Source: Phytohabitans houttuyneae
Lineage (GTDB): Bacteria; Actinomycetota; Actinomycetes; Mycobacteriales; Micromonosporaceae
Assembly: GCF_011764425.1 (NCBI RefSeq)
Contig: NZ_BLPF01000005.1
Location: 248,001 to 312,000 of the forward strand
Direction of reading: 5' to 3'
Length of the DNA: 64,000 nt
The position numbers and the translations under genes are program-made. Position 1 is the first letter of the stretch. Every line of letters begins with the position of its first letter. Of the stretch, positions 1 to 64,000 are shown piece after piece. A model generated the notes under the pieces. That model did not search any database, was not told the DNA's origin, and saw only the letters and a program-made list of their open reading frames with translations.

Positions 1-99
1 AGGGGGACGTGGGCGGGTGGTGGGTACTCCCCGCGAGGTACGAGCGATAGCCGCGGCGGGGCGATGCCGAGGTGGGGCCGTGTGCCATACGGTCGGACC

Positions 100-127
100 G
101 TGAGCGAGCGAGTTGGCGCGGCGGCGT
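100..127 (+). repeat. Interspersed repeat family 1, copy 1
   Basis: This 28-base block (it contains GAGCGAGCGAGTTGGCG) recurs exactly, inverted, at 13988-14015. It lies just before the histidine kinase gene, and an upstream in-frame GTG at 72 would translate it into the protein. That is one reason for placing the kinase start downstream at 168. The function is unknown. Confidence 0.75.
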
Positions 128-167
128 GCGCACCGTGGCGCCCCGGCGACGGCGTCGGGGACACCCG

Positions 168-1610
168 GTGAGCCGGGACCGGCAGCGCTGGGAGCGGCCG
201 GGCGGCGACTCGCGCCCTCCGTGGGATCGGCGTGGCGACGACCCGCGCCCTCCGTGGGAGCGGCACGGCGGCGGTCCCCGCGGCCGTTGGGAGCCGCGCC
301 GGTGGGATCCCAACCGCAAGCGCCACGCCGGTGGCCTGGTGATCGTCAGCGCGGTGGCGCAGGTGCTCGCCGCCCGGACCGCGCCAGAAGACCCGGACGC
401 CATCGGATACGCGATCCTGCTCGCCGGCCCGCTCGCCCTCGCCTGGCGATACAAGTTTCCGGTGCCCGTGCTGGCGGTCACGATCGCGAGCGCGTTGGGG
501 TTCGCGGAGTGGGCGGACCAGCCGCGCGGGCCGTATTTCCTGGCGGCCATCTTCGCCGTCTTCGCCGCGATCGACGCGGGCAAGCGCATGGCCACGTGGG
601 CCCTGGTCGCCGCGGGGTTCATCGGATATGCGGCCGTAACCCGTCCTGATTGGGGACGGGCGGCGGTCATCGCGGCGGTCGTCGCCGTCTCGCTGCTGCT
701 GGCCGAGGCCAACAGGGTGCGCCGGCAGCAGTTCGCCGAGGTCGCCAAGTACCGGGCCGAGCAGGCCCGCGCCCGCGCCGAGCAGGAGAAGCGGCAGGCC
801 AGCGAGGAGCGGCTGCGGATCGCCCGCGAGCTGCACGACGTGCTGGGCCACCACCTGTCCTTGATCAACGTACAGGCCGGGGTGGGGCTGCACCTGATGG
901 ACACGCGCCCCGAGCAGGCCCGCGAGGCGCTGACCGCCATCAAGTCGGCGAGCGCTGAGGCGCTGCGCGAGGTGCGTTCGGTGCTCGGGGTTCTCCGTCC
1001 GGAGGAGGAGGCGGCGCCCCGCGCGCCGGCGCCCAGCCTGGCCCGGCTCGACGACCTCACGGCCGACGCCGGCCTGCCGGTGCGCACGGTCGTCGACGGC
1101 GAGCCGCGGCCGCTGCCGGCCGAGGTGGACCGCGCGGCGTACCGGATCGTGCAGGAGGCGCTCACCAACGTGCGCCGCCACGCCGGGGCGGAGGCGTCCG
1201 CGGTGGTGACGATCGGATACGGCGACGAGGCGGTCACCGTGCGGGTGGCCGACGACGGTGTGGGCGGCCCGGCCGCGCCCGAGGCGGGCAACGGCATCGC
1301 CGGCATGCGCGCGCGGGCGGCCGCGCTGGGCGGCACGCTGGTGGCCGGCCCGTCCGCCGCCGGCGGCGGCTTCACGGTGGCGGCCACGCTGCCACTGGCA
1401 CCCCCGACCGACGGCCAAGGCCCCGCCCATCCACCGCCCACCGCCGACGACCGTGCGAGGACACCGTCCGACACCGCCGCCCCTGCCCGCGGACCGTCCG
1501 GCGGTGCGCGGGAATCGGGCGGTGGCGGCGGGGCGGCCGCTGCCGAGGGTGGGCCGGGATCGGCGGCGAGGCAGGGTGCGGATCGGCGCGTCGACGAGGG
1601 GGATAAATGA
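168..1610 (+). CDS. Sensor histidine kinase, NarL-associated type (HisKA_3)
   Basis: This membrane histidine kinase should autophosphorylate and pass phosphate to the overlapping response regulator. The first 50 residues are Arg/Pro-rich with repeated PPW motifs and are probably cytosolic. Four or five hydrophobic segments follow to about residue 180, then a charged coiled linker. The HisKA_3 box reads RIARELHDVLGHH, with its first His as phospho-acceptor. The ATPase domain shows the N-box EALTNVRRHA, VADDGVGG and a GNGIAGMRAR G-box. About 70 low-complexity residues follow. I chose GTG 168 because an upstream GTG (72) reads through a dispersed repeat. The stop overlaps the regulator start in an ATGA. 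The signal sensed is unknown; class assignment is firm, the start less so. Confidence 0.88.
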   Translation: MSRDRQRWERPGGDSRPPWDRRGDDPRPPWERHGGGPRGRWEPRRWDPNRKRHAGGLVIVSAVAQVLAARTAPEDPDAIGYAILLAGPLALAWRYKFPVPVLAVTIASALGFAEWADQPRGPYFLAAIFAVFAAIDAGKRMATWALVAAGFIGYAAVTRPDWGRAAVIAAVVAVSLLLAEANRVRRQQFAEVAKYRAEQARARAEQEKRQASEERLRIARELHDVLGHHLSLINVQAGVGLHLMDTRPEQAREALTAIKSASAEALREVRSVLGVLRPEEEAAPRAPAPSLARLDDLTADAGLPVRTVVDGEPRPLPAEVDRAAYRIVQEALTNVRRHAGAEASAVVTIGYGDEAVTVRVADDGVGGPAAPEAGNGIAGMRARAAALGGTLVAGPSAAGGGFTVAATLPLAPPTDGQGPAHPPPTADDRARTPSDTAAPARGPSGGARESGGGGGAAAAEGGPGSAARQGADRRVDEGDK

Positions 1611-2278
1611 TCAGGGTGCTGCTGGCGGACGACCAGGGGCTGGTGCGGGCCGGGTTCCGGGCGTTGCTCGACGCGGAGCCGGACATCGAGGTGGTGGCCG
1701 AGGCGGCGGACGGTGTCGATGCGGTCCGCCTCACCGAGCGGACCAAGCCCGACGTGGTGCTCATGGACATCCGCATGCCGGGCGTCGACGGCTTGGAGGC
1801 CACCCGCCGCATCGCGGCCGACCCGGCGCTGGCGGCGACCCGGATCGTCATCCTGACCACGTTCGAGCTGGATGAGTACCTGTTCGAGGCACTGCGCGTC
1901 GGCGCGTCGGGGTTCCTCGTCAAGGACACCGAGCCGGTCGAGCTGCTGCGCGGCGTGCGCGCGGTGGCGGCGGGCGACGCCCTGCTCTCGCCCGGTGTGA
2001 CGCGCCGGCTCATCGCCGAGTTCGCCGGGCGCGGTGGTGCGCAGCCGTCCGCGCCGGAGCCGTCGCTGGCGCAGCTGACCGACCGCGAGCGTGAGGTGAT
2101 GGCCCTCGTCGGCGCCGGACTGTCCAATGAGGAGATCGCCGCCCGCCTCGTGGTCAGCCCGGCCACCGCCAAGACCCACGTGAGCCGCGCGATGGTCAAG
2201 CTCGGTGCCCGCGACCGCGCCCAGCTCGTCGTCTACGCCTACGAGGCCGGCCTGGTGCGCCCCGGCTGGCTCGGCTGA
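1607..2278 (+). CDS. Response regulator, NarL/FixJ family (LuxR HTH)
   Basis: This 223-residue transcription factor pairs with the upstream kinase; the four-base overlap implies translational coupling. The receiver domain opens with the acidic pair in LLADDQG and has the phospho-acceptor Asp in VVLMDIRMPGVDG. The switch Thr is in VILTTF and the Lys in FLVKDT. The C-terminal LuxR-type HTH runs from LTDREREVMALV through LSNEEIAARLVVS to AKTHVSRAMVKLGARDR. Both domains are intact and of normal length. The gene ends 47 bases from the convergent kinase gene. Target genes cannot be read from the window. Confidence 0.93.
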   Translation: MIRVLLADDQGLVRAGFRALLDAEPDIEVVAEAADGVDAVRLTERTKPDVVLMDIRMPGVDGLEATRRIAADPALAATRIVILTTFELDEYLFEALRVGASGFLVKDTEPVELLRGVRAVAAGDALLSPGVTRRLIAEFAGRGGAQPSAPEPSLAQLTDREREVMALVGAGLSNEEIAARLVVSPATAKTHVSRAMVKLGARDRAQLVVYAYEAGLVRPGWLG

Positions 2279-2324
2279 CCCGAGCGCCCCGCCGCCGCGC
2301 GGGATCGTGGTTCGCGGGCGCCGG

Positions 2325-3925
2325 TCACCGGGCGGGCGCGAAGCTCGCGTTGATCATGTTGAGGTAGGCGAGGTTGCCGGCCCAGTCGAGCTCGCGGGTG
2401 ACCCACAGGATCGTGTAGGCCTGCTTCGCCGACGTGCGGAAGAGCTCCTGCCGCGCGTGCAGCCGCTCGCCCTTGGGGCTCAGCCACGTGCAGTCCCAGT
2501 CGGCGCCGCCGTCGAAGTAGCGGTTGGGCAGGATCGCGACCTGCTTGTACTCGTCGAGCGCGCCGCCGGCCACCACCTTGCGCTCCTCGGACTTCCAGTG
2601 CGCGACCGGGTCGCCGCGCAGGCCCGGCCGGGTGTCCACGGCGAGCAGGCGGGCGCTGCCCGGCTCGCGGAAGCAGACCACGTCGCCGTCGCGGTAGTAG
2701 GTCCACGAGGAGGGGACCGCCATCGTGAAGCCGCTCGGGTCGGCGTGCCACGAGAAGCCGTCCGCGAGCGCGTACCGCGGGGTGGCCGGCGGTGCGGGCC
2801 GCTTCGGGGCGGTGCCGGTCGGCGGTGAGCCGCACGGCATGCCCCCGCCGGCGCCGGCGCCGCTGGCCGGAGGTGAGGCGCTCGGGGAGGTGGTGGAGGC
2901 GCCGGCGACGACGCCAGGGGTACCCCGCTGTCGCCTTGAAGCGCGACCACCGCGCTGGCCGCACCGACCGCGGTGAGCAGTGCGGCGGCGGCCCCGATGA
3001 CCAGCCTGCGCCTCCCGCGGGCGGCGCCCTCGGCGGGAAACTCGGGGCGCGGCCCGTCCGGCGAACGGCGCGGGCGCGGCCGCAGCCGGGTGCGCGGCTG
3101 CACGGCCGGCGGTGGCAGCGCGGCGCGGCGCAGCAGGCGCTCGGCCTCCGCGCCGGTGAGGCGGTGCTTGGGGTCCTTGCGCAGCAGCCCGCCGAGCAGC
3201 GGGCGGAGGGCGCCGGCGCGCGGGGCCGGGTCGGGCGGTGCGGTGGCGAGCGCGGTGAGGGTTGCCATCGTGGTCGAGCGGGCGTACGGCGAGCGCCCCT
3301 CCACGGCCGCGAAGAGCGTGGCACCGAGCGACCACAGGTCGGTCTCGATCGTGGAGACGCCGTCTTTGGCGCGTTCGGGAGCCACGTACTGCGGGGAGCC
3401 CATGATGAGCCCCGCGCGTGTCATCGCGCCGTCGCCGCCGTCGAACGTGGCGAGCCCGAAGTCGGTCAGCACGACCCGCCCGTCTTCCGCGATGAGAACG
3501 TTGTGCGGCTTGACGTCGCGGTGCAGGACGCCGGCGACGTGGGCGGCACGGAGGGCGTACAGCACGGCGAGGCCGATCTGCGCCACCCGCTCGACGGGCA
3601 GTGGCCCGTCCTGCGCGATGACCTCCTGGAGGGAGCGGGACGGCACGTACTCCATGACGATCCAGGGCCGGCCCTCGGTGTAGACCACGTCGTAGATCTG
3701 CACGGCGTTGGGGTGGTTGAGCTGTGCGGCGGCGCGGGCCTCGCGGATCGTGGTCTCGCGGAGCAGCTCGCGCTCCTCGGCCGTCATCCAGTCAGGCGGC
3801 ACGACCTCTTTGATCGCCACCTCGCGCCGCAGCATCTCGTCGTTGGCCAACCAGACCCGACCCATGCCACCGCTGCCGACCGGCTTGACAAGGCTGTACC
3901 GCTCGGCGATGAGCACTCGCCACAC
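2325..3925 (-). pseudogene. Ser/Thr protein kinase with extracellular domain, reading frame broken once
   Basis: A PknB-type kinase is encoded in two frames. The N-terminal frame has the Gly loop GSGGMGRVW, the Lys in EVAIKEV, HRDVKPHNV, DFGLA and an APE loop. A single membrane segment follows (VIGAAAALLTAVGAASAVVAL). The proline-rich linker and a sensor-like domain of about 140 residues (GFSWHADPSG to MINASFAPAR) continue in another frame. The switch falls at GGGGTACCCC (2917-2926); one extra G would give a continuous protein of about 533 residues. I chose GTG 3925 because GGGGGA lies about nine bases before it. It may be a real mutation, or a sequence error with an intact gene. Either way the C-terminal frame looks conserved, not decayed. 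Confidence 0.8.
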
Positions 3926-4324
3926 GGACAAGGTTCCCCCATCAACGGCTGGGCGCCGCATTTCCACCACGATAAACAGACGCGGCGAGAGCCGCATTAC
4001 GGGGAGATAACAAACTTTGGGCTGCACGGGAAACCTGTCCCAATGATCCAGATCGCCCCCGGACCAACGGTGCGAAACACCCGCCGAACGTCGGACATGG
4101 ATACTCAACGTGATGTCCGATGTAGACAGACAAGCTCCGAGATCCATGGTCACGGCGCTGTGGAGCAAGCCTCCGGCCACGAACCGTGAGCGTCACGGTC
4201 GTGGCCGGATAGGCAAAACGAAGCGCGGAAAAGGACACTCGAATGGGTGACGTTGAATACCTTCGGATTTCGCACATAAGCGCCAGTCGGCCAGTCGGCG
4301 GCATCAATCGACCGGCGGGCGCCC
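3926..4324. other. Gene-free spacer between kinase and glgB
   Basis: There is no credible coding sequence here. The kinase promoter should lie at its left end, where base composition drops (around 3990-4060), but I cannot fix the boxes. A perfect inverted repeat ACCGTGA-GCG-TCACGGT lies at 4183-4199. It could be an operator or the base of a hairpin downstream of glgB. Confidence 0.5.
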
Positions 4325-6213
4325 TCACGCCGGGTGCGTGAGGGCCAACCAGATCGTGGCGTAAGCGCCGACGTGCACCGCCGCCGAGTGCGGGTGGCCG
4401 TGCGAGGGCTCGGCCTCGGTGCGTACGCCGCCGAAGTTGCCGACACCCGCCCCGCCGTAGCAGGGCGCGTCCGTGCTCAGGATCTCGGCCCAGTGGCCGG
4501 CCGCGGGCAGGCCGATGCGGTAGTCGGTGCGAGGTACACCGCTGAAGTTGGTCACGCAGGCGACCATCGAGCCGTCGTCGCCGATGCGGACGAACGACAG
4601 CACGTTCTGCTGCCAGTCGTCCCACGCGATCCACCGGAAGCCCGCGGGCGACGTGTCGCGCGACCACAGGGCGGGGAGTCGCGGTACAGGCGGTTGAGGT
4701 CACGCAGGAGCGCGGGCGTGCCGTCGCCGGACATGGACCAGTCGAGGCCCGACTGCTCGCTCCACTCGCGTTCGTCGGCCAGTTCGCAGCCCATGAAGAG
4801 CAGCTGCTTGCCCGGGAAGGCCCACATGTAGCCCAGGAAGCCGCGCAGGCCGGCGAGCTTCTGCCACCGGTCGCCCGGCATCTTGGCGACCAGCGAGCCC
4901 TTGCCGTGCACGACCTCGTCGTGGCTGATCGGGAGCAGGAACTGCTCGTCGAACGCGTACACCGTCGGCCAGGTCAGCTGGTTGTGGTGGTAGCGGCGGT
5001 AGAGCGGGTCCTTGCAGATGTACTCCAGCGTGTCGTGCATCCAGCCCATGTTCCACTTGAGGCCGAAGCCGAGGCCGCCCCAGTCGACCGGGCGCGACAC
5101 GCCGGGCCACGCGGTGGACTCCTCGGCGATCATGACGACGCCGGGGTGGTTGCGGTACACGGTCTCGTTGAGCGTGCGCAGGAGGGAGATCGCCTCCAGG
5201 TGCTCGTTGCCGCCGTACGCGTTCGGCGCCCACTGCCCCGGCTCGCGCGAGTAGTCCAGGTACAGCATCGAGGCGACCGCGTCCACGCGCAGGCCGTCGA
5301 TGTGAAACTCGTCGAGCCAGTACAGCGCGTTGGCGGTGAGGAAGTTGCGCACCTCGGTCCGGCCGTAGTTGAAGATGAGGCTGCCCCAGTCGGGGTGCTC
5401 GCCGGCCCACGGGTGTTCGTAGAGCGCGGTGCCGTCGAAGCGCGCCAGCGCCCAGTCGTCCTTGGGGAAATGGGCCGGCACCCAGTCGAGCAGGACGCCG
5501 ATGCCGGCCTGGTGCAGCCGGTCCACGAGGTAGCGGAAGTCGTCCGGCTTGCCGAAGCGCGATGTCGGCGCGTAGTAGCCGGTGACCTGGTAGCCCCAGG
5601 ACGGGCCGTAAGGGTGCTCGGCGACCGGCATCAGCTCCACGTGCGTGAAGCCGAGATCGGCCACATAGGACACCAACTGGTCGGCGAGTTCGCGGTAGGA
5701 CAGGCCGGGGCGCCAGGAGCCGAGGTGCACCTCGTAGACGGACATGGGCCTGGCGTGGTGGTCGGGCGTGCGGGCGGCCATCCACGCCGCGTCGTCCCAC
5801 CGGTACGCCGACTCGTACACCACCGAGGCGGTGCGCGGCGGGCACTCGGTGTGCGTGGCCATCGGGTCGGCGCGGTCGGTCCAGCGGCCGTCGGCGCCGT
5901 GGATGCGGTACTTGTACCGCGCACCCGGCTCGACGCCCGGCACGAACCCGGCGCGGATGCCGCTTCCGCCGAGCGGCTCCAGCACGATGCCGTCGTACGG
6001 GCCCCAGCCGGTGAAGTCGCCGATGACCCGGACCTCGTGGGCGTTCGGCGCCCACACCGCGAACCGGCAGCCGCCAGGGCGCGGGTGCGCGCCGAGCACC
6101 TCCCACAGCCGCTCGTGCCGGCCTTCGCCGAACAGGTACAGGTCGAGGTCGCTGATCAGCGGCTCATCGCTGGGGTTGAACTGGTGGGGCAGGGCAGGCA
6201 GGACGGTGGTCAC
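4325..6213 (-). pseudogene. glgB: 1,4-alpha-glucan branching enzyme (GH13), reading frame broken once near the C-terminus
   Basis: GlgB cuts alpha-1,4-glucan chains and rejoins them through alpha-1,6 bonds. The CBM48-like N-terminus reads [20 protein letters not shown]. The GH13 barrel has YEVHLGSW, the nucleophile Asp in [10 protein letters not shown], the acid Glu in MIAEEST and the third acid in ISHDEVVHG. After LNRLYRDSP the frame changes; the C-terminal beta domain ([20 protein letters not shown] to ALTHPA) is in another frame. The break is in the G run at 4669-4676, where one added G restores about 629 residues. GTG 6213 overlaps the upstream glycosyltransferase stop by four bases. The enzyme lacks the long N-terminal extension of the E. 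coli type. A sequence error is a live alternative to true loss. Confidence 0.85.
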
Positions 6214-7544
6214 GAAAGCACACCGTCCAGCGCGAGCAGGTTGCCGTCGGGGACGACGATTCTCGTGCGCCCTTCCTCCAGCAGCATTTCGGCCTGGCGG
6301 GTGTTGAAGACCGAGTTCTCCCGCTGGGCGGTCGCGTACGCGGCGACGGTGCGCGCGGCGATCGTCGACCACCCGTAGCGCTCGGCCACCATCGTGCGGG
6401 CCCGCTGCGCGACCGACCGCGCGAACGTCTGGTCGGACAGCAGCGTGCCGACCGCACCGGCGAGCGCGTCCGGGTCGCTGTGCGGGAACGTCACGCCGGT
6501 CACGCCCGGCTCCACGATCTCGGCGAGGCCGCCGGTCGCGGAGACCGCGAGCGGCGCGCCGGCCGCGGCCGCTTCGAGGGCGACCATGCCGAACGGCTCG
6601 TACAGGCTGGGCACCACTGTCGCGTCGGTGGCGGCGAGCACCGCGGGAAGCTGCTTCTCGTTCATGAACCCGGCGAAGCTGACCGTCCGGCCCAGGTCGA
6701 GGCTGTGCGCCACCTCCTGCAACTCCGTGCGGTACGGCCCGTCGCCGGCGATCACCAGGCGCAGGTCCGGGTGCCGGGAGCGCAGCTGCGGGATCGCGTG
6801 GAGGATGTGCTGGACGCCCTTCTCGTACACGAGGCGGCCGGCGAACCCGACCAGCGGGCCCTCGCCGGCGAACTGCGAGCGGGCCGCGGCGACCGCGCCC
6901 GGCTGGGCCTGCCACACCCGGTCGTCGACGCCGTTGGGGATGACCTCGACCCGCGTGGAAGGCAGCTCCAGCAGGCGGGACACCTCCCACTTCATGTACT
7001 CCGAGCAGACCAGCACCCGGCACGCCTCGCGCCCCAGCCACCACTCGACGGAGTGGATGCACCGGTTCATCTCGTCGGGCAGCCAGCCCTGGTGCCGCCC
7101 GGCCTCGGTGGCGTGGATGGTGGCGACGAGCGGGAGGTCGAGGTGCTCCTTGAGCGTGACCGCGGTGTGCGTCACGAGCCAGTCGTGGGCGTGGATCACG
7201 TCGTACTCGCCGGACTGGGCAGCCCGCAGGGCGGCGCGGGTCAGCGTGTGGTTGAACGCCATCGTCCAAGCGAGCAGGGACGGCGTGGAGAGCGGGAAGA
7301 GCGGCGGGTCCTCCGGGGCGCGGACGATGCGCACGCCGTCCGCGTACTCCTCCAGCGGCGCGCCGGGCGCGTGCCGGGTGACGACGGTGACCTCGTGGCC
7401 CGCCGCGGCAAGCGATGTGGACAGGTGGTGGACGTGCCGGCCGAGGCCGCCAACGACCACTGGCGGGTACTCCCAGGAAAGCATCAGAACCCGCTGTCGC
7501 GGTGAGGTCCGGATGTCGATTACGTCGCCGCCCGCCGAAGTCAT
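6210..7544 (-). CDS. GT4 glycosyltransferase, alpha-1,4-glucan synthase (Rv3032-like)
   Basis: This retaining GT-B enzyme probably adds glucose from ADP- or UDP-glucose to an alpha-1,4-glucan. The N-terminal loop [20 protein letters not shown] and VIHAHDWL closely recall, from memory, the mycobacterial Rv3032 type more than GlgM. The C-terminal nucleotide-sugar site has [13 protein letters not shown] and the E-x7-E motif in [15 protein letters not shown]. At 444 residues it is full length. ATG 7544 is preceded by AGGGGGCGGG. The gene is first in an operon with glgB (four-base overlap). The debranching gene lies upstream on the same strand after a 153-base gap. It could also serve as the classical glycogen synthase here; donor specificity is not readable. 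Confidence 0.88.
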
Positions 7545-7697
7545 GAAGCCCGCCCCCTAGTTGTGCAGTCGCCTCCTGCCCGCGCGCGCACCGGCACCCG
7601 GCCCCCGGTGCCTTCGCGTGTTGGGTTCGGACCAATCGTGCCGGTCACGAGAAAACCAGTGAAGACACCACCGTTGCGTGCATGTAACGCGCACCGA

Positions 7698-9602
7698 TCA
7701 AAACCGTCGAGCGCGTAGCGCCTCAGCGACGGACCATCCCTGAAAGGGGCAGCCGGTCGCGACGTGAGGCGCGTACCCGTCGGCGGTTTCGCTTACGGAT
7801 GCTAGGCCAAACTCGGGCAAATGAGACTCGATACCGGTGAACAACTCGCCAATTCCCCGGCCGGCTTTTTTCACCGCGTCCGCGTAGGGCCCCATTGTCC
7901 ATGGCCACACCGTGCCTTGGTGGTACGCCGCGTCCCGCTGCGCCGGCGTGCCGCGGTGATTGCCGGTGAAGCCCGGCGAGTCGGGCGCGAGGCTGCGCGG
8001 GCCGAGTGGCGTCATGAGCGCCGCGCCGATCGTGCGGAGCGCGGACTCGTCGGGCTCCAGCGGCGCGTGCGGGAGTGACCACGCCAGCAGCTGGTTGGGG
8101 CGCAGCGACATGTCGTTGCCGCCGGGTCCGTCGAGCACGTCGTAGAGCCAGCCGGCCGGGCAGGGATAGCGGGCCCGGAACGACGCCAGCGCCTGAGTGT
8201 GCACCGAGGCCGCGGCGCCCGGGTCCTGGCCCACCCGCGCGGCCAGGTCCACGATCGCGGCGAGGCCGTTGACCCAGAGCGCGTTCACCTCGACCGGCTT
8301 GCCGGCACGCGGGGTGACCGGCACCCCGTACACGCGGGCGTCCATCCAGGTGAGCGCCTCGCCCGGCGAGCCCTGCGTGACCAGCCCGTCGGCCGGGTCG
8401 ACGCGGATGCCGTACCGCGTGCCGGCCAGGTGGGCGTCGACCACCCCGCGCAGCGCGGGCAGCAGTTCGGCGGCCAGGTCGGTGTCGCCGGTGAGCGCCA
8501 CGTGCCGGTCCACCGCGTGCAGGAACCACATCGTGGCGTCGCAGGTGTTGTACTCGACGCTGCCCGTGTCTGCCGTGTTGGCGAGCATGCCCCGCGAGAG
8601 CGTCCCCGCGTACCCGCGCAGCAGCTCCCGCCCCTCCTGCGCCCGGCCGGTCGCGAGGAACAGCCCCGCGTACGACGTCATCGTGTCCCGCGACCACGCG
8701 CCGAACCACGGGTAGCCGGCCACCACGTCGGGCCCCGCGCTCGTGCGCACCACGAAGGCGTCGGCCGCGAGCGCGAGCGTGGCGTCGACCGGGTCGGCCG
8801 GCGTGGCGGCCGCGATGACCTTCCAGTGCCGCTCCCGGGCGGCGGCCACCACCTGCGCGGCCGGTGCGGGGCGGTCGTCGAGGTCACCGGCCCAGGCGAG
8901 TACCTCCAGCGTGTCGCCGGGCGTGTCGAGCGTGCCGCCGAAGCGCCCCGCGTACCAGGCGTCCTCTTCGGACGTGAGCCCGCGCGCGGCCTCCTCCCGG
9001 TGATGGACGCCGCGCCACCACTGCCCGGCCGGGGACCAGCCGGGGCCGGCCATCCGGTACGCCTGTTCGACGACCGCGCCGTCCGCCGTCGGGATGACCC
9101 GCGGCGGCGGGCCGTCCGCGCGCCGCTCGCCGTGCGCGTCCCGCCAGGTGCAGATCGCCTCCAGTGCCAGCCGCACGCCCTCGCCGGCGATCAGGCGGTG
9201 GACCACGGCGACCGCCGGGCGGCCGTGGACCATCGCGATCTCCCGCTCGATCACCACGTCGCCGATCCGCCACCGCCACCTCGGGAGCCCGTCGGCGAGG
9301 TCGAAGCGCTCGATCAGGTGATGGCCCTTCGGCTCGATCGCGCCGGAGGCCCACTCGTGGGTGGCGAGCCGCACCTGCGCCCCGGACGGGAGGGTGACCA
9401 CCGGATCGAGTGACACCAATCCCACGTGGCGGGACGCCGGCACATCGCCGGAAACGACGAGGAGCGCATGGTACCGGCGGGTGCGCAGGCCGGCGACGGT
9501 TCCCATGGCATAGCCACCCAGGCCGTCGGTGAGCAGCCACTCCCGGGTGGCACCCACCGAAAGATCGCCACAGACCTGCGGCCCGAAACCGATGGGAATC
9601 AT
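7698..9602 (-). CDS. Amylo-alpha-1,6-glucosidase / glycogen debranching enzyme (GH133-like)
   Basis: This 634-residue enzyme probably hydrolyses alpha-1,6 branch stubs of glycogen. An N-terminal bacterial GDE beta-domain begins with TREWLLTDGLGGYAMGTVAG, typical of the family. The (alpha/alpha)6 catalytic part has GYPWFGAWSRDTMTSYAGLF, the YNTCDATMWF block and the C-terminal YHQGTVWPWTMGPYADA. I chose ATG 9602 because it opens directly on the conserved domain and has GAGGGA upstream. The frame stays open further upstream but without family resemblance. Its divergent neighbour is a second (alpha/alpha)6 hydrolase, 168 bases away, so the two may share control. The catalytic residues named are inferred from family pattern. 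Confidence 0.9.
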   Translation of the reverse strand: MIPIGFGPQVCGDLSVGATREWLLTDGLGGYAMGTVAGLRTRRYHALLVVSGDVPASRHVGLVSLDPVVTLPSGAQVRLATHEWASGAIEPKGHHLIERFDLADGLPRWRWRIGDVVIEREIAMVHGRPAVAVVHRLIAGEGVRLALEAICTWRDAHGERRADGPPPRVIPTADGAVVEQAYRMAGPGWSPAGQWWRGVHHREEAARGLTSEEDAWYAGRFGGTLDTPGDTLEVLAWAGDLDDRPAPAAQVVAAARERHWKVIAAATPADPVDATLALAADAFVVRTSAGPDVVAGYPWFGAWSRDTMTSYAGLFLATGRAQEGRELLRGYAGTLSRGMLANTADTGSVEYNTCDATMWFLHAVDRHVALTGDTDLAAELLPALRGVVDAHLAGTRYGIRVDPADGLVTQGSPGEALTWMDARVYGVPVTPRAGKPVEVNALWVNGLAAIVDLAARVGQDPGAAASVHTQALASFRARYPCPAGWLYDVLDGPGGNDMSLRPNQLLAWSLPHAPLEPDESALRTIGAALMTPLGPRSLAPDSPGFTGNHRGTPAQRDAAYHQGTVWPWTMGPYADAVKKAGRGIGELFTGIESHLPEFGLASVSETADGYAPHVATGCPFQGWSVAEALRARRF

Positions 9603-9769
9603 ACGGTGATGCCGTCCCTCGCGGTCCGTTGCAACGCACTCGCTGAGTTGGATGATTCGCTCGCAAGCTCGCTCATTAGGCTCCTTACCAAGAACGGGGT
9701 GCGGTGACGTTGCCCGTAACACGCCACCGGGACAATGGTCCCGTGTGGTCACGACGACGGAAGGCGAAG

Positions 9770-12421
9770 GTGGCGAACGGGGTGACGTCCGCCAGCGACG
9801 CGGAGCATACGCGGCTGGCGCAGGCGAACGCGGGGGAGCAGCCATGGCGGGCCTGGGGGCCGTACCTGTCGGAGCGGGCCTGGGGCACCGTCCGGGAGGA
9901 CTACTCCGAGCACGGCACGGCATGGGACTACTTTCCCCACGACTGGGCCCGCTCCCGCGCCTACCGGTGGAACGAGGACGGCATGGGCGGCGTGTGCGAC
10001 GACCGCCAGACGTTCTGCTTCGCCCTCGCCCTCTGGAACGGCCAGGATCCCATCCTCAAGGAGCGGATGTTCGGCCTCGGCGGCGACGGCGGCAACCACG
10101 GCGAGGACGTCAAGGAGTACTGGTGGTACGAGGACTCCACCCCGACCCACTCCTTCATGCGCTGGCGTTACCACTACCCGCAGGCCGCCTTCCCGTACGA
10201 CGACCTGGTGGCCGTCAACGCCGCCCGGGGACGTGACGAGACCGAGTACGAGCTCGTCGACACCGGCGTCTTCGACGAGGACCGCTACTGGGCGGTGACC
10301 GTCGACTACGCCAAAGCCTCGCCGACCGACATGTGCATCGTGGTCAACGTGGCCAACCGCGGCCCGGACACCGCGACGCTGCACGTGTTGCCCACCTTGT
10401 GGTTTCGCAACACCTGGTCGTGGGGGCTGCCCGGCCGCGACCAGGTGCCGGTGCTGACCGGCGGCGACGGGCGGCTGGTCGGCGAGCACTGGGTGCTCGG
10501 CCAGATCGTGCTGCAGGGCGAGGGCGACCCGACCGTGCTGTGCTGCGACAACGAGACCAACACGCAGCGGCTGTGGGGGCTGGCCGGCCGCAGTGAGTAC
10601 CCGAAGGACGGCATCAACGACCACGTGGTCGACGGCGCCGACACGGTGAATCCGGACTTGACCGGGACAAAAGGGGCGCTCCACTACAAGCTGAGCGTGC
10701 CCGCCGGTGGGGAGATGTGGATCCGGCTGCGGCTCACGCTCACCGCGCCGCCGCCCGGTGACGAGGCGCCGCCCCTGCTCGACCTCGGCAAGGACTTCGA
10801 CAAGGTGGTCGCCGCGCGGCGGGCCGAGGCCGACGCGTACTTCGCCGCCCTCACCCCCAAGCGCGCCACCCGCGAGGAGGCCGCGGTGCTCCGCAAGGCC
10901 ATCGCGGGGCTGATGTGGGGCAAGCAGTTCTACCACTTCGACGTCGAGCAGTGGCTGGGCGGAGACCCGGCCAGCGTGCCGCCGCCGGCGGGCCGCAAGC
11001 ACGGGCGCAACAGCGCCTGGTGGCACATGAACAGCTTCGACGTGATCTCCATGCCCGACCCCTGGGAGTACCCCTGGTACGCCGCCTGGGACCTGGCCTT
11101 CCACTGCGTCACGCTGGCCCGGGTCGACCCGGAGTTCGCCAAGCAGCAGGTGCTGCTGCTCCTCCGCGAGTGGTACATGCACCCCAACGGCCAGATCCCG
11201 GCGTACGAGTGGGCCTTCGGCGACGTCAACCCGCCCGTGCACGCGTGGGCGGCGCTGCGCGTGTTCGAGATCGACGGCGGCCGCGACTACGACTTCCTCG
11301 CCCGGGTGATGCACAAGCTGCTGCTGAACTTCACGTGGTGGGTCAACCGCAAGGACATCAACGGCAACAACGTCTTCGAGGGCGGCTTCCTGGGCCTGGA
11401 CAACGTGGGCCCCTTCGACCGCTCGGCCGCCCTGCCGGTCGCCGGCGTGCTGGAGCAGTCCGACGGCACCGGCTGGATGGCCATGTACGCGCTCAACCTG
11501 CTCGACATGGCCGTGCGCCTGGCCGAGCACGACCACGCGTACGAGGACGTGGCCACCAAGTTCTTCGAGCACTTCGCGTACATCGCGGCCGCCGCGTACC
11601 ACCAGGGGCTGTGGGACGAGGAGGACTCGTTCTTCTACGACCAGCTCCGCCTGCCCGACGGCAGCACGGTACCGCTCAAGGTGCGCTCGGTGGTCGGCCT
11701 GCTCCCGCTCGCCGCCACCACCACGCTCAGCTCGCGCACGCTCGGGCGGCTGCCGGAGCTGGCCGCGCGGCTGCGGTGGTTCCTGACCAACAAGCCGGCG
11801 TACGCGGACGTGGTCGGCGCCCGCCGGCTCTCCGGCGACGGCCTCAAGCGCCGCCTGCTGTCGATGGTCGGCCCCGAGCAGATCGTGCGGATCCTGGCCC
11901 GGATGCTCGACGAGGAGGAGTTCCTCTCCCAGTACGGGCTGCGCACGCTGTCCCGGCGCCACCTGGACAAGCCGTTCACGGTCGAGCTGGGCGGCCAGGA
12001 GTTCACCGTCGGCTACGAGCCGGCCGAGTCCACCAGCGGCCTCTTCGGCGGAAACTCCAACTGGCGCGGCCCGATCTGGATGCCCACCAACTACCTGCTG
12101 ATCTGCGCGCTGCGCGACTACGCCGCGTTCTTCGGCGACGACCTGGTCATCGAGCACCCCACCCGCTCGGGCAAGAAGCGCACGCTCAACGAGGTCGCCG
12201 ACGACCTCTCCGACCGCCTGATCTCGCTCTTTGTGCCGGACGCGTGGGGCCGCCGCCCGATGTACGGCGCCTGCGAGCTCTTCCAGAACCACCCCGACTG
12301 GAAGGACCTGATCGCCTTCCCGGAGTACTTCCACGGCGACAACGGCGCGGGCCTCGGCGCCTGGCACCAGACGGGCTGGACCGCGCTGGTCGCCGACCTG
12401 ATCCTCACCACCCGCCGGTAG
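9770..12421 (+). CDS. GH63-like glucosidase (MGH1-type glycoside hydrolase domain)
   Basis: This large cytosolic glycoside hydrolase (about 883 residues, no signal peptide) resembles the bacterial GH63/MGH1 group. It starts with an ordered ERAWGTVREDYSEHGTAW region, then DPILKERMFGLGGDGGNHGED. The catalytic half has WEYPWYAAWDLAFHC, GQIPAYEWAFGDVNPPVHAWA and WRGPIWMPTNYLLICAL, typical (alpha/alpha)6 signatures. I chose GTG 9770 because GGAAGG lies five bases before it; an in-frame GTG at 9704 would add 22 residues. It diverges from the debranching gene and belongs to the glucan cluster by position. Substrate (alpha-glucoside, mannosylglycerate or similar) is not determined. A strong hairpin follows the stop. 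Confidence 0.85.
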   Translation: MANGVTSASDAEHTRLAQANAGEQPWRAWGPYLSERAWGTVREDYSEHGTAWDYFPHDWARSRAYRWNEDGMGGVCDDRQTFCFALALWNGQDPILKERMFGLGGDGGNHGEDVKEYWWYEDSTPTHSFMRWRYHYPQAAFPYDDLVAVNAARGRDETEYELVDTGVFDEDRYWAVTVDYAKASPTDMCIVVNVANRGPDTATLHVLPTLWFRNTWSWGLPGRDQVPVLTGGDGRLVGEHWVLGQIVLQGEGDPTVLCCDNETNTQRLWGLAGRSEYPKDGINDHVVDGADTVNPDLTGTKGALHYKLSVPAGGEMWIRLRLTLTAPPPGDEAPPLLDLGKDFDKVVAARRAEADAYFAALTPKRATREEAAVLRKAIAGLMWGKQFYHFDVEQWLGGDPASVPPPAGRKHGRNSAWWHMNSFDVISMPDPWEYPWYAAWDLAFHCVTLARVDPEFAKQQVLLLLREWYMHPNGQIPAYEWAFGDVNPPVHAWAALRVFEIDGGRDYDFLARVMHKLLLNFTWWVNRKDINGNNVFEGGFLGLDNVGPFDRSAALPVAGVLEQSDGTGWMAMYALNLLDMAVRLAEHDHAYEDVATKFFEHFAYIAAAAYHQGLWDEEDSFFYDQLRLPDGSTVPLKVRSVVGLLPLAATTTLSSRTLGRLPELAARLRWFLTNKPAYADVVGARRLSGDGLKRRLLSMVGPEQIVRILARMLDEEEFLSQYGLRTLSRRHLDKPFTVELGGQEFTVGYEPAESTSGLFGGNSNWRGPIWMPTNYLLICALRDYAAFFGDDLVIEHPTRSGKKRTLNEVADDLSDRLISLFVPDAWGRRPMYGACELFQNHPDWKDLIAFPEYFHGDNGAGLGAWHQTGWTALVADLILTTRR

Positions 12422-12429
12422 CGCTCGGT

Positions 12430-12464
12430 GACGGCGGCGGCGCCCCCTCGACGCCGCCGCCGTC
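12430..12464 (+). terminator. Hairpin after GH63-like gene
   Basis: A perfect 13-base stem (GACGGCGGCGGCG against its complement) encloses a nine-base loop, starting nine bases past the stop codon. There is no T-run, as is common in actinobacterial terminators. It could act in both directions between the two convergent genes. Confidence 0.65.
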
Positions 12465-12590
12465 CGCCGGTGGCGCGGTGTCGTCGCACCTCGCGACGGG
12501 GGACCCGTTGCTCCACCGCTCCGGCGTTGCCCAGCGGGTACAGCATCGCGGTCCGAGTTCATCGAAACGGCATAGTCGCCGCACGGCCGC

Positions 12591-13283
12591 CTACGCGGGG
12601 CTCACCGTGATCTCGCCGGTGCTCGACCGCAGCGTCACGGCGTTCGGCGCGTCAGGGCGGCTGGGCAGGTCGACGACCGGTCCGGCGTCGGTCCGGGCAT
12701 CGATCCGGTACGCGTCGCCGGCCGGCAGGAACACCCGCGTCGCGCCCACGTCGTTTCGCACCTCGACGGTGCGCGGGGCGGCCGCGAAACGCAGCTCGAC
12801 GTCGCCGACGCTCGTGGTGGCCTTGACCGGCCCGGCAAGGCCCGAGCCCTTGATGGCGCCGACGTCCGTGGTGACGTCGAGCGCGGCGGTCACGCCGGTC
12901 ACGGTCACCGGCGCCGTGCCCACCTTGACGGTCACCGCGACGCCGCGGGGCACATCGACGCGGTAGTGGGTCGCGCACTGCCCGTCGGCGTCGGCCGCCT
13001 TGCCGCAGCCGCGGTCCAGCAGGTACAAGGTGCCGCCCTCGACCCGGTGGCTGGTCAGCGGGGGCAGGTCGGCGTACACGCGCCGCTCTTGCACCCGCAC
13101 CGGACCGTCGGCGACGCTCACCTCGACGGAGCCCGACCGGCCGGTGAGGTCCACCGTGGTCACGGCATCCGGCACGTCGTACGACTTCAGGTCCTCCGCG
13201 GTCTCGAAAGCGGAGGTGTCGCACGCGGCGAGCGCGAGCGACGCGAGCACCGCCAAGGGCAGGAATCTCGTCGACGGCGCCAT
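12591..13283 (-). CDS. DUF4097-type beta-repeat lipoprotein
   Basis: This secreted lipoprotein of 230 residues has an N-terminal hydrophobic segment and lipobox LALAAC; Cys20 should be lipidated and the protein anchored outside the membrane. The rest is a repetitive beta pattern typical of DUF4097: short strands alternate with SVGDVELRF, DVGAIKGSG and DVGATRVFLP. This suggests a right-handed beta-solenoid. One Cys pair (RGCGKAADADGQC) may form a disulphide. The function of the family is not established; members often lie near envelope-stress regulators, but none is adjacent here. It converges on the GH63-like gene and lies 13 bases from the acetyltransferase stop. Confidence 0.8.
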   Translation of the reverse strand: MAPSTRFLPLAVLASLALAACDTSAFETAEDLKSYDVPDAVTTVDLTGRSGSVEVSVADGPVRVQERRVYADLPPLTSHRVEGGTLYLLDRGCGKAADADGQCATHYRVDVPRGVAVTVKVGTAPVTVTGVTAALDVTTDVGAIKGSGLAGPVKATTSVGDVELRFAAAPRTVEVRNDVGATRVFLPAGDAYRIDARTDAGPVVDLPSRPDAPNAVTLRSSTGEITVSPA

Positions 13284-13296
13284 CGGCCGGACCCTA

Positions 13297-13890
13297 CTAC
13301 GCGAAGTCGATCCGCATGACCACGCGGCGGAGGGTGGGGCGGCTGACCTCGGTGAAGCCGGCCTCTTCGAAGACCTGGCGGGCGCCGACGTTCAGCTCAC
13401 CCCAGGTGATCACCTTTCCCGGGTCGGCGACCATCGGGTACGCCTCCAGCGCCCGCGCACCCCGCTCCCGCGCGAAGTCCACCGTCGCCTTGGCCAGGTC
13501 ATAGGTGAGGCCCTGCCCGCGGTACCCGTTGCGCACCGCGAAGCAGGTCACCGCCCACACGTCGGGGTCGTCCCGGTCCTCCTGGCGGCCCGCCCAGGGC
13601 ACGCGGGAGGTGCGCAGCTTCGGGTACGCCACGCGCGGCTCGACCGCCACCCAACCGGCCGGCTCGCCATCCACGTACGCCAGGAGCCCGCTGGTCGCCG
13701 GCGCGTCCGGCTCGCCGCAGTGCGTCTGCTCGCGCAGGGCCTCGTCGCGCTCCTGCTGGGTCGAGTCGCGCCAGATCCAACCCATCACCTTGAACCGCTG
13801 GCACCGGCACCGCCCCGCGTAGGAGCTGCCCACCACCGCGGTGACGTCCTCCCAGGACGCCTCATTGGCCGGGACGATCCGAAGACTCAC
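13297..13890 (-). CDS. GNAT family N-acetyltransferase
   Basis: This 197-residue cytosolic protein has the GNAT core: LLAYVDGEPAGWVAVEP (beta2-beta3), VTCFAVRNGYRGQGLTYDL (beta4 and acetyl-CoA pyrophosphate loop, RxxGxG-like) and ITWGELNVGARQVFEEAGF near the C-terminus. An unusual N-terminal CRCQRFK cluster with neighbouring Trp residues is seen in an actinobacterial GNAT subgroup. I chose GTG 13890 because GGAGGG lies just upstream and the homologous part begins there. The open frame extends further through repeat DNA into the next gene and is not credible. The acetyl acceptor is unknown. Confidence 0.85.
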   Translation of the reverse strand: MSLRIVPANEASWEDVTAVVGSSYAGRCRCQRFKVMGWIWRDSTQQERDEALREQTHCGEPDAPATSGLLAYVDGEPAGWVAVEPRVAYPKLRTSRVPWAGRQEDRDDPDVWAVTCFAVRNGYRGQGLTYDLAKATVDFARERGARALEAYPMVADPGKVITWGELNVGARQVFEEAGFTEVSRPTLRRVVMRIDFA

Positions 13891-13900
13891 TGTCCCTCCG

Positions 13901-14050
13901 GGTTCGCTCGCTCGTGCGGCGCTGGAGGCGGCGTCTTCCTCCGCCGGCCCGAAACCCCGACTTCGTCGGCGGGCCGGCTGCGTCCAGACGCCGCCGCGCC
14001 AACTCGCTCGCTCACTGTGCTCCCTGGTTCGCTCGCTCGTGCGGCGCTGG
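13901..14050. repeat. Direct repeats flanking repeat family 1, copy 2
   Basis: Two exact 25-base copies (beginning GGTTCGCTCGCTCGTGCGG) lie at 13901-13925 and 14026-14050. Between them, at 13988-14015, is the inverted copy of the 28-base block found at 100-127. The unit fills the space between the GNAT and DinB genes and touches the DinB 3' end. It looks like a small mobile or REP-like intergenic element. Confidence 0.75.
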
Positions 14051-14051
14051 C

Positions 14052-14600
14052 TCACTGCGGAGGGTCTTCGCCGACCAGGCCGTCGACCGCCTCGCGCATG
14101 AGGTCGGCGTGGCCGACGTGCCGGGCGTACTCGTCGTGCAGGTCGACCAGCAGGCGCCGCAGGTTGGGTGAGCGGCCGTCCGCGGTGACGTACGTCGTCG
14201 GCTGGTCCAGGCCGCCTGTCGCCAGCATCTTCGCCAGTGCGGTGCGGTGGCGCTCGACCGCGTCCCGCCACAGCGCGTACAGGTCGTCGGGGGAGTCGGC
14301 GGCGGCGCTGTTCCAGCAGTAGTCGGGGTCGGCGTCGAAGTCGGCGCGCCGCCACGAGCCGGACGCCGCGCCGCCGGTCAGGTCGCGCGAGGTGTAGTAG
14401 TCCTCGATGAACGCCATGTGCTTGAGCAGCCCACCCAGCGTCATCGTGGACGGCGGGAAGGGGCGGCGAAGGCCGGTGGCGTCTAGGCCGCCGCACTTCC
14501 ACGCGAACTGCGCCCGCGAGCGGTCGAGCGCGAAGAGGGCCATCTCGACCTCGCTGGCGGCCAGCGGAGGCTCCTGAATCGTCGTGTCCAGATCGATCAT
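14052..14600 (-). CDS. DinB family protein (DUF664, mycothiol-transferase-like)
   Basis: This 182-residue four-helix-bundle protein of the DinB/DUF664 group probably uses mycothiol, as actinobacterial members do. The metal-binding pattern is visible as His in LGGLLKHMAFIEDYY and the pair in LLVDLHDEYARHVGHADLMRE. Family members act as thiol S-transferases or detoxifying enzymes; the substrate is not readable. TAACAT lies about six bases before ATG 14600, so the transcript may be leaderless. The gene diverges from the WYL regulator, with a 54-base gap, and that regulator could control it. Confidence 0.83.
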   Translation of the reverse strand: MIDLDTTIQEPPLAASEVEMALFALDRSRAQFAWKCGGLDATGLRRPFPPSTMTLGGLLKHMAFIEDYYTSRDLTGGAASGSWRRADFDADPDYCWNSAAADSPDDLYALWRDAVERHRTALAKMLATGGLDQPTTYVTADGRSPNLRRLLVDLHDEYARHVGHADLMREAVDGLVGEDPPQ

Positions 14601-14654
14601 GTCGGCATGTTAGGTTGCGTTCCGGTCGTTCCGCTTCCGGAATGTGGGGATGCC

Positions 14655-15614
14655 GTGAGACCCGACGCGAGTCCCACCGCCCGGGCGCTGCTCGCGCTCG
14701 AGCTGGTGCAGGGCGCGCCGGGCATCACCGCCGAGCGGATCGCGGGCAAGCTGGGCGTGTCGGAGCGCGCCGCCCGGCGGTACGTGGAGATCCTGCGCGA
14801 GGCCGGCATCCCGATCGAGTCGGAGCGCGGCCCGCACGGCGGCTACCGCCTCGGCCGGGGGCTGCGGCTGCCGCCGCTGCTGTTCAGCGGCGACGAGGCG
14901 CTCGGCTTGGTCATGGCGGTGCTCGACGGCCACCACGACGCCGGCGATCCCACCGACCCGGTCGGCAGCGCGCTCGGCAAGCTCGTGCGGGCGCTGCCCG
15001 AGCCGGTCGCCGCGCAGGCCGAGGCGGTCCGCCGCAGCGCCGCGCCGGCGCCCGACCGCGGCGCCGCCCGGCCCGACCCGCAGACCACGTTCGCGCTGGT
15101 CGAGGCGCGTGCGCAGGGGCGGAGGGTGCGTTTCGGATACCGTCCCGAGGCCGGTCCGGAGCGGATCTTCGAGGTCGACCCCTGGGCCGTCGTGATCCGC
15201 CACGGCCGGTGGTACCTGCTGTGCTTCTCGCACACCTCCGGCGCGCGCCGCGCGTACCGGATGGATCGGATCGGCGGGGTGGCCGTGCTGGACGCGGCCT
15301 TCAGCCCGCCCGCGGACCTCGACCCGGTCGCCGCGCTGGAGGAACACCTCTCGGTCGGCTGGGAATACCACACCGAGGTGCTCATCGACGCGCCCGCCGA
15401 GAGCCTGTCCCGCTGGCTCCCGCGCGTCCTCGGCCGCCTCGATCCGGTCGACGAGGGCACCTGCCGCCTGGTCGGGACGACCAGCAACCCCATCTGGTAC
15501 GCCGAGCAGCTCGCCGTCGTCCCCCGCATCCAGCGCGTCGTCGGCGGCCCCGAGCTGCGGTCGGCCGTGCGCGCACTGGGCGAGCGGCTGCTCGCGGCGA
15601 CTTTGGCAGGATAG
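14655..15614 (+). CDS. HTH/WYL domain transcriptional regulator (YafY-like)
   Basis: This 319-residue regulator has an N-terminal winged helix (ALLALELVQGAPGITAERIAG, then LGVSERAARRYVEILREAG) and the wing GPHGGYRLGRG. A WYL ligand-binding domain follows from about residue 135 (RRVRFGYRPEAG, WAVVIRHGRWYLLCF, YRMDRIGGV). A WCX-like C-terminal extension ends the protein. I chose GTG 14655 because GGGGA is five bases upstream. It is divergent from the DinB gene and lies five bases before the radical SAM gene, so it may be cotranscribed with the latter. The WYL ligand in this group is unknown; some members bind nucleotides or DNA ends. Confidence 0.88.
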   Translation: MRPDASPTARALLALELVQGAPGITAERIAGKLGVSERAARRYVEILREAGIPIESERGPHGGYRLGRGLRLPPLLFSGDEALGLVMAVLDGHHDAGDPTDPVGSALGKLVRALPEPVAAQAEAVRRSAAPAPDRGAARPDPQTTFALVEARAQGRRVRFGYRPEAGPERIFEVDPWAVVIRHGRWYLLCFSHTSGARRAYRMDRIGGVAVLDAAFSPPADLDPVAALEEHLSVGWEYHTEVLIDAPAESLSRWLPRVLGRLDPVDEGTCRLVGTTSNPIWYAEQLAVVPRIQRVVGGPELRSAVRALGERLLAATLAG

Positions 15615-15619
15615 CCCGC

Positions 15620-16918
15620 GTGGATCTCGTGATTGTGCTGCGCTACCGCAAGGCGGTGACGTACGGCCTGCACGTGCTGCTCGGCGCGCTGGAGGAGCAC
15701 GAGACGCCGGTGCGGTACGACGTGCGGTTCGCGGTGACGCCCGAGGACACCGCCGAGGAGATCGAGGCCGCGCTGTCCGTGGCGCCGCGGGTGCTGGTGC
15801 TGTGGTCGTTCTACTCGCCCGACGCCGAGGCGCTCGCCGCCGAGCTGGCCACCATCCGGTCCAGAGTGGACTCCCCGCGGGTGAGGCACGTGGCCGGCGG
15901 CGTGCACGCCACCGCCGAGCCGGTGCAGACGCTGGACGCCGGGTGGGACGTGGCCGCCGTGGGCGAGGGGGAGACCACGCTGCTGGCGCTCGTCGACGCG
16001 GCCGGCGATCCGGCGGGCGTGCCGGGCCTGGTCTACCGGGACGCCACCGGCGCGGTCGTGAAGACGGGGCGGCCGGCGCGGCTCCCGCTCGACACGTTCC
16101 GCGGCTTCTCGCTGCGGTGGCAGCGCTTCAACGCGCTGGAGATCACCCGCGGCTGCCTGTACTCGTGCCGCTTCTGCCAGACCCCCTTCATGTTCTCCGC
16201 CCGCTTCCGCCACCGAGGTGTCGCCAACGTGCGGTGGCACGTCGACCAGATGCGGGCCAGGGGGATGCGCGACGTCCGGTTCATCACGCCGACCGCGCTG
16301 TCGTACGGCACCGACGGCGAGGAGCCCAACCTCGCCGCGGTCGAGGAGCTGCTGGCCACCTGCAAGGAGGGGATCGGGCCGGAGGGGCGGGTGTTCTTCG
16401 GCTCGTTTCCGAGCGAGATCCGGCCGGAGCACGTGAGCCGCGAGGCGCTGCGGCTGGTCCGCCGGTACTGCGCCAACACCAACATCATCGTCGGCGCCCA
16501 GTCCGGCTCGGACCGGATCCTCGACGCCGCCAAGCGCGGCCACGGCGTCGAGGAGGTCAGGCGCGCCACCCGGCTGGGCATCGCCGAGGGATTCACCATC
16601 AACGTCGACATGATCTTCGGCATGCCCGGCGAGTCCCCCGACGACGTGGCCTCCTCGCTGGCGCTCGCCCGCGAGCTCGCCGACCTGGGCGCCCGCATCC
16701 ACGCGCACACGTTCATGCCGCTGCCGGGCACCCCGTGGCGCGACGCCCCACCCGGCGAGGTCGACCCCGAGACGATCAGCGCGGTCGACCGCCTCTCCCA
16801 GCGCGGCGCGCTCTACGGCCACTGGCGCAAGCAGCAGGACCACGCCAGCCGCCTCGCGACCGCCGCACGCCAGTACCCCCGCCCCGGCCGTAGCCGCACG
16901 CTGCCCATTGTGGACTGA
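15620..16918 (+). CDS. B12-binding/radical SAM domain protein (TIGR04013-like)
   Basis: This 432-residue enzyme combines an N-terminal cobalamin-binding-like Rossmann domain (residues 1-130) with a radical SAM barrel. The first domain has VLVLWSFYSPDAEAL, the HVAGGVHATAEPVQTL block and AVGEGETT. The barrel holds the 4Fe-4S cysteines in RGCLYSCRFCQ (CxxxCxxC), and MIFGMPGESPDD and TFMPLPGTPWRD follow. Such proteins methylate or rearrange substrates using SAM, with or without bound cobalamin. It resembles the TIGR04013 (MJ_1487) group of unknown reaction. The start overlaps nothing but lies five bases after the WYL gene; AGGA serves as ribosome site. No precursor-peptide gene is adjacent. Confidence 0.82.
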   Translation: MDLVIVLRYRKAVTYGLHVLLGALEEHETPVRYDVRFAVTPEDTAEEIEAALSVAPRVLVLWSFYSPDAEALAAELATIRSRVDSPRVRHVAGGVHATAEPVQTLDAGWDVAAVGEGETTLLALVDAAGDPAGVPGLVYRDATGAVVKTGRPARLPLDTFRGFSLRWQRFNALEITRGCLYSCRFCQTPFMFSARFRHRGVANVRWHVDQMRARGMRDVRFITPTALSYGTDGEEPNLAAVEELLATCKEGIGPEGRVFFGSFPSEIRPEHVSREALRLVRRYCANTNIIVGAQSGSDRILDAAKRGHGVEEVRRATRLGIAEGFTINVDMIFGMPGESPDDVASSLALARELADLGARIHAHTFMPLPGTPWRDAPPGEVDPETISAVDRLSQRGALYGHWRKQQDHASRLATAARQYPRPGRSRTLPIVD

Positions 16919-16949
16919 GCCGGGTCTTCACGGCCGTCCGCCGGCGCTG

Positions 16950-16980
16950 CCGCCTCACCCTCCGCGGTCGCCCAGCTCAA
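16950..16980 (+). repeat. Interspersed repeat family 2, partial copy
   Basis: CTCACCCTCCGCGGTCGCC and its flanks match the 3' part of the element at 37961-38030. It lies just after the radical SAM gene. Confidence 0.6.
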
Positions 16981-17001
16981 CCCAGGGGCCCGCTCCGGCA
17001 G

Positions 17002-17046
17002 ATCTTGGCAAGTTGGCGTCGAAATAACGCGCCAACTCACCAAGAT
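17002..17046. repeat. Long inverted repeat (possible terminator or REP-like hairpin)
   Basis: Two 17-base arms (ATCTTGG-CA-AGTTGGCG and its near complement) pair with two mismatches around an 11-base loop. It stands 83 bases after the radical SAM stop. From memory, similar ATCTTGG..AGTTGG hairpins recur between genes in Micromonosporaceae. Confidence 0.65.
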
Positions 17047-17079
17047 TCGAAGCTCACACCGCCTGCACCTGATCGGCGG

Positions 17080-17533
17080 TCACCGACTGCGACGACGGTG
17101 CCGAACCACGGGCGGACTCGCGGACGTGCGCCATTTGGGTTGCACATTTACCAGCAGCTCACCCTGACCGCGAAGGTCTCTAACGACCAGGGCCCACACC
17201 ACGAAGGCGGCCGCGACCGCCACGTTGACCGCTGTCGTGGCCCAGCGCGCCACCGCCACCGGGTGCGGTCGTTGAGGGGTGCGGAGGGCCAGCGCCGCCC
17301 CGCGCGGACCGCGGCGTACCCGGTCAGGCCCAGTCGAAGCCGCCGTCCCTCTCGCCGGCGCCGAGCAGGCGGCGGCCGAGGTTGTCGACCGAACGGTCGG
17401 TGTTGCCGAGCACCACCACGCCCCGCCCCTCGGCCCGGTCGAAGCCGGCGTAGGCGCTGAAGCCGCCCGTGTCGCCGTTGTGCCAGGTGACACCGTCCGG
17501 CTCGTACTCGCTCATCAGCGCGGCCACGAGCAC
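17080..17533 (-). pseudogene. Remnant of a beta-lactamase-family serine hydrolase (C-terminal piece)
   Basis: About 70 codons (17324-17533) encode the end of a class C beta-lactamase-like hydrolase: GVTWHNGDTGGFSAYAGF carries the KTG-equivalent HNG motif, followed by VVVLGNTDRSVDNLGRRLL. The N-terminal part with the SxxK nucleophile is missing. The left part (17080-17320), in a different frame, reads VARWATTAVNVAVAAAFVVW, a membrane segment, and may be more debris. The remnant lies 30 bases after the ArsR-type gene. An intact hydrolase probably followed that regulator and was deleted internally. No start codon with a good ribosome site is visible. Confidence 0.6.
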
Positions 17534-17563
17534 GCCGGCCGCCCACGGCTCAGCGGTCCCACC

Positions 17564-18079
17564 TCATCGCGTCGCCGCCGTGAGTGTCACCAGCAGCGGC
17601 ACCACGCGCTCGGCGGGCACGATGTACTGCCCTCGCCCGTTCGTCCGCAGCCATCCCGCGCTGACGAGCTGGCGCAGGTGATGGTAGAGCTGCCCGGTGG
17701 TGCCAAGACCCTCCACTTCGGACAGCTCGGCCGCCGCGTGCCGCCCGCTCAGCACCTCGCGGAGCAGCAGCAGCCGCACCGGGTGGGCCAGCGCGGACAG
17801 GGAGGCCGCCGCCGCCGACCAGTCCATCGCCAGCAGGTCGGCGGCCGCCACGCCGTACTGCCACTCGTAACGCTCGCCCTCCGCCGGCTCCACGGCGCCG
17901 GTGTAGAGGACGGCGCCGGCGCCGCCGGCCACTCGCCGTTTGAGCCCCTCCAAGGCCCAAAAGACATCTTCGGTACCGGCTACCCGCTCGCCGACCTCCG
18001 GCGATGACCCATCCAGTCGGGCGGTGAGCGCGGCCACCTGCTCCTCGAGGGCGGCGACCCGGTCCTCCATCGACGTCAT
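17564..18079 (-). CDS. ArsR-like winged-helix regulator with N-terminal coiled coil
   Basis: This 171-residue protein starts with a short leucine-zipper-like coil (EDRVAALEEQVAALTARLDG) and then a linker. The ArsR/GntR-like winged helix runs from about residue 80: ALSALAHPVRLLLLREVLSG, AAELSEVEGLGTTGQLYHHLRQLVSAGWL and the wing RGQYIVPAERV. No metal-binding Cys motif is present, so it is not a classical metal sensor. The N-terminal coil suggests dimerisation. Downstream lies a dead serine hydrolase, its likely former target. ATG 18079 opens the coil directly. Upstream 39 bases away is the MFS gene end. Confidence 0.82.
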   Translation of the reverse strand: MTSMEDRVAALEEQVAALTARLDGSSPEVGERVAGTEDVFWALEGLKRRVAGGAGAVLYTGAVEPAEGERYEWQYGVAAADLLAMDWSAAAASLSALAHPVRLLLLREVLSGRHAAAELSEVEGLGTTGQLYHHLRQLVSAGWLRTNGRGQYIVPAERVVPLLVTLTAATR

Positions 18080-18118
18080 GCACCCAAGTATTACGCAAGT
18101 ACGTAGTTACGACAATGC

Positions 18119-19414
18119 TCAGGTTGCCGCGCGCGGATGCCGCACCGCGACGAGCGCCAGCAGGGTGGTCGAGGCGGCCGCGATCAGCGGGTACCCGCCC
18201 GTGGCGTACGCGGCGGTCGACGCCAGCGCGGCCACCGCCGCCAGCCCCCACACCGCACCGTCAACGGCGCCCTCGACGCCGGCCCGGTCCGCCTCGGGCA
18301 GGCCGGTCGCGAGGCTGCCGCTGCCGCCGACGAAGCAGAGGTTCCAGCCGTACCCGAGCTGGAAGAGCGCCGCGACACGCAGTGCCTCGTCGTGCGGCGC
18401 GATGGCCAGCTGCACGGTCGCGACAAGCATCGTGACCAGCCCGGCCAACATGACCGGCCGCGCGCCGACCCGGTCGATCAGCCACCCGGTGAGCGGCGAC
18501 AGGGCGAACATGCCGAGCGCGTGCGCCGACAGTGCCGCGCCGACCACGCCCAACCCGTCGTGGTGCTCGTGGATGCCGAGCGGCGCCGCCGTCATGACCG
18601 CGCCCATCACCACCTGCGCCGCCGCCATCACCGCGAACGCCCACCGCGCCGCCGGCGTCCGCACCAGCGTCCGCACACGCCCGCCGCGCACCTGAGCACC
18701 ACGGTCGTCGCGCAGCCGCGCGGGCGTGGCCGCAACGTTCCCGCCGTCGCGCTGCCGCGCGGGCGTGGCCGCCGCCTTTCCGCCCTCGCGGGGAAGGCCG
18801 GCGTGCCCGTGCCGCCGGGGCAGCGCGAGGGTGGCCACGGCGGCGAGCATGCCGGCGACGGCGGCCAGCAGGAACGGTCCCGCGAACGCCACCCACCCCA
18901 GCCGCGCACCCACCTCGCCGGCCGGCGCGAGCAGCAGCGGCCCGCCCACCGCGCCGAGCGCGCCCGCCCACACCACCACGCCGATCGCGAAGCCGCGCCG
19001 CCCGGCCGGCTGGTGCTCGGCCGCGGCGTAGCGGGACAGCAGCGCACCGGCGTTTCCGAGCCCGATGAGGAGCATGCCGGCGCACAGCACCACGGCGTGA
19101 CCACCGATCGCCGCGGCCATCGTGAGGGCGCCACCGGCCGCGGCGGCCGCGTACCCCGCCACGAGGCCGGCCCGCCACCCCCACCGCTCGCGCGCGCGGC
19201 TGAGCGCGACCGCGCCGGCACCGGTGCCGATGATGGCCGCCGTGTTGGGCGCGGCCGCGAGCGCGGCGCCCCACCGCTCCGCGGCGATGAGGGTGCTGAC
19301 CGGGCTGGCGGCGGCGATCGCGGCGTTCATCAGGCCGGCCGCGGCGAAAAGGACGGCGATGGCCCGCCGCTGGGACGCCGCCGGCGGCGCGGTGGGCAGG
19401 GAGGTGACACTCAT
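18119..19414 (-). CDS. MFS transporter
   Basis: This 431-residue protein has about 12 hydrophobic segments in two bundles of six. A charged central loop (residues 200-245) carries an imperfect repeat AATPARQRD / AATPARLRD. The MFS signature after helix 2 is weak, but the second half has GWLIDRVGARPVMLAG, a typical helix 8-9 motif. Small-molecule efflux is likely; the substrate is unknown. ATG 19414 precedes the first helix; the open frame upstream passes through the divergent regulator and is rejected. It is divergent from an Lrp-type regulator, with a 105-base gap holding palindromes, so that regulator probably controls it. Confidence 0.87.
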   Translation of the reverse strand: MSVTSLPTAPPAASQRRAIAVLFAAAGLMNAAIAAASPVSTLIAAERWGAALAAAPNTAAIIGTGAGAVALSRARERWGWRAGLVAGYAAAAAGGALTMAAAIGGHAVVLCAGMLLIGLGNAGALLSRYAAAEHQPAGRRGFAIGVVVWAGALGAVGGPLLLAPAGEVGARLGWVAFAGPFLLAAVAGMLAAVATLALPRRHGHAGLPREGGKAAATPARQRDGGNVAATPARLRDDRGAQVRGGRVRTLVRTPAARWAFAVMAAAQVVMGAVMTAAPLGIHEHHDGLGVVGAALSAHALGMFALSPLTGWLIDRVGARPVMLAGLVTMLVATVQLAIAPHDEALRVAALFQLGYGWNLCFVGGSGSLATGLPEADRAGVEGAVDGAVWGLAAVAALASTAAYATGGYPLIAAASTTLLALVAVRHPRAAT

Positions 19415-19490
19415 GGATCTCACGGTAGGAAGGTGCGCCGCGCGGTTACATGGGCGGCGAGCATCCATCGTGCGCCCACGGCTGTTGAAC

Positions 19491-19509
19491 GCAAGGCGAT
19501 TGCGCGCAA
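19491..19509. promoter_or_regulatory. Candidate operator for Lrp/AsnC regulator
   Basis: Two overlapping palindromes, GCAA-GGCGA-TTGC and TTGCGCGCAA, lie 11 bases before the regulator start and about 80 bases before the MFS start. Their place between divergent genes suits autoregulation plus control of the exporter. Confidence 0.5.
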
Positions 19510-19519
19510 CACTTTGCGG

Positions 19520-20038
19520 ATGAAGGAGCTGGACCAGACCGACTGGCGCATCATCGCCGAGCTGCAGCGCGACGGCCGCCTCTCGTACAACCAGCTCGGC
19601 CGCCTGGTCAACATGTCGTCGCCCGCGGTCGCCGAGCGCGTACGCCGGCTCGAGGAGTCCGGTGTGATCGCCGGCTACCAGGCGCGCATCGACCCGGCGC
19701 GCGCCGGGCTTCCGCTGACCGCCTTCGTCCAGCTGCGGTGCGAGCACGGCCGCTGCCTGCTGAAGACGACGACGGCCGACGACTTCCCCGAGGTGGTCGA
19801 GATCCACAAGCTGAGCGGGGGCTTCTGCTCGATGCTGAAGGTCCGCGTGGCCACCATGGCGCATCTGGAGGGCCTGCTGGAACGCCTGGGCGAGCACCGC
19901 GAGATGCACTCACACGTGGTGCTGTCCACCCAGTACGAGAACCGTCCCGTGCAGCCACCGACCGTGGAGCGCGCGGTCACCCCGTCCAGCGGATGGGGCT
20001 ACGGCTCGGGGAGCGGGGCGCGGCCGATCGTGGAGTAG
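19520..20038 (+). CDS. Lrp/AsnC family transcriptional regulator
   Basis: This 172-residue regulator has the AsnC-type HTH at its N-terminus (LDQTDWRIIAELQRDGRLSY, then SSPAVAERVRRLEESGVIAGY). The RAM ligand domain follows (TAFVQLRCEHGRC, VVEIHKLSGGFCSMLKVRV, LLERLGEHREMHSHVVLST). About 25 extra C-terminal residues lack family resemblance. ATG 19520 begins exactly on the HTH. It is divergent from the MFS gene, a common layout for amino-acid exporters. The 3' end overlaps the convergent methyltransferase gene by 40 bases. Confidence 0.9.
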   Translation: MKELDQTDWRIIAELQRDGRLSYNQLGRLVNMSSPAVAERVRRLEESGVIAGYQARIDPARAGLPLTAFVQLRCEHGRCLLKTTTADDFPEVVEIHKLSGGFCSMLKVRVATMAHLEGLLERLGEHREMHSHVVLSTQYENRPVQPPTVERAVTPSSGWGYGSGSGARPIVE

Positions 20039-20787
20039 AGGAAGTGGCCGCGGATCACCAGGCCCGAGCGGGTATCCGTGACCAGCCACCACAGGTGGTC
20101 CAGGTCGGCCGCGGTGAGGCCGGCGGCGAGCAGGCGGTCGCGGAAGAGTGTCAGGTTGACCGTCGTCAGCAGCGCGCCCGCGCTGCCGGCGGGCCAGACC
20201 GGGGCGTGGATCGCGGTGTTGACCTCGGTCAGGCCGGCGGCGAGCATCTCGCCGTGGATGCGGGCGGCCCAGGTGGGGTCGTTGGCGAGGATGTCCAGCA
20301 ACATGCGCTGATATCGCTCGAACAGCGCCGAGTCGGCCGGCGTGGGTGCGGCCAGGACGATGTGCTCGGGGCGGATGTACCAGTCTTCGACCACCAGGCT
20401 CCCGCCCGGGCGGAGGGCGGCCGCGAGCTTGGCCAGCACCCGCTCGCGCTGGGGCAGGTGGATGAGCAGGAGGCGGGCGTGGACGAGGTCGTAGGGCGGG
20501 TCGGGCACCGGCTCGGCCACGATGTCGTGGGTCAGCACGTGGACGCCGGTGCCGGCGGTGAGGTGGCGTGGCTTGAGGTCGGTGGCGACCACGGCTGCGC
20601 CGCGACCGGCCAGCCACCGCGCGATGCTGCCGGCTCCCGCGCCGACCTCGAGGCAGCGGAAGGGGCCGGCCGGTGTGTCTACTGAGGACAGACGGGTGCG
20701 GGTGAAGTCGTCGAGCATCGCGGAAAGGCACGCGTGCTGCTGTTGCGCCACCTCCACGTCGTTGTCGTAGGCGTAGCCGCCCGGCAT
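19999..20787 (-). CDS. SAM-dependent methyltransferase (class I)
   Basis: This 262-residue enzyme has a class I Rossmann fold: motif I is FRCLEVGAGAGSIARWL, motif II contains AAVVATDLKPRHL, and the region DLVHARLLLIHLPQRERVL precedes LRPGGSLVVEDWY. The N-terminal cap YAYDNDVEVAQQQH resembles actinobacterial methyltransferases of natural-product type. The acceptor cannot be predicted. The gene is alone; its 3' end overlaps the convergent Lrp-type gene by 40 bases and the upstream neighbour is divergent. AGGAGG lies a few bases before ATG 20787. Confidence 0.86.
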   Translation of the reverse strand: MPGGYAYDNDVEVAQQQHACLSAMLDDFTRTRLSSVDTPAGPFRCLEVGAGAGSIARWLAGRGAAVVATDLKPRHLTAGTGVHVLTHDIVAEPVPDPPYDLVHARLLLIHLPQRERVLAKLAAALRPGGSLVVEDWYIRPEHIVLAAPTPADSALFERYQRMLLDILANDPTWAARIHGEMLAAGLTEVNTAIHAPVWPAGSAGALLTTVNLTLFRDRLLAAGLTAADLDHLWWLVTDTRSGLVIRGHFLYSTIGRAPLPEP

Positions 20788-20968
20788 CGGACCTCCTGAG
20801 GGGTGAGGCGACCCGGGCCACCAGGTTGCCGACCAAGGGGCGGGGTCGCCTCACCGAACGTCAACCTAGGGTTCTAAGGACCCAGAGTCAATTGGGTACG
20901 ACGAATACTTGAGACCCCAGGGCGGGCATGATCAAATGTCATACGCCGACCAAGGGGAGTGCCAGCAC

Positions 20969-21232
20969 ATGCCCGCCGTGCCCGTTTATCGCAAGATCAT
21001 TAATGACATCCGCGAGCGGATCGAGTCCGGTGAACTCAAGGCGGGCGACAAGCTGCCCTCGATCGCCGAGCTGATGCAGGCCTACGAGTGCAGCGATACC
21101 CCGGTCAAAGCGGCCCTCGGTCGCCTGCAGGACGCCGGGGTGCTCGAGGGCCACCAGGGGCGCGGCGTCTACGTCATGGGCAAGCCCGTCAAGGGCACAT
21201 CGTCGGCGATTTCTTCCTCCCCAGGACAGTAG
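20969..21232 (+). CDS. Short GntR-type winged-helix regulator
   Basis: This 87-residue protein is little more than a GntR DNA-binding domain: VPVYRKIINDIRERIESGEL, KAGDKLPSIAELMQAYECSD, TPVKAALGRLQDAGVLEGHQ and the wing GRGVYVMG. A ligand domain is absent, as in many small actinobacterial GntR proteins. I chose ATG 20969 because AAGGGGAG lies nine bases upstream. A 13-base direct repeat (GCCGACCAAGGGG) at 20828-20840 and 20945-20957 may be an operator pair. It precedes the oxidase by 56 bases and may control it. Confidence 0.85.
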   Translation: MPAVPVYRKIINDIRERIESGELKAGDKLPSIAELMQAYECSDTPVKAALGRLQDAGVLEGHQGRGVYVMGKPVKGTSSAISSSPGQ

Positions 21233-21288
21233 AATCACGCGCGGAAACAACCGTACCCGCGCACCGGGAAGTGGTGCATCCAACCCAA

Positions 21289-22212
21289 ATGTTCGACGTC
21301 GTGGTGGTCGGGGCCGGCGTGATCGGACTGACGTCCGCGATCCGCCTGCGGGAGGCCGGCGCCCGCGTCGCCCTGGTGGCCGCCGACCCGCCCGCCGAGA
21401 CGGTGTCCGCCGTTGCCGCCGCCGTCTGGTACCCCACGCGCACCGACCCCGACCCCCGGGTGCTGGCCTGGGCCGGGCAGACCTATGACGAGCTGGCCCG
21501 CCAAGCGGCCGCCGGCGTGCCCGGGGTGGTGATGCGCCGCACCCGCATGGTCGTCCAGGCGTCCGACGACCCGTGGTGGGCACGGGTCGTACCAAATTTT
21601 GAAGACCACGGCCGTGAGTGGCGTTTCACCGTGCCCACGGTGGAGATGGGCCTTTACCTGGAGTGGCTCGTGGCGCGGCTGGCCGGCGGCGGTGTGGTGC
21701 TGGAGCGCCGGCGCCTCCGGGGGCTCGCGGAGGCCGCGCGGCTCGCGCCCGTGGTGGTCAACGCGACCGGCCTCGCGGCCGGCGAGCTGTGCGGCGACGC
21801 GGCGGTCTTCCCGGCACGCGGGCGCGTCGTGCTGGTCGCCAACCCGGGCCTCGAGGTGTCCGTCCGGGAGGAGCACCATCCGGCCGGGATGGTGTATGTG
21901 CATCCTCGTTCGGGGGATGTGGTGCTGGGTGGCACGTTCGAGCCCGGCGAGTGGGACACAGGGCCGGATCCGCAGGTCGCGGCGGGGATCGTGGCCCGCT
22001 GCACCGAGCTCGTGCCGGAGCTGGCCGGCGCCGAGGTGCTGGGCGAGCGGGCGGGGCTGCGGCCGGCGCGGCGCGGTGGCCCGCGGGTGGGCGCCGCCCC
22101 CGATCCGCTGCCCGGCGGTGCCCGAGTGATCCATAACTACGGGCACGGAGGTGCCGGAGTAACGCTGTCTTGGGGATGCGCGGCCAGCGTTCTCGTAGAC
22201 TTCTGGCCGTGA
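21289..22212 (+). CDS. D-amino-acid oxidase (FAD-dependent)
   Basis: This 307-residue flavoenzyme should oxidise D-amino acids to keto acids, ammonia and peroxide. The FAD-binding betaxalphaxbeta unit is VVVVGAGVIGLTSAIRLREAG. The DAO pattern continues with SAVAAAVWYPTR, VVVNATGLAAGEL, MVYVHPRSGDVVLGGTF and the C-terminal signature VIHNYGHGGAGVTLSWGCA. This last block matches the DAO PROSITE-type motif in pattern. ATG 21289 opens on the Rossmann strand. The stop overlaps the TetR-type start by four bases (GTGA), making a small operon with it and the P-loop kinase gene. Confidence 0.92.
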   Translation: MFDVVVVGAGVIGLTSAIRLREAGARVALVAADPPAETVSAVAAAVWYPTRTDPDPRVLAWAGQTYDELARQAAAGVPGVVMRRTRMVVQASDDPWWARVVPNFEDHGREWRFTVPTVEMGLYLEWLVARLAGGGVVLERRRLRGLAEAARLAPVVVNATGLAAGELCGDAAVFPARGRVVLVANPGLEVSVREEHHPAGMVYVHPRSGDVVLGGTFEPGEWDTGPDPQVAAGIVARCTELVPELAGAEVLGERAGLRPARRGGPRVGAAPDPLPGGARVIHNYGHGGAGVTLSWGCAASVLVDFWP

Positions 22213-22781
22213 CCTCGGTCCAGATCGCGGAGAGCCACACCCTCCGGCGGGATGCCCGGCGCAACCGGGCTTTGATCATCGAGGCGGCGCGCGAGGTCTT
22301 CGCGATCGCCGGCTTCGGTGCGCCCTTGGATGCGGTGGCCCGGCGCGCGGGCGTCGGGCGGGGCACGCTCTACCGACACTTCCCGGACCGCTATGCCCTG
22401 GCGGTCGCCATTTTCGAAGACAACGTGCGCGACATCGAGGAGCTGGCGGTGGTCTACGCCGGCCGCGCGGACGCGTTCGACGCGCTGCTGCGCTCGCTTG
22501 TCGACCACCAGGTGCGCAGCCACGGCCTGCACCAGGCGCTCGACAAGGGCACGGAGGCGCCTGAGCTGCAGGCGCTGGCCGAGCGCATCGTGCTCGCCTT
22601 CGCCGAGCCGATGCGGCGCGCGCAGGAGGACGGCGCTGTCCGCTCCGACCTGGTCAAGGAGGACCTGCTCGACATCATGCGCATGGTCGCCTCGGTGATC
22701 GAGCGCGTCGACGACATCGAGCGCCGCCGGGCCAGCGCCGCCCGCGCCGTGGACCTGCTCCGCAACGGCCTGCGTGGCTGA
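22209..22781 (+). CDS. TetR family transcriptional regulator
   Basis: This 190-residue repressor has an N-terminal TetR HTH: RNRALIIEAAREVFAIAGF, LDAVARRAGVGRGTLYRHFPDRYAL. The C-terminal helical domain (LLRSLVDHQVRSHG to SAARAVDLLRNGL) resembles TetR_C members with a SBP-like fold common in Streptomyces. GTG 22209 overlaps the oxidase stop. TAGACT lies seven bases before it, so a second, leaderless transcript is possible. The stop overlaps the next start by eight bases. The inducer is unknown. Confidence 0.9.
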   Translation: MTSVQIAESHTLRRDARRNRALIIEAAREVFAIAGFGAPLDAVARRAGVGRGTLYRHFPDRYALAVAIFEDNVRDIEELAVVYAGRADAFDALLRSLVDHQVRSHGLHQALDKGTEAPELQALAERIVLAFAEPMRRAQEDGAVRSDLVKEDLLDIMRMVASVIERVDDIERRRASAARAVDLLRNGLRG

Positions 22782-23388
22782 CGCCCTCCCCGGCGTCTAC
22801 TGGGTCGGCGGCGGCAGCGGGGCCGGCAAGTCCACGATCGCCCGCCGGCTCGCGGCGGCGCACGGCCTCCGGCTGTACCCGACCGACGACGTCATGGCCG
22901 ACCACGCGCGGCGGTGCGAGGGGGAGGCACTGCGGGCGTTCATCGCGATGGACATGGACGAGCGGTGGCTGCGCCGCTCGCCGGAGACGATGCTGGAGAC
23001 GTTTCACTGGTACCGCGGCGAGTGCTTCGACCTGATCGTCGACGACCTGCGCCGCCTGCCCGCCGGCCCGGACGTGGTGGTCGAGGGCTTCCGGCTCCTG
23101 CCGCACCTCGTCGCGCCGCTGCTCACCGAGGCGCGCCGGGCCGTCTGGCTGCTGCCGACGCCCGCGTTCCGCCGCGCCGCCCTGCACAGCCGCGGGTCGC
23201 TGTGGCACATCGCCGGCCGCACGAGCGACCCCGACCGCGCGCTGGCCAACCTCCTCGAGCGCGACCACCTCTTCACCGAACGGCTCCGCGACGAGACGGC
23301 CCGGCTCTCCCTTTGCGCGATCGAGGTGGACCCGGCGATGTCCGAGGACGCGCTGGCCGCGAGGGTGGGGCGCGCACTCGGAATCTGA
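22774..23388 (+). CDS. P-loop nucleoside/small-molecule kinase-like protein
   Basis: This 204-residue AAA-type NTPase has a clear Walker A, VGGGSGAGKSTIARRL, near the start. A Walker-B-like strand is VVVEGFRLLPHLV, and arginine-rich lid residues follow (RDETARL). The layout resembles cytidylate- or shikimate-kinase-like proteins that phosphorylate small molecules, but no specific motif decides the substrate. The gene overlaps the TetR stop by eight bases and ends the operon. A family 2 repeat starts directly after its stop. No Thr/Ser gate for transport or helicase function is seen. Confidence 0.8.
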   Translation: MADALPGVYWVGGGSGAGKSTIARRLAAAHGLRLYPTDDVMADHARRCEGEALRAFIAMDMDERWLRRSPETMLETFHWYRGECFDLIVDDLRRLPAGPDVVVEGFRLLPHLVAPLLTEARRAVWLLPTPAFRRAALHSRGSLWHIAGRTSDPDRALANLLERDHLFTERLRDETARLSLCAIEVDPAMSEDALAARVGRALGI

Positions 23389-23496
23389 GCTACCGCGATG
23401 TCCGCCGTGGTCTGGACCGTTGCGCGGGGCCCCCGGGAAACGTGGAGCGCAGCGGAGCGTTTTCTTGGGGTGCTTTCCCGCGGCCTCACCCTCCGC
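23389..23496 (+). repeat. Interspersed repeat family 2, copy A (interrupted)
   Basis: The left block (23389-23423, starting GCTACCGCGATGTCCGCC) and right block (23476-23496, with GCGGCCTCACCCTCCGC) are contiguous in the copy at 37961-38030. Here 52 unrelated bases separate them. The element begins on the last base of the TGA region of the kinase-like gene. Confidence 0.7.
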
Positions 23497-23699
23497 CGCC
23501 GGTCACGGTCGCGGGGGCAGGGCTGGTCGCGGCCGGCCCGCTCCGCTGGTGGGCAGTGGCGGCTCGCACCGCGAGCCGCCCGTGGATCACGATGGGCTTC
23601 GCGGTGGCGGATCGCGAACGTCAGTTGCCCTGCGGGGGCGACCGGCGCGGGTGTTCAGCCCGCGCCGCCGACCAGTAGCTCTGGATGTGGTCGGGCTTG
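23389..23699. other. Gene-free spacer with repeat
   Basis: After the repeat the stretch is plain high-GC sequence with no ORF showing family resemblance. The two flanking genes converge, so no promoter is expected. Confidence 0.6.
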
Positions 23700-24125
23700 T
23701 CAGAGGGTCGAGACGCGGACGGTGTAGGACGGCTCGTCCGCGTGCTCCTCGCGGTATGAGAGCTGGCGGATCTGCCGGTCGTCCACGTAGAGCGCCACGT
23801 CGACAAGCACGCCCAGGTGGGCCACGCTCACGGCCGCCGAGCGGCGCTTGTCCTGCAGGACGGCGCCGATCCCGCTCAGGAAGTTGGTCACGTCGCCGCT
23901 GTGGTGGTCCGGCGGGCGGCGCAGCACCACGTCGAGCGCGACCGGATGGGCCAGCGCGGTCCAGCCTGTGCGCTGCGCGGCCGCGCAGGCGGCCTCCAGC
24001 AGTGTGCGCACGCGGCCGGCCTGGCGATGGCCGGCGGAGAAGATCGACAGTGCCTCGTTTTTCAATGGCGGAAGTCCGTGCACGTCGAATGCGATCGTCG
24101 ACGCGCGCGCGAGGGTTTCACCCAC
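23700..24125 (-). CDS. RusA-like small protein (possible Holliday-junction-resolvase fold)
   Basis: This 141-residue protein reads IAFDVHGLPPLKNEALSIF at its N-terminus, then ALDVVLRRPPD, GDVTNFLSGIGAVLQDK and VALYVDDRQIRQLSYRE. The spacing of a conserved N in DVTNFL and the DDRQI block resembles RusA resolvases (DxDNL..DD.QI). The match is by eye. RusA proteins cut Holliday junctions and usually come from phages, but no phage genes are near. I chose GTG 24125 because GGAGGG lies eight bases upstream; an ATG at 24212 would add 29 basic residues. The family is widespread in actinobacteria and normally labelled hypothetical. Confidence 0.65.
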   Translation of the reverse strand: MGETLARASTIAFDVHGLPPLKNEALSIFSAGHRQAGRVRTLLEAACAAAQRTGWTALAHPVALDVVLRRPPDHHSGDVTNFLSGIGAVLQDKRRSAAVSVAHLGVLVDVALYVDDRQIRQLSYREEHADEPSYTVRVSTL

Positions 24126-24456
24126 GATCCTGCCCTCCGGACCGTCTAATTGGGACGCGAATGCGGGGAATCGGCGTCGACGGCGATCCGCGACCTGACC
24201 GTACCGATGCAATTCGCCGCGTGGCCAGGGTCCGTTCGTTCACATTTATTTATCGACGACCGTGGGCATGGCCCAATTTGCACCGATATCACGTAGTTGA
24301 TCCTATAGTGAACTCGTCCAGGTTTGATGTCCGGGCAGACGGGGGAGAAGGGGCGCACCACGATCACGCGTCGACGCCGACGCGCTCGCGCCGCGCAGGG
24401 GTCATCCCGAGCGGGCGCCGCGCCCTCCGGCGCCCGACCGGAGGGAGGCGAGGCCG
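24126..24456. other. Divergent promoter region, partly AT-rich
   Basis: No gene. Bases 24240-24330 are AT-rich for this genome. TATAGT (24304-24309) is a plausible -10 box for the transporter operon; TTGCAC (24278-24283) lies 20 bases upstream, too long for an ideal -35. The leader would run about 145 bases. Confidence 0.45.
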
Positions 24457-25731
24457 GTGCGGAAGATGAGACGGGCGGAGTCGAGGGTACGGAGAGCGGG
24501 TGCGGCCGCGGCCGCTATGGCACTGCTCACGCCGCTTGCCGCGTGCGGCGGTGACGACGGCGGCACACCGACCATCAACCTGTACTACGCGCCCGAGCAG
24601 AACCTCCAGAAGGTGGTCGACGACTGCAACGCCGAGGCGGCGGGCCGGTACCGCATCGACTACCAGGTGCTGCCGCGCGGCGCGGACGACCAGCGGGTGC
24701 AGATGGTGCGCCGGCTGGCCGCCGAGGACGACGGCATGGACGTGCTGGGGCTGGACATCACGTGGACGCAGGAGTTCGCGAGCGCGGACTGGATCCTGGA
24801 GTGGACCGGCGACAACAAGGCGCAGGCCGAGCGGGGCACGCTCGCCGGGCCGCTGGCCAGCGCCGAGTACGAGGACAAGCTCTACGCCGCGCCGAAGAAC
24901 ACCAACGTGCAGCTGCTGTGGTACCGCACCGATCTGGTGCAGCAGCCGCCGCGCACGTGGGACGAGATGATCCAGCAGTCGCTCGACCTCAAGGGCCAGG
25001 GCAAGCCGTTCGAGGTCATCACGATGGGCGCGCAGTACGAGGGCCTCGTCGTCCTCTACAACACGATCGTCGCGAGCGCGGGCGGCCACATCCTCAACGA
25101 CGAGGGCACCGAGGCGGTCTTCGACCAGGGCGCGGTGCGCGGCCTGGAGATCCTGCAGAAGTTCGCGTCGGCCGGCGTCACCAGCCCGTCGTTCACCAAC
25201 TCCATTGAGGACGACGCGCGGCTGCAGTTCCAGAGCGGCAACGCGGCGTACCAGCTCAACTGGCCGTTCGTCTACCCGGCCATGCAGGAGGGCGCGCCGG
25301 ACCTCGCGGCGAAGGTGAAGTGGGCGCGCTACCCGGGCGTCGACGCGGGCACGCCGAGCAAGGTCACCATCGGTGGGTACAACCTCGCGGTGTCGAAGTA
25401 CTCCAAGCACCCGGAGGAGGCGTTCGACGCGGCGCTGTGCCTGCGCAACGAGGAGCACCAGAAGTTCTCGGCGATCAACGACGGCGTGCCGCCGACGATC
25501 GAGAGCATCTACGCCGACCCGGAGATGGCCGAGGCGTACCCGATGAAGGACACGATCCTGGAAGAGCTGCGGGACGCGGCGAACCGGCCGCTCTCGCCGG
25601 CGTACCAGAACATCTCGACGGTGATGTCGGCGACGCTCTCGCCGCCCGCCTCGATCAAGCCCGAGCAGACCGCCAAGGAGCTGCGCGGGTCCATACAGGA
25701 CGCTCTGGAGTCGAAGGGAGTCCTGCCATGA
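24457..25731 (+). CDS. lpqY: Sugar ABC transporter substrate-binding lipoprotein (LpqY-like)
   Basis: This 424-residue lipoprotein binds sugar outside the membrane. A basic N-terminus, hydrophobic stretch and lipobox TPLAAC give the signal; CGGDDGG follows the lipidated Cys. The mature part NLYYAPEQNLQKVVDDCNAE, LPRGADDQRVQMVRRLAAED and MDVLGLDITWTQEFASADWI resembles mycobacterial LpqY, the trehalose receptor. GTG 24457 has GGAGG-type sequence upstream; an ATG three codons later is possible. It heads a four-gene operon with two permeases and an ATPase. Trehalose is the best guess; other alpha-glucosides are possible. Confidence 0.87.
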   Translation: MRKMRRAESRVRRAGAAAAAMALLTPLAACGGDDGGTPTINLYYAPEQNLQKVVDDCNAEAAGRYRIDYQVLPRGADDQRVQMVRRLAAEDDGMDVLGLDITWTQEFASADWILEWTGDNKAQAERGTLAGPLASAEYEDKLYAAPKNTNVQLLWYRTDLVQQPPRTWDEMIQQSLDLKGQGKPFEVITMGAQYEGLVVLYNTIVASAGGHILNDEGTEAVFDQGAVRGLEILQKFASAGVTSPSFTNSIEDDARLQFQSGNAAYQLNWPFVYPAMQEGAPDLAAKVKWARYPGVDAGTPSKVTIGGYNLAVSKYSKHPEEAFDAALCLRNEEHQKFSAINDGVPPTIESIYADPEMAEAYPMKDTILEELRDAANRPLSPAYQNISTVMSATLSPPASIKPEQTAKELRGSIQDALESKGVLP

Positions 25732-25732
25732 G

Positions 25733-25818
25733 CGTGCGTAGCGAGCGAGTGCGTAGCGCGCGAGTCGTCGGGTGCGGCCGCGGAGCCTCGTGGCCGCCGG
25801 CAGTGAAGCGAGGTCGGC
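25733..25818. repeat. GAGCGAG-rich spacer inside transporter operon
   Basis: The gap between the binding-protein and first permease genes carries GCGTAGCGAGCGAGTGCG and a second CGTAGCGCGCGAG. It recalls repeat family 1 but is not identical. The other junctions in this operon are tight, so this looks inserted. Confidence 0.5.
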
Positions 25819-25819
25819 C

Positions 25820-26776
25820 ATGAGCGCTCCCACGACGGCGGCCGCCAAGCACCGGGCCGAGGACAAGCCGCTCACCAAGGCGGAGAAGGCGCGCCTCTCC
25901 GAGGGCAAGCGGGCCGAGCGGCGGCTTGGCTGGCTGCTCTGCGCACCGGCCGCACTGGTGATGCTCGCCGTGGCCGGCTACCCGATCCTCTACTCGGTGT
26001 GGCTCTCGCTGCAGCGGTACGACCTGAAGTTTCCGGACGAGCGGGAGTTCGTCGGGCTGTCCAACTACGCGACGGTGCTGGGCAACCAGTACTGGTGGAC
26101 CGCGTTCGGCGTGACCATGCTGATCACCGTCGTCACGGTCGTGATCGAGCTGATCCTCGGCATGGGGCTGGCCCTCATCATGCACCGCACGCTCGTGGGG
26201 CGGGGCATCGTGCGCACGTCCGCGCTGATCCCGTACGGCATCGTCACCGTCGTCGCCGCGTTCTCCTGGCGGTACGCCTGGACGCCCGGCACGGGCTATC
26301 TGGCCAACCTCTTCAGCGACAGCGCGCCACTGACCGAGCGGGCCAGCTCGCTGGCCATCATCATGCTGGCCGAGATCTGGAAGACGACGCCGTTCATGGC
26401 GCTGCTGCTGATGGCCGGGCTCGCGCTGGTGCCCGAGGACCTGCTGAAGGCGGCGTCGATGGACGGCGCGACCGCGTGGCAGCGCTTCACCAAGGTGATG
26501 CTGCCGGTGATGAAGCCGGCCATCCTCGTCGCGCTGCTGTTCCGTTCGCTGGACGCCTTCCGGGTGTTCGACAACATCTACGTGCTGACCGCGGGCGCCA
26601 ACGAGACCTCGTCGGTGTCGATGCTCGCCTACAACAACCTCATCAAGGGGCTCAACCTCGGCATCGGCTCGACGATGTCGGTGCTGATCTTCCTTACCGT
26701 GGCGATCATCGCGTTCATCTTCGTGAAGCTCTTCGGCACGGCCGCACCCGGTAGCAACGAGGAGGGGAAGCGCTGA
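25820..26776 (+). CDS. sugA: Sugar ABC transporter permease (SugA-like)
   Basis: This 318-residue inner-membrane permease has a charged N-terminal tail of about 35 residues and six membrane helices. The ATPase-contact EAA loop reads [23 protein letters not shown], close to the EAAxxDGAxxxxxFxxixlP pattern. [20 protein letters not shown] follows. It should pair with the next gene product in a heterodimer fed by the LpqY-like protein. I chose ATG 25820 because the reading frame before it is repeat DNA. Its stop overlaps the next start (TGATG). Confidence 0.9.
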
Positions 26777-27603
26777 TGGAGTCTCGCGGTCTCAAGTGGC
26801 GCTGGGGACTGCTCGACGTCATCGTCGTGGTCTTCGCGCTGATCCCGGTGCTGTGGATCATGTCGCTGTCGTTCAAGACCACCAACACCCTCACCGACGG
26901 CAACTTCATCCCACGCGAGTGGACGCTCGAAAACTACAAGACCATTTTCCAGACCGACCAGTTTGTACGCGCGCTCATCAACTCCATCGGCATCGCGCTG
27001 ATCTCCACGATCATCGCGGTGACCCTGGGCACGATGGCCGCGTACGCGATCGCCCGGCTCGACTTCCCCGGCAAGGGGCTGCTCGTCGGGGTGTCGCTGC
27101 TGATCGCGATGTTTCCGCAGGTGTCGCTGGTCTCCCCGCTCTTCGACATCGAGCGGCGGCTTGGCCTGTTCGACACGTGGCCGGGGCTGATCCTGCCGTA
27201 CATCACGTTCGCCCTGCCGCTGACCATCTACACGCTGTCGGCGTTCTTCAAGCAGATCCCGTGGGACCTGGAGAAGGCGGCCAAGATGGACGGTGCCACG
27301 CAGGGTCAGGCGTTCCGCAAGGTGATCGCGCCGCTGGCCGCGCCGGGCGTGTTCACCACCGCGATTCTCGCGTTCATCTTCTGCTGGAACGACTTCCTCT
27401 TCGCCATCTCGCTCACCTCCACCGAGCGGTCGCGAACGGTGCCGGTGGCGCTGTCGTTCTTCACCGGCGACTCGCAGTTTGAGGACCCGACCGGGTCGAT
27501 CTCCGCTGCCGCCGTCGTCATCACCATCCCGATCATCCTGTTCGTGCTCTTCTTCCAACGTCGAATCGTCTCGGGCCTCACGTCCGGCGCTGTTAAGGGG
27601 TGA
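26776..27603 (+). CDS. sugB: Sugar ABC transporter permease (SugB-like)
   Basis: This 275-residue permease has six helices and the periplasmic-side signature [20 protein letters not shown] after the first helix, typical of MalG/SugB-type subunits. The EAA loop is [21 protein letters not shown]. The C-terminus is short, GLTSGAVKG, where G-rich MalG-like ends contact the ATPase. It overlaps the upstream permease gene by one base and lies three bases before the ATPase gene, so stoichiometric translation is likely. Confidence 0.92.
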
Positions 27604-27606
27604 CTC

Positions 27607-28809
27607 ATGGCCGATATCGTGCTGGACAAGGTCGGTAAGCAGTACCCGGACGGCACCGTCGCCGTCCGCGAGGTGGACCTGGAGATCGCCGACGGCGAGT
27701 TCGTCATCCTGGTCGGGCCGTCGGGCTGCGGCAAGTCCACGCTGCTCAACATGATCGCCGGCCTGGAGGACATCTCCCACGGCGAGCTGCGCATCGGCGG
27801 CGAGCGGATGAACGAGAAGGCGCCGCGCGACCGCGACATCGCGATGGTGTTCCAGTCGTACGCGCTCTACCCGAACATGACCGTCCGCGAGAACATGGCT
27901 TTTCCGCTGCGACTGGCCAAGATGGACAAGGCCAAGATCGACGAGAAGGTAGCCGAGGCGGCCAAGGTGCTGGAGCTCACCGAGCTGCTCGACCGCAAGC
28001 CGGCCAACCTTTCCGGCGGCCAGCGGCAGCGCGTGGCGATGGGTCGCGCGATCGTGCGTAGCCCTAAGGCGTTTCTCATGGACGAGCCACTGTCCAACCT
28101 GGACGCCAAGCTGCGCGTGCAGATGCGCACGGTCGTGTCCCGCCTGCAGAAGCGGCTGAACACCACCACCGTGTACGTCACACACGACCAGACCGAGGCG
28201 ATGACCCTCGGCGACCGCGTGGTGGTGCTGCGGGCCGGCGTCGTGCAGCAGGTCGGTGACCCGCAGACGCTGTACGACCACCCGAACAACCTCTTCGTCG
28301 CCGGCTTCATCGGCTCACCCGCGATGAACTTCCTCGGCGCCAAGGCAACGGACGGCGTGCTGAAGACCGCGCTCGGCGACCTGCCGATCGGCGACCGCCT
28401 GCGCGGCATGCTGGAAAGCGGCGAGGCACCGCAGGACATGCTCCTCGGCATCCGGCCCGAGCACTTCGAGGACGCCGCGCTGGTGGACGAGGGGCTGCGT
28501 GGCAAGGGCGTGGAGTTCGAGGCGCCGGTCGAGCTCGTCGAGTCGATGGGCTCGGACAAGTACGTGTACCTGACCGTCGAGGGCGAGCGTGCCAGCTCGG
28601 CCGAGCTGGAGGAGCTCGCCGCCGACGCGGGCGCCGCCGACCTGCCGACCGGTGGCGCCAACCTGGTGACCCGGCTGTCCGCGGAGTCGCGGGTGCGCGA
28701 GGGCGGGCCGTACAAGGTCTGGTTCAACCTCGAGAAGACCCACCTCTTCGACCCGTCCGACGGCCGGAACATCACCCTGCACGAGGGCCGCGCGGCCGGG
28801 GTGTCGTGA
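27607..28809 (+). CDS. sugC: Sugar ABC transporter ATPase (SugC/UgpC/MsmK-like)
   Basis: This 400-residue ATPase powers the operon's importer. Walker A is VGPSGCGKSTLLNM, the Q-loop VFQSYALYPNM, the signature LSGGQRQRVAMGR, Walker B AFLMDEPLSNLD and the switch VTHDQTEAMTLGD. The C-terminal half (from about residue 235) is an MalK-type OB regulatory domain with LLGIRPEHFED. These general sugar ATPases sometimes serve several transporters. Its residues 330-365 (ELEELAADAGAADLP) form a longer loop than usual. A 14-base-pair hairpin follows. Confidence 0.94.
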   Translation: MADIVLDKVGKQYPDGTVAVREVDLEIADGEFVILVGPSGCGKSTLLNMIAGLEDISHGELRIGGERMNEKAPRDRDIAMVFQSYALYPNMTVRENMAFPLRLAKMDKAKIDEKVAEAAKVLELTELLDRKPANLSGGQRQRVAMGRAIVRSPKAFLMDEPLSNLDAKLRVQMRTVVSRLQKRLNTTTVYVTHDQTEAMTLGDRVVVLRAGVVQQVGDPQTLYDHPNNLFVAGFIGSPAMNFLGAKATDGVLKTALGDLPIGDRLRGMLESGEAPQDMLLGIRPEHFEDAALVDEGLRGKGVEFEAPVELVESMGSDKYVYLTVEGERASSAELEELAADAGAADLPTGGANLVTRLSAESRVREGGPYKVWFNLEKTHLFDPSDGRNITLHEGRAAGVS

Positions 28810-28813
28810 CGCT

Positions 28814-28846
28814 GGCTGGGCCCGCCCGTGTGGGGCGGGCCCAGCC
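28814..28846 (+). terminator. Terminator of transporter operon
   Basis: A perfect 14-base stem (GGCTGGGCCCGCCC) closes on a five-base GTGTG loop, five bases after the ATPase stop codon. Only a weak T-run (CGTTTCG) follows. Confidence 0.8.
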
Positions 28847-29010
28847 CTGACGTTTCGCCCGACGACCTTTTGCTCATCCCGGGGCGGGTTCGCGGCCTTC
28901 GGCCGTTGCGCAACCGGTGGCCTTCGACTCGCCCTGGCGGGTGAAGCCGGCGGCGCCAGTCAATTGCGTCGAGAGGTCGCGTGGCGGCGTCTGGGCCCGC
29001 GATCCGCGCT

Positions 29011-29418
29011 CTAGCTGTTGAGCCCGCGCACCGCCGCGACCGCATCGGCGTCGTCCGACTGCAGCCGTCCCGCCCAGCCCGCGTTCTCCAGCGGGTAGTG
29101 GTTCATCAGGATCAGCGTCTCGTCGGTGTTGGCGAGCTCGCCGTAAGCCTTCGCGATGGCCTCGTGGATGCGCCGTGCCATCGTGCGCTTTACCTCCAGC
29201 TTGTTCAGCTCGGGGACCTCCAGGAAGCACAGCGGCCGGACCGGCTCGGCGCCCACCCGCCCGTCCTGCGCGACGTTCTCCGCCGGGTACTCCCGGAGCC
29301 AGACCCGCACGTCGGGAATCCGGAACGCTTCGTCCACCGCCGCGCTCACCTCTCGCATCATCGACTCCTTGGCGTCCGGCCCGATGCCGGTTGGCGCCTC
29401 GATCAGTACCTGTGGCAT
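29011..29418 (-). CDS. Tautomerase family protein
   Basis: This 135-residue protein starts MPQVLIEAPTGIGPDAKES; Pro2 becomes the catalytic N-terminal proline after Met removal, as in 4-oxalocrotonate tautomerases. DVRVWLREYPAENVAQDG and a second beta-alpha-beta unit follow (KRTMARRIHEAIAKAYG), so the chain has the double-length tautomerase layout. It could isomerise a keto-enol or degrade a small aromatic. I chose ATG 29418 because Pro2 is required; the frame extends 19 codons further. The promoter (TTGGAA at 29487-29492, TACAGT at 29463-29468, minus strand, 18 apart) overlaps the palindrome next to the HxlR gene. Confidence 0.85.
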   Translation of the reverse strand: MPQVLIEAPTGIGPDAKESMMREVSAAVDEAFRIPDVRVWLREYPAENVAQDGRVGAEPVRPLCFLEVPELNKLEVKRTMARRIHEAIAKAYGELANTDETLILMNHYPLENAGWAGRLQSDDADAVAAVRGLNS

Positions 29419-29477
29419 GGCTGCTCTCCTCCGTGGCTGCTCCGTGGCTCCTTCTAGGTCGGACTGTACAATCAACT

Positions 29478-29494
29478 ACTTGGTATTTCCAAGT
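29478..29494. promoter_or_regulatory. Operator palindrome between HxlR and tautomerase genes
   Basis: ACTTGG-TATTT-CCAAGT is a perfect inverted repeat. It covers the -35 region of the tautomerase promoter and lies 40 bases before the HxlR start, the right place for repression of one or both genes. Confidence 0.7.
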
Positions 29495-29533
29495 AAAAAG
29501 TTGGGGAGACGAAGTGAGTGATAGGCTGACCTG

Positions 29534-30199
29534 GTGGTTGGCAAGCGCGGCTACAACGACGGATGCGCCCTGTCGCACGGCCTGGACCTGGTCGGGGAGC
29601 GATGGGCCCTGCTCGTCGTCCGCGAGCTTCTGCTCGGCCCCAAGCGGTTCACCGATCTGCAGTCCGACCTGCCCGGAGTGAGCGCCGACGTGCTCACCCA
29701 GCGGCTGCGCGACCTGCAGGCGGCAGGGCTGGTCGTGCGCCGCAGGCTGGGCCCACCCGCGCCCGCCTGGGTTTACGAGCTGACCGACTGGGGCGCCGAG
29801 CTGGGGCCGGTGGTCACCGACCTCGCCCGGTGGGCCAGCCGGTCACCCGCGCTGCCGGTGCACGCCCCGATCAGTGCCAGCTCGCTGATCCTGTCGCTGA
29901 GGGCGCTGTTCGACCCGGACGCCGCCGCCGGCTTCACCGCCACGGTCGCCCTGCGCCTGGGGGTCGAGGAGTTTACGGTCCGGATCACCGCCGGCACGTT
30001 CGACATCGTCCGTGGCGGCGAGGGCCAGCCGGACGTCACCTTCCTGACCGACACCGAGACCCTCACCGGCCTGCTGCACGAGGGACTCAGCCTGGGCAAG
30101 GCACATCGCAGCGGCCGGCTCGAGCTCACCGGCGACTGGGCCGTGGCCGAGCGCTTCCGCACCCTGTTTCCACTGCCCACGCCGGTTGCAGTGACCTGA
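29534..30199 (+). CDS. HxlR family regulator with C-terminal SCP2-like domain
   Basis: This 221-residue protein begins with an HxlR winged helix: CALSHGLDLVGERWALLVVRELLLGPKRFTDL is the classic core, followed by SADVLTQRLRDLQAAGLV and YELTDWGAELGPVV. From residue 125 a second domain (LRLGVEEFTVRITAGTFDIV, GLLHEGLSLGKAHRSGRLEL) resembles SCP2/sterol-carrier-like ligand pockets, found in a HxlR subgroup. It probably senses a small hydrophobic compound and represses the divergent tautomerase. GTG 29534 has no good ribosome site, so the start is moderately secure. Confidence 0.87.
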   Translation: MVGKRGYNDGCALSHGLDLVGERWALLVVRELLLGPKRFTDLQSDLPGVSADVLTQRLRDLQAAGLVVRRRLGPPAPAWVYELTDWGAELGPVVTDLARWASRSPALPVHAPISASSLILSLRALFDPDAAAGFTATVALRLGVEEFTVRITAGTFDIVRGGEGQPDVTFLTDTETLTGLLHEGLSLGKAHRSGRLELTGDWAVAERFRTLFPLPTPVAVT

Positions 30200-30825
30200 C
30201 TGGGCGCGGCCAGACCGGGCATGCGACGTGAGCGGGCGCGGCCTGACCAGGCGTGCAGCCTGACCGGGCATGCGACGTGAGCGGGCGCGGCCTGACCAGG
30301 CGTGCAGCCTGACCGGGCATGCGGCCTGACCCCCAGTGTGGTGCGGCTTGACCCGAGGGCGTGCGCGAGCCCTAGGCGCGCGGCGCGAGCGGGCGCGGCC
30401 TGACCGGCACGAGGTGCCCGGCCCGCAGGGCGGCGGAGCCGGTGGAGCCACGCCAGGCGGACGGGCCGCGTGGCCTGACCCCGGGCACGTGGCCCGAAGC
30501 CAGGGGACGTGCGTGAGACCCCGGGGCGTGCGCGAGACCCAGGCGCGCGGCGCGAGCGGGCGCGCGGTCTGACCGGGAACGCGTCGCCTGACCCCGGAAC
30601 ACGCGGCCTGACCCCGGGCGTGCGCGAGACCGGGGCGCGGCGTGCGTCTTGACCCGGGGCGGGTGGCGAGACCGGTGCGCGGCGCGAGCGGGGCGTGCGG
30701 CCCGAAACCCGGGCGCGCGGCCTGACCCCGAGGGCCCCGGTGACGCGCGGCCGAGCAGGCCCAGCCCAACCCCCAAACAACCGTGGTGAGCCGCTGGTGA
30801 GCGGAGCCGGCCACGCTCGGGAGCC
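30200..30825. repeat. Gene-free tract with 49-bp tandem repeat and degenerate copies
   Basis: Two perfect 49-base units occupy 30213-30261 and 30262-30310, and a third begins at 30311 (GACCGGGCATGCG) but soon diverges. From there to about 30740 the DNA is a looser series of GCGCGGCCTGACC and GGCGTGCGCGAGACC words. All six frames are open or low-complexity, so long ORFs here are composition artefacts. It stands between the HxlR gene and the secreted protein gene. Confidence 0.75.
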
Positions 30826-31302
30826 ATGCATACCCTTCTCACCGCGATCCTCCTAACCGTCACCGCCTGGGTGCCCGCGCCCTCAACCCCATGGGACGTG
30901 CCGGCCGGCGCCCGCTGCGACTTCCCCGTGCACGCCGAGCCCGTCGTCGACGAGGTGAAGACGCGAGTCCTGGCCCGCTACCCGGACGGCTCGACCAAGC
31001 GCGAGGCGTACGTCGGCGACCTCGTCCTCGCCGTCACCAACACCGGCACCGGCGAGACGCTGGACGCCGATTTGAGCGGCAGCGCGCTCGTCGAGTACCA
31101 GCCGGGCGGCACCCTCACCACCAACTCCACCTGGTACCTGATCGGGCCGGCACTGTTCGGCTTCCGCGAGGGTGGCGGCAACCGGCCGCGCGGGATCTGG
31201 GTCTTCGACGGCGTGTACACGGTCGCCTTCGGACCCGACGGATACAAGACGGTCACCGTCCACCACGGCTCCGAGCGAAACCTCTGCACCGAACTGGCGT
31301 GA
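30826..31302 (+). CDS. Secreted protein of unknown function
   Basis: This 158-residue protein begins with a signal peptide (LLTAILLTVTAWVPAPS, cleavage likely after residue 20). The mature part has two cysteines (ARCDFP near the start and RNLCTELA at the end) that could pair. It shows a beta-rich pattern: VKTRVLARYPDGSTKREAYV, LVLAVTNTGTGETL, WYLIGPALFGFREG. I recognise no enzyme motif. Similar small exported proteins are common in actinobacteria. Its last 19 bases, including the stop, are duplicated 38 bases downstream. Confidence 0.75.
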   Translation: MHTLLTAILLTVTAWVPAPSTPWDVPAGARCDFPVHAEPVVDEVKTRVLARYPDGSTKREAYVGDLVLAVTNTGTGETLDADLSGSALVEYQPGGTLTTNSTWYLIGPALFGFREGGGNRPRGIWVFDGVYTVAFGPDGYKTVTVHHGSERNLCTELA

Positions 31303-31358
31303 CTCGCGACAGCCACACTGTCACGACGAGCACAAACCCCTGCACCGAACTGGCGTGA
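31284..31358 (+). repeat. Duplicated 3' end of secreted-protein gene
   Basis: CTGCACCGAACTGGCGTGA occurs at 31284-31302 and again at 31340-31358. The second copy lies in the short gap before the BTAD regulator. A past tandem duplication with loss of the intervening part would explain it. Confidence 0.75.
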
Positions 31359-31376
31359 TCAAAGCGTCCCTAACGT

Positions 31377-32702
31377 ATGGAGTTCAGGCTGCTGGGGACG
31401 TTCGAGGCCGGGCCGGTGAGCAGGCAGGTCGTGGTGGGCCGGCGGCGCCAGGAGCGGCTGCTGCTCGCGATCCTGCTCCTCGACGCCGGCCACAGCGTCG
31501 CGATCGACCGGTTGACCGACCTCGTCTGGGACGGTGAGCCGCCGGCGTCCGCGCGCGGCACCGTCCACACGTACGTCGGCCGCCTCCGTGCCGCCCTCGC
31601 CCCGCACGGTGTGGCGATCGTGACCCGGGGCAGCGGGTACGCGGTCGAGGGTGCCGACGTCGACGCGGCCCGCTTCGCCGACCTGGCCCGGCGGGCGGCG
31701 GGCACGAGCGACCTGGCCGAGCGGGTACGCCTCGCCGGCGCGGCGCTCGCCCTGTGGCGCGGCCCGCTCCTGGCCGACATCGCGGGCGAGCCGCTGCGCC
31801 GGCGGCTCGGCGAGTCGCTGCTGGATCTGCGGCTGGGCACGGCGGAGGCGTACGCGCGGGTGCTGCTCGACATGGGCCACCACGACCGGGTGGCGCTCGA
31901 CCTGATCGGCCTGGCCCGCGAGCACCCGACGCGGGAAGGGCTGGTCGCGCACCTGATGACCGCCCTGTACCGCGCCGCCCGCCAGACCGAGGCGCTCGCC
32001 CTGTACGACCGCGCCCGCAAGGCCCTCGCCACCGAGTCAGGCGTGGAGCCGGGCGTCGAGCTGGAGACGGTGCACCAGCGGATCCTGGCCGGCGACCCGC
32101 GCCTGGAGCGGCCGGCCGCGCCGGTGTACGCGGTGCGGGTCCGCGACCTCTGGCTGCCGTGGAGCGTGGGCGGGCACCCGGCGCTGGAGCTGTGCAACAC
32201 CTACGCCGGGTGGGGCGGCGAGCGGCAGCCCGGCGCGGAGTGGCTGCGCGGGTATCCGACACTCGCCGTCTGGGCCGGCCACCAGGACCTGCTCGACGAC
32301 GCCACCGTCACGTACCTGCTCGATGCCGCCCAGCGCGACCCGCTCGGCGCGGCGGCCGTGCTCGACGAGGCCCGCGACCTGCGGGCGCGGCTCTACGCCT
32401 GCCTGACCGATCCGGCCGACGCGAAGGCGTTCGCCGCGGTCGCACCCTACGTGGAGGCGTCGGCCGCGGCCGCCGTCTTCCGCCGCGCACCGGACGGCCG
32501 CGGCCGGTGGCGCCTGACCCCTGCGGCCGGCTTGCGCGCACCCCTGCACGCGGCCGCGCACAGCGCCGGCGACCTGCTCGCCGATCCGCGCCGGCTCACC
32601 GTGTGTGCCTGCCCGAGCCCCCGCTGCGGCTGGCTATTCATCGACCACAGTGGACGCCGCCGCTGGTGCAGCACCGCCACGTGCGGCGACCACGCCGCCT
32701 GA
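31377..32702 (+). CDS. BTAD (SARP-like) regulator fused to ABATE and CGNR zinc-finger domains
   Basis: This 441-residue fusion joins three parts. Residues 1-95 are an OmpR-type winged helix (MEFRLLGTFEAG, LLLAILLLDAGHSV, ARGTVHTYVGRLRAAL). Residues 100-240 are a BTAD helical-repeat domain (AALALWRGPLLADI, LDLIGLAREHPTREGL, ALYDRARKALATESGVEPG). After a linker, residues 255-380 resemble ABATE (HPALELCNTYAGWGG), and residues 393-441 form a CGNR-type zinc finger (CPSPRCGWLFIDHSGRRRWC, then CGDH in place of CGNR). Both parts bind DNA in other proteins. ATG 31377 is clear. The domain join is in one frame, so no frameshift explains it. Confidence 0.85.
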   Translation: MEFRLLGTFEAGPVSRQVVVGRRRQERLLLAILLLDAGHSVAIDRLTDLVWDGEPPASARGTVHTYVGRLRAALAPHGVAIVTRGSGYAVEGADVDAARFADLARRAAGTSDLAERVRLAGAALALWRGPLLADIAGEPLRRRLGESLLDLRLGTAEAYARVLLDMGHHDRVALDLIGLAREHPTREGLVAHLMTALYRAARQTEALALYDRARKALATESGVEPGVELETVHQRILAGDPRLERPAAPVYAVRVRDLWLPWSVGGHPALELCNTYAGWGGERQPGAEWLRGYPTLAVWAGHQDLLDDATVTYLLDAAQRDPLGAAAVLDEARDLRARLYACLTDPADAKAFAAVAPYVEASAAAAVFRRAPDGRGRWRLTPAAGLRAPLHAAAHSAGDLLADPRRLTVCACPSPRCGWLFIDHSGRRRWCSTATCGDHAA

Positions 32703-32720
32703 AAAAAGCAGAAGACGCGG

Positions 32721-32780
32721 GCTACCGCGACGTCCGTCGTGGTCCGGACCGTTGCTCCCGCAGCCTCGCGGTCCGCGGTG
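32721..32780 (+). repeat. Interspersed repeat family 2, copy B
   Basis: This element starts GCTACCGCGACGTCCGTCG and continues GGTCCGGACCGTTGCTCCCG, closely matching copies at 23389 and 37961. As in the other cases it sits 3' of a gene. Confidence 0.7.
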
Positions 32781-32914
32781 GGTGCGCTCAACCCTGGACC
32801 TAGGGCTTCCACCAGTTGGGTGACGGGGTGTCGTGAACCCGATTGCCCCGCCAAACCCGGACGTGATGCGCTGGGACCGGTTTCGCCAAAGTGGTCGCGG
32901 ATCGGAAGTGGCAC

Positions 32915-33097
32915 ATGGACGAGTCGGACGAGACACCGCGCCCGCACGCCTGGGACGAGGAAGAAACGATCTTCACGGAGGACGATGACCTGCGCGCGCC
33001 CGAGCTGGAGGTCCCGGACGAGGACCTCGACAGCCCGGCCGCTGACGCCGGCATCGAACGACTGATCAGGGCGGCCGAGGAGGCCGAGGATGGCTAA
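32915..33097 (+). CDS. Small acidic protein
   Basis: This 60-residue protein is strongly acidic (WDEEETIFTEDDDLRAPELE, VPDEDLDSPAADAG) with a short amphipathic end ERLIRAAEEAEDG. No family is recognised. ATG 32915 has GGAAG six bases upstream; a GTG eight codons earlier is possible. The stop overlaps the M15-type peptidase start by eight bases, so the two are translated together. It may be an inhibitor, chaperone or structural partner of the peptidase; that is inference only. Confidence 0.65.
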   Translation: MDESDETPRPHAWDEEETIFTEDDDLRAPELEVPDEDLDSPAADAGIERLIRAAEEAEDG

Positions 33098-33812
33098 GTT
33101 TCCCACGCGCCCCAAGGGCGTCCACATCAACGGCGCCCGCAGCCGTGGCTGGGGATCGGGATGGCCCAACTGCCAGCGCAGCCGGATGACCACGATCAAG
33201 CTCAAGAGCGGCCTCCGCCTGGAGGTCCGGCGGGAGATCGGCGAGCTCGTGCGGCTGTTGCTCGACGAGTGCGAGCGCCGCGGCTACCGGCTCAAGCACA
33301 AGTCGAGCGGCTCCTTCAACTGCCGGCCGATCGTCGACTCCGACCCGCCGCGGCCGAGCAACCACAGCTGGGGCCTGGCCGTGGACCTCAACTGGCACGA
33401 CAACCCCATGCAGGACAGGCTGAAGACCAACATCCCGCCGTGGATGGTCCAGCTCATGTGGGCGTACGGATTCTTCTGGGGTGGCTGGTACAACGGCACG
33501 AAGGACCCCATGCACTTCGAGTTCGTCAGGACGCCCGCTCAGGCCGCCGCACTGACGACGAGCCTCAAGCGCGCGATCGGCGCGCAGTTCGGAAAGCCCG
33601 CGACCGCCCGCATCATCCCGTTCGGAGACGACATGTTCAACCCGTACTTCGTCCGCACCGCAGGTGACCCCCGCGTCTTCATCGTCACCTCGGGCGGCGT
33701 CTTCCACGTCAAAAACCCGACCCACATGAAGTACCTGATCGACGGCGGCGTCCAGAAGGACGTCAAGGAGATCAGCCGCGGGGACCTCAGGGATCTCCTC
33801 GAAGTCGAGTAA
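33090..33812 (+). CDS. M15-type metallopeptidase (D-Ala-D-Ala carboxypeptidase/endolysin-like)
   Basis: This 240-residue protein has an M15 (VanY-like) core: SNHSWGLAVDLN gives the first His and the Asp zinc ligands, and DPMHFEFV the second His. LMWAYGFFWGGWYNGTKDPM lies between. Such enzymes cut peptidoglycan stem peptides or act as phage endolysins. No signal peptide is seen, so export would need a holin, lysis or another path. The last 80 residues (IIPFGDDMFNPYFVRTAG, VFHVKNPTHMKYLIDGG) form a separate domain resembling tail-associated or binding modules. It overlaps the small acidic ORF. The convergent amylase ends nine bases away. Confidence 0.82.
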   Translation: MAKFPTRPKGVHINGARSRGWGSGWPNCQRSRMTTIKLKSGLRLEVRREIGELVRLLLDECERRGYRLKHKSSGSFNCRPIVDSDPPRPSNHSWGLAVDLNWHDNPMQDRLKTNIPPWMVQLMWAYGFFWGGWYNGTKDPMHFEFVRTPAQAAALTTSLKRAIGAQFGKPATARIIPFGDDMFNPYFVRTAGDPRVFIVTSGGVFHVKNPTHMKYLIDGGVQKDVKEISRGDLRDLLEVE

Positions 33813-33820
33813 CCCTTCGG

Positions 33821-36589
33821 TCAGACGGGCGGCGGGCTGGTGTAGACGGTCGGGTCGCCCTGGACGATCCAGACCTCCGGGCTGTTGATCGGCAGGAAGG
33901 CGCGGTCGCCGCCGGGCTCCCTCGTGTCCGGCACCGCGTCGCCGGACGGCAGGTGCATGATGAAGTTGACCGGCTGGGTGTCCTGGGCGAGCGGGATGTC
34001 GTATTCGGCCCAGCCGCCCTCGATCCTGGTCCACGGCCACGGGTTGTCCCACGCGACCTGGGCGAGCACCGCCGGGTCGACCGCGTCGCCCCACATGTGC
34101 AGGCCCCAGCCGGTGTCCTGGTCGCCGTAGTCGCCGGCCGGGCGGAAGTAGTGCAGCGTCGCCATCGTCGCTTGTGGACCGGCCGCGCGCACGCGGCGGA
34201 CCGGGCTCGTGGCGGTGGTGCCGTCCGGCTCGCGCACGGTCGCCCGGTACTCGATCGGCGTGTCCGACGCGAGGTCGGCCGGCAGCTGGTCTAAGACCGT
34301 GTAGACCGGCGAGGTGGCGTCGCTGCCGATCGGGGTCCACGGGCCGGCAGCGACGCGGCGTTCGAAGGTGACGGTGTGCGTGGCCCGTTCCGGATCGACG
34401 ACCGCGCGGACCTCGACCGTCCCGCGGACGCGGCTGCCCTCGGTGGGTGTCTCGATGGAGACCAGCGGAGCCGGTACGGTCGCGGCGCGGGTGGCGCTGG
34501 TGGCGGTGTGGCCGCGGTTGTCCAGGACGACGGCCTTGTACCGCACCGGTGTGCCCGCGCGCAGGTCGCTCACGTCGTCGAAGACCTGGTACGGCGCGTT
34601 GTCGTCGACGCCCACCGGCCGCCACGCCCCGCCGCCGGCCTGCGCGTAGAAGGCGACCTCGTAGAACGACGAGCCGGCCACGCTCGCGGTGACGTGCATG
34701 CGGCCGCGGGCGCCTTCCGCGGGCGCGGCGCCGGTGAGCGTGACCCTCGGTGCCGCCTTCGAAGCGGGGATGCGGCCGTCCAGCGCGTAAACCACAGTGG
34801 ACAGTGGCGGCACGGTCAGCGTCACCATGCCGTCCGATGTGGACCGCAGGCGCTCGGCGGAGGTGCCGTAGAGGCGGTGGAAGGTGCGCTTGCCCGCGTA
34901 CGTGGGAACGGTGGCGGTCTGCGCCTGCTCGCTGTTGTTGAGCGCCACCAGGTACTCGCGCTGCTCGCGCCGGTCCAGCCGGGAGAAGGCGTAGATGCCG
35001 GGCCCGCCGGCGGCGTAGCGGTGCACCTGGGCGCCGTCGCGCAGCGCCGGGTGCGCGCGGGTCAGCGCGGCGAGAGAGGAGATGCCACGGTACAGCGGGT
35101 GGCCGGGCAGGAAGTTGTCCTGCGCGTGGGTGGCGCCGGTGCCGAGCAGGTCGTCGTCGAGGTAGTCCGGCACCTGGCTGGCAAACATCGTCTGCCGCGC
35201 GTTCTGGTCGCCGCCCGCGCCGGTGAAGCCCTGCTCGTCGCCGTAGTAGACGACCGGGTTGCCGCGGCTGAAGTACATCAGCTCGTGCGCGAGGCGGTCG
35301 CGGGCCAGCCACTCGGCGTCGCCCGCGCCGGGGTTGTCGGTGGTTACGAAGTGGCCGATACGGCCCATGTCGTGGTTTCCGAGGAACGTGGGCAGCTCGT
35401 ACACGTTGGAGTCCGCGTCCGTGTACCAGTCGTCGCCGGCGAAGAACGTGGTGAGCTGTCCGGCGGACTGGCCGCGCGAGGCGAAGCCGCGGGCCGCGTC
35501 CTGGAACGGGAAGTCCAGCACCGCCTGCATCCTGTCGGCGGTGGTGAAGTGCGACGTGAAGCTCTTCGTCGTGTCGAAGACCTCGCCGAACATGAAGAAC
35601 TCGCGCTTGCCCTGCCGCCGCGCGTAGTCGAGCACCTCCGGGCCGAACTCCTGCCAGAACTCGTCGTTGACGTGCTTCATCGTGTCGATGCGGAAGCCGT
35701 CCACGCCGAAGTCGCGGATCCACGCCTTGTAGATGTCGATCATGCCGTCGACCACGCGCGGGTGCTCGGTGAAGAGGTCGTCGAGGCCGAAGAAGTCGCC
35801 GTAGTAGCTGTTTTCACCGACGAACGTGGTGTCGCCTCGGTTGTGGTACAGCGTCACGTCGTTGAGCCACGCCGGCACCTTGAGGTTTTGCTCGGCGGGG
35901 TCGAGCACCGGCGTGTACGGGAACGAGGTGGTGGGGCTCAGCGCCGGAAACGACGCCTTGCCCGCGTGGTCGCGGTCGTCGAACGGCACGCCGGCGGCGG
36001 TGCGGTAGGGGACCGCGTCCTTGGCGACGTACGCGCGGCGGGCGCCACCCTCGTACCCGATCACGTCCGCGGTGTGGTTGGTGATGATGTCGAAGTAGAC
36101 CTTCATGCCCCGCGCGTGCGCGGCGTCGATCAGCGCGCGCAGGTCCTGGTTGCTGCCCAGGTGCGGGTCGATCTGGGTGAAGTCGGTGATCCAGTACCCG
36201 TGGTAGCCGGCGGACGGACCGTCTTCGAGCTGCACGGCCTTGTTTTTGAAGCTCGGCGTCAGCCAGATCGAGGTGGTGCCGAGGCCGCGGATGTAGTCGA
36301 TCCGGGACAGCAGCCCCTTGAGGTCACCGCCGTTGTAGAAGCCCTTCTTCGTCGGGTCGAAGCCGGACACCAGCGGGTCGGCGCCAAGTCCACCCTGGTC
36401 GTTGCCGGTGTCGCCGTTGGCGAAGCGGTCGGCCATGACGAAGTAGAACGACTCGTCCGTGACCGGTGAACGCAGCGAGTGCAGCGCCGCCAGCCCACGA
36501 CCGTGACGGTCGGCCGCGACGGCGGGCGTGGCCAGCCCGAGCGCGGCGAGAACGGCGGCGAAGACCGCGAGGACGCGACGGACTGGCAT
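33821..36589 (-). CDS. Secreted alpha-amylase family protein (GH13) with Ig-like and CBM41 domains
   Basis: This 922-residue exoenzyme has a signal peptide (LAVFAAVLAALGLATPAVAA, cut near residue 26). The GH13 barrel covers about 40-560: ITNHTADVIGYEGG, nucleophile Asp in DGFRIDTMKHV, acid Glu in FMFGEVFD and the third Asp in FLGNHDMGRIG. Beta domain and two Ig-like modules follow (residues 640-830). The end, TLHYFRPAGDYGDQDTGWGL to VWIVQGDPTVYT, is a CBM41 (PUD) starch-binding module usual in pullulanases. The enzyme probably attacks starch or pullulan outside the cell. ATG 36589 has GGGGGG five bases upstream. It lies opposite to the MarR gene. Confidence 0.92.
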   Translation of the reverse strand: MPVRRVLAVFAAVLAALGLATPAVAADRHGRGLAALHSLRSPVTDESFYFVMADRFANGDTGNDQGGLGADPLVSGFDPTKKGFYNGGDLKGLLSRIDYIRGLGTTSIWLTPSFKNKAVQLEDGPSAGYHGYWITDFTQIDPHLGSNQDLRALIDAAHARGMKVYFDIITNHTADVIGYEGGARRAYVAKDAVPYRTAAGVPFDDRDHAGKASFPALSPTTSFPYTPVLDPAEQNLKVPAWLNDVTLYHNRGDTTFVGENSYYGDFFGLDDLFTEHPRVVDGMIDIYKAWIRDFGVDGFRIDTMKHVNDEFWQEFGPEVLDYARRQGKREFFMFGEVFDTTKSFTSHFTTADRMQAVLDFPFQDAARGFASRGQSAGQLTTFFAGDDWYTDADSNVYELPTFLGNHDMGRIGHFVTTDNPGAGDAEWLARDRLAHELMYFSRGNPVVYYGDEQGFTGAGGDQNARQTMFASQVPDYLDDDLLGTGATHAQDNFLPGHPLYRGISSLAALTRAHPALRDGAQVHRYAAGGPGIYAFSRLDRREQREYLVALNNSEQAQTATVPTYAGKRTFHRLYGTSAERLRSTSDGMVTLTVPPLSTVVYALDGRIPASKAAPRVTLTGAAPAEGARGRMHVTASVAGSSFYEVAFYAQAGGGAWRPVGVDDNAPYQVFDDVSDLRAGTPVRYKAVVLDNRGHTATSATRAATVPAPLVSIETPTEGSRVRGTVEVRAVVDPERATHTVTFERRVAAGPWTPIGSDATSPVYTVLDQLPADLASDTPIEYRATVREPDGTTATSPVRRVRAAGPQATMATLHYFRPAGDYGDQDTGWGLHMWGDAVDPAVLAQVAWDNPWPWTRIEGGWAEYDIPLAQDTQPVNFIMHLPSGDAVPDTREPGGDRAFLPINSPEVWIVQGDPTVYTSPPPV

Positions 36590-36691
36590 GCAGGCCCCCC
36601 ACAATCGACATTGACTGCCGGCATCGACTGCGGTGGACGTTACGCGCTCGAAACGAAGATTCAACCGTCCGCCGGTGCATTTCTGGAACGG

Positions 36692-37213
36692 TCAGCGCGG
36701 CTGCGCGTCCTCGTGCGGCAGCAGCAGGTCCTTGAGCGTGCCGGCGAGCGCCTCGCGCTGGCGCCGGCCGAGCGGGTCGAGAAAGCGCTCGTCGGCGGCG
36801 AGCACGGCGACCAGCGCCCGCTCGGCCAGGCGCTCGCCGCCGGGGGTGAGGCGCACGCGCACCGCGCGGCGGTCGGCGGCGTCGGGGGTGCGCTCGATCA
36901 GGCCCGCGCTCTCCAGCCGGTTGAGCCGCGCGGTCATCGCGCCCGACGTGATCAAAGAGGACCGCGCCAGGTCGGTGGGATTGGTGCCATCCGGGTCGGC
37001 GCGCCGGCGGAGCGTGTTGATCACGTCGAAGTCGGCGAAGCTCAGCTCGAACTCGGCCAGCGCGGCCAGGATCTCCCGCTCGCAGTGCTGCGCGCACAGC
37101 AGCAGGCGGCCCACCACCTCGAGCGGGCTGGCGTCGAGCTGGGGGTCTCGCGCCGCCCACGCGCGCACGATGCGGTCGACCGAGTCGTCGGGAGGCCGTG
37201 TCACGCCGACCAC
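36692..37213 (-). CDS. MarR family transcriptional regulator
   Basis: This 173-residue dimeric winged-helix regulator has a long N-terminal helix, FDVINTLRRRADPDGTNPTD, then LARSSLITSGAMTARLNRLESAGLIER and the wing DAADRRAVRVRLTPGGE. The C-terminal helix closes the dimer. GTG 37213 has AAGG upstream; the next in-frame GTG (37204) is an alternative. The intergenic region holds a near-perfect 22-base palindrome over the promoter of the divergent DUF6506-like gene. The ligand is unknown, as is usual for this family. Confidence 0.9.
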   Translation of the reverse strand: MVGVTRPPDDSVDRIVRAWAARDPQLDASPLEVVGRLLLCAQHCEREILAALAEFELSFADFDVINTLRRRADPDGTNPTDLARSSLITSGAMTARLNRLESAGLIERTPDAADRRAVRVRLTPGGERLAERALVAVLAADERFLDPLGRRQREALAGTLKDLLLPHEDAQPR

Positions 37214-37219
37214 AGTACC

Positions 37220-37249
37220 TTGGCATAAAGCTTTATACCAAAGTATCTT
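37220..37249 (+). promoter_or_regulatory. MarR operator overlapping the promoter of the DUF6506-like gene
   Basis: A palindrome at 37220-37241 has arms TTGG..CCAA around ATAAAGCTTTAT, broken only at one symmetrical pair. TTGGCA (37220-37225) and TATCTT (37244-37249) make a -35/-10 pair 18 apart, reading right. Repressor binding would cover the -35 box and spacer, and also the divergent regulator's own promoter. Confidence 0.7.
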
Positions 37250-37283
37250 TGCGCCAAGCTATCCAGGAGAACGGGGGATCACG

Positions 37284-37883
37284 ATGACCGAGAGCTTCGA
37301 CGAGGCGTTCCTCTTCCTGCACCCCGCGGCCGACCCGGCCGCCGACCGGATCGTCCACGAGCACGGCGGCGCGCGGACGCTCCTCGCGTGGGCACCCGAC
37401 GCACCGGCGGCGGCGCGGCTGGCCGCCGAGCTGGCCGACCGGGGCGTGCGGCTGATCGAGCTGTACCGCGGATTCGGCCTGCCCGAGGCCGCCCTGGTCA
37501 TCGAGGCGGTCGGCGGCCGGGCGCCGGTGGGCGTGGCCAGCTCCGCGCTGGGCGCGACAAGGCCCGACGCGCGCAGCTGGGCCACCGTCTACACCGACGA
37601 CGAGGCCGCCGCGGATGGCGTGCACGTCGTGCGCGAGCACCGGGACGGCAGCCGCACCACGGTCGTCGGCGCACCGGAGGCGACGATGCCCGCGGTGGTC
37701 GCCGCGCTGGTCCGGTCCGGTGTGGAGGTGGTCGAGATCTGCGGCGGCACGCCACTGACCACCGCCGCCCGCGTGGCCGCGGCGACCGGCGGCGACGCGG
37801 TGGTCGGCCTCGTCAGCTGGCCGTTCGAGTCGATCGAGGACGCGGCCGCGTTCAAGGCAGCGTTCGAGGCGCGCACCCGGTGA
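37284..37883 (+). CDS. DUF6506-like protein with internal duplication
   Basis: This 199-residue cytosolic protein appears to be two related halves. ARTLLAWAPDAPAAARLAAE and RGVRLIELYRGFGLPEAALV in the first align with SRTTVVGAPEATMPAVVAAL and SGVEVVEICGGTPLTTAARV in the second. Each half then ends in a Gly/Ala-rich PVGVASSAL or VVGLVSWPF stretch. DUF6506 members I recall are about half this size and uncharacterised. GGGGGA lies five bases before ATG 37284. It is divergent from the MarR gene with the shared operator. No catalytic motif is evident. Confidence 0.75.
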   Translation: MTESFDEAFLFLHPAADPAADRIVHEHGGARTLLAWAPDAPAAARLAAELADRGVRLIELYRGFGLPEAALVIEAVGGRAPVGVASSALGATRPDARSWATVYTDDEAAADGVHVVREHRDGSRTTVVGAPEATMPAVVAALVRSGVEVVEICGGTPLTTAARVAAATGGDAVVGLVSWPFESIEDAAAFKAAFEARTR

Positions 37884-37960
37884 GGCACCTCGGGTGACGC
37901 GCGCGCCCGCGATCCCGGCGTGACCTTTCGGGGTCGGGGCGGGTGGGATCTCCGCGGCGT

Positions 37961-38030
37961 GAGCTTGGCGACCGCGGAGGGTGAGGCCGCGGGAGCAACG
38001 GTCCGGACCACGGCGGACATCGCGGTAGCC
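37961..38030 (-). repeat. Interspersed repeat family 2, copy C
   Basis: Read on the minus strand it starts GGGCTACCGCGATGTCCGCC and continues through TTGCTCCCGCGGCCTCACCC. It is the most complete copy in the window. It lies between two convergent genes, next to the aminotransferase 3' end. Confidence 0.75.
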
Positions 38031-38045
38031 CGGATCTGCTTCGAA

Positions 38046-39287
38046 CTAGTTGGCGGTGGCGGTGGCTAGGCCGCGGCGGCCGGGGTAGGGGATCAGGTTG
38101 TCGGGCTCGAGCGCGGACGACGTGCCGTACCGGTCGTCGGTCGCGGACAGCGACGGGCTGGACTCGCCGTGCAGGTAGCGGCCGTACGAGAGCATGCCCT
38201 CGACAAGCAGCCGCACGTCCTGCTGCGGGCGCACCACGAAGCGCAGAAACTGGCTGGTCATGCCGAGCTTGTTGCCGCACTCGCGGACGAACAGGCCGTG
38301 CCGGGACAGCAGGTAGTCGCGCAGGTCCACGCCGCTCCACCCGGGCGGGAGCTTGACCAGCAGGAAGTTGCCCTGCGAGGGGAAGACGGTCAGGCCGGGC
38401 ACGCGGGCCAGCTCGTCGGCCATCGCGTACCTGTCGCGGGCGAGCAGGCGCAGGCTCTCCCGGTACTCGGTCTCGTAGTCCTGGATCATGTGGACGACCG
38501 TCTCGGCGAGGGAGTTCAGGTTCCACTTCGGGAGGATCTTTGCGATCTTGCCGGCGATCTGCGGGTTGGCCACCAGGTAGCCGAAGCGGATGCCGTGCAG
38601 GCCGAAGTTCTTGCCGAGGCTCTTGAGCACCACCACGTTCGGGCGGATGGCCGCGTCCGGCGCGATCGACGGCTGCCGCTCGGCCTCGACGAAGTCGATG
38701 AACGACTCGTCCACCACCACGAGGTCGAGGTCGGTGAGCGCGTCGACGAAGCGCAGCACCTCGCGGCGGGGCAGGAAGCCGCCGTCGGGGTTGTTGGGGT
38801 TGCAGATCACCGCCACGCGGGAGCCGCGGCTGCGGATGAACGCGACGTACTCCTCCAGGTCCAGCGCGTACCCGTCGGCCTCCTGCAGGGGAAACATGTC
38901 GACCCGCTTGCCGGTCTCCAGCGGCTGGTCGGTCCAGCGGCCGAACGTCGGGATCGGGATCGCGATGCTCTCCTTGACCATGAGGTGGTCGAGCCAGGTG
39001 ATCAGCTCGGTGGAGCCGTTGGCCATCGCGACCGTCTTCTGGTGCAGGCCGAGCACGCTGCACAGCTTGTTCGTGATCTCGGCGGAGTCGCTCGGGTAGT
39101 ACTTGAGGATCGACTCAAGGTTCTGCGCCAGCGCGGCGAACATGTCCGGCGTGGGGAAGTACGGGTTGCACGGGATGCAGAAGTCGACGATCGGTGTGCC
39201 ATCTCCCATGCTGCGGCTGAGCGCGAAGACCGACGGGCTGTGAGCCCCGGTGCGCAGCAGACCAAGGTCGACGTTTCCGTGTCGCAC
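38046..39287 (-). CDS. PLP-dependent aminotransferase, fold type I (HisC/CobD-like)
   Basis: This 413-residue enzyme has a fold-type-I pattern: substrate loop at FCIPCNPYFPTP, NGSTELITWL for the cofactor phosphate, ICNPNNPDGGFLP, VVVDESFIDF with the ring-binding Asp, and the Schiff-base Lys in KSLGKNFGLHGIRFGY. Arg in FLRFVVRP should hold the substrate carboxylate. It resembles histidinol-phosphate aminotransferase and threonine-phosphate decarboxylase (CobD), but the other genes for those pathways are not near. A Ser-rich C-terminal tail of 40 residues is extra. The true substrate remains open. Confidence 0.85.
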   Translation of the reverse strand: MRHGNVDLGLLRTGAHSPSVFALSRSMGDGTPIVDFCIPCNPYFPTPDMFAALAQNLESILKYYPSDSAEITNKLCSVLGLHQKTVAMANGSTELITWLDHLMVKESIAIPIPTFGRWTDQPLETGKRVDMFPLQEADGYALDLEEYVAFIRSRGSRVAVICNPNNPDGGFLPRREVLRFVDALTDLDLVVVDESFIDFVEAERQPSIAPDAAIRPNVVVLKSLGKNFGLHGIRFGYLVANPQIAGKIAKILPKWNLNSLAETVVHMIQDYETEYRESLRLLARDRYAMADELARVPGLTVFPSQGNFLLVKLPPGWSGVDLRDYLLSRHGLFVRECGNKLGMTSQFLRFVVRPQQDVRLLVEGMLSYGRYLHGESSPSLSATDDRYGTSSALEPDNLIPYPGRRGLATATAN

Positions 39288-39370
39288 GGTGCCTCCATGT
39301 GTGGGGTGTCGTGGGCGGTACGGCCCGCTCCACGACGAAGTTCGATCCCACAGAAAGGCTTAAGACGAAA

Positions 39371-40585
39371 CTAACTACTCTCCGAGGCGGGGACGAACCG
39401 GACAACTGCCTCGCGCGGGCCTGTCGACAGCGTGCCGAGCGCGGCCCCGAAGACGGCGAACGGGAGTGCCAGCGCCGGCACCGCGGTGAGCATCCACCCG
39501 ATGGCCTCGTGCAGCTGCACGCCGGCCGCGCCGTAGATGCCGTCGCCGTCGATGGGGTGCACGCCGGCCCGCCAGTAGCGGAACGTCTCGACCAGGTACA
39601 CGCCGAAGCCCAGTAAGCACGTCGCCACCAACGCCCAGACCGCGGCCTGCAGCCCGGCCCAGAACGAGCGGTCGGCCAGCGTCACGAAGAACGCGGTCAG
39701 GAAGAGGGCGGTCACCGGGACGGTGAGCAGGTACAGGCCGATGATCTGGCCCGCGGCGATGTCGTTGAGATGCGCGTTGAGCGCGAGGCCGGCGGCGGTC
39801 GCCACGCCGACGGCCAGGCCCGCGCGGCGGGCGCGGCGGCTGGTGGTCAGCGCGCGTGGCGGGGCGAGTGACAGCCACAGGCCGGCGGCGAGGGCGACCG
39901 CGAGGGTGACCGCGGCGTGGCGGTCCAGCACGACGGTCGCCTCGGTGCGCAGGTAGTAGGCGGTCAGGGCCACGGCCGCGACCACGCCGGCCAGTCCGGC
40001 GGCCGCGATGGGCAGGCCCGGCGCGGGGCGGCGCGGCCGGCTCGCCCGCGAGACGGCCACCGTGGCCAGGACACCGACAAGCCCGGCGAACGTCACCGCG
40101 AACACCCGCAGCTCAGGCAGCGTGCGAGCGGTCGCCAGCCCGCTGCCGGCCGCGACCGCGACGGACAGCGCCGCGACGATGGCCACCAGGGCGCGGTGCC
40201 CGCGCGGCGGGAACACGGCGGCGCGGGTGCACCCGAGCGCGAACCGCCACCGCTCCCGGCGGCGCCGCACGTGGGCGAGCTCGGCGGTCATCGCCACGCC
40301 CCAGTCGCGGCGGTCGGCCGGCAGCGTCGCGACCGCGGTGGCCAGCAGCCGCGCCGGCAGGTCCAGGCCGGCGAACCGGACGGCGAGCCGCCACCGCCAG
40401 GCGACCCAGACCAGCGCACCGGCCAGCGCGGCCGGGGAGGCGAGGATGGCGCTTTCCACGAGGTACGGCCGGAGCGCCTCCTCCGGCGCTCGCGGACTGG
40501 ACAGGCCGAGCAGCAGCACGTATCCCACGTCGACGGCGGCGAACACCAGCAGCGTGCCGACCCACAGCCCTCGGGACCCGGTCAT
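39371..40585 (-). CDS. Polytopic membrane protein of unknown function
   Basis: This 404-residue protein has about ten hydrophobic segments. A cytosolic loop near residues 90-130 contains LPADRRDWGVAMTAELAHVR followed by RRERWRFALGCTRAAV; this block recurs in actinobacterial membrane proteins usually encoded beside PadR regulators. No PadR gene is present here, though a palindrome touches the start codon. TAGAGT lies six bases before ATG 40585, so the mRNA is probably leaderless. No transport motif is seen. Confidence 0.78.
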   Translation of the reverse strand: MTGSRGLWVGTLLVFAAVDVGYVLLLGLSSPRAPEEALRPYLVESAILASPAALAGALVWVAWRWRLAVRFAGLDLPARLLATAVATLPADRRDWGVAMTAELAHVRRRRERWRFALGCTRAAVFPPRGHRALVAIVAALSVAVAAGSGLATARTLPELRVFAVTFAGLVGVLATVAVSRASRPRRPAPGLPIAAAGLAGVVAAVALTAYYLRTEATVVLDRHAAVTLAVALAAGLWLSLAPPRALTTSRRARRAGLAVGVATAAGLALNAHLNDIAAGQIIGLYLLTVPVTALFLTAFFVTLADRSFWAGLQAAVWALVATCLLGFGVYLVETFRYWRAGVHPIDGDGIYGAAGVQLHEAIGWMLTAVPALALPFAVFGAALGTLSTGPREAVVRFVPASESS

Positions 40586-40588
40586 GCG

Positions 40589-40612
40589 CTAACTCTATAT
40601 AGCAAGAGTTAG
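40589..40612 (-). promoter_or_regulatory. Palindrome at start of membrane protein gene
   Basis: CTAACTCT and its exact complement AGAGTTAG flank eight bases (ATATAGCA). On the minus strand the right arm carries the likely -10 (TAGAGT); a TTGCCG 17 bases further upstream may be the -35. Repression there would block RNA polymerase directly. Confidence 0.6.
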
Positions 40613-40666
40613 TCCGGCAAGAGGTTGGTTTCCCGGGCCGCCACGCGGCGGGCGGACCGGAAACCC

Positions 40667-42646
40667 TTAACTGGAGAGCGCGAACGCGAGCGCGGCCGTC
40701 GCGGTGAAGTCGATCGCCGGCTCGGAGCTGGGCCAGGCGCGCACGTCGTCGAGGTAGCGGGCGTCCGGCCGGTCGTACGCGGCGAACCGGTTGACGCCGT
40801 CCGCCGGGCACGCGTTGGCGCCGTCCGGGATGCCGATGTACTCGAAGTTCTCCGCCCCGTTCGGACCGTTCACCACGGCGCCGCGGGGGAGCCCGGCCAG
40901 GTTGGCGACCTGGTGCTGCGGACACTGCGGGTACGTGGTGCCGGCGCCGATCATCAGCGACGTGCCCCACGCGTTGGCGCCGAGCGCGAAGTTGCGCTGC
41001 CGGGTGCCGAACGCGTCGTACTCGTGCGAGCCGGTCAGGCCGCGGTAGAGGTGTGCCGTGGCCGCGAAGCCGAAGCTGCGGGTCGCCGCGTCGAACTGGG
41101 TCACGTCGACCGCGTGGCCGAAGGGGTGCGCGGCCGCGGCCGAGACACCGCTGTCGAGCTGGCGGCGCAGGTCGGCGACGAGCTCGCCGGCGAGGGCGTC
41201 GCCGCGCAGCAGCGGTACGAGGTCGGCGTGGGCGAGCGCGCTCGTGTCGTACAGGTTGAGCGTGTCCCACGGCTGCGTGTCCAGGTACGCGCGGGCCCAG
41301 CCGGCCGCCTCGCGCACCCACCGGCCGCCGCGCGGGTCGCCGAGCGCGCGGGCGGCCAGCGCGAGCTGCGTCGCGCCGAGCTCCATGTCGTCCTGCCAGG
41401 AGTCCTCGGGGTAGTAGGCGTGCGGGAACGCGGTCACCAGCTCGCCGACGTCGGTGGTCTGCGCCTGGCCGTACAGGGACGCGCCCTCGGCCAGCCAGCG
41501 CCGCGCCGCCGCCTTGTCGCCCCGCTCGGCGGCCAGCTGTGCGGCCAGGGCGAACGCCGCCGACACCCGGCCGGCCAGGTTGGGGCTCACCTTCGCGCCG
41601 GGCTCGCCGGCCGGAAAGACGGGGCGGTACTTGATGAACTGGTATTCGTCGCCCGGACCGGTGTCGAGCGCGTCGTCGGCCTCGGGTAGCCGCCACACGT
41701 CGTGGTCGCCGAGGAAGCCGAACTCCTCGCTGCCGGTGCCGATGCCGACCTGCACGTACAGCGTGCGGCCGTCCCACATCTTGTCCAGCCAGCGCAGCCC
41801 GAACGCGGTCTCGCCGCGCAGCGTGGGTGGACCGCCCGTCTCCCGCTGGACGTAGAGCAGCTGGGCGAGCGCGTACGCCGAGGCGTGGGTGAACTTCACG
41901 AAGTCGCCGGCGTCGAACCAGCCGCCCTCCACGTCCACCGGCCCGGCGCCGGCCCGCGGCCGCAGCGGCGCCGCCGGCACGTCACCGCCGTCGCCGGAGA
42001 AGACCGGTGGCTCGTACACGGTGGCGCGGCGGTCGGTCAGGTGTGACGGCTTGCGGTCCAGCTCGCCGGGGATCACGTCGGCGCCGTCCCGCTGCACCTG
42101 GAAGAAGTTGACCGTGTCGGCGAGCAGCGGGGAGAAGAGCCGCTCCGGGCTGTCCACGCGGAACGCCGGCGACACTATGTCTGCCGCGCTCCGTCGCTCG
42201 TCGCTCGTCCGCCGTTGTGGTCCATGCCCGTAGCCTCGCGACTCCCGCTCTGCCCGCAGGACGCCGGAGACGCGCAGCCGGTAGGTGCCCGGGGTGCGGA
42301 CCGGGGACAGGTCGATCGGGTGCACCGCGCCGTACGTCGCGCTCCAGCCGCCGGTGCTGGCCCCGATCTGTCCGCTGTGGACGGTGCGGCCGCGCTGGTC
42401 GACCACGGCGAAGCGGGCGCCGTCGGCGGGTGCGGCGGTCATCAGGTATGCCCGCTTGGCCTCGCCGCTCGCGTATCCGACCTGGTCGACCCGGACCAGC
42501 CCGGCGGCTCCGGCCGCGGCCAGCCCGGCGGCTCCGGCCGCGGCCAGCCCGGCGGCTCCGGCCGCGGCCGGCCCGGCGGTGACGGCCGCCGGGCCGGTGA
42601 CGAGCGTGCCCGCGAGGAGGGCGATGCTGAGCAGAGACCGGCGCAT
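40667..42646 (-). CDS. Glycoside hydrolase family 9 (cellulase/endoglucanase)
   Basis: This 659-residue secreted enzyme has a signal peptide and a repeat AAGAAGLA (three tandem 24-base units at 42497-42568). A CelD_N Ig-like domain begins VRVDQVGYASGEAKRAYL. Its normal course is interrupted by an Arg/Ser-rich insert at about residues 133-158 (SRGYGHGPQRRTSDERRSAA). The GH9 domain has GGWFDAGDFVKF with the catalytic Asp pair, a WQDDMELGATQLA block, NFALGANAWGTSLM and SSEPAIDFTATAALAF with the acid Glu. GGGAG is six bases before ATG 42646. It should cut cellulose or mixed glucans. No cellulose-binding module is attached. Confidence 0.9.
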   Translation of the reverse strand: MRRSLLSIALLAGTLVTGPAAVTAGPAAAGAAGLAAAGAAGLAAAGAAGLVRVDQVGYASGEAKRAYLMTAAPADGARFAVVDQRGRTVHSGQIGASTGGWSATYGAVHPIDLSPVRTPGTYRLRVSGVLRAERESRGYGHGPQRRTSDERRSAADIVSPAFRVDSPERLFSPLLADTVNFFQVQRDGADVIPGELDRKPSHLTDRRATVYEPPVFSGDGGDVPAAPLRPRAGAGPVDVEGGWFDAGDFVKFTHASAYALAQLLYVQRETGGPPTLRGETAFGLRWLDKMWDGRTLYVQVGIGTGSEEFGFLGDHDVWRLPEADDALDTGPGDEYQFIKYRPVFPAGEPGAKVSPNLAGRVSAAFALAAQLAAERGDKAAARRWLAEGASLYGQAQTTDVGELVTAFPHAYYPEDSWQDDMELGATQLALAARALGDPRGGRWVREAAGWARAYLDTQPWDTLNLYDTSALAHADLVPLLRGDALAGELVADLRRQLDSGVSAAAAHPFGHAVDVTQFDAATRSFGFAATAHLYRGLTGSHEYDAFGTRQRNFALGANAWGTSLMIGAGTTYPQCPQHQVANLAGLPRGAVVNGPNGAENFEYIGIPDGANACPADGVNRFAAYDRPDARYLDDVRAWPSSEPAIDFTATAALAFALSS

Positions 42647-42666
42647 GGCTCACTCCCGGCAGATAA

Positions 42667-42684
42667 AGGTAAGTTAGGTTACCT
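42667..42684. promoter_or_regulatory. Inverted repeat before GH9 gene
   Basis: AGGTAA and TTACCT flank GTTAGG. It stands 21 bases upstream of the GH9 ATG and directly after the PhzE-like stop, so it may be an operator. The half-sites recall iron-box sequence, but spacing is three bases too wide for DtxR/IdeR. Confidence 0.4.
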
Positions 42685-42686
42685 GT

Positions 42687-44558
42687 CTAATGTATGACGG
42701 GCACCTCCGTCAATGCCTTCAGCAGATCGGCGAGTACCGCGAGCCCGTCCTGGCTGAGCACCGACTCGGGGTGGAACTGCACGCCCGCGAACGCCGGCCC
42801 GCGCAGCGCGTGCACCGCGCCGTCGGCCGGGTCGCGGGCCAGTTCGACCGGACCATAGGGCGTGGTCAGCGCCCCGACCGCCGACACCGCCGTGAACGTG
42901 GAGTAGAAGCCGACCCGCCGCACCCGGCCGAAGAGGTCCACCTCGCGCTGCAGGCCCTGGTACGGCGCGTCCCGCCGGTGCAGGTCCAGCCCGAGCAGCC
43001 CGCACAGCAACTGGTGGCCGAGGCAGACCGCGAGCAGCGGCCGCCCGCCGCGCAGCCGCGCGGTGATCACCTGGCGCATCGCGCGCATCTTGGCGTCGTC
43101 GGGGGAGCCGGGATCGCCGGGACCGGGACCGGCCACGACGAGGTCGAACTCGTCCAGCGAGCCGGGCTCGGTCCACGGGCGCAGCGTGACGTCGTGTCCC
43201 AACCACCGCATCTGGTGGGCCAGCATGCCGGTGAACGTGTCCTCGGCGTCCACGATCAGCGCCCGCGGCGCCGTCGCCGGTATCGCCACCGGCCCCCGCT
43301 CGTCCAGCCAGAAGCGGGCCAGCCCGGCGTTTCGCGCGGCCAGCGCGGCGCGCACGTCGGGGTCGGCGGACAGCTGTACCACCGACTCGCCCGCGGGCCG
43401 GTGCGCCGCTGCCGGCCGCAGCCCCAGCGCGGCGAGCACCCCGGCGGCCTTGGTGTGCGTCTCGGCGACCTCGCCGGCGGCGGTCGAGTGGCGCACCAGC
43501 GTGGCGCCCACCGGCACCCGCAGCAGCCCGTCCGGGGTGATCTCCGCGGTCCGGATCAGGATGGGCGCGTCGAGCGTCTGCCGGCCCTCGGCGTCGTGGC
43601 CGAGCAGCGCGAGCACGCCCGCGTAGTACCGCCGCCCGCGCCCCTCGTGGCGGGCGATCACCCGGAACGCGTTCTCGATCGGGCTGCCGGTGACCGTCGG
43701 CGCGAACATCGTCTCGCGCAGCACCTCCCGCACGTCCCGCGAACCCCGCCCGGCCAGCAGGTACTCGGTGTGGGTCAGGTGCGCCATCTCCTTGAGGTAC
43801 GGGCCGACGACCTGGCCGCCGTGGTCGGCGACGGTGGCCATCATCTTGAGCTCCTCGTCGAGCACCATGTACAGCTCGTCGACCTCTTTCGGGTCGGCCA
43901 GGAACTCGAGCACCGCCTCGCGCTCGGCCGGCCCGTCCGGGTGGCGGAACGTGCCGCTGATCGGGTTCATCATGACCAGGCCGTCCTCGACGCTCACGTG
44001 CCGCTCGGGGGTGGCGCCGACCAGCGTGCGGGTGCCGGTGTGCACGAGGAACGTCCAGTAGGCGCCCCGCTCCCGTTCCAGCAGCCGCCGGAACGCGGCC
44101 AGCGCGGCCCGCAGCGGGTCGTCGACCTGCGCGGTGAACGTGCGGTGGATGACGAAGTTGGCCCCCTCGCCGTGGCCGATCTCGTCGCGCAGCACGGCAC
44201 CGACCGTCTCGGCGTACTCCTCGTCGGAGATGTCGAACCGCCCGTCGCGGGCCGCCTCCGGCGTGTCCGGCAGCAGCGCGAGCGCGGCGGCGAGCGGCAC
44301 CTCACCGTACGAGCGGATCTCCAGGCACTCCAGGGGGGCGCCGTCGTCGACGCAGGCGAAGCCGCGTTCGGTGATCTGCCGGTACGGCACCAGCGCGAGC
44401 GTCGCGGGTCCGGTGCGCTCCCGCGGCATGGGGATGTCGGCGAGCCGGTCGGCGGTGGTCAGGTCGCCGGTGAAGACCTCGATATGCGCCGCGCCCTCGC
44501 GACGCAGGAGCGCGAAAGGGCGTTGTTGGGTGGGATCGAGCAGGGTCAGAAGATCCAT
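42687..44558 (-). CDS. Fused anthranilate synthase / PhzE-like chorismate amidotransferase
   Basis: This 623-residue fusion has a chorismate-binding synthase half (residues 1-410) and a class I glutamine amidotransferase half (430-623). The first has GATPERHVSVEDG, MNPISGTFRHPDG, DELYMVLDEELKMMA, FAPTVTGSPIENAF and RRYYAGVLALLG. The second has the oxyanion and nucleophile strand LLAVCLGHQLLCG with Cys, and GVQFHPES with the His-Glu pair. The domain order and several motifs follow PhzE (2-amino-2-deoxyisochorismate synthase) rather than the trp-operon type. AAGGA is eight bases before ATG 44558. No other phenazine or trp genes are near. Confidence 0.85.
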   Translation of the reverse strand: MDLLTLLDPTQQRPFALLRREGAAHIEVFTGDLTTADRLADIPMPRERTGPATLALVPYRQITERGFACVDDGAPLECLEIRSYGEVPLAAALALLPDTPEAARDGRFDISDEEYAETVGAVLRDEIGHGEGANFVIHRTFTAQVDDPLRAALAAFRRLLERERGAYWTFLVHTGTRTLVGATPERHVSVEDGLVMMNPISGTFRHPDGPAEREAVLEFLADPKEVDELYMVLDEELKMMATVADHGGQVVGPYLKEMAHLTHTEYLLAGRGSRDVREVLRETMFAPTVTGSPIENAFRVIARHEGRGRRYYAGVLALLGHDAEGRQTLDAPILIRTAEITPDGLLRVPVGATLVRHSTAAGEVAETHTKAAGVLAALGLRPAAAHRPAGESVVQLSADPDVRAALAARNAGLARFWLDERGPVAIPATAPRALIVDAEDTFTGMLAHQMRWLGHDVTLRPWTEPGSLDEFDLVVAGPGPGDPGSPDDAKMRAMRQVITARLRGGRPLLAVCLGHQLLCGLLGLDLHRRDAPYQGLQREVDLFGRVRRVGFYSTFTAVSAVGALTTPYGPVELARDPADGAVHALRGPAFAGVQFHPESVLSQDGLAVLADLLKALTEVPVIH

Positions 44559-44632
44559 CGGTACATTCCTTCGGGCCGGGGGCCACCTCGGGCGGACAAC
44601 CGGTGCGTCGGAATGCTCAAGCTTTCTGACAT
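44546..44632 (-). other. Possible leader ORF upstream of PhzE-like gene
   Basis: A 28-codon frame from ATG 44632 (MSESLSIPTHRLSARGG start) runs through the ribosome site of the PhzE-like gene and stops 13 bases inside it. It has one Trp codon, next to its end (MYRWIF). Its translation would alter access to the main start. It is too short to prove as a gene. Confidence 0.3.
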
Positions 44633-44755
44633 CACGCCGTGGCCGCCTTGTCGGCGGCCGCGTGGGTGGTGAGCTACGCGCGGGTGGACGGGCCGCCAGG
44701 TTGGCGGCGCCACCAGGAATTGAGGCGCGCGAGCATGTGCCAGAGGTTATCCGAC

Positions 44756-44794
44756 CGCGGCCGTTCGCTCAATGACCGCGGTCGAACGGCGCGG
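44756..44794 (-). terminator. Hairpin after membrane protein gene
   Basis: CCGCGGCCGTTCG pairs with CGAACGGCGCGG with one bulged base, two bases past the stop of the membrane protein. It lacks a T-run. The loop holds a further GACCGCGGTC palindrome. Confidence 0.5.
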
Positions 44795-44795
44795 T

Positions 44796-46103
44796 TCAGC
44801 CGGAGCCGAGCAGCCAGGGGAAAAAGGTCTGTACCGCTGCGAGCAGGATCGGCAGCAGCACGAGGATCAGGAACGACGAGGACGCGGTGCGCAGCCGCAG
44901 CGGCCGGATGTTGGCGGTGCGGCACCGCTCGATCTCGGCGACGTACGGCGCGGTGGCCTCGACGTCCTCGAGGATGTCGATCTTTCGCCGCTCGATGGCG
45001 CGGACCAGGTCGTCGATCCGGTCCTCCTTCGCGGTCGCCTCGGCCTTACGGAACACGATCGGCGGCACCAGGATGAAGATCGGGACCACCACGATGTACA
45101 GCACGACGAGGAAGCCCACCCACGGGAAGTTGTCCAGGCCCAGCACCGCCAGGGTGATGGTGAGGGTGAGGCCGAGCAGCGTTGTCGCGAGCAGCACGGT
45201 GCGGAAGACGCGGCCCAGCGGGGTCCAGCCGTACCGGCCGTCGCGGTTGAGCCAGTCGGCGCTGGGCCGGCAGACGAAGCGCAGCCCGATGGTCAGGTAG
45301 ATCGTGACCAGGCCGACGACGTGGTACTGGAGGATCACGAAGATCGCGAAGACCGCGTACATCCAGTAGAGGAAGTAGCCGGCGAGGTGGCTTTCACCGG
45401 CCCACCAGTTCCCGTACGCCTCGGCGAGCCACTGCTCGCGCTGCACCCCGCTGAGGTCGCGCGGGGCGACCGTGATGAACAGGCCGTGCTTCTCTCCCTG
45501 GATCAGCAGCCCGGACAGGAAGAACGCGAGCACCAGCTCGGTGAGGAAGATGACCGAGCGCACCGCGCGCATCCGCTCGTTGACGGTGCGCAGCAGGGTG
45601 GGCAGGGCGGTCTCGACGGTGCAGCCCCGGATGATCCGGTCGATGCCCATGACGCGGGACAGCCCGTTGAGGCCGAACGTGCGCCGGGGGTCGAGCTCCG
45701 GCGCGTCCTCCGGTCCGGTGTGTACCTCCTTCTTCGGCACGAGCACCCCGTTGCGGACCAGCTTGCCCAGGCAGACCGACATCAGCTGCCACTGCCGGTG
45801 CAGCAGGACCGTGCCGGAGATGACGGACAGCAGCAACAGCCAGCTCGCGACGTCGCGGACGAGCGGAAACTCCGGCGACGACGCGGGAGCGCCGCCCAGC
45901 CCGGTGATCCGCGCGACGTCGTCGGCCAGCTGGAAGTCGTTGGCGTCGCCGAGGGTGCGCTGCGCCAGGTTCACCGCGATGAGCGGCGCGACCGCGAGCA
46001 GGCCGACAAGCCACAGCTTGTAGGTCGGTGTATTTCTTCTTCGCTTGAACAGGTGATTGGCGTAGAACGGATCAAAGTCCTTGGCGATCTCCTGGCTCCT
46101 CAT
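44796..46103 (-). CDS. Polytopic membrane protein of unknown function
   Basis: This 435-residue protein starts with a conserved-looking cytosolic segment (EIAKDFDPFYANHLFKRRRN) and has about seven or eight hydrophobic segments. A C-terminal cytosolic stretch (AEATAKEDRIDDLVRAIERR) is charged and could be coiled, and a final membrane anchor closes the chain (FLILVLLPILLAAVQTFFPW). No channel or enzyme motif is recognised. The start overlaps the upstream alpha/beta hydrolase stop by 32 bases, so the two form an operon. The PhzE-like gene follows after 237 bases. Confidence 0.75.
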   Translation of the reverse strand: MRSQEIAKDFDPFYANHLFKRRRNTPTYKLWLVGLLAVAPLIAVNLAQRTLGDANDFQLADDVARITGLGGAPASSPEFPLVRDVASWLLLLSVISGTVLLHRQWQLMSVCLGKLVRNGVLVPKKEVHTGPEDAPELDPRRTFGLNGLSRVMGIDRIIRGCTVETALPTLLRTVNERMRAVRSVIFLTELVLAFFLSGLLIQGEKHGLFITVAPRDLSGVQREQWLAEAYGNWWAGESHLAGYFLYWMYAVFAIFVILQYHVVGLVTIYLTIGLRFVCRPSADWLNRDGRYGWTPLGRVFRTVLLATTLLGLTLTITLAVLGLDNFPWVGFLVVLYIVVVPIFILVPPIVFRKAEATAKEDRIDDLVRAIERRKIDILEDVEATAPYVAEIERCRTANIRPLRLRTASSSFLILVLLPILLAAVQTFFPWLLGSG

Positions 46104-46947
46104 CTCTTCCCCAGATGCGGATAAGCGCGGTCAGCTCGGTCGGTTTTTCGATCATCGGCCAATGGCCGCAGTCGGCTATCTCGTGCTCCCGCACGACATT
46201 TGCCGTGCGGCGCATCTCGTCGATATCGGAGCGGGTGATCAGCCGGTCCTTGGCGCCCCAGATCAGGTCGACCGGCTGGGGGACGGACGACATGATGCGC
46301 GGATAGTCGATCATCCGTGCGTCAAGGAGGATGCGCAGCACCGCGCAGCTGCCGGCACCTTCGAGCGCGGCGTCGAGCTGGACCGGGTCGAGGCGTCCCG
46401 GGTGCGCCACGAACGGCCACAACGACAGCGTCCGCAGCATCGCGTTGTGCGCGACAAGCCGGCGCAGGGAGTCCGGCATCGGCACCATCCCGGTCAGGAA
46501 CTGCGCCGTCACCGCCAGCCCCAGCCGCGGCGCCCGCACGCCGACGCCGGGGTGCTGGGCGATCCGCGCGGCCCGGAAGAGCGTGCCGCTGGTCAGGATC
46601 AGGCGCGTGAAGTGCGGCGCCGCGCGGGCGGCGAGCAGGCCCGCCACGGTGCTGCCGATCGAGTGGGACACGAGCACGCAGCGCTCCAGCTCGTACGCCT
46701 CGCAGAAGAATGCGAGCTCCTCCGAGGCGGCGTCGACGTGAAACCGGCGGCCCCTGCTCTCGCCGAATCCGACAATGTCGACCGCGATCGAATGCGACGT
46801 CGTGGCCAAGGCCCGCTGCACCTGCCCCCATTGCTGGCGTGAACCACCGAGCCCGTGCAACAGCAGAAAGGAAGTGCCGGCACCGCGATGCCGCGATCCT
46901 TCCTCCGAAAAGTGGATCGTGCCGCGGTGATATGTGTAGACGGTCAC
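46072..46947 (-). CDS. Alpha/beta hydrolase
   Basis: This 291-residue esterase-like enzyme has the oxyanion HGLGGSRQQWG, nucleophile Ser in LVSHSIGSTVAG, an acid near VDLIWGAKDRLI and the catalytic His in ADCGHWPMIEKP. A cap region of about 80 residues (HPGVGVRAPRLGLAVTAQFL) lies between. This is a complete triad. It could be a hydrolase, haloperoxidase-like or C-C bond hydrolase. GTG 46947 has AAGGA seven bases upstream. It overlaps the membrane protein gene, with the divergent FGGY kinase 131 bases away. Confidence 0.86.
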   Translation of the reverse strand: MTVYTYHRGTIHFSEEGSRHRGAGTSFLLLHGLGGSRQQWGQVQRALATTSHSIAVDIVGFGESRGRRFHVDAASEELAFFCEAYELERCVLVSHSIGSTVAGLLAARAAPHFTRLILTSGTLFRAARIAQHPGVGVRAPRLGLAVTAQFLTGMVPMPDSLRRLVAHNAMLRTLSLWPFVAHPGRLDPVQLDAALEGAGSCAVLRILLDARMIDYPRIMSSVPQPVDLIWGAKDRLITRSDIDEMRRTANVVREHEIADCGHWPMIEKPTELTALIRIWGRDEEPGDRQGL

Positions 46948-47078
46948 GGCTGTTTCCTTCGCCGCCCGGCGGTGGGCACAAATATAAATCGGAAGCGGTC
47001 ATTTTTGTACCGCCGAACGGCCGCGTCATTCCGTCGCCGCCCCGTGGCCGGCCGAGGGCTGGGTTACGGTGGGCGGCG

Positions 47079-48425
47079 ATGAGCATCCTGGCGCTGGACC
47101 TTGGCACCTCGTCGGTTCGCGGGCTCGTGCTGGACGACAAGGCGGCGCCCCTGCCGGGTGCCCTGGCCCGCCGGTCCGTTGAGGTGGCGGTCGACGACAG
47201 CGGCGCGGCGACCCTCGACGCGGGGGCGTACCTGGCGGCGCTCGTCGACTGCATAGACGAGCTGGACGCGGCCGGCCGGCTCGACGGGGTGCGGCTGGTG
47301 GCCGAGTCCGCCCAGTGGCACTCGGCGGTACCGCTGGACAAGGCCGGCGCTCCGCTCGGCCCGCTGGTCACCTGGCTCGACACCCGCCCCACGCCGCCGC
47401 CGGGCGCCACCGGACCGGCCGACCCGGACGCGTTCCACCACCGCACGGGCACGTGGTGGCACCGCTTCTACTGGACGGTGAAGCTGCCGTGGCTGCGGGC
47501 GGGCTGCGGGCCGGGGCTGTCCCGGTTCTGCGGGCTGCCCGAGTTCGTGCTCGGCGCGCTGCTGACCGAGGCGCCGATGTCGGTGTCGCAGGCGTCCGGT
47601 ACCGGCATGCTCGACCTGGCCCGCCTCGACTGGGACGAGGAGGCGCTCGCGGTCGCCGGCGTGAGCCGGGCCGACCTGCCGCCGCTGGCGCCGGCCGGCT
47701 GGCACGGCCGCCTGCGCCCGGAGTACGCGCGCCGCTGGCCGGCCCTCGCAGACGCACCCTGGGCCGCGCCGACCGGCGACGGGGCCGCGTCGAACGTCGG
47801 CACCGGCTGTTTCGAGCCGAGCCGCGCGGCGGTCACCGTCGGCACATCGGCCGCGGTGCGGCTGGTACAGCCGGTGGCGCCGGGCGCGCCGCTGCCCCCG
47901 CTGCCGGGCAGCGTGTGGCGGTACCGCGTGGACCACGAGCGGATCGTGACCGGAGCCGCGTACTCGGCCGGCGGCAACCTCTTCGCGTGGGCCCGCAAGA
48001 CGTTCCAGCTTCCCGAGGGTGACGCGCTGGACCGCGAGCTGGCCGCGATCACGCCCGGAAAGGGTGAGGTGCGGGCCGATCCTCGGCTGGGCGGCGACCG
48101 GCCGCCGGGCACCGCGCCGTCCGGGTCGGGTGCCCTGTCCGGGCTCGCCTTCTCCACCACACCGGTCGAGATCTTCGCCGGCCTGATGGACGGGGTGTGC
48201 GCGATGATCGCCCGTGACCTCGCCGTGCTGGAGTCCACTGTGGACGGTACCACCGAGGTGGTGCTCGGCGGCGGAGCGGTCGCCGCCCAACCCTGGTGGC
48301 GCCGTGCGTTCCAGGCGGCCCTGGCGCCGCGGACCACGCGGCACGTGGACAACCCCGAGGTGGGCGCGACCGGCGCCGCGCTGCTGGCTGCGGGTCTCGT
48401 CCCGACCGGCCCCGCCGCTCGCTGA
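47079..48425 (+). CDS. FGGY family carbohydrate kinase (gluconokinase-like)
   Basis: This 448-residue kinase phosphorylates a sugar or sugar acid with ATP. The N-terminal phosphate loop is ILALDLGTSSVRGLVLD. The catalytic region has SAQWHSAVPLD and GPLVTWLDTRP. The second lobe shows APTGDGAASNVGTGC with the likely general-base Asp, VTVGTSAAVR for the beta-phosphate, and TTEVVLGGGAVAAQPWW. The glycine-rich GDGAASNVG and the length fit the gluconokinase group. ATG 47079 is preceded by GGTGGGCGG. The substrate is not certain; xylulose or another polyol is possible. No dehydrogenase is adjacent. Confidence 0.86.
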   Translation: MSILALDLGTSSVRGLVLDDKAAPLPGALARRSVEVAVDDSGAATLDAGAYLAALVDCIDELDAAGRLDGVRLVAESAQWHSAVPLDKAGAPLGPLVTWLDTRPTPPPGATGPADPDAFHHRTGTWWHRFYWTVKLPWLRAGCGPGLSRFCGLPEFVLGALLTEAPMSVSQASGTGMLDLARLDWDEEALAVAGVSRADLPPLAPAGWHGRLRPEYARRWPALADAPWAAPTGDGAASNVGTGCFEPSRAAVTVGTSAAVRLVQPVAPGAPLPPLPGSVWRYRVDHERIVTGAAYSAGGNLFAWARKTFQLPEGDALDRELAAITPGKGEVRADPRLGGDRPPGTAPSGSGALSGLAFSTTPVEIFAGLMDGVCAMIARDLAVLESTVDGTTEVVLGGGAVAAQPWWRRAFQAALAPRTTRHVDNPEVGATGAALLAAGLVPTGPAAR

Positions 48426-48597
48426 GCCGGACGGCATCGTCCGGATGGAGGAGGGCCCCTCGGCGGTACCGGCAAGATCCGGTCCTCCGCTGTATTCTTC
48501 GTGAACTTGTCGCAGGTCGCGGCGTTGACACCGTCCGCGCGCCTGATTGGATGGACTCCGCTCCTCGGCAGGCCGGGTACGAGGTAAAGGGGGAGGC

Positions 48598-51201
48598 GTG
48601 GTCGCTGCTGCCCCGGAACCGTCGGACCGGACGGTTCCGCGCCATCGACGGCGACTCGATGTCCGGGTTATCCCACATCGACGGCGTTCACGCCTGCGTG
48701 TCCGGGACTGGCGCATGCGCACCAAGCTCGCGACGGTCCTCGTCATCCCTTCGCTGGCCTTCATGGTCGTCGCCGGTGTGCAGACCGGCGCGCTGATCGG
48801 CCAGGCGACGGTGCTCGACGAGTTCGCTGACCAGGTGGCGCTCGGTCAGCAGATCACCACGCTGGTGCACGACCTGCAGAGCGAGCGCGACCGCACCGCC
48901 GGCAATCTGGCCGCGCTGCAGGCCAAGAAGACCACCGCGGGCCAGGCCACAGCCGACATCCGGCAGTACTACGTGGCGGTCGACCGCTCCGTCGCCGACT
49001 TCCGCGACACCGCCGAGCCGCTCGCCGGTGGTGACGCGGCCTGGCGCGTGGCGTACAACCGGGCCCGCGACGCGGTCGACGACCTGCCCACCTTGCGCGG
49101 TGCGGCGGCCAGCGGAGCGGTCAGCACGGACACCGTGATCGGTAACTACACCCGCACGATCGACTCGCTGCTCACGTTGCTCGCCCAGCCCTCACCCGGC
49201 GTCGAGCGCCCCGAGCTGACCGAGATGGTCCTGCGGTACGTCGAGATCGCCCGGATCAAGGAGGTCGGCTCGCGCCTGCGCGCCCGCCTCTTCGCGGCAG
49301 CCAGCGCCGGGGCGTACGGCCCGACCGACCTTGTCGAGCTCACCGACCTGCGGGCCCAGCAGCTCACCGCGCTCGCCGACTTCCGGGTCGCGGCCACCAA
49401 CGCGCAGATCCTGCGGTACGAGCGCGCGGCAGCCGACCCCAAGTTCGGCGCCGCGGTCGCGATGGAGCAGACCACGATCGCGACCGGCAGCGGCGAGGCG
49501 AAGGTGCTCGAGCCGTTCCGCTGGTGGTCGCTGAGCCAGGACCGGCACGACCTGCTCCGCCAGGTCGAGTCCGACGTGCTCGCCGACGCGGTCAACGAGG
49601 CCGGCGCGCGCAGCACCGACCAGCTGCAGCGCACGCTGCTGGTCGCCGGCTCGGTGCTGGCCGTGCTGCTGATCGCGTTGATCATTTCGGTGCTCATCGG
49701 CCGGTCCGTGGCCCGCTCGCTGCGCGACCTGCGCCGCCACGCGCTGCACGTCGCCCAGGACGAGCTGCCGGACGCGATCGAGCGGCTGCGCGCCGTCGGG
49801 CACGGCATGCCCAGGATCGAAGTGCCGCCCATGGTCGTGCGCTCGATGGACGAGGTGGGTGAGGTCGCCGAGGCGTTCGTCGCGGTGCACCGCAGCGCCG
49901 TCGACCTCGCCGTCGAGCAGGCGGTCATGCGGCGCAACGTCAACGCGATGTTCGTCAACCTCGCCCGCCGCAGCCAGGTGCTCGTCGAGCGGCAGCTGGA
50001 GCTGCTGGACGAGCTGGAGCGCGACGAGGGCGACCCGGACCAGCTGGCCAACCTGTTCAAGCTCGACCACCTCGCCGCGCGTATGCGGCGTAACGACGAG
50101 AGCCTGCTGGTGCTGGCCGGTACCGAGTCCAGCCGCCGCTGGAACGAGCCGGTGGCGCTCTCCGCCGTGGCCCTGGCGGCCGCCGCCGAGATCGAGCAGT
50201 ACCCGCGGGTGCGGCACGAGTCCGTCGACAACCTGTACGTGATCGGCCACGCGGTCGCCGACGTCGTGCACCTGCTGGCCGAGCTGCTGGAAAACGCGAC
50301 GAACTTCTCCGCCCCGTTCACCCAGGTCAAGATGGCCACCCGCTCGTCCAGCGGGCGCACCGCGACCATCGAGATCATCGATGAGGGTCTGGGCATGAGC
50401 GAGGCGGCGATGGACGAGGCCAACACGCTGCTCGCCGAGCCGCCCGCCGCCGACGTCGCGGCCTCGGAGCGGATGGGCCTGTTCGTGGTCAGCCACCTTG
50501 CGGCGCGGCACTCGATCCGGGTGCGGTTGGTCGCCGCCGAGCGGGGCGTCATCGCCACCGTGTGGCTGCCGCCGAGCCTGCTGGCACCCGCCCCGCCGGC
50601 CCGCGCGCTGCCCGAGCCCGCGGCTCGGCCGGTGCTGGCGTCGGTCGCGGCGGCCGTGCCCGACTCGGTCAGCCGCGAGCTGCGCCTGGCCGCCACGCCG
50701 GCGAGCCTGGCCGGGGCTTCGGTGTGGCAGCCGACGCAGGCACTTCCGGCGTTGCCGGCCGCCGAGGTGGGCGCTGTGAGCCGTGTGCGGCGCGCGCCGA
50801 CCCGGGCCGAAGACGTGCTGAAGTCCGTGGGCGCCACGGCGACCGAGACCGGCAGCACGTGGTGGTCCCGGCAGGGCGGCGGCCGGCCCGGCGGGGTCAA
50901 CGGCGGCCCCGCGAGCGTGCCGCCGGCGGCGACCGGGCCGGGTGGGCCCACCCCGCCGACCGTCCCGGTCACGGGTGGCACGATGGCTAACGGCCTCCCG
51001 TTGCGGGTACCCATGGCACAGCTTCCGGATGTCGGTGAGGCGCCGCGGCCGGCGGCGCACATACCGACCGCCCGGGTGGAGCCGGACCCCGAGGCAGTGG
51101 GCAGCATGCTTTCCAGGTACTACAGCGGTGTCCGCCGGGCCGAGGCGGAGGACAGTGGCGACGACAGGCGAACGATCAACCAGGAGGCGAAACAAACGTG
51201 A
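48598..51201 (+). CDS. Conservon sensor kinase CvnA-like (nitrate/nitrite-sensing domain)
   Basis: This 867-residue protein resembles CvnA of the actinobacterial conservons. Two membrane segments ([40 protein letters not shown]) enclose a 300-residue NIT domain outside. Inside come a HAMP-like stretch, a dimer helix ([20 protein letters not shown]) and a GHKL ATPase with [15 protein letters not shown] (N-box), [15 protein letters not shown] and [16 protein letters not shown]. The phospho-acceptor His of classical kinases is not evident, as is typical. Some 200 disordered Pro/Ala-rich residues end the chain. AAGGGGGAGG precedes GTG 48598. The stop overlaps the roadblock gene. A GTPase partner is missing nearby. 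Confidence 0.9.
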
Positions 51202-51620
51202 GTGAGCTCAGTCAAGATGCGCGTGATCTGAGCTGGCTGGTCAGTGCGTTCGCCGATCGCACTCCGGGCGTCGCCCACGCGATCGTCGTCTCTTCCGACG
51301 GGCTGCTCGTCGCGGTCTCCGACCACCTGCCCCGCGACCACGCCGACAAGCTGGCCGCCGTGACCTCCGGTCTGATGAGCATCACGACCGGCGCGGCCCA
51401 GATGTTCGACAACGACGTGGTCAAGCAGACCGTGGTGGAGCTGGGCCGGGGCTACTTCCTGGTGATGGCGATCCGGGACGGCTCGATCCTGGCCACGCTC
51501 GCCGCGGGCGACGCCGACATCGGCGTGGTGGGCTACGAGATGGCGCGGCTGGCCAAGCAGGCCGGGGAGATGCTGACCCCAGCGCTGCGCGCCGAGCTGC
51601 AGCAGGCGCTGCCCCGCTAG
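51198..51620 (+). CDS. Roadblock/LC7 domain protein, CvnB-like
   Basis: This 140-residue roadblock protein is the expected second conservon member: [21 protein letters not shown] and [18 protein letters not shown] are its core, and [21 protein letters not shown] and [20 protein letters not shown] complete the fold. Such proteins regulate small GTPases (CvnD). It overlaps the CvnA-like stop by four bases. The usual downstream cvnC (DUF742) and cvnD genes are replaced here by metK. Confidence 0.92.
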
Positions 51621-51655
51621 CACCGGGTCTCCACCCGCGCTCCATCGCCGCCCCT

Positions 51656-51667
51656 TACCCTCGGGTA
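51656..51667. promoter_or_regulatory. Short palindrome before metK
   Basis: TACCC-TC-GGGTA lies 24 bases before the metK start. It may be an operator or chance; the 70-base gap has no room for a SAM riboswitch aptamer. Confidence 0.3.
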
Positions 51668-51690
51668 GAGGTCTGAGAGGGGATGGTGTC

Positions 51691-52884
51691 GTGGCGCGTC
51701 GTCTGTTCACGTCCGAGTCGGTCACGGAGGGCCACCCGGACAAGATCGCTGACCAGATCAGCGACGGGGTCCTGGATGCCCTGCTCGCCCAGGACCCGCG
51801 CAGCCGGGTTGCGGTCGAGACGCTGATCACGACCGGTCAGGTGCACGTGGCCGGTGAGGTCACCACCAAGGCCTATGCGGACATCCCGACGATTGTGCGG
51901 GAGACGATCCTGGGGATCGGGTACGACTCGTCGAAGAAGGGTTTCGACGGTGCGTCCTGTGGTGTGAGCATCAGCATCGGTTCGCAGTCGCCGGACATCG
52001 CGCAGGGTGTGGACAACGCGTTCGAGCTGCGGGCCGAGGGCTCGGAGAGCGCGTTGGACGCGCAGGGTGCCGGTGACCAGGGCATGATGTTCGGCTTCGC
52101 GTGCTCGGAGACGCCGGAGCTGATGCCGTTGCCGATCGCTTTGGCGCACCGGCTGGCGCGGCGGCTGTCGGCGGCGCGCAAGGACGGCACGATTCCCTAC
52201 CTGCGGCCGGACGGCAAGACCCAGGTGACGATCGAGTACGACGGGCTGCGCCCGGTCCGCCTCGACACCGTCGTCGTGTCGTCGCAGCACGCTACCGACA
52301 TCTCGCTGGAGTCGCTGCTGACCCCGGACGTGCGCGACCACGTGATCGCCCCCGAGCTGCGGAGCCTGGGGCTGGAAACCTCCGGCTACCGCCTCCTCGT
52401 CAACCCGACCGGCCGGTTCGAGATCGGTGGTCCGATGGGTGACGCGGGTCTGACCGGCCGGAAGATCATCGTGGACACCTACGGCGGGTACGCGCGGCAT
52501 GGTGGTGGCGCGTTCTCGGGTAAGGACCCGTCGAAGGTGGACCGGTCGGCGGCGTACGCGATGCGGTGGGTGGCCAAGAACGTGGTGGCGGCCGGTCTGG
52601 CGGAGCGGTGCGAGACCCAGGTGGCGTACGCGATCGGCAAGGCGCAGCCGGTGAGCCTGTTCGTGGAGACGTTCGGCACCGAGTCGGTCCCGGTGGAGCG
52701 GATCGAGAAGGCGATCGGCGAGGTGTTCGACCTGCGTCCGGCCGCGATCATCCGCGACCTTGACCTGCTGCGCCCGATCTACCGGCAGACCGCGGCGTAC
52801 GGGCACTTCGGCCGCGAGCTGCCCGACCTGACCTGGGAGCGCACCGACCGCGCCGACGACCTCAAGGCCGCCGTCACCACCTGA
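51691..52884 (+). CDS. metK: S-adenosylmethionine synthetase
   Basis: MetK forms SAM from methionine and ATP. All three signatures are present in this 397-residue protein: [20 protein letters not shown] with the Mg and ATP residues, [20 protein letters not shown], and [20 protein letters not shown]. Length and ends match the family. GTG 51691 has GAGAGGGG upstream. The two conserved blocks (51700-52130; 52440-52660) use more GGT/GTG codons than the middle. This could reflect high expression. As an essential housekeeping gene it is odd directly behind an incomplete conservon. Confidence 0.97.
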
Positions 52885-52895
52885 GTCCCGGTCGG

Positions 52896-53453
52896 CTATA
52901 CGGGCAGTTCGAGGCAGGTGCCGCAGAAGCCACCCGGCGGCGGTGGCGGCGGCTCGACCGACCAGTCGTCGAAGAAGACCGGCTTGTACACCAGCGGGTC
53001 GGTGGTCGGGATCGGCTCCATCGTGGCGTCCCCGTCCTGTGGAAACGTCACGCGTACACAGGCGACGCGTTCACTGACGGAGCGCATGGCGCAGACTCCC
53101 ACCTCGCTGCCGCTCGGCATCGTCCGGAAGACGCCGGAAAACGGGGTGGATCCCGCGGCCTGGTAGGGCAGCAACGAATGGCGGTACGCCTGCGGGAAGC
53201 TGTCCCGCGGGTGGAAGGCGACCAGCGTGAAGACCGATTTGGGGTCGGCCGGCGCGCACTTCGTGATCTGGCCGTGCAGCGCGGTCTGCCCGTCGGCGCT
53301 CGTCTCGATCGCGGTGAACCGCCCGGTCGCACAGGGCGCCGTGACCCAGTAGGTGCGGGCCTGGGCCGGCGTGACCGTGGCGAGCGTGGGCGCCAGCGCT
53401 GCGGTGAGTGCCGCGGCGGCGCCGATCGCTCGTCGCGCGAGGCGGTATGACAC
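52896..53453 (-). CDS. Secreted cysteine-containing protein of unknown function
   Basis: This 185-residue protein has a signal peptide (AIGAAAALTAALAPTLATVT, cut near residue 32 after AQA). The mature part has seven cysteines (PCATGRF, TKCAPAD, GVCAMRS, VACVRV and the terminal FCGTCLELP), so several disulphides are likely. YWVTAPCATGRFTAIETSAD is the most patterned stretch. I recognise no family. GAGGAGA lies before GTG 53453, and the regulator gene stops nine bases upstream, so the two form an operon and this protein may be its output. Confidence 0.72.
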   Translation of the reverse strand: MSYRLARRAIGAAAALTAALAPTLATVTPAQARTYWVTAPCATGRFTAIETSADGQTALHGQITKCAPADPKSVFTLVAFHPRDSFPQAYRHSLLPYQAAGSTPFSGVFRTMPSGSEVGVCAMRSVSERVACVRVTFPQDGDATMEPIPTTDPLVYKPVFFDDWSVEPPPPPPGGFCGTCLELPV

Positions 53454-53462
53454 GGGATCTCC

Positions 53463-54464
53463 TCAGGTGGTGGTAGCGCCGGGGGCGCCGTAACGCGGTG
53501 GTTGGGGTGCGGCACCGGCCGCGCCGAGCAGCAGCGCGAGCTGAAACCTGTTTTCGACGCCCAGGCGGTCCATCAGGTGGCGCATGGTGTACGCGACGGT
53601 GCGGACGCTCAGCCGCAGCTCCTGCGCCGCCGACTGGTCGGTGTATCCCATGGCGAGCAGGCGTACCAGCTCCTGCTCGCGGCTGCTCAGGTCGATGGGC
53701 GGCACCCCCTGCTCACGTGGGTCGACCCCGTCGGCCCAAAGCCGTTCGAACATGACCGCCAAGGCCCGCGTCACCTCGGCGTCGGCGACCTCGACGTAGC
53801 CCTGCTCCAGGTCCAGCGGGTCGCTCGGCACCAGCGCCACCCGCCGGTCGAAGATCATCACCTTGAGCGGGAGCGCGGACAGCTCGCGGTACATCCCGCC
53901 GGATCGACCGAGCGCGGTGGCGTAGGCACTCCACCGGTCGCCGTCGCTGGGTGGCAGGCCGAGCACCCGCAGCCGGATCCCCCGCGCCAGGATGCTGCGG
54001 TCCAGCGGCAGGGCGGCGGCCGTGGCCTCGGCGTCGAAGACCGGCTCGGTGTTGATGGCCAGGTGCTCGTGGCGTTCGGCGGCGATGAGGGTGGCAGCCC
54101 GCTGCCGGGCGGCGGACCGGGTCGGCCAGCGCCGCACCGAGGCACGCTCCAAAGCGGACAGGCCCACTCCGCTGACCGCCGTGACGTGCCGGCGCCACCG
54201 TTCGAGCGCCGAGTCGGGTGTACGCCGCCGGCGCACCGTCTCCAGCACCCGCTCCAGCGCGACCGCCTCCCACAGCAGAGCCTCCGCCGGCCGGTACCCG
54301 CCACCACCCGTGGCCGTGGGGCGTACCGCCTCCGCCGCCACGAGCTCGTCCAGCGCACGGCTCACCCGGCGCTGGGGCAGACCCAGCTCCCGAGCGAGCC
54401 GCGCGACGGTGCAGGGGCCCAGCATCGACAACGCGCGGTAGCCGAGATCGGCGTCGGGCGTCAT
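53463..54464 (-). CDS. Two-HTH regulator (TrmB-like N-terminus, LuxR-type C-terminus)
   Basis: This 333-residue regulator starts with a TrmB/MarR-like helix set (GYRALSMLGPCTVARLAREL, LPQRRVSRALDELVAAEAV), a coil (LLWEAVALERVLETVRRRRT) and a central domain (LKVMIFDRRVALVPSDPLDL) like phospholipase-D-type sensor parts of TrmB regulators. The C-terminal LuxR HTH is LSSREQELVRLLAMGYTDQS, AAQELRLSVRTVAYTMRHLM, DRLGVENRFQLALLLG. This layout is common in actinobacteria near secreted proteins. I chose ATG 54464, with AGGTGGGG upstream; a GTG 13 codons earlier is possible. The effector is unknown. Confidence 0.86.
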   Translation of the reverse strand: MTPDADLGYRALSMLGPCTVARLARELGLPQRRVSRALDELVAAEAVRPTATGGGGYRPAEALLWEAVALERVLETVRRRRTPDSALERWRRHVTAVSGVGLSALERASVRRWPTRSAARQRAATLIAAERHEHLAINTEPVFDAEATAAALPLDRSILARGIRLRVLGLPPSDGDRWSAYATALGRSGGMYRELSALPLKVMIFDRRVALVPSDPLDLEQGYVEVADAEVTRALAVMFERLWADGVDPREQGVPPIDLSSREQELVRLLAMGYTDQSAAQELRLSVRTVAYTMRHLMDRLGVENRFQLALLLGAAGAAPQPPRYGAPGATTT

Positions 54465-54634
54465 TCCCCACCTGGTCAGCCTGGGCACAACCTCCGTCAA
54501 CACCCGGACGGAACCCCCTGTCTCATACCCAGCACTGCCCCCTGGCGGAGATCAGCAGACCATCCCGGGCGGCGGCTGTGAAGATCGATCCCAAGGCTTG
54601 CGGAATTATGCAACGCACCAGGTGCGCCGCGCGT

Positions 54635-56077
54635 TCAGCTGTTGCGCAGCAGCGGGTCCAGCGCGAGCGTCAGGTCGAACCGGGCCTCCTGGGCCACCGA
54701 CCGCTCGTTGAAGTCGTTGATCTGCTCCAGCAGGTCCGCGGCGGCGTCACGCAGGTCGTCCGGGTCGCCGCCGGCCAGGCTCTGCCGCAGGTCGTCGACG
54801 CCGTCGCGCAGGTCGTCCGCGGCGTTGTCGTCGATGCGGCCGTCGGCGATCGCGCGCTCCAGCGTCTGGTCGACCTGCGCGACAAGGTCGGCGGCGGAGG
54901 GGGTGGGCGGCGCGGTGGTCCGTGGCGGTGCGGCGGGTGCGGTGGTGCCGCGTGCCCCGCCGGCGGCGCCGGGGTCGCCGTCCGGCGCGAACGAGGCCAG
55001 CGCGGCCGCGGTCAGGCCGCCGGCCAGCAGCAGGCCCGTCATGATCATGAGGGTGGGGCGGACGCCGCGGCGCTGGCGCTCGACCCGGGCGCCGGAACCG
55101 CCGCGCGGTCCGGCCGGAAGCGGCCGCCCCACGGACGTGCGCGGGCCGGGCGGGGGAGCGGTGGGCATGGACGCGGCCGGCGCGACGCCACGCGTGTACC
55201 GGGTGGCCGGGCGGCGGGCGTCACTCGGGCGGGCGTCGGGCGGGCCGACCGGCGGGACGGCGGCGTCGAGCGTGTCGGCCACGTCCTGCGCGCGCGGGCG
55301 GCGGTCGGGGTCGCGGGACAGGCAGGCCAGCACCAGCGCGGCCACGCCCGAGGGCAGGCCGGGCACCGAGGGCGGCGCCACCGCGGGCGAACGCCGGTGC
55401 GCCTGCTCCGCCTCGTCCCAGGTCGCCACCGGCAGTGGCGGCCGGCCGGTGAGCGCCTCGTAGAGCAGCGCGCCCAGCGCGTACACGTCGTCGGCCGGGT
55501 CGGGCGGGCCGGCGTCGAGGCGTTCGGGCGCCGCGTACGCCGGGGTGCCGACAAGCCAGCCGCCGTCTCCCTCGGGACGGGCGCCGGCCAGCGCGGCGAT
55601 GCCGAAGTCGAGCACCTTGGCGCCGGTCTGGGTGAGCATCACGTTGCCAGGCTTGACGTCGCGGTGCACCACGCCCATCCGGTGCGCGGCGGCCAGCCCG
55701 CTGGCCACCTGCGCGGCGGTGCGGGCCGCCTCGGGCCAGGGGAGGGGGCCGGCGGCGAGCCGGTCGGCGAGGTTGCGGCCGTCGAGCAGCTCCATGACGA
55801 GGTACGGCACCACGCTGCCGTCGCTGAGTCGTTGCTCTCCGTAGTCGTAGATCTGGGTGACGTGCGGGTGGGTGAGCTTCGCCGTCGCCCGCGCCTCGCG
55901 CCACGTCGCGGCGAACAGGTCGGGCTCGTCATCGAGCGTGGCGGTGAGCGCCTTGACCGCCACCGGGCGGTCGAGCACCTGGTCAACGGCGAGCCAGACC
56001 TCGGACATCCCGCCGACGCCGATCTGTTCGACGATGGCGTACCGGTCGTGCAGGAGCAGCCCCGGGGCGAACGTCAT
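54635..56077 (-). CDS. Ser/Thr protein kinase (PknB-type), membrane-anchored
   Basis: This 480-residue kinase has an intact catalytic domain at 1-270: GVGGMSEVWLAVD, PVAVKALT, YLVMELLDGRNLA, GVVHRDVKPGNVML, KVLDFGIAAL and GTPAYAAPERL. A Pro/Arg-rich linker leads to one membrane segment (MIMTGLLLAGGLTAAALASF). Outside is a Thr/Pro-rich stalk and an Asp-rich helical domain (IADGRIDDNAADDLRDGVDD). No PASTA repeats are present, so it is not a lipid II sensor. It may sense ions, given the DDLRDG acidic repeats. It follows the phosphotransferase gene by 21 bases. Confidence 0.92.
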   Translation of the reverse strand: MTFAPGLLLHDRYAIVEQIGVGGMSEVWLAVDQVLDRPVAVKALTATLDDEPDLFAATWREARATAKLTHPHVTQIYDYGEQRLSDGSVVPYLVMELLDGRNLADRLAAGPLPWPEAARTAAQVASGLAAAHRMGVVHRDVKPGNVMLTQTGAKVLDFGIAALAGARPEGDGGWLVGTPAYAAPERLDAGPPDPADDVYALGALLYEALTGRPPLPVATWDEAEQAHRRSPAVAPPSVPGLPSGVAALVLACLSRDPDRRPRAQDVADTLDAAVPPVGPPDARPSDARRPATRYTRGVAPAASMPTAPPPGPRTSVGRPLPAGPRGGSGARVERQRRGVRPTLMIMTGLLLAGGLTAAALASFAPDGDPGAAGGARGTTAPAAPPRTTAPPTPSAADLVAQVDQTLERAIADGRIDDNAADDLRDGVDDLRQSLAGGDPDDLRDAAADLLEQINDFNERSVAQEARFDLTLALDPLLRNS

Positions 56078-56098
56078 GGCGACCAGTGTGGTCGATCC

Positions 56099-57073
56099 TC
56101 AGAGCAACGCCAACTGTGCGTCGATACGTTCCGCTAGCCAGGACTCGAACCTGACGCGCTCCTCGTCGTACCATCCACGGGTCGCGCCCTCGATCGCCAT
56201 GATGACGTAGAGGTACGTGCGGTACAGGTTGAGCCGCCGCAGCTCGCTCGCGCCGAGCTGCCTGCCGGCCAGTAGCTCCGGCTCCGGCTCGCGCAGCAGC
56301 GCCAACGAGACGAGCTCGGCCAGCGGGTCGCCGTAGAAGGCCCGCTCGCCGTCGATGAAGCCGGTGACCTCCCAGCCGTTGGGGCCCTGGGCGACGAAGA
56401 CGTTTCCGTCCCACAGGTCGAAGTGGACCAACGCGGGGCGGGTCACCTCATCGAGTGAATCGGCGTGGCGGCGCATCAGCGTGCCGATCCGCTCGGGCGG
56501 CGCCGGCAGCGGCTTGTCCAGCCGTGCGGCGTCGGCGAGCAGGTCGTCGACCATCGCGCCGAACGCGCCGCGCCAGGTCGGCTGCCAGCTGCGGCTGTCG
56601 CGCAGCGGGTAGCCGTACCGGCTGCCGGTGATCGTGTGCAGGCGGGCGGTGAGCCCGGCGACCTGGCCGCGCAGCGCGGCGATCTCGGCCGGCGGCAGGC
56701 TGTCCACAAGGGAGTGCAGGTCGGTGCCGGGCACCAGGGTGAGGAAGGCGAAGTCGGTGCCGAGCAGGTCGCGCTCGAAGCCGGGGTACACCACCTCGGG
56801 CACCGGCACGCCCACCGCAGCCGCCCGCTGGTAGAAGTCGACCTCCGTGCGCATCAGGTCGACCTCGTGGGTGAGCAGCTTGAGGTGGGGCGGTGGGGCC
56901 ACCTTGAGCACGAGCTCGCGCCCGCCGTCGAGGGTGACCGCGTAGACGGCGTTGTACGTACCGCCGTCCAGCTCGCGCCACCCGGTCACCCCGGCGTCCG
57001 CGCCGAAGGCGCGCGCCACGAGGCGGGCCAGCTCTTCTTCGCTGACCCGCCGCTTCGTCAGGCTGTCTCGCAC
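56099..57073 (-). CDS. Aminoglycoside-phosphotransferase-like small-molecule kinase
   Basis: This 324-residue enzyme has the APH fold: GGTYNAVYAVTLDG and ELVLKVAPPPHLK in the N-lobe, the catalytic loop VHFDLWDGNVFV with its Asp and Asn, and the metal loop VTGFIDGERAFYGDP. It phosphorylates a small hydroxyl-bearing compound. GTG 57073 immediately follows the GH1 stop (TGAGTG), so it is translated with the beta-glucosidase. A sugar substrate therefore seems more likely than an antibiotic, but this is inference. Length is typical. Confidence 0.85.
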   Translation of the reverse strand: MRDSLTKRRVSEEELARLVARAFGADAGVTGWRELDGGTYNAVYAVTLDGGRELVLKVAPPPHLKLLTHEVDLMRTEVDFYQRAAAVGVPVPEVVYPGFERDLLGTDFAFLTLVPGTDLHSLVDSLPPAEIAALRGQVAGLTARLHTITGSRYGYPLRDSRSWQPTWRGAFGAMVDDLLADAARLDKPLPAPPERIGTLMRRHADSLDEVTRPALVHFDLWDGNVFVAQGPNGWEVTGFIDGERAFYGDPLAELVSLALLREPEPELLAGRQLGASELRRLNLYRTYLYVIMAIEGATRGWYDEERVRFESWLAERIDAQLALL

Positions 57074-58513
57074 TCAGACAGTGTTGTCCGCGATCACGCG
57101 CTTGTACCAGAGGGCGCTGCGCTTGAGGAAGCGGCGCTGGGTGGCGTAGTCGACGTACACCAGGCCCCACCGCTCGTCGTAGCCCTGGTCCCACTCGAAG
57201 TTGTCCAAAAGGGACCACACGTGGTAGCTCTCCAGCGGCACGCCGTCGGCGATCGCGCGGTGCGCGGCGGCGAAGTGGTCGCGCAGGAAGGCGACCCGCT
57301 CCACGTCGTCGATGTCGTCCTCGGGACCGAGCACGTCCGGGCAGGGCAGGCCGTTTTCGGTGACGGTGAGCGGCACCGGGCCGTAGTCCCGGGTGACCCG
57401 GGTCAGGATGTCGTACATCCCGTCGGGGTAGATCTGCTGCCAGAACGCCTTCGTCGTCGCGTGCCGCTGCTCGGTGCCGCCGTCGGCGGTGACGTAGATC
57501 GGCGTGTAGTACTGCACGGCGAGCAGGTCGACCGGCGAGGAGATGACGGCCAGGTCGCCGTCGCGGATCGAGCGGACCAGCGGGCTGTCCGGGCCCTGGT
57601 CGGCCAGCACGTCCTCGGGGTAGTGGCCGCGCAGCGCGGAGTCGAGGTAGAGCCGGTTTTCGTACCCGTCGAAGAGGCGGGTGGCGGCGGCCGCGGCGGC
57701 CGAGTCGTCGGCGGGGTAGCAGGGGTGCAGGTTGAAGGCCGGGCCGATCCGCGAGGCGCTCCCGGTGGCGCGCAGCGCCTGCACGGCCAGGCCGTGGCCC
57801 AGCTGGAGGTGGTGGGCGACCTGGTAGGCCAGCGGCTTGTCGCGCTTGCCCGGGGCGTGGTGGCCGGTGATGTACCCGTTCTGCACGACGGTCTTGGGCT
57901 CGTTGATGGTCAGCCACACCGGCACCGAGTCGCCGAGAGCGGCGTACACGTGCTCGGTGTAGTCGGCGAACCGGTAGGCGGTGTCGCGCGACTCCCAGCC
58001 ACCCCGGTCCTGCAGCGCCTGCGGCGTGTCCCAGTGGTAAAGCGTGGCCATCGGCTCGATGCCCCGCTCCAGCAGCCCGTCGACGATGCGGCGGTAGAAG
58101 TCGAGGCCGCGCTGGTTGGGTGCGCCCGTGCCGTCGGCCTGCACGCGCGACCAGGAGATGGAGAAGCGGTACGACCGCAGCCCCAACCCGCGCATCAGGT
58201 CGAGGTCCTCGGGGTAGCGGTGGTAGTGGTCAACCGCGACGTCGCCGGTGTCGCCGTTCTTGGTGCAACCCGGCGTGTGGCTGAATGTGTCCCACACCGA
58301 CTCACCGCGGCCGTCGTCCTTCGCCGCCCCTTCGATCTGGTACGCCGACGTCGCGGCACCCCAACCGAAGCCATCCGGAAACGCCAGGCCGAGCGGAGCG
58401 TCAACCGCTGGGTCCCGGGACAGATCGTCGGGCTCGACGCCGTTGAGCAGGGCCGATCTGGCCGAGTCAGCGGTCGGGGTAGCGCCAGCGGTGGTCCTGG
58501 TCGGTACGGACAT
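57074..58513 (-). CDS. Beta-glucosidase (GH1)
   Basis: This 479-residue enzyme hydrolyses cellobiose and other beta-glucosides in the cytosol; no signal peptide is seen. The GH1 start block is FPDGFGWGAATSAYQIEGAA, the acid/base Glu is in WLTINEPKTVVQNGY, the nucleophile Glu in LTVTENGLPCPD, and SYHVWSLLDNFEWDQGYDER binds substrate. About 45 extra N-terminal residues precede the barrel. GAGGAGA is before ATG 58513. An exact CebR box stands 39 bases upstream. It heads an operon with the phosphotransferase and perhaps the Ser/Thr kinase. Confidence 0.94.
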   Translation of the reverse strand: MSVPTRTTAGATPTADSARSALLNGVEPDDLSRDPAVDAPLGLAFPDGFGWGAATSAYQIEGAAKDDGRGESVWDTFSHTPGCTKNGDTGDVAVDHYHRYPEDLDLMRGLGLRSYRFSISWSRVQADGTGAPNQRGLDFYRRIVDGLLERGIEPMATLYHWDTPQALQDRGGWESRDTAYRFADYTEHVYAALGDSVPVWLTINEPKTVVQNGYITGHHAPGKRDKPLAYQVAHHLQLGHGLAVQALRATGSASRIGPAFNLHPCYPADDSAAAAAATRLFDGYENRLYLDSALRGHYPEDVLADQGPDSPLVRSIRDGDLAVISSPVDLLAVQYYTPIYVTADGGTEQRHATTKAFWQQIYPDGMYDILTRVTRDYGPVPLTVTENGLPCPDVLGPEDDIDDVERVAFLRDHFAAAHRAIADGVPLESYHVWSLLDNFEWDQGYDERWGLVYVDYATQRRFLKRSALWYKRVIADNTV

Positions 58514-58551
58514 GTTCGGGTCTCCTCGGTGGTGGCCCATCCCCCTTGGTC

Positions 58552-58565
58552 TGGGAGCGCTCCCA
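58552..58565. promoter_or_regulatory. CebR operator before beta-glucosidase gene
   Basis: TGGGAGCGCTCCCA matches the established CebR (LacI-family) box of streptomycetes, which cellobiose or cello-oligosaccharide relieves. It is 39 bases before the GH1 ATG. Confidence 0.85.
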
Positions 58566-59030
58566 AGGCTAACCCGGATCGTGGCGGATGGAAATGGGGT
58601 GATCGGGTGGCGATGCGGCCGAGAGATCGTCCACATCACCCGGCCGGAGGCGATTGCGCCGGCTCGTGGGCCTGCGTCGGTCGCTTCGACCAGGTCCGTG
58701 CACGCGGACCGTCGTCGGATGCATGCAGCGTGTGTCGGCCTCCCGCTGGCGTGTCGGCGCCGAGCGCGTCGGGCGGAGGCGGGCAAAGGATGGAGCACAG
58801 GCGGGTCGGCGGAGCCGGTCCGCGCTGACCGGCCGGTGAGGTCGGTGCGACAGCCATCGGATTTGGTGCGCGACGGGCAGTGCGGTGAAGCGGTGGGTCC
58901 GTAGGGTCCGATGCCGTCGTCTGGGCTTCCAACTTGGCTGGCGCGCCCCGGGTGGGTCGCGCCAAAGCTGAAAGTTTCTCCTGAACCGGTCAACCGGTCG
59001 GGCGTGTGTTGCCTGACCCGACGACCGATT

Positions 59031-59058
59031 ACCCCATTTGGCGGTGGGGTTTATCTTC
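59031..59058 (+). terminator. Possible rho-independent terminator in GH1-GH48 spacer
   Basis: ACCCCA and TGGGGT form a six-base stem around an eight-base loop, followed by TTATCTTC. It would end plus-strand transcripts from the left. Confidence 0.4.
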
Positions 59059-59071
59059 TATCGGAGTGGGT

Positions 59072-59103
59072 GTGGGGACAGGGAGGGCAACCCCTGTCCC
59101 CAC
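59072..59103. other. Perfect 12-bp hairpin
   Basis: GTGGGGACAGGG pairs with CCCTGTCCCCAC around an eight-base loop. No gene end is near, so it is not an ordinary terminator. Confidence 0.7.
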
Positions 59104-59117
59104 CATCAGTTACACAC

Positions 59118-59147
59118 GCGCGAGAGGATCTTCCCTCCTCTTCGCGC
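59118..59147. other. Hairpin with one bulge
   Basis: GCGCGAGAGGA pairs with TCCTCTTCGCGC, one base bulged, loop of seven. It follows the previous hairpin after 14 bases. Confidence 0.65.
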
Positions 59148-59214
59148 ATGTCGCGCGGGAGCCGGGCCACGCGAGTGGCTCTGGTTCCACCTCCTCTCGA
59201 CCGGGGGGTGAGAC

Positions 59215-59249
59215 GCTGACGGCGGAGTCCGGGCTGGCCCGCCGTCAGC
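59215..59249. other. Perfect 11-bp hairpin
   Basis: GCTGACGGCGG pairs with CCGCCGTCAGC around a 13-base loop. With its neighbours it makes a structured cluster about 520 bases before the GH48 start. Confidence 0.65.
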
Positions 59250-59334
59250 TCTGCGGCTGAGCGGTTGTGGGTCCGCCGATGGTGCTGGCGGCTTCCCTGT
59301 AGTGTTGTCCCCCGCGTACTTGCATCGACATCAA

Positions 59335-59348
59335 TGGAAGCGCTCCCA
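59335..59348. promoter_or_regulatory. CebR-type box, distal to GH48
   Basis: TGGAAGCGCTCCCA has one difference from the CebR consensus. It lies 420 bases before the GH48 ATG. Confidence 0.75.
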
Positions 59349-59512
59349 TCGACGTTGGTTGGACTGTAGTACCCGTTACGGGTTTGTGAAAGACCCAAAA
59401 CAAGATCGAAACCCGTAGCGAACATCGATGAAACCCCGTGGTCCCGCTAGATCGGCAGGTCAGCGCCTGTTTGACCACACTGGAGCGAAACCGAAAACGC
59501 TCCCACTTGCTG

Positions 59513-59526
59513 CGGGAGCGCTCCCA
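59513..59526. promoter_or_regulatory. CebR-type box, proximal to GH48
   Basis: CGGGAGCGCTCCCA differs from the consensus at one end base and is framed by a wider CTTGC..GCAAG inversion. A half site AACGCTCCCAC stands just to its left (59497-59507). Confidence 0.78.
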
Positions 59527-59767
59527 TGCAAGACTGTCGACACATCGCGTGAGGGAGCCAAGACCGCGCGATCGCGGGCCGCCGAGGGCATCCGACTGTG
59601 GAAACCGGCGCCCAAATGTGAACGGGACGAGCCCTTGACTCGTCACCCGGTCCGGGACGGGCCCTGCCCACGACACCAAGCGCCTTCCGCCCTACGCGCC
59701 GCTTACCCCACCGCGTAGAAGGCGCCGCCGAGTTCACTCGGTCAGGTCCGCGAGGAGACACTCCACA

Positions 59768-62689
59768 ATGAAGCTCACCGCAAGTAAACGCCGGGTGGCG
59801 ATGATCGCCACCGGCGCATTGGTCGCGGGAGGGATGGTGGGCGTGCCGGTTGGCATGGCCTACGCCGCGACCGCCTGCGACGTGGTTTACACAACCAACG
59901 ACTGGAACACCGGGTTCACCGCCAGCGTGCAGATCCGCAACCTCGGTGACCCCCTGACCAGCTGGAACCTCGGCTTCACCTTCCCCGGCAACCAGCGCGT
60001 CACGCAGGGTTGGTCGGCAAACTGGACGCAGTCCGGCGCCAACGTCACCGCTACCAACATGCCGTGGAACGGAAACCTGGCCACCGGCGCAACGCTCGCG
60101 ATCGGCTTCAACGGCTCGTACTCGGGCACCAACGGCAAGCCGACCGCCTTCACGATCAACGGCACCAGGTGTGGTGGCGCGGTCAACCAGGCGCCCACCG
60201 TCGCGCTGACCAGCCCGGCCGCGAACGCTTCGTTCAACGCGCCGGCTACCGTCACGGTGTCCGCCAACGCCAGCGACGCCGACGGCTCGATCAGCAAGGT
60301 CGAGTTCTACCGCAACGGCTTGCTGATCAACGAGGACACCACCTCGCCGTACAGCTACCAGATGACCGGCCTGCCCGCCGGTGACTACACCGTCCAGGCG
60401 CGGGCGTACGACAACGGGAGCCCCACGCCGCTGACGGCGACCGCCGAGCGGTCCTTCACGGTCATCGGCACCGGCCAGGCGAGCATCGTCGTACCGGCCA
60501 CGCTCAGCATCGCCGAGGGCAGCAGCTCGCAGTTGAACGTGCGCCTCAGCGCCGCGCCGACCGCGAGCGTGCCCGTCACGCTGGCCAAGACCGGTGACGC
60601 GGACGTGACGCTCGGTTCGAGCAGCGTCACGCTGACCACGTCGAACTGGAGCACCGGCGTCAACGTGCCGGTGAACGCGGCGCACGACACGGATGCCAAC
60701 AACGACACCGCGACGATCACGGCCAGCGCGACGAACTACACCGCGGGCCAGACCGCCGTCACGGTGACCGACGACGAGAACACCACCAACCCGGGCCGGT
60801 ACGGCGAGGAGTTCCTCGAGCTGTACAACAAGATCAAGGCTCCGGCGAGCGGGTACTTCAGCCAGGAGGGCATCCCCTACCACTCGGTGGAGACGCTGCT
60901 CGTCGAGGCGCCCGACCACGGTCACGAGACCACGTCCGAGGCGTTCAGCTACTGGCTCTCGCTCGAGGCGATGTACGGCCGGGCCACCGGCAACTGGGCG
61001 CCGTTCAACAACGCCTGGAACGTCATGGATCGGTACATGATCCCGACCGAGACGCAGGGTGGCTACAACGCGAACGACCCGGCCGACTACGCGCCCGAGG
61101 CCAACCGCCCCGACCTGTACCCGCAGCAGGGTGGCAAGCTCGACTCCTCGATCAGCGTCGGCCAGGACCCGCTGTACAGCGAGCTGACCCAGACGTACGG
61201 CAACAACCGCATGTACGTCATGCACTGGCTGCTCGACGTGGACAACGTGTACGGCTTCGGCAAGTGCGGCGACCGCACCACGCGGCCGGCGTACATCAAC
61301 ACCTACCAGCGCGGCCCGCAGGAGGGTGTCTTCGAGACCGTCCCGCACCCGTCGTGCGAGACGTTCAACTTCGGTGGCCCGAGCGGCTTCCTGCCGATCT
61401 TCATCGGTGACTCCAGCTACACCCGCCAGTGGCGCTACACCAGCGCCCCCGACGCCGACGCGCGCGCCATCCAGGCCGCGTACTGGGCGCTGAAGTGGGC
61501 CAAGGAGCAGGGCAAGCAGGCGGACATCTCGGCCACCATCACCAAGGCCGCGCAGATGGGTGACTACCTGCGGTACGCCATGTACGACAAGTACTTCAAG
61601 AACCCTGGCTGCGCCTCGCCGTCCTGCGCCGCGGGCTCCGGCAAGAGCAGCGCGGCGTACCTGCTCTCCTGGTACTCCGCCTGGGGTGGCCCGCAGGGCA
61701 GCAGTGACTGGGCGTGGCGGATCGGTTCGAGCCACAACCACGGCGGCTACCAGAACCCGTTCGCGGCCTGGGCGCTGTCCAACACCACCGAGCTGATCCC
61801 GCGGTCGTCGAGCGCGCGGACCGACTGGTCCACCAGCCTCACCCGGCAGATCCAGTTCTACACCTGGCTGCAGTCGGCTGAGGGTGCCATCGCCGGCGGC
61901 GCGACCAACAGCTGGAACGGCGACTACAGCGCCCGCCCCTCCGGCCGCCCGACGTTCTACGGCATGGTGTACGACGACAAGCCCGTGTACCACGACCCGC
62001 CGTCGAACCAGTGGTTCGGCTTCCAGGCGTGGAGCATGGAGCGCGTCGCGGAGTACTACTACGAGACCGGCAACGCGCAGGCCAAGGCGCTGCTGGACAA
62101 GTGGGTCACGTGGGCCCTGGCCAACACGACGGTCAGTGGCGCCACGTACCAGGTGCCGTCGACGCTGAGCTGGACCGGGCAGCCCGGTGGCAACTGGACC
62201 AGCAGCACCACGTCGGTCAACAACAGCGGTCTGCACGTGTCCGTCGTGGACCACACGACCGACGTCGGCGTGACCGGCGCATTCGCCCGCACGCTGGTTT
62301 ACTACGGCGCGAAGGCGGGGCACACCCAGGCCCAGACCACGGCCAAGGGGCTGCTCGACGCGCTGCTGGGACACAAGGACACCAAGGGCATCGCGGTGAC
62401 CGAGACCCGGGCGGACTACAACCGGTTCGACGACACCTACAACAGCTCGACGGGCCAGGGCCTGTACATCCCGCCGGGCTTCTCGGGCACCATGCCCAAC
62501 GGTGACACGATCAACTCCAGCAGCAGCTTCATCAGCATCCGCTCGTTCCTGCGCAACGACCCGGAGTGGCCGAAGGTGGAGGCGTACCTCAACGGTGGGC
62601 CGGCTCCGACCTTCACGTACCACCGCTTCTGGGCGCAGGTCGATGTCGCGATGGCACTGTTCGACTACGACCGGCTGATCGGGGACTGA
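59768..62689 (+). CDS. GH48 reducing-end cellobiohydrolase with CBM2
   Basis: This 973-residue secreted cellulase has a Tat/Sec-type signal (KRRVAMIATGALVAGG, cut near AYA). A CBM2 (residues 35-145: CDVVYTTNDWNTGFTASVQI, with NWTQSGANVTATNMPWNGNL) binds cellulose. An Ig-like module (about 150-240, PTVALTSPAANASFNAPATV) and a Calx-beta-like module (245-345) follow. The GH48 domain starts EEFLELYNKIKAPASGYFSQ; its acid Glu is in HETTSEAFSYWLSLEAM. GH48 enzymes release cellobiose from chain reducing ends and act with GH9. A 1171-residue minus-strand ORF opposite it is a composition artefact. AGGAG lies nine bases before the ATG. Confidence 0.96.
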   Translation: MKLTASKRRVAMIATGALVAGGMVGVPVGMAYAATACDVVYTTNDWNTGFTASVQIRNLGDPLTSWNLGFTFPGNQRVTQGWSANWTQSGANVTATNMPWNGNLATGATLAIGFNGSYSGTNGKPTAFTINGTRCGGAVNQAPTVALTSPAANASFNAPATVTVSANASDADGSISKVEFYRNGLLINEDTTSPYSYQMTGLPAGDYTVQARAYDNGSPTPLTATAERSFTVIGTGQASIVVPATLSIAEGSSSQLNVRLSAAPTASVPVTLAKTGDADVTLGSSSVTLTTSNWSTGVNVPVNAAHDTDANNDTATITASATNYTAGQTAVTVTDDENTTNPGRYGEEFLELYNKIKAPASGYFSQEGIPYHSVETLLVEAPDHGHETTSEAFSYWLSLEAMYGRATGNWAPFNNAWNVMDRYMIPTETQGGYNANDPADYAPEANRPDLYPQQGGKLDSSISVGQDPLYSELTQTYGNNRMYVMHWLLDVDNVYGFGKCGDRTTRPAYINTYQRGPQEGVFETVPHPSCETFNFGGPSGFLPIFIGDSSYTRQWRYTSAPDADARAIQAAYWALKWAKEQGKQADISATITKAAQMGDYLRYAMYDKYFKNPGCASPSCAAGSGKSSAAYLLSWYSAWGGPQGSSDWAWRIGSSHNHGGYQNPFAAWALSNTTELIPRSSSARTDWSTSLTRQIQFYTWLQSAEGAIAGGATNSWNGDYSARPSGRPTFYGMVYDDKPVYHDPPSNQWFGFQAWSMERVAEYYYETGNAQAKALLDKWVTWALANTTVSGATYQVPSTLSWTGQPGGNWTSSTTSVNNSGLHVSVVDHTTDVGVTGAFARTLVYYGAKAGHTQAQTTAKGLLDALLGHKDTKGIAVTETRADYNRFDDTYNSSTGQGLYIPPGFSGTMPNGDTINSSSSFISIRSFLRNDPEWPKVEAYLNGGPAPTFTYHRFWAQVDVAMALFDYDRLIGD

Positions 62690-62706
62690 CCAACCCGAAC
62701 GGCACC

Positions 62707-62774
62707 GACCCGGGTGGATGGCCTCCCGTCCTGTTCCCCGATCGTGGGGGCACGAGAATCCATCCACCCGGGTC
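62707..62774. repeat. Perfect 15-bp inverted repeat
   Basis: GACCCGGGTGGATGG and its exact complement enclose 38 bases, starting 17 bases after the GH48 stop. It is the longest perfect stem in the array. Confidence 0.8.
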
Positions 62775-62937
62775 ACCAAAGACGGCCCGATCCCCACAAT
62801 CGGGCCGGAAAGACGGCCTGATTCCCCCACGGTCAGGCCAGCGGGCGGCCTGATTCCCACGGTCAGGCCAGCCAGTGGTGGGCCGGCCGGACTGGCCAAC
62901 GCAGCGGTCCGGACCGGCCCACCACCCCCAAAGACTT

Positions 62938-62980
62938 CCGGGCGGGTGGCACAGGATGCCACTCGCCCGGCTCCATTTTT
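62938..62980 (+). terminator. Rho-independent terminator of GH48
   Basis: CCGGGCGGGTGGCA pairs with TGCCACTCGCCCGG (one G-T pair) around a five-base loop, followed by CTCCATTTTT. Stem, loop and T-run are all canonical. Confidence 0.88.
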
Positions 62981-63052
62981 GGTGTCTAACGTGGACGGTT
63001 GTCTCCAGCGTGGACGATTACTGGCAACGGCGGCTGCGGCGCCCCGCGTGGG

Positions 63053-63676
63053 TCAGCGCCGGTAGCAGTGCCAGGAGAAAGCGTCGTTGCGATTGGAGAA
63101 CTGCGCGAAGGCCGCGGCCCCGTACCTGCCGCGGCAGGCGGCGCTCATGTCGATGAGCGGGTCGTCGCCGCGCAGGCGGCACTCCCAGTTGTTTTCGGCC
63201 TGGCCGGTGCCGTACCGCAGCTGCGCCTCGTCCGTGCGGTAGGTGCGCTCGCAGTACTCCCGCAGCAGCTGCCACAGCCCGAACGCGCCGCCGTCCGGGC
63301 CCACCGCGACCGGCGCCTTCGCCGCGGCCGGTGGCGCCGTGGTGCGCCGGGCGGGCGCGGTGGTGCGGGCCGTCGTGCGGCGCGGTGTGTCGACCTTGGA
63401 CGGCGTGGGGGAGGGCGAGGGCGTCGCGGACGGCGCGGCGCTGGTCGGTGGTCCAGCCGATCCATCCGGTACCGGCGATGACGTGCTGCCCGCCGGAGGC
63501 GCGAGCTTGGCCGGGGCGGCCAGCGGGTCGCCGGTGCTCCAGCTCATGCCCGCCCCGGTCACGAACGGCACCGAACACAGCAGCACAAGCGCGCCGAGGC
63601 CGACGGCGGCAAGCAGCCACCCGTACTCCCGGCTCAGGCGGCGCACAGCCGCGGCGGGCGCGGTCCCCTCGGACAC
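63053..63676 (-). CDS. Membrane-anchored extracytoplasmic protein of unknown function
   Basis: This 207-residue protein has one N-terminal membrane anchor (WLLAAVGLGALVLLCSVPFV), a long Pro/Thr/Ala linker (residues 50-120, SATPSPSPTPSK) that would cross the wall, and a C-terminal domain of about 80 residues. The latter has GLWQLLREYCERTYRTDEAQ, NWECRLRGDDPLIDMSAACR and SNRNDAFSWHCYRR, with four cysteines probably disulphide-bonded. The domain resembles small actinobacterial surface proteins with no known role. It converges on the GH48 gene. GTG 63676 precedes the anchor. Confidence 0.75.
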   Translation of the reverse strand: MSEGTAPAAAVRRLSREYGWLLAAVGLGALVLLCSVPFVTGAGMSWSTGDPLAAPAKLAPPAGSTSSPVPDGSAGPPTSAAPSATPSPSPTPSKVDTPRRTTARTTAPARRTTAPPAAAKAPVAVGPDGGAFGLWQLLREYCERTYRTDEAQLRYGTGQAENNWECRLRGDDPLIDMSAACRGRYGAAAFAQFSNRNDAFSWHCYRR

Positions 63677-63856
63677 GGTCGACCGGCCCTCCCGTCCGCC
63701 GTTGGTCGCCTTCGTAGCGTCTTTCGGCTGGTCACTCTAGCTACTGGGCGCGCGTCGCGGGATGCCCGACAGGCCAGCTCCCGATCCGTCTGTCGGGCAA
63801 CCGACAACTGAGCGGTCACTCAACAAACCGGGGCCCCCACGAAGCCGGGAAGCGGG

Positions 63857-63912
63857 GTAACCTGTTACATGGAGAGGCCGCTTCCCCCGTGGCGGCCTCT
63901 CCTTCTTTTCTC
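63857..63912 (+). terminator. Hairpin with T-rich tail (terminator, attenuator or small RNA end)
   Basis: GGAGAGGCCGC and GCGGCCTCTCC make an 11-base stem with a ten-base loop, followed by TTCTTTTCTCTT. GTAAC-CT-GTTAC lies three bases before it. No plus-strand gene precedes it in the window, so it may end a small RNA or act in the leader of the next gene. Confidence 0.6.
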
Positions 63913-63984
63913 TTGCGGCGCTGCTCCCAGGGCCCGCCTTGCTCGCCGAGCCGGGTCCGGACGGGTTCGCTAGAGTCGGGCGTT

Positions 63985-64000
63985 GTGTCCCGACTGCCCT
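63985..64000 (+). CDS. Possible start of a gene continuing past the window
   Basis: GTG 63985 (reading VSRLP) stands eight bases after TAGAGT, a -10-like hexamer (63971-63976), as in leaderless actinobacterial genes. Only five codons are visible, so the product is unknown. Confidence 0.3.

Follow-up and report, generated by a model that had tools for sequence, protein, structure and literature searches.

A probable CebR-controlled small RNA gene between the divergent GH48 and GH1 genes of Micromonosporaceae

The window analyzed here, i.e., the whole 64,000-nucleotide stretch of Phytohabitans houttuyneae DNA, carries a GH1 (beta-glucosidase family) gene on its minus strand (57074–58513; Pfam PF00232, E 5.9e-146), followed on that strand by APH-family phosphotransferase and Ser/Thr protein kinase genes (54635–57073), and a gene encoding a CBM2-Big_7-GH48 protein on its plus strand (59768–62689; Pfam PF02011, E 5e-295). 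The gap between the two glycoside hydrolase genes bears the hairpins that are the subject of this work, as well as what seems to be an RNA gene on the minus strand, co-directional with GH1 and divergent from GH48. Five hairpins are present where a previous sequence-only reading had placed them: a TGGCGCG/CGCGCCA stem (58939–58964), an ACCCCA/TGGGGT stem (59031–59050), a perfect 12-bp stem (59072–59103), an imperfect one (around 59114–59151) and a perfect 11-bp stem (59215–59249). The stretch encompassing them (58930–59260, 331 bases) folds far better than its dinucleotide shuffles, with z-scores of -5.3 and -6.6 for the plus and minus strands, respectively, and none of the 100 shuffles folding as well on either strand. 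Treating the five as a single region held for four of them (termed P6, P5, P4 and P2 below), which lie within a conserved unit, but not for the one at 58939–58964, which falls outside it: no DNA match in the five other genomes of the genus extends over that hairpin, the main matches there starting at 58977 or beyond (a single short match corresponds to 58890–58918), and, as judged by eye, it has no counterpart in the alignment of the downstream part. The same list was also incomplete, as it lacked the most conserved element of all (59158–59194, P3) and two weaker hairpins (59273–59291, P1, and 58994–59027, P7).

The sole promoter-like site that a scan found in 58500–59800 (one found vs. 0.1 expected) is located on the minus strand at 59363–59390, and consists of a -35 TTCACA, a 16-nt spacer and a -10 TACAGT. 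About 15 nt past this -10 lies a CebR-type (LacI-family) operator, GGGAGCGCTTCC (59336–59347, minus strand), while two further operators of this type, recognized by their sequence and given without a strand, are TGGGAGCGCTCCCA (58552–58565), about 40 nt ahead of the GH1 ATG, and GGGAGCGCTCCC (59514–59525) on the GH48 side. As the promoter, running from 59390 to 59363, is directed away from GH48, and the RNA would be read from the opposite strand, a GH48 leader is rejected; from the earlier proposal of a regulatory RNA or a long structured leader for cellulase expression, only the first half survives, and it is well backed by conservation, covariation and the conservation of both promoter and operator. 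A conserved block like GATGTTTCGATCTCGTTTTGGG is also seen just 5' of the -35 (approximately 59385–59420 of the window, minus strand), and an inverted repeat TCAC...GTGA within the promoter is kept in several genera; either might perhaps be an activator site.

The conservation of this arrangement was assessed using a covariance model (R1) with a hand-set structure, built from 32 of the 44 sequences left after one locus, L071, was excluded for its unrelated 5' half, and a set of 81 copies aligned to it, which were chosen among the fetched loci at a cut-off strict enough to exclude four weak opposite-strand matches (77 of the copies are distinct, a few loci having been fetched twice). Oriented along the minus strand, the unit reads TTTCACAAA ... 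TACAGT, followed by CGATGGGAGCGCTTCCATCG, a variable stretch and finally the structured core. A CebR-type operator, sought as GG(G/A)A(A/G)CGCT(T/C)CC within the first 60 nt of the model match or in the 330 nt preceding it, stands at the promoter in 79 of the 81 copies, as would be expected of a CebR regulon member, the CebR box being given as TGGGAGCGCTCCCA in the relevant part of the literature source (PMC4898821). The operator nearest to the core is GGGAGCGCTTCC in 73 of these 79 copies, GGAAGCGCTCCC in three and GGGAACGCTTCC in another three; 75 of the 79 have an exact TACAGT as their -10, and 15–16 nt separate the -10 from the operator core in 56. Both operator-less copies (L140 and L144) are decayed, one having a broken P5 and the other lacking the 5' half, and both come from genomes without GH48. 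While the operator of the RNA is mostly the asymmetric GGGAGCGCTTCC, those of GH1 and GH48 in the window and of the compact form described below are perfect palindromes, and the asymmetric version could, judging from its sequence, have a different affinity for the repressor.

Given the promoter position and the end of conservation, the RNA is predicted to occupy 58994–59356 of the minus strand (approximately 285–365 nt), starting at about 59356 and ending either past P5 (~59070) or past P7 (~58994); the distance from the predicted start to the P5 end in the model-aligned copies is 164–412 nt (median 269). In the direction of transcription, the predicted elements are: P1 (59273–59291), variable in sequence, with modest support from single-sequence folds inspected by eye; P2 (59215–59249, loop GGGCCAGCCCGGAC), with double changes in 10 of its 11 pairs; P3 (59158–59194, GGAGGUGGAACCAGAGCCACUCGCGUGGCCCGGCUCC), whose GGAG/CUCC pairs are invariant in all 77 distinct rows; P4 (59114–59151), with double changes in all 10 main-stem pairs; P5 (59072–59103), with a C-rich loop UUGCCCU, 98.9% of its cells paired and 6 of its 12 pairs showing double changes; P6 (59031–59050), conserved in position and showing one-sided changes only; and P7 (58994–59027), with mixed covariation (a score of 0.161 vs. 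0.094 in shuffles, and five double-change pairs vs. 5.1). P1 and the P6–P7 part fold modestly beyond shuffles across the 81 copies (mean z of -1.23 and -1.40, respectively, vs. -0.40 for a control stretch). P5 is a possible 3' end of the core and P7 a possible terminator, but neither has a clear run of U residues in the long form, and a scan of 58500–59800 found no terminator-like site on the minus strand, which leaves the termination of the long form uncertain.

The covariation analysis within Micromonosporaceae that the sequence-only reading had proposed was carried out and turned out positive. Among the 77 distinct rows, 95.5% of the paired cells can pair (vs. 90.2±0.2% in shuffles and 41–54% when the partners are slid), 30 of the 48 pairs show double changes (vs. 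12.8±1.8), and the covariation score is 0.165 (vs. 0.078±0.003), with none of 500 shuffles matching any of the three values, although all of these statistics lean upward, given the relatedness of the sequences and an alignment that was itself made to follow the structure. Six rows (L149, L150, L151, L154, L155 and L157) have their P2 misaligned, with the 5' part of the model lying over the operator; removing them leaves 30 double-change pairs (vs. 10.7±1.9 in shuffles), and removing the most divergent loci (L143–L161) leaves 19 (vs. 6.7±1.7), with the P2 share being 10 and 4 pairs, respectively. P3 is beyond the reach of such a test, as its pairs hardly vary. A MAFFT alignment with RNAalifold yielded a consensus comprising P2, P3 and P5, from which P4 is absent through gaps, whereas P4 and (by eye) the variable P1 appear in the single folds of most of 45 sequences. 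Wobble pairs alone do not fix the strand, as 144 G-U pairs, 76 of which are in P3, are to be set against 79 A-C ones. GC-rich DNA readily yields inverted repeats (35 pairs in 801 bases), from which one might suspect a DNA-level feature or mere chance hairpins; yet the pairs change in a compensatory manner, 202 of 354 genomes carry the element and the fold surpasses its shuffles, all of which speaks against it, and, unless the alignment is wrong, the covariation refutes this reading, which deserves next to no credence.

P3 remains near-invariant though its flanks vary, and it contains an SD-like heptamer, GGAGGUG, which is what could make one think of a small-peptide mRNA. A start codon 4–13 nt past GGAGG is, however, absent in all 80 copies examined, and no frame is open in all 81 copies, the best being open in 55 (a rough count, as frames were counted from the first base of the model and the lengths vary). 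Furthermore, the P3 block is near-invariant at all positions rather than at codon positions 1 and 2 alone, and the spacing between GGAGG and GGCUCC spans all three frames, with the difference between 31 and 35 being due to a doubled GGAGGGAGG only. A small-peptide mRNA is therefore disfavoured by the block invariance and by the start-codon and frame tests, to the point of being scarcely credible. At the sequence level, the unit has its own promoter, a structure upheld by compensatory changes and no sign of coding, as one would expect of an sRNA gene.

The same element invites another explanation, namely that the RNA might act by binding a protein or the ribosome, with the near-invariant P3 and its GGAGGUG capturing the 30S subunit or an RNA-binding protein, i.e., by sequestration. 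It would suit P3 being the most conserved element despite its variable flanks and an SD-like heptamer never followed by a start codon (80/80), as well as the corresponding P3 segment of one locus (L147), GGAGGUGAUCC, which we take to fit the 16S 3' tail. On the other hand, the 16S-matching extension is not conserved, and GGAG is predicted to be paired with CUCC within the same hairpin, so it may be simply structural; judged from the sequences, such a mode of action is rather unlikely, if still the most serious of the competitors.

A DNA search found the RNA in all six genomes of the genus and in 200 of the 354 genomes of Micromonosporaceae, while R1 (E 0.001) matched 202 of the 354, belonging to 21 of the 44 genera. 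It is a single-copy element, except in one genus (g25), whose seven genomes have two copies each, and a weak second match was seen in one genome (G341, E 0.0019) at a looser cut-off. In five of the seven g25 genomes, the second copy lies between genes for a TrkA protein and an FN3-CBM2 protein (neighbours were grouped as BLAST clusters, with Pfam run on one representative of each). All 41 matching genomes of an order-level sample (298 genomes, family members included) belong to Micromonosporaceae, as do both genomes that a broader model (R2) matched in a phylum-level sample of 296, bearing in mind that, whenever over 40 genomes were searched, the filters were set more stringently, at the cost of weak matches. 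An exact-pattern scan of named genomes returned 59 loci, all from Micromonospora, Plantactinospora and Phytohabitans, and the invariance of the core among them is partly due to selection, as they were picked by that core; the loci from the DNA-search and covariance-model genome sets were not chosen in this way. The RNA is probably also present in Actinoplanes and Salinispora.

GH48 (PF02011) is found in 302 of the 354 Micromonosporaceae genomes, and the usual site of the RNA is between the divergent GH48 and GH1: among the 81 loci, GH48 is divergent upstream in 66, GH1 is downstream in 66 and both are seen in 59, some loci being too short to show both flanks. Within the 160 genomes of the Micromonospora-type genus g24, inspected by eye, 139 have both the RNA and GH48, 16 have neither and five are discordant (Fisher p 2e-17, ignoring relatedness). 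Four of the discordant ones have the RNA only (G175, G248, G267 and G290) and one has GH48 only (G199, a weak match, E 1.1e-5); two of the four RNAs are decayed (L140 and L144) and two look intact (L133 and L134). At L133 (close to a contig end) and L134, short broken fragments of GH48 (its N-terminal part) are seen beside the intact-looking RNA and GH1. L144 and L071, judged to be from one genome (G248), have had the 5' half of the RNA and the promoter replaced by unrelated sequence, and GH48 was not found in G248. The association is not a strict one, as two genomes with a broken GH48 keep an intact-looking RNA, and most genomes of another genus, g4 (probably Actinoplanes), where GH48 is nearly always present, lack the long-form RNA, R1 having a single weak match there (G035, E 1.5e-4).

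Shorter relatives seem to exist in g4. Searching 40 family genomes that have GH48 and no good R1 match (20 of them g4) with R2, the seed of which includes the G035 match, gave 10 matches at E 0.1, not all of them convincing, and three of these (L185, L187 and L188) were excluded as compact copies for want of an operator. When 75 genomes (67 of them g4) were screened with a sequence pattern, 20 places in 16 genomes were hit, as opposed to one for the reversed control; ten of the hits were judged true by eye and the rest were left uncounted. Together with two copies detected by the covariance model only (L184 and L189), this gives a minimum of 12 among the 67 g4 genomes with a probable compact relative. 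The compact copies are approximately 150 nt long, have their perfect operator close to the start, and share GGAG(G) ... GG(C/T)TCC as well as a hairpin rich in GC, which in most copies has a GCCCUCC-type loop; the -10 is TTACAGT in 4 of 11 aligned copies and varies in the rest. The gene on the 5' side is an AA10 LPMO-CBM2 gene in the two loci scanned (L194 and L201), and the gene ends are similar in most others; at L195, the compact form lies between two peptidase genes. A stricter version of the pattern found nothing in 183 genomes of a class sample; as the window genome was among them, that version is by construction blind to the long form. The compact relatives and the long form likely constitute one family, and, as this kinship depends on weak scores and shared parts, it is put no higher than likely.

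These relatives bear on whether the RNA might instead be a cis-acting structured 5' leader (an attenuator or stability element) of GH1, or of FN3-CBM2 in the case of the second copies. GH1 is on the same strand and downstream in 66 of the 81 loci, so read-through is possible; the second copies do precede an FN3-CBM2 gene, the minus strand has no terminator-like site by scan, and 11 of the 66 loci show no operator between the RNA and GH1. Such an operator does separate the two in the other 55, though, the sequence from P7 to the GH1 operator is not conserved (by eye), and the gene 3' of the compact form, according to ORF calls for 11 loci, is convergent in seven, where the compact form can be no leader (it is co-directional in three and uncalled in one). 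A leader is thus the less likely option when compared with an independent RNA, and we regard it as improbable.

Conservation, structure, operator and promoter sequences, and gene context are the basis of the conclusion that the gap probably harbours a new intergenic minus-strand gene for a standalone, trans-acting sRNA, repressed by CebR and induced by cello-oligosaccharides. According to this model, whose transcription, repression, induction and action in trans are all deduced from sequence, a CebR/CelR-type LacI-family repressor would bind the operator just past the -10 and keep the RNA off until cello-oligosaccharides lift the repression, whereupon the RNA would be made along with the cellulases. 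The product, approximately 285–365 nt here and 150 nt in the compact relatives, would carry the conserved P3 module (GGAGGUG ... CCACUCGCGUGGCCCGGCUCC) and the GC-rich P5 hairpin, the loop of which is (U/C)UGCCCU in 77 of the 81 copies by our own count. It might then pair in trans with mRNAs via the UUGCCCU loop of P5 or the SD-like segment of P3; the P5 sequence UGCCCUCC could, for instance, mask GGAGGGCA ribosome-binding sites, and cellulose sensing would thereby be coupled to the translation or stability of other genes. Pairing is the part of the model proposed more tentatively, as a mechanism that is quite conceivable. The mycobacterial B11 offers a parallel, as either of its two C-rich loops is enough to repress a target via the 5' UTR, according to the portion of PMC10470900 drawn upon here. 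The P5-loop pattern occurs near start codons at 63 sites genome-wide (vs. 30 for the reversed control), too many for targets to be named.

It may even be, and this is again a tentative suggestion, that a CebR-controlled sRNA belongs family-wide to the standard equipment of the cellulose-utilisation regulon and acts through a C-rich terminal loop together with an SD-like module from which translation never begins, so that the sensing of cellobiose would both induce cellulases and reprogram the translation of other genes. If true, this would add a post-transcriptional arm beside CebR, the transcription factor through which actinobacterial cellulose regulation is described in the consulted part of PMC4898821. 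It would also provide a tractable sRNA in a soil- and plant-associated family, with the covariance model and the approximately 150-nt compact relative already at hand for direct testing.

Regarding known families, Rfam 15 had no matches at the gathering cut-off either in the window or in nine related loci, and the four matches obtained in the gap under permissive settings (E 0.49–3.7) fell far short of their cut-offs, so no known Rfam family was matched; no description of the RNA was found among open-licence PMC papers either. The missing Rfam match does not exclude Ms1, the RNA polymerase core-binding RNA, as Rfam is stated to detect Ms1 only near mycobacteria (PMC9130861, in the part used), and the locus could thus be imagined to hold a diverged member. 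That same part of PMC9130861 lists an Ms1 homologue for Phytohabitans and other Micromonosporaceae, and its flank rule, an HAD hydrolase (or synonyms) paired with an oxidoreductase or glycoside hydrolase, includes both glycoside hydrolase and beta-glucosidase among its phrases. The glycoside hydrolase flank here fits one such phrase, but the HAD-hydrolase partner is not adjoining, the flanks being GH48 and GH1 in 59 of the 81 loci; the Micromonosporaceae genera listed in that part (PMC9130861) do not include Micromonospora and Plantactinospora, where our RNA is common; and the 6S-like long hairpin described for Ms1 contrasts with a row of separate hairpins, P2, P4 and P5 among them with covariation. 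Judged from these descriptions, its being an Ms1 member seems very improbable.

The probable CebR-controlled sRNA may also be compared with other bacterial sRNAs and the CebR regulon. The 6C sRNA consists of two hairpins with C-rich loops. The RNA described here has a single C-rich loop, UUGCCCU, within another architecture, no Rfam match in the window and the nine loci, and a CebR-type operator. It shares with the mycobacterial 6C/B11 C-rich-loop sRNAs the actinobacterial origin and a C-rich loop suited to G-rich ribosome-binding regions (PMC10470900, in the part cited), and would work like them at most by analogy. As for the CebR/CelR regulon, GGGAGCGCTTCC is one base off the core of the CebR box TGGGAGCGCTCCCA and adjoins cellulase genes, and the members named in the section of PMC4898821 referred to are CAZy and toxin genes, with no RNA among them. 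Compared with that box, the operators of the RNA are mostly a constant asymmetric variant (73/79). Spot 42 and SgrS of enterobacteria are sRNA genes under carbon-source control. The likeness to them lies in an sRNA being placed under such control, while the lineage and the regulator differ. Taken together, the RNA would represent a new family of a known kind, the bacterial sRNA, the novelty of which resides in its combination of regulon and module.
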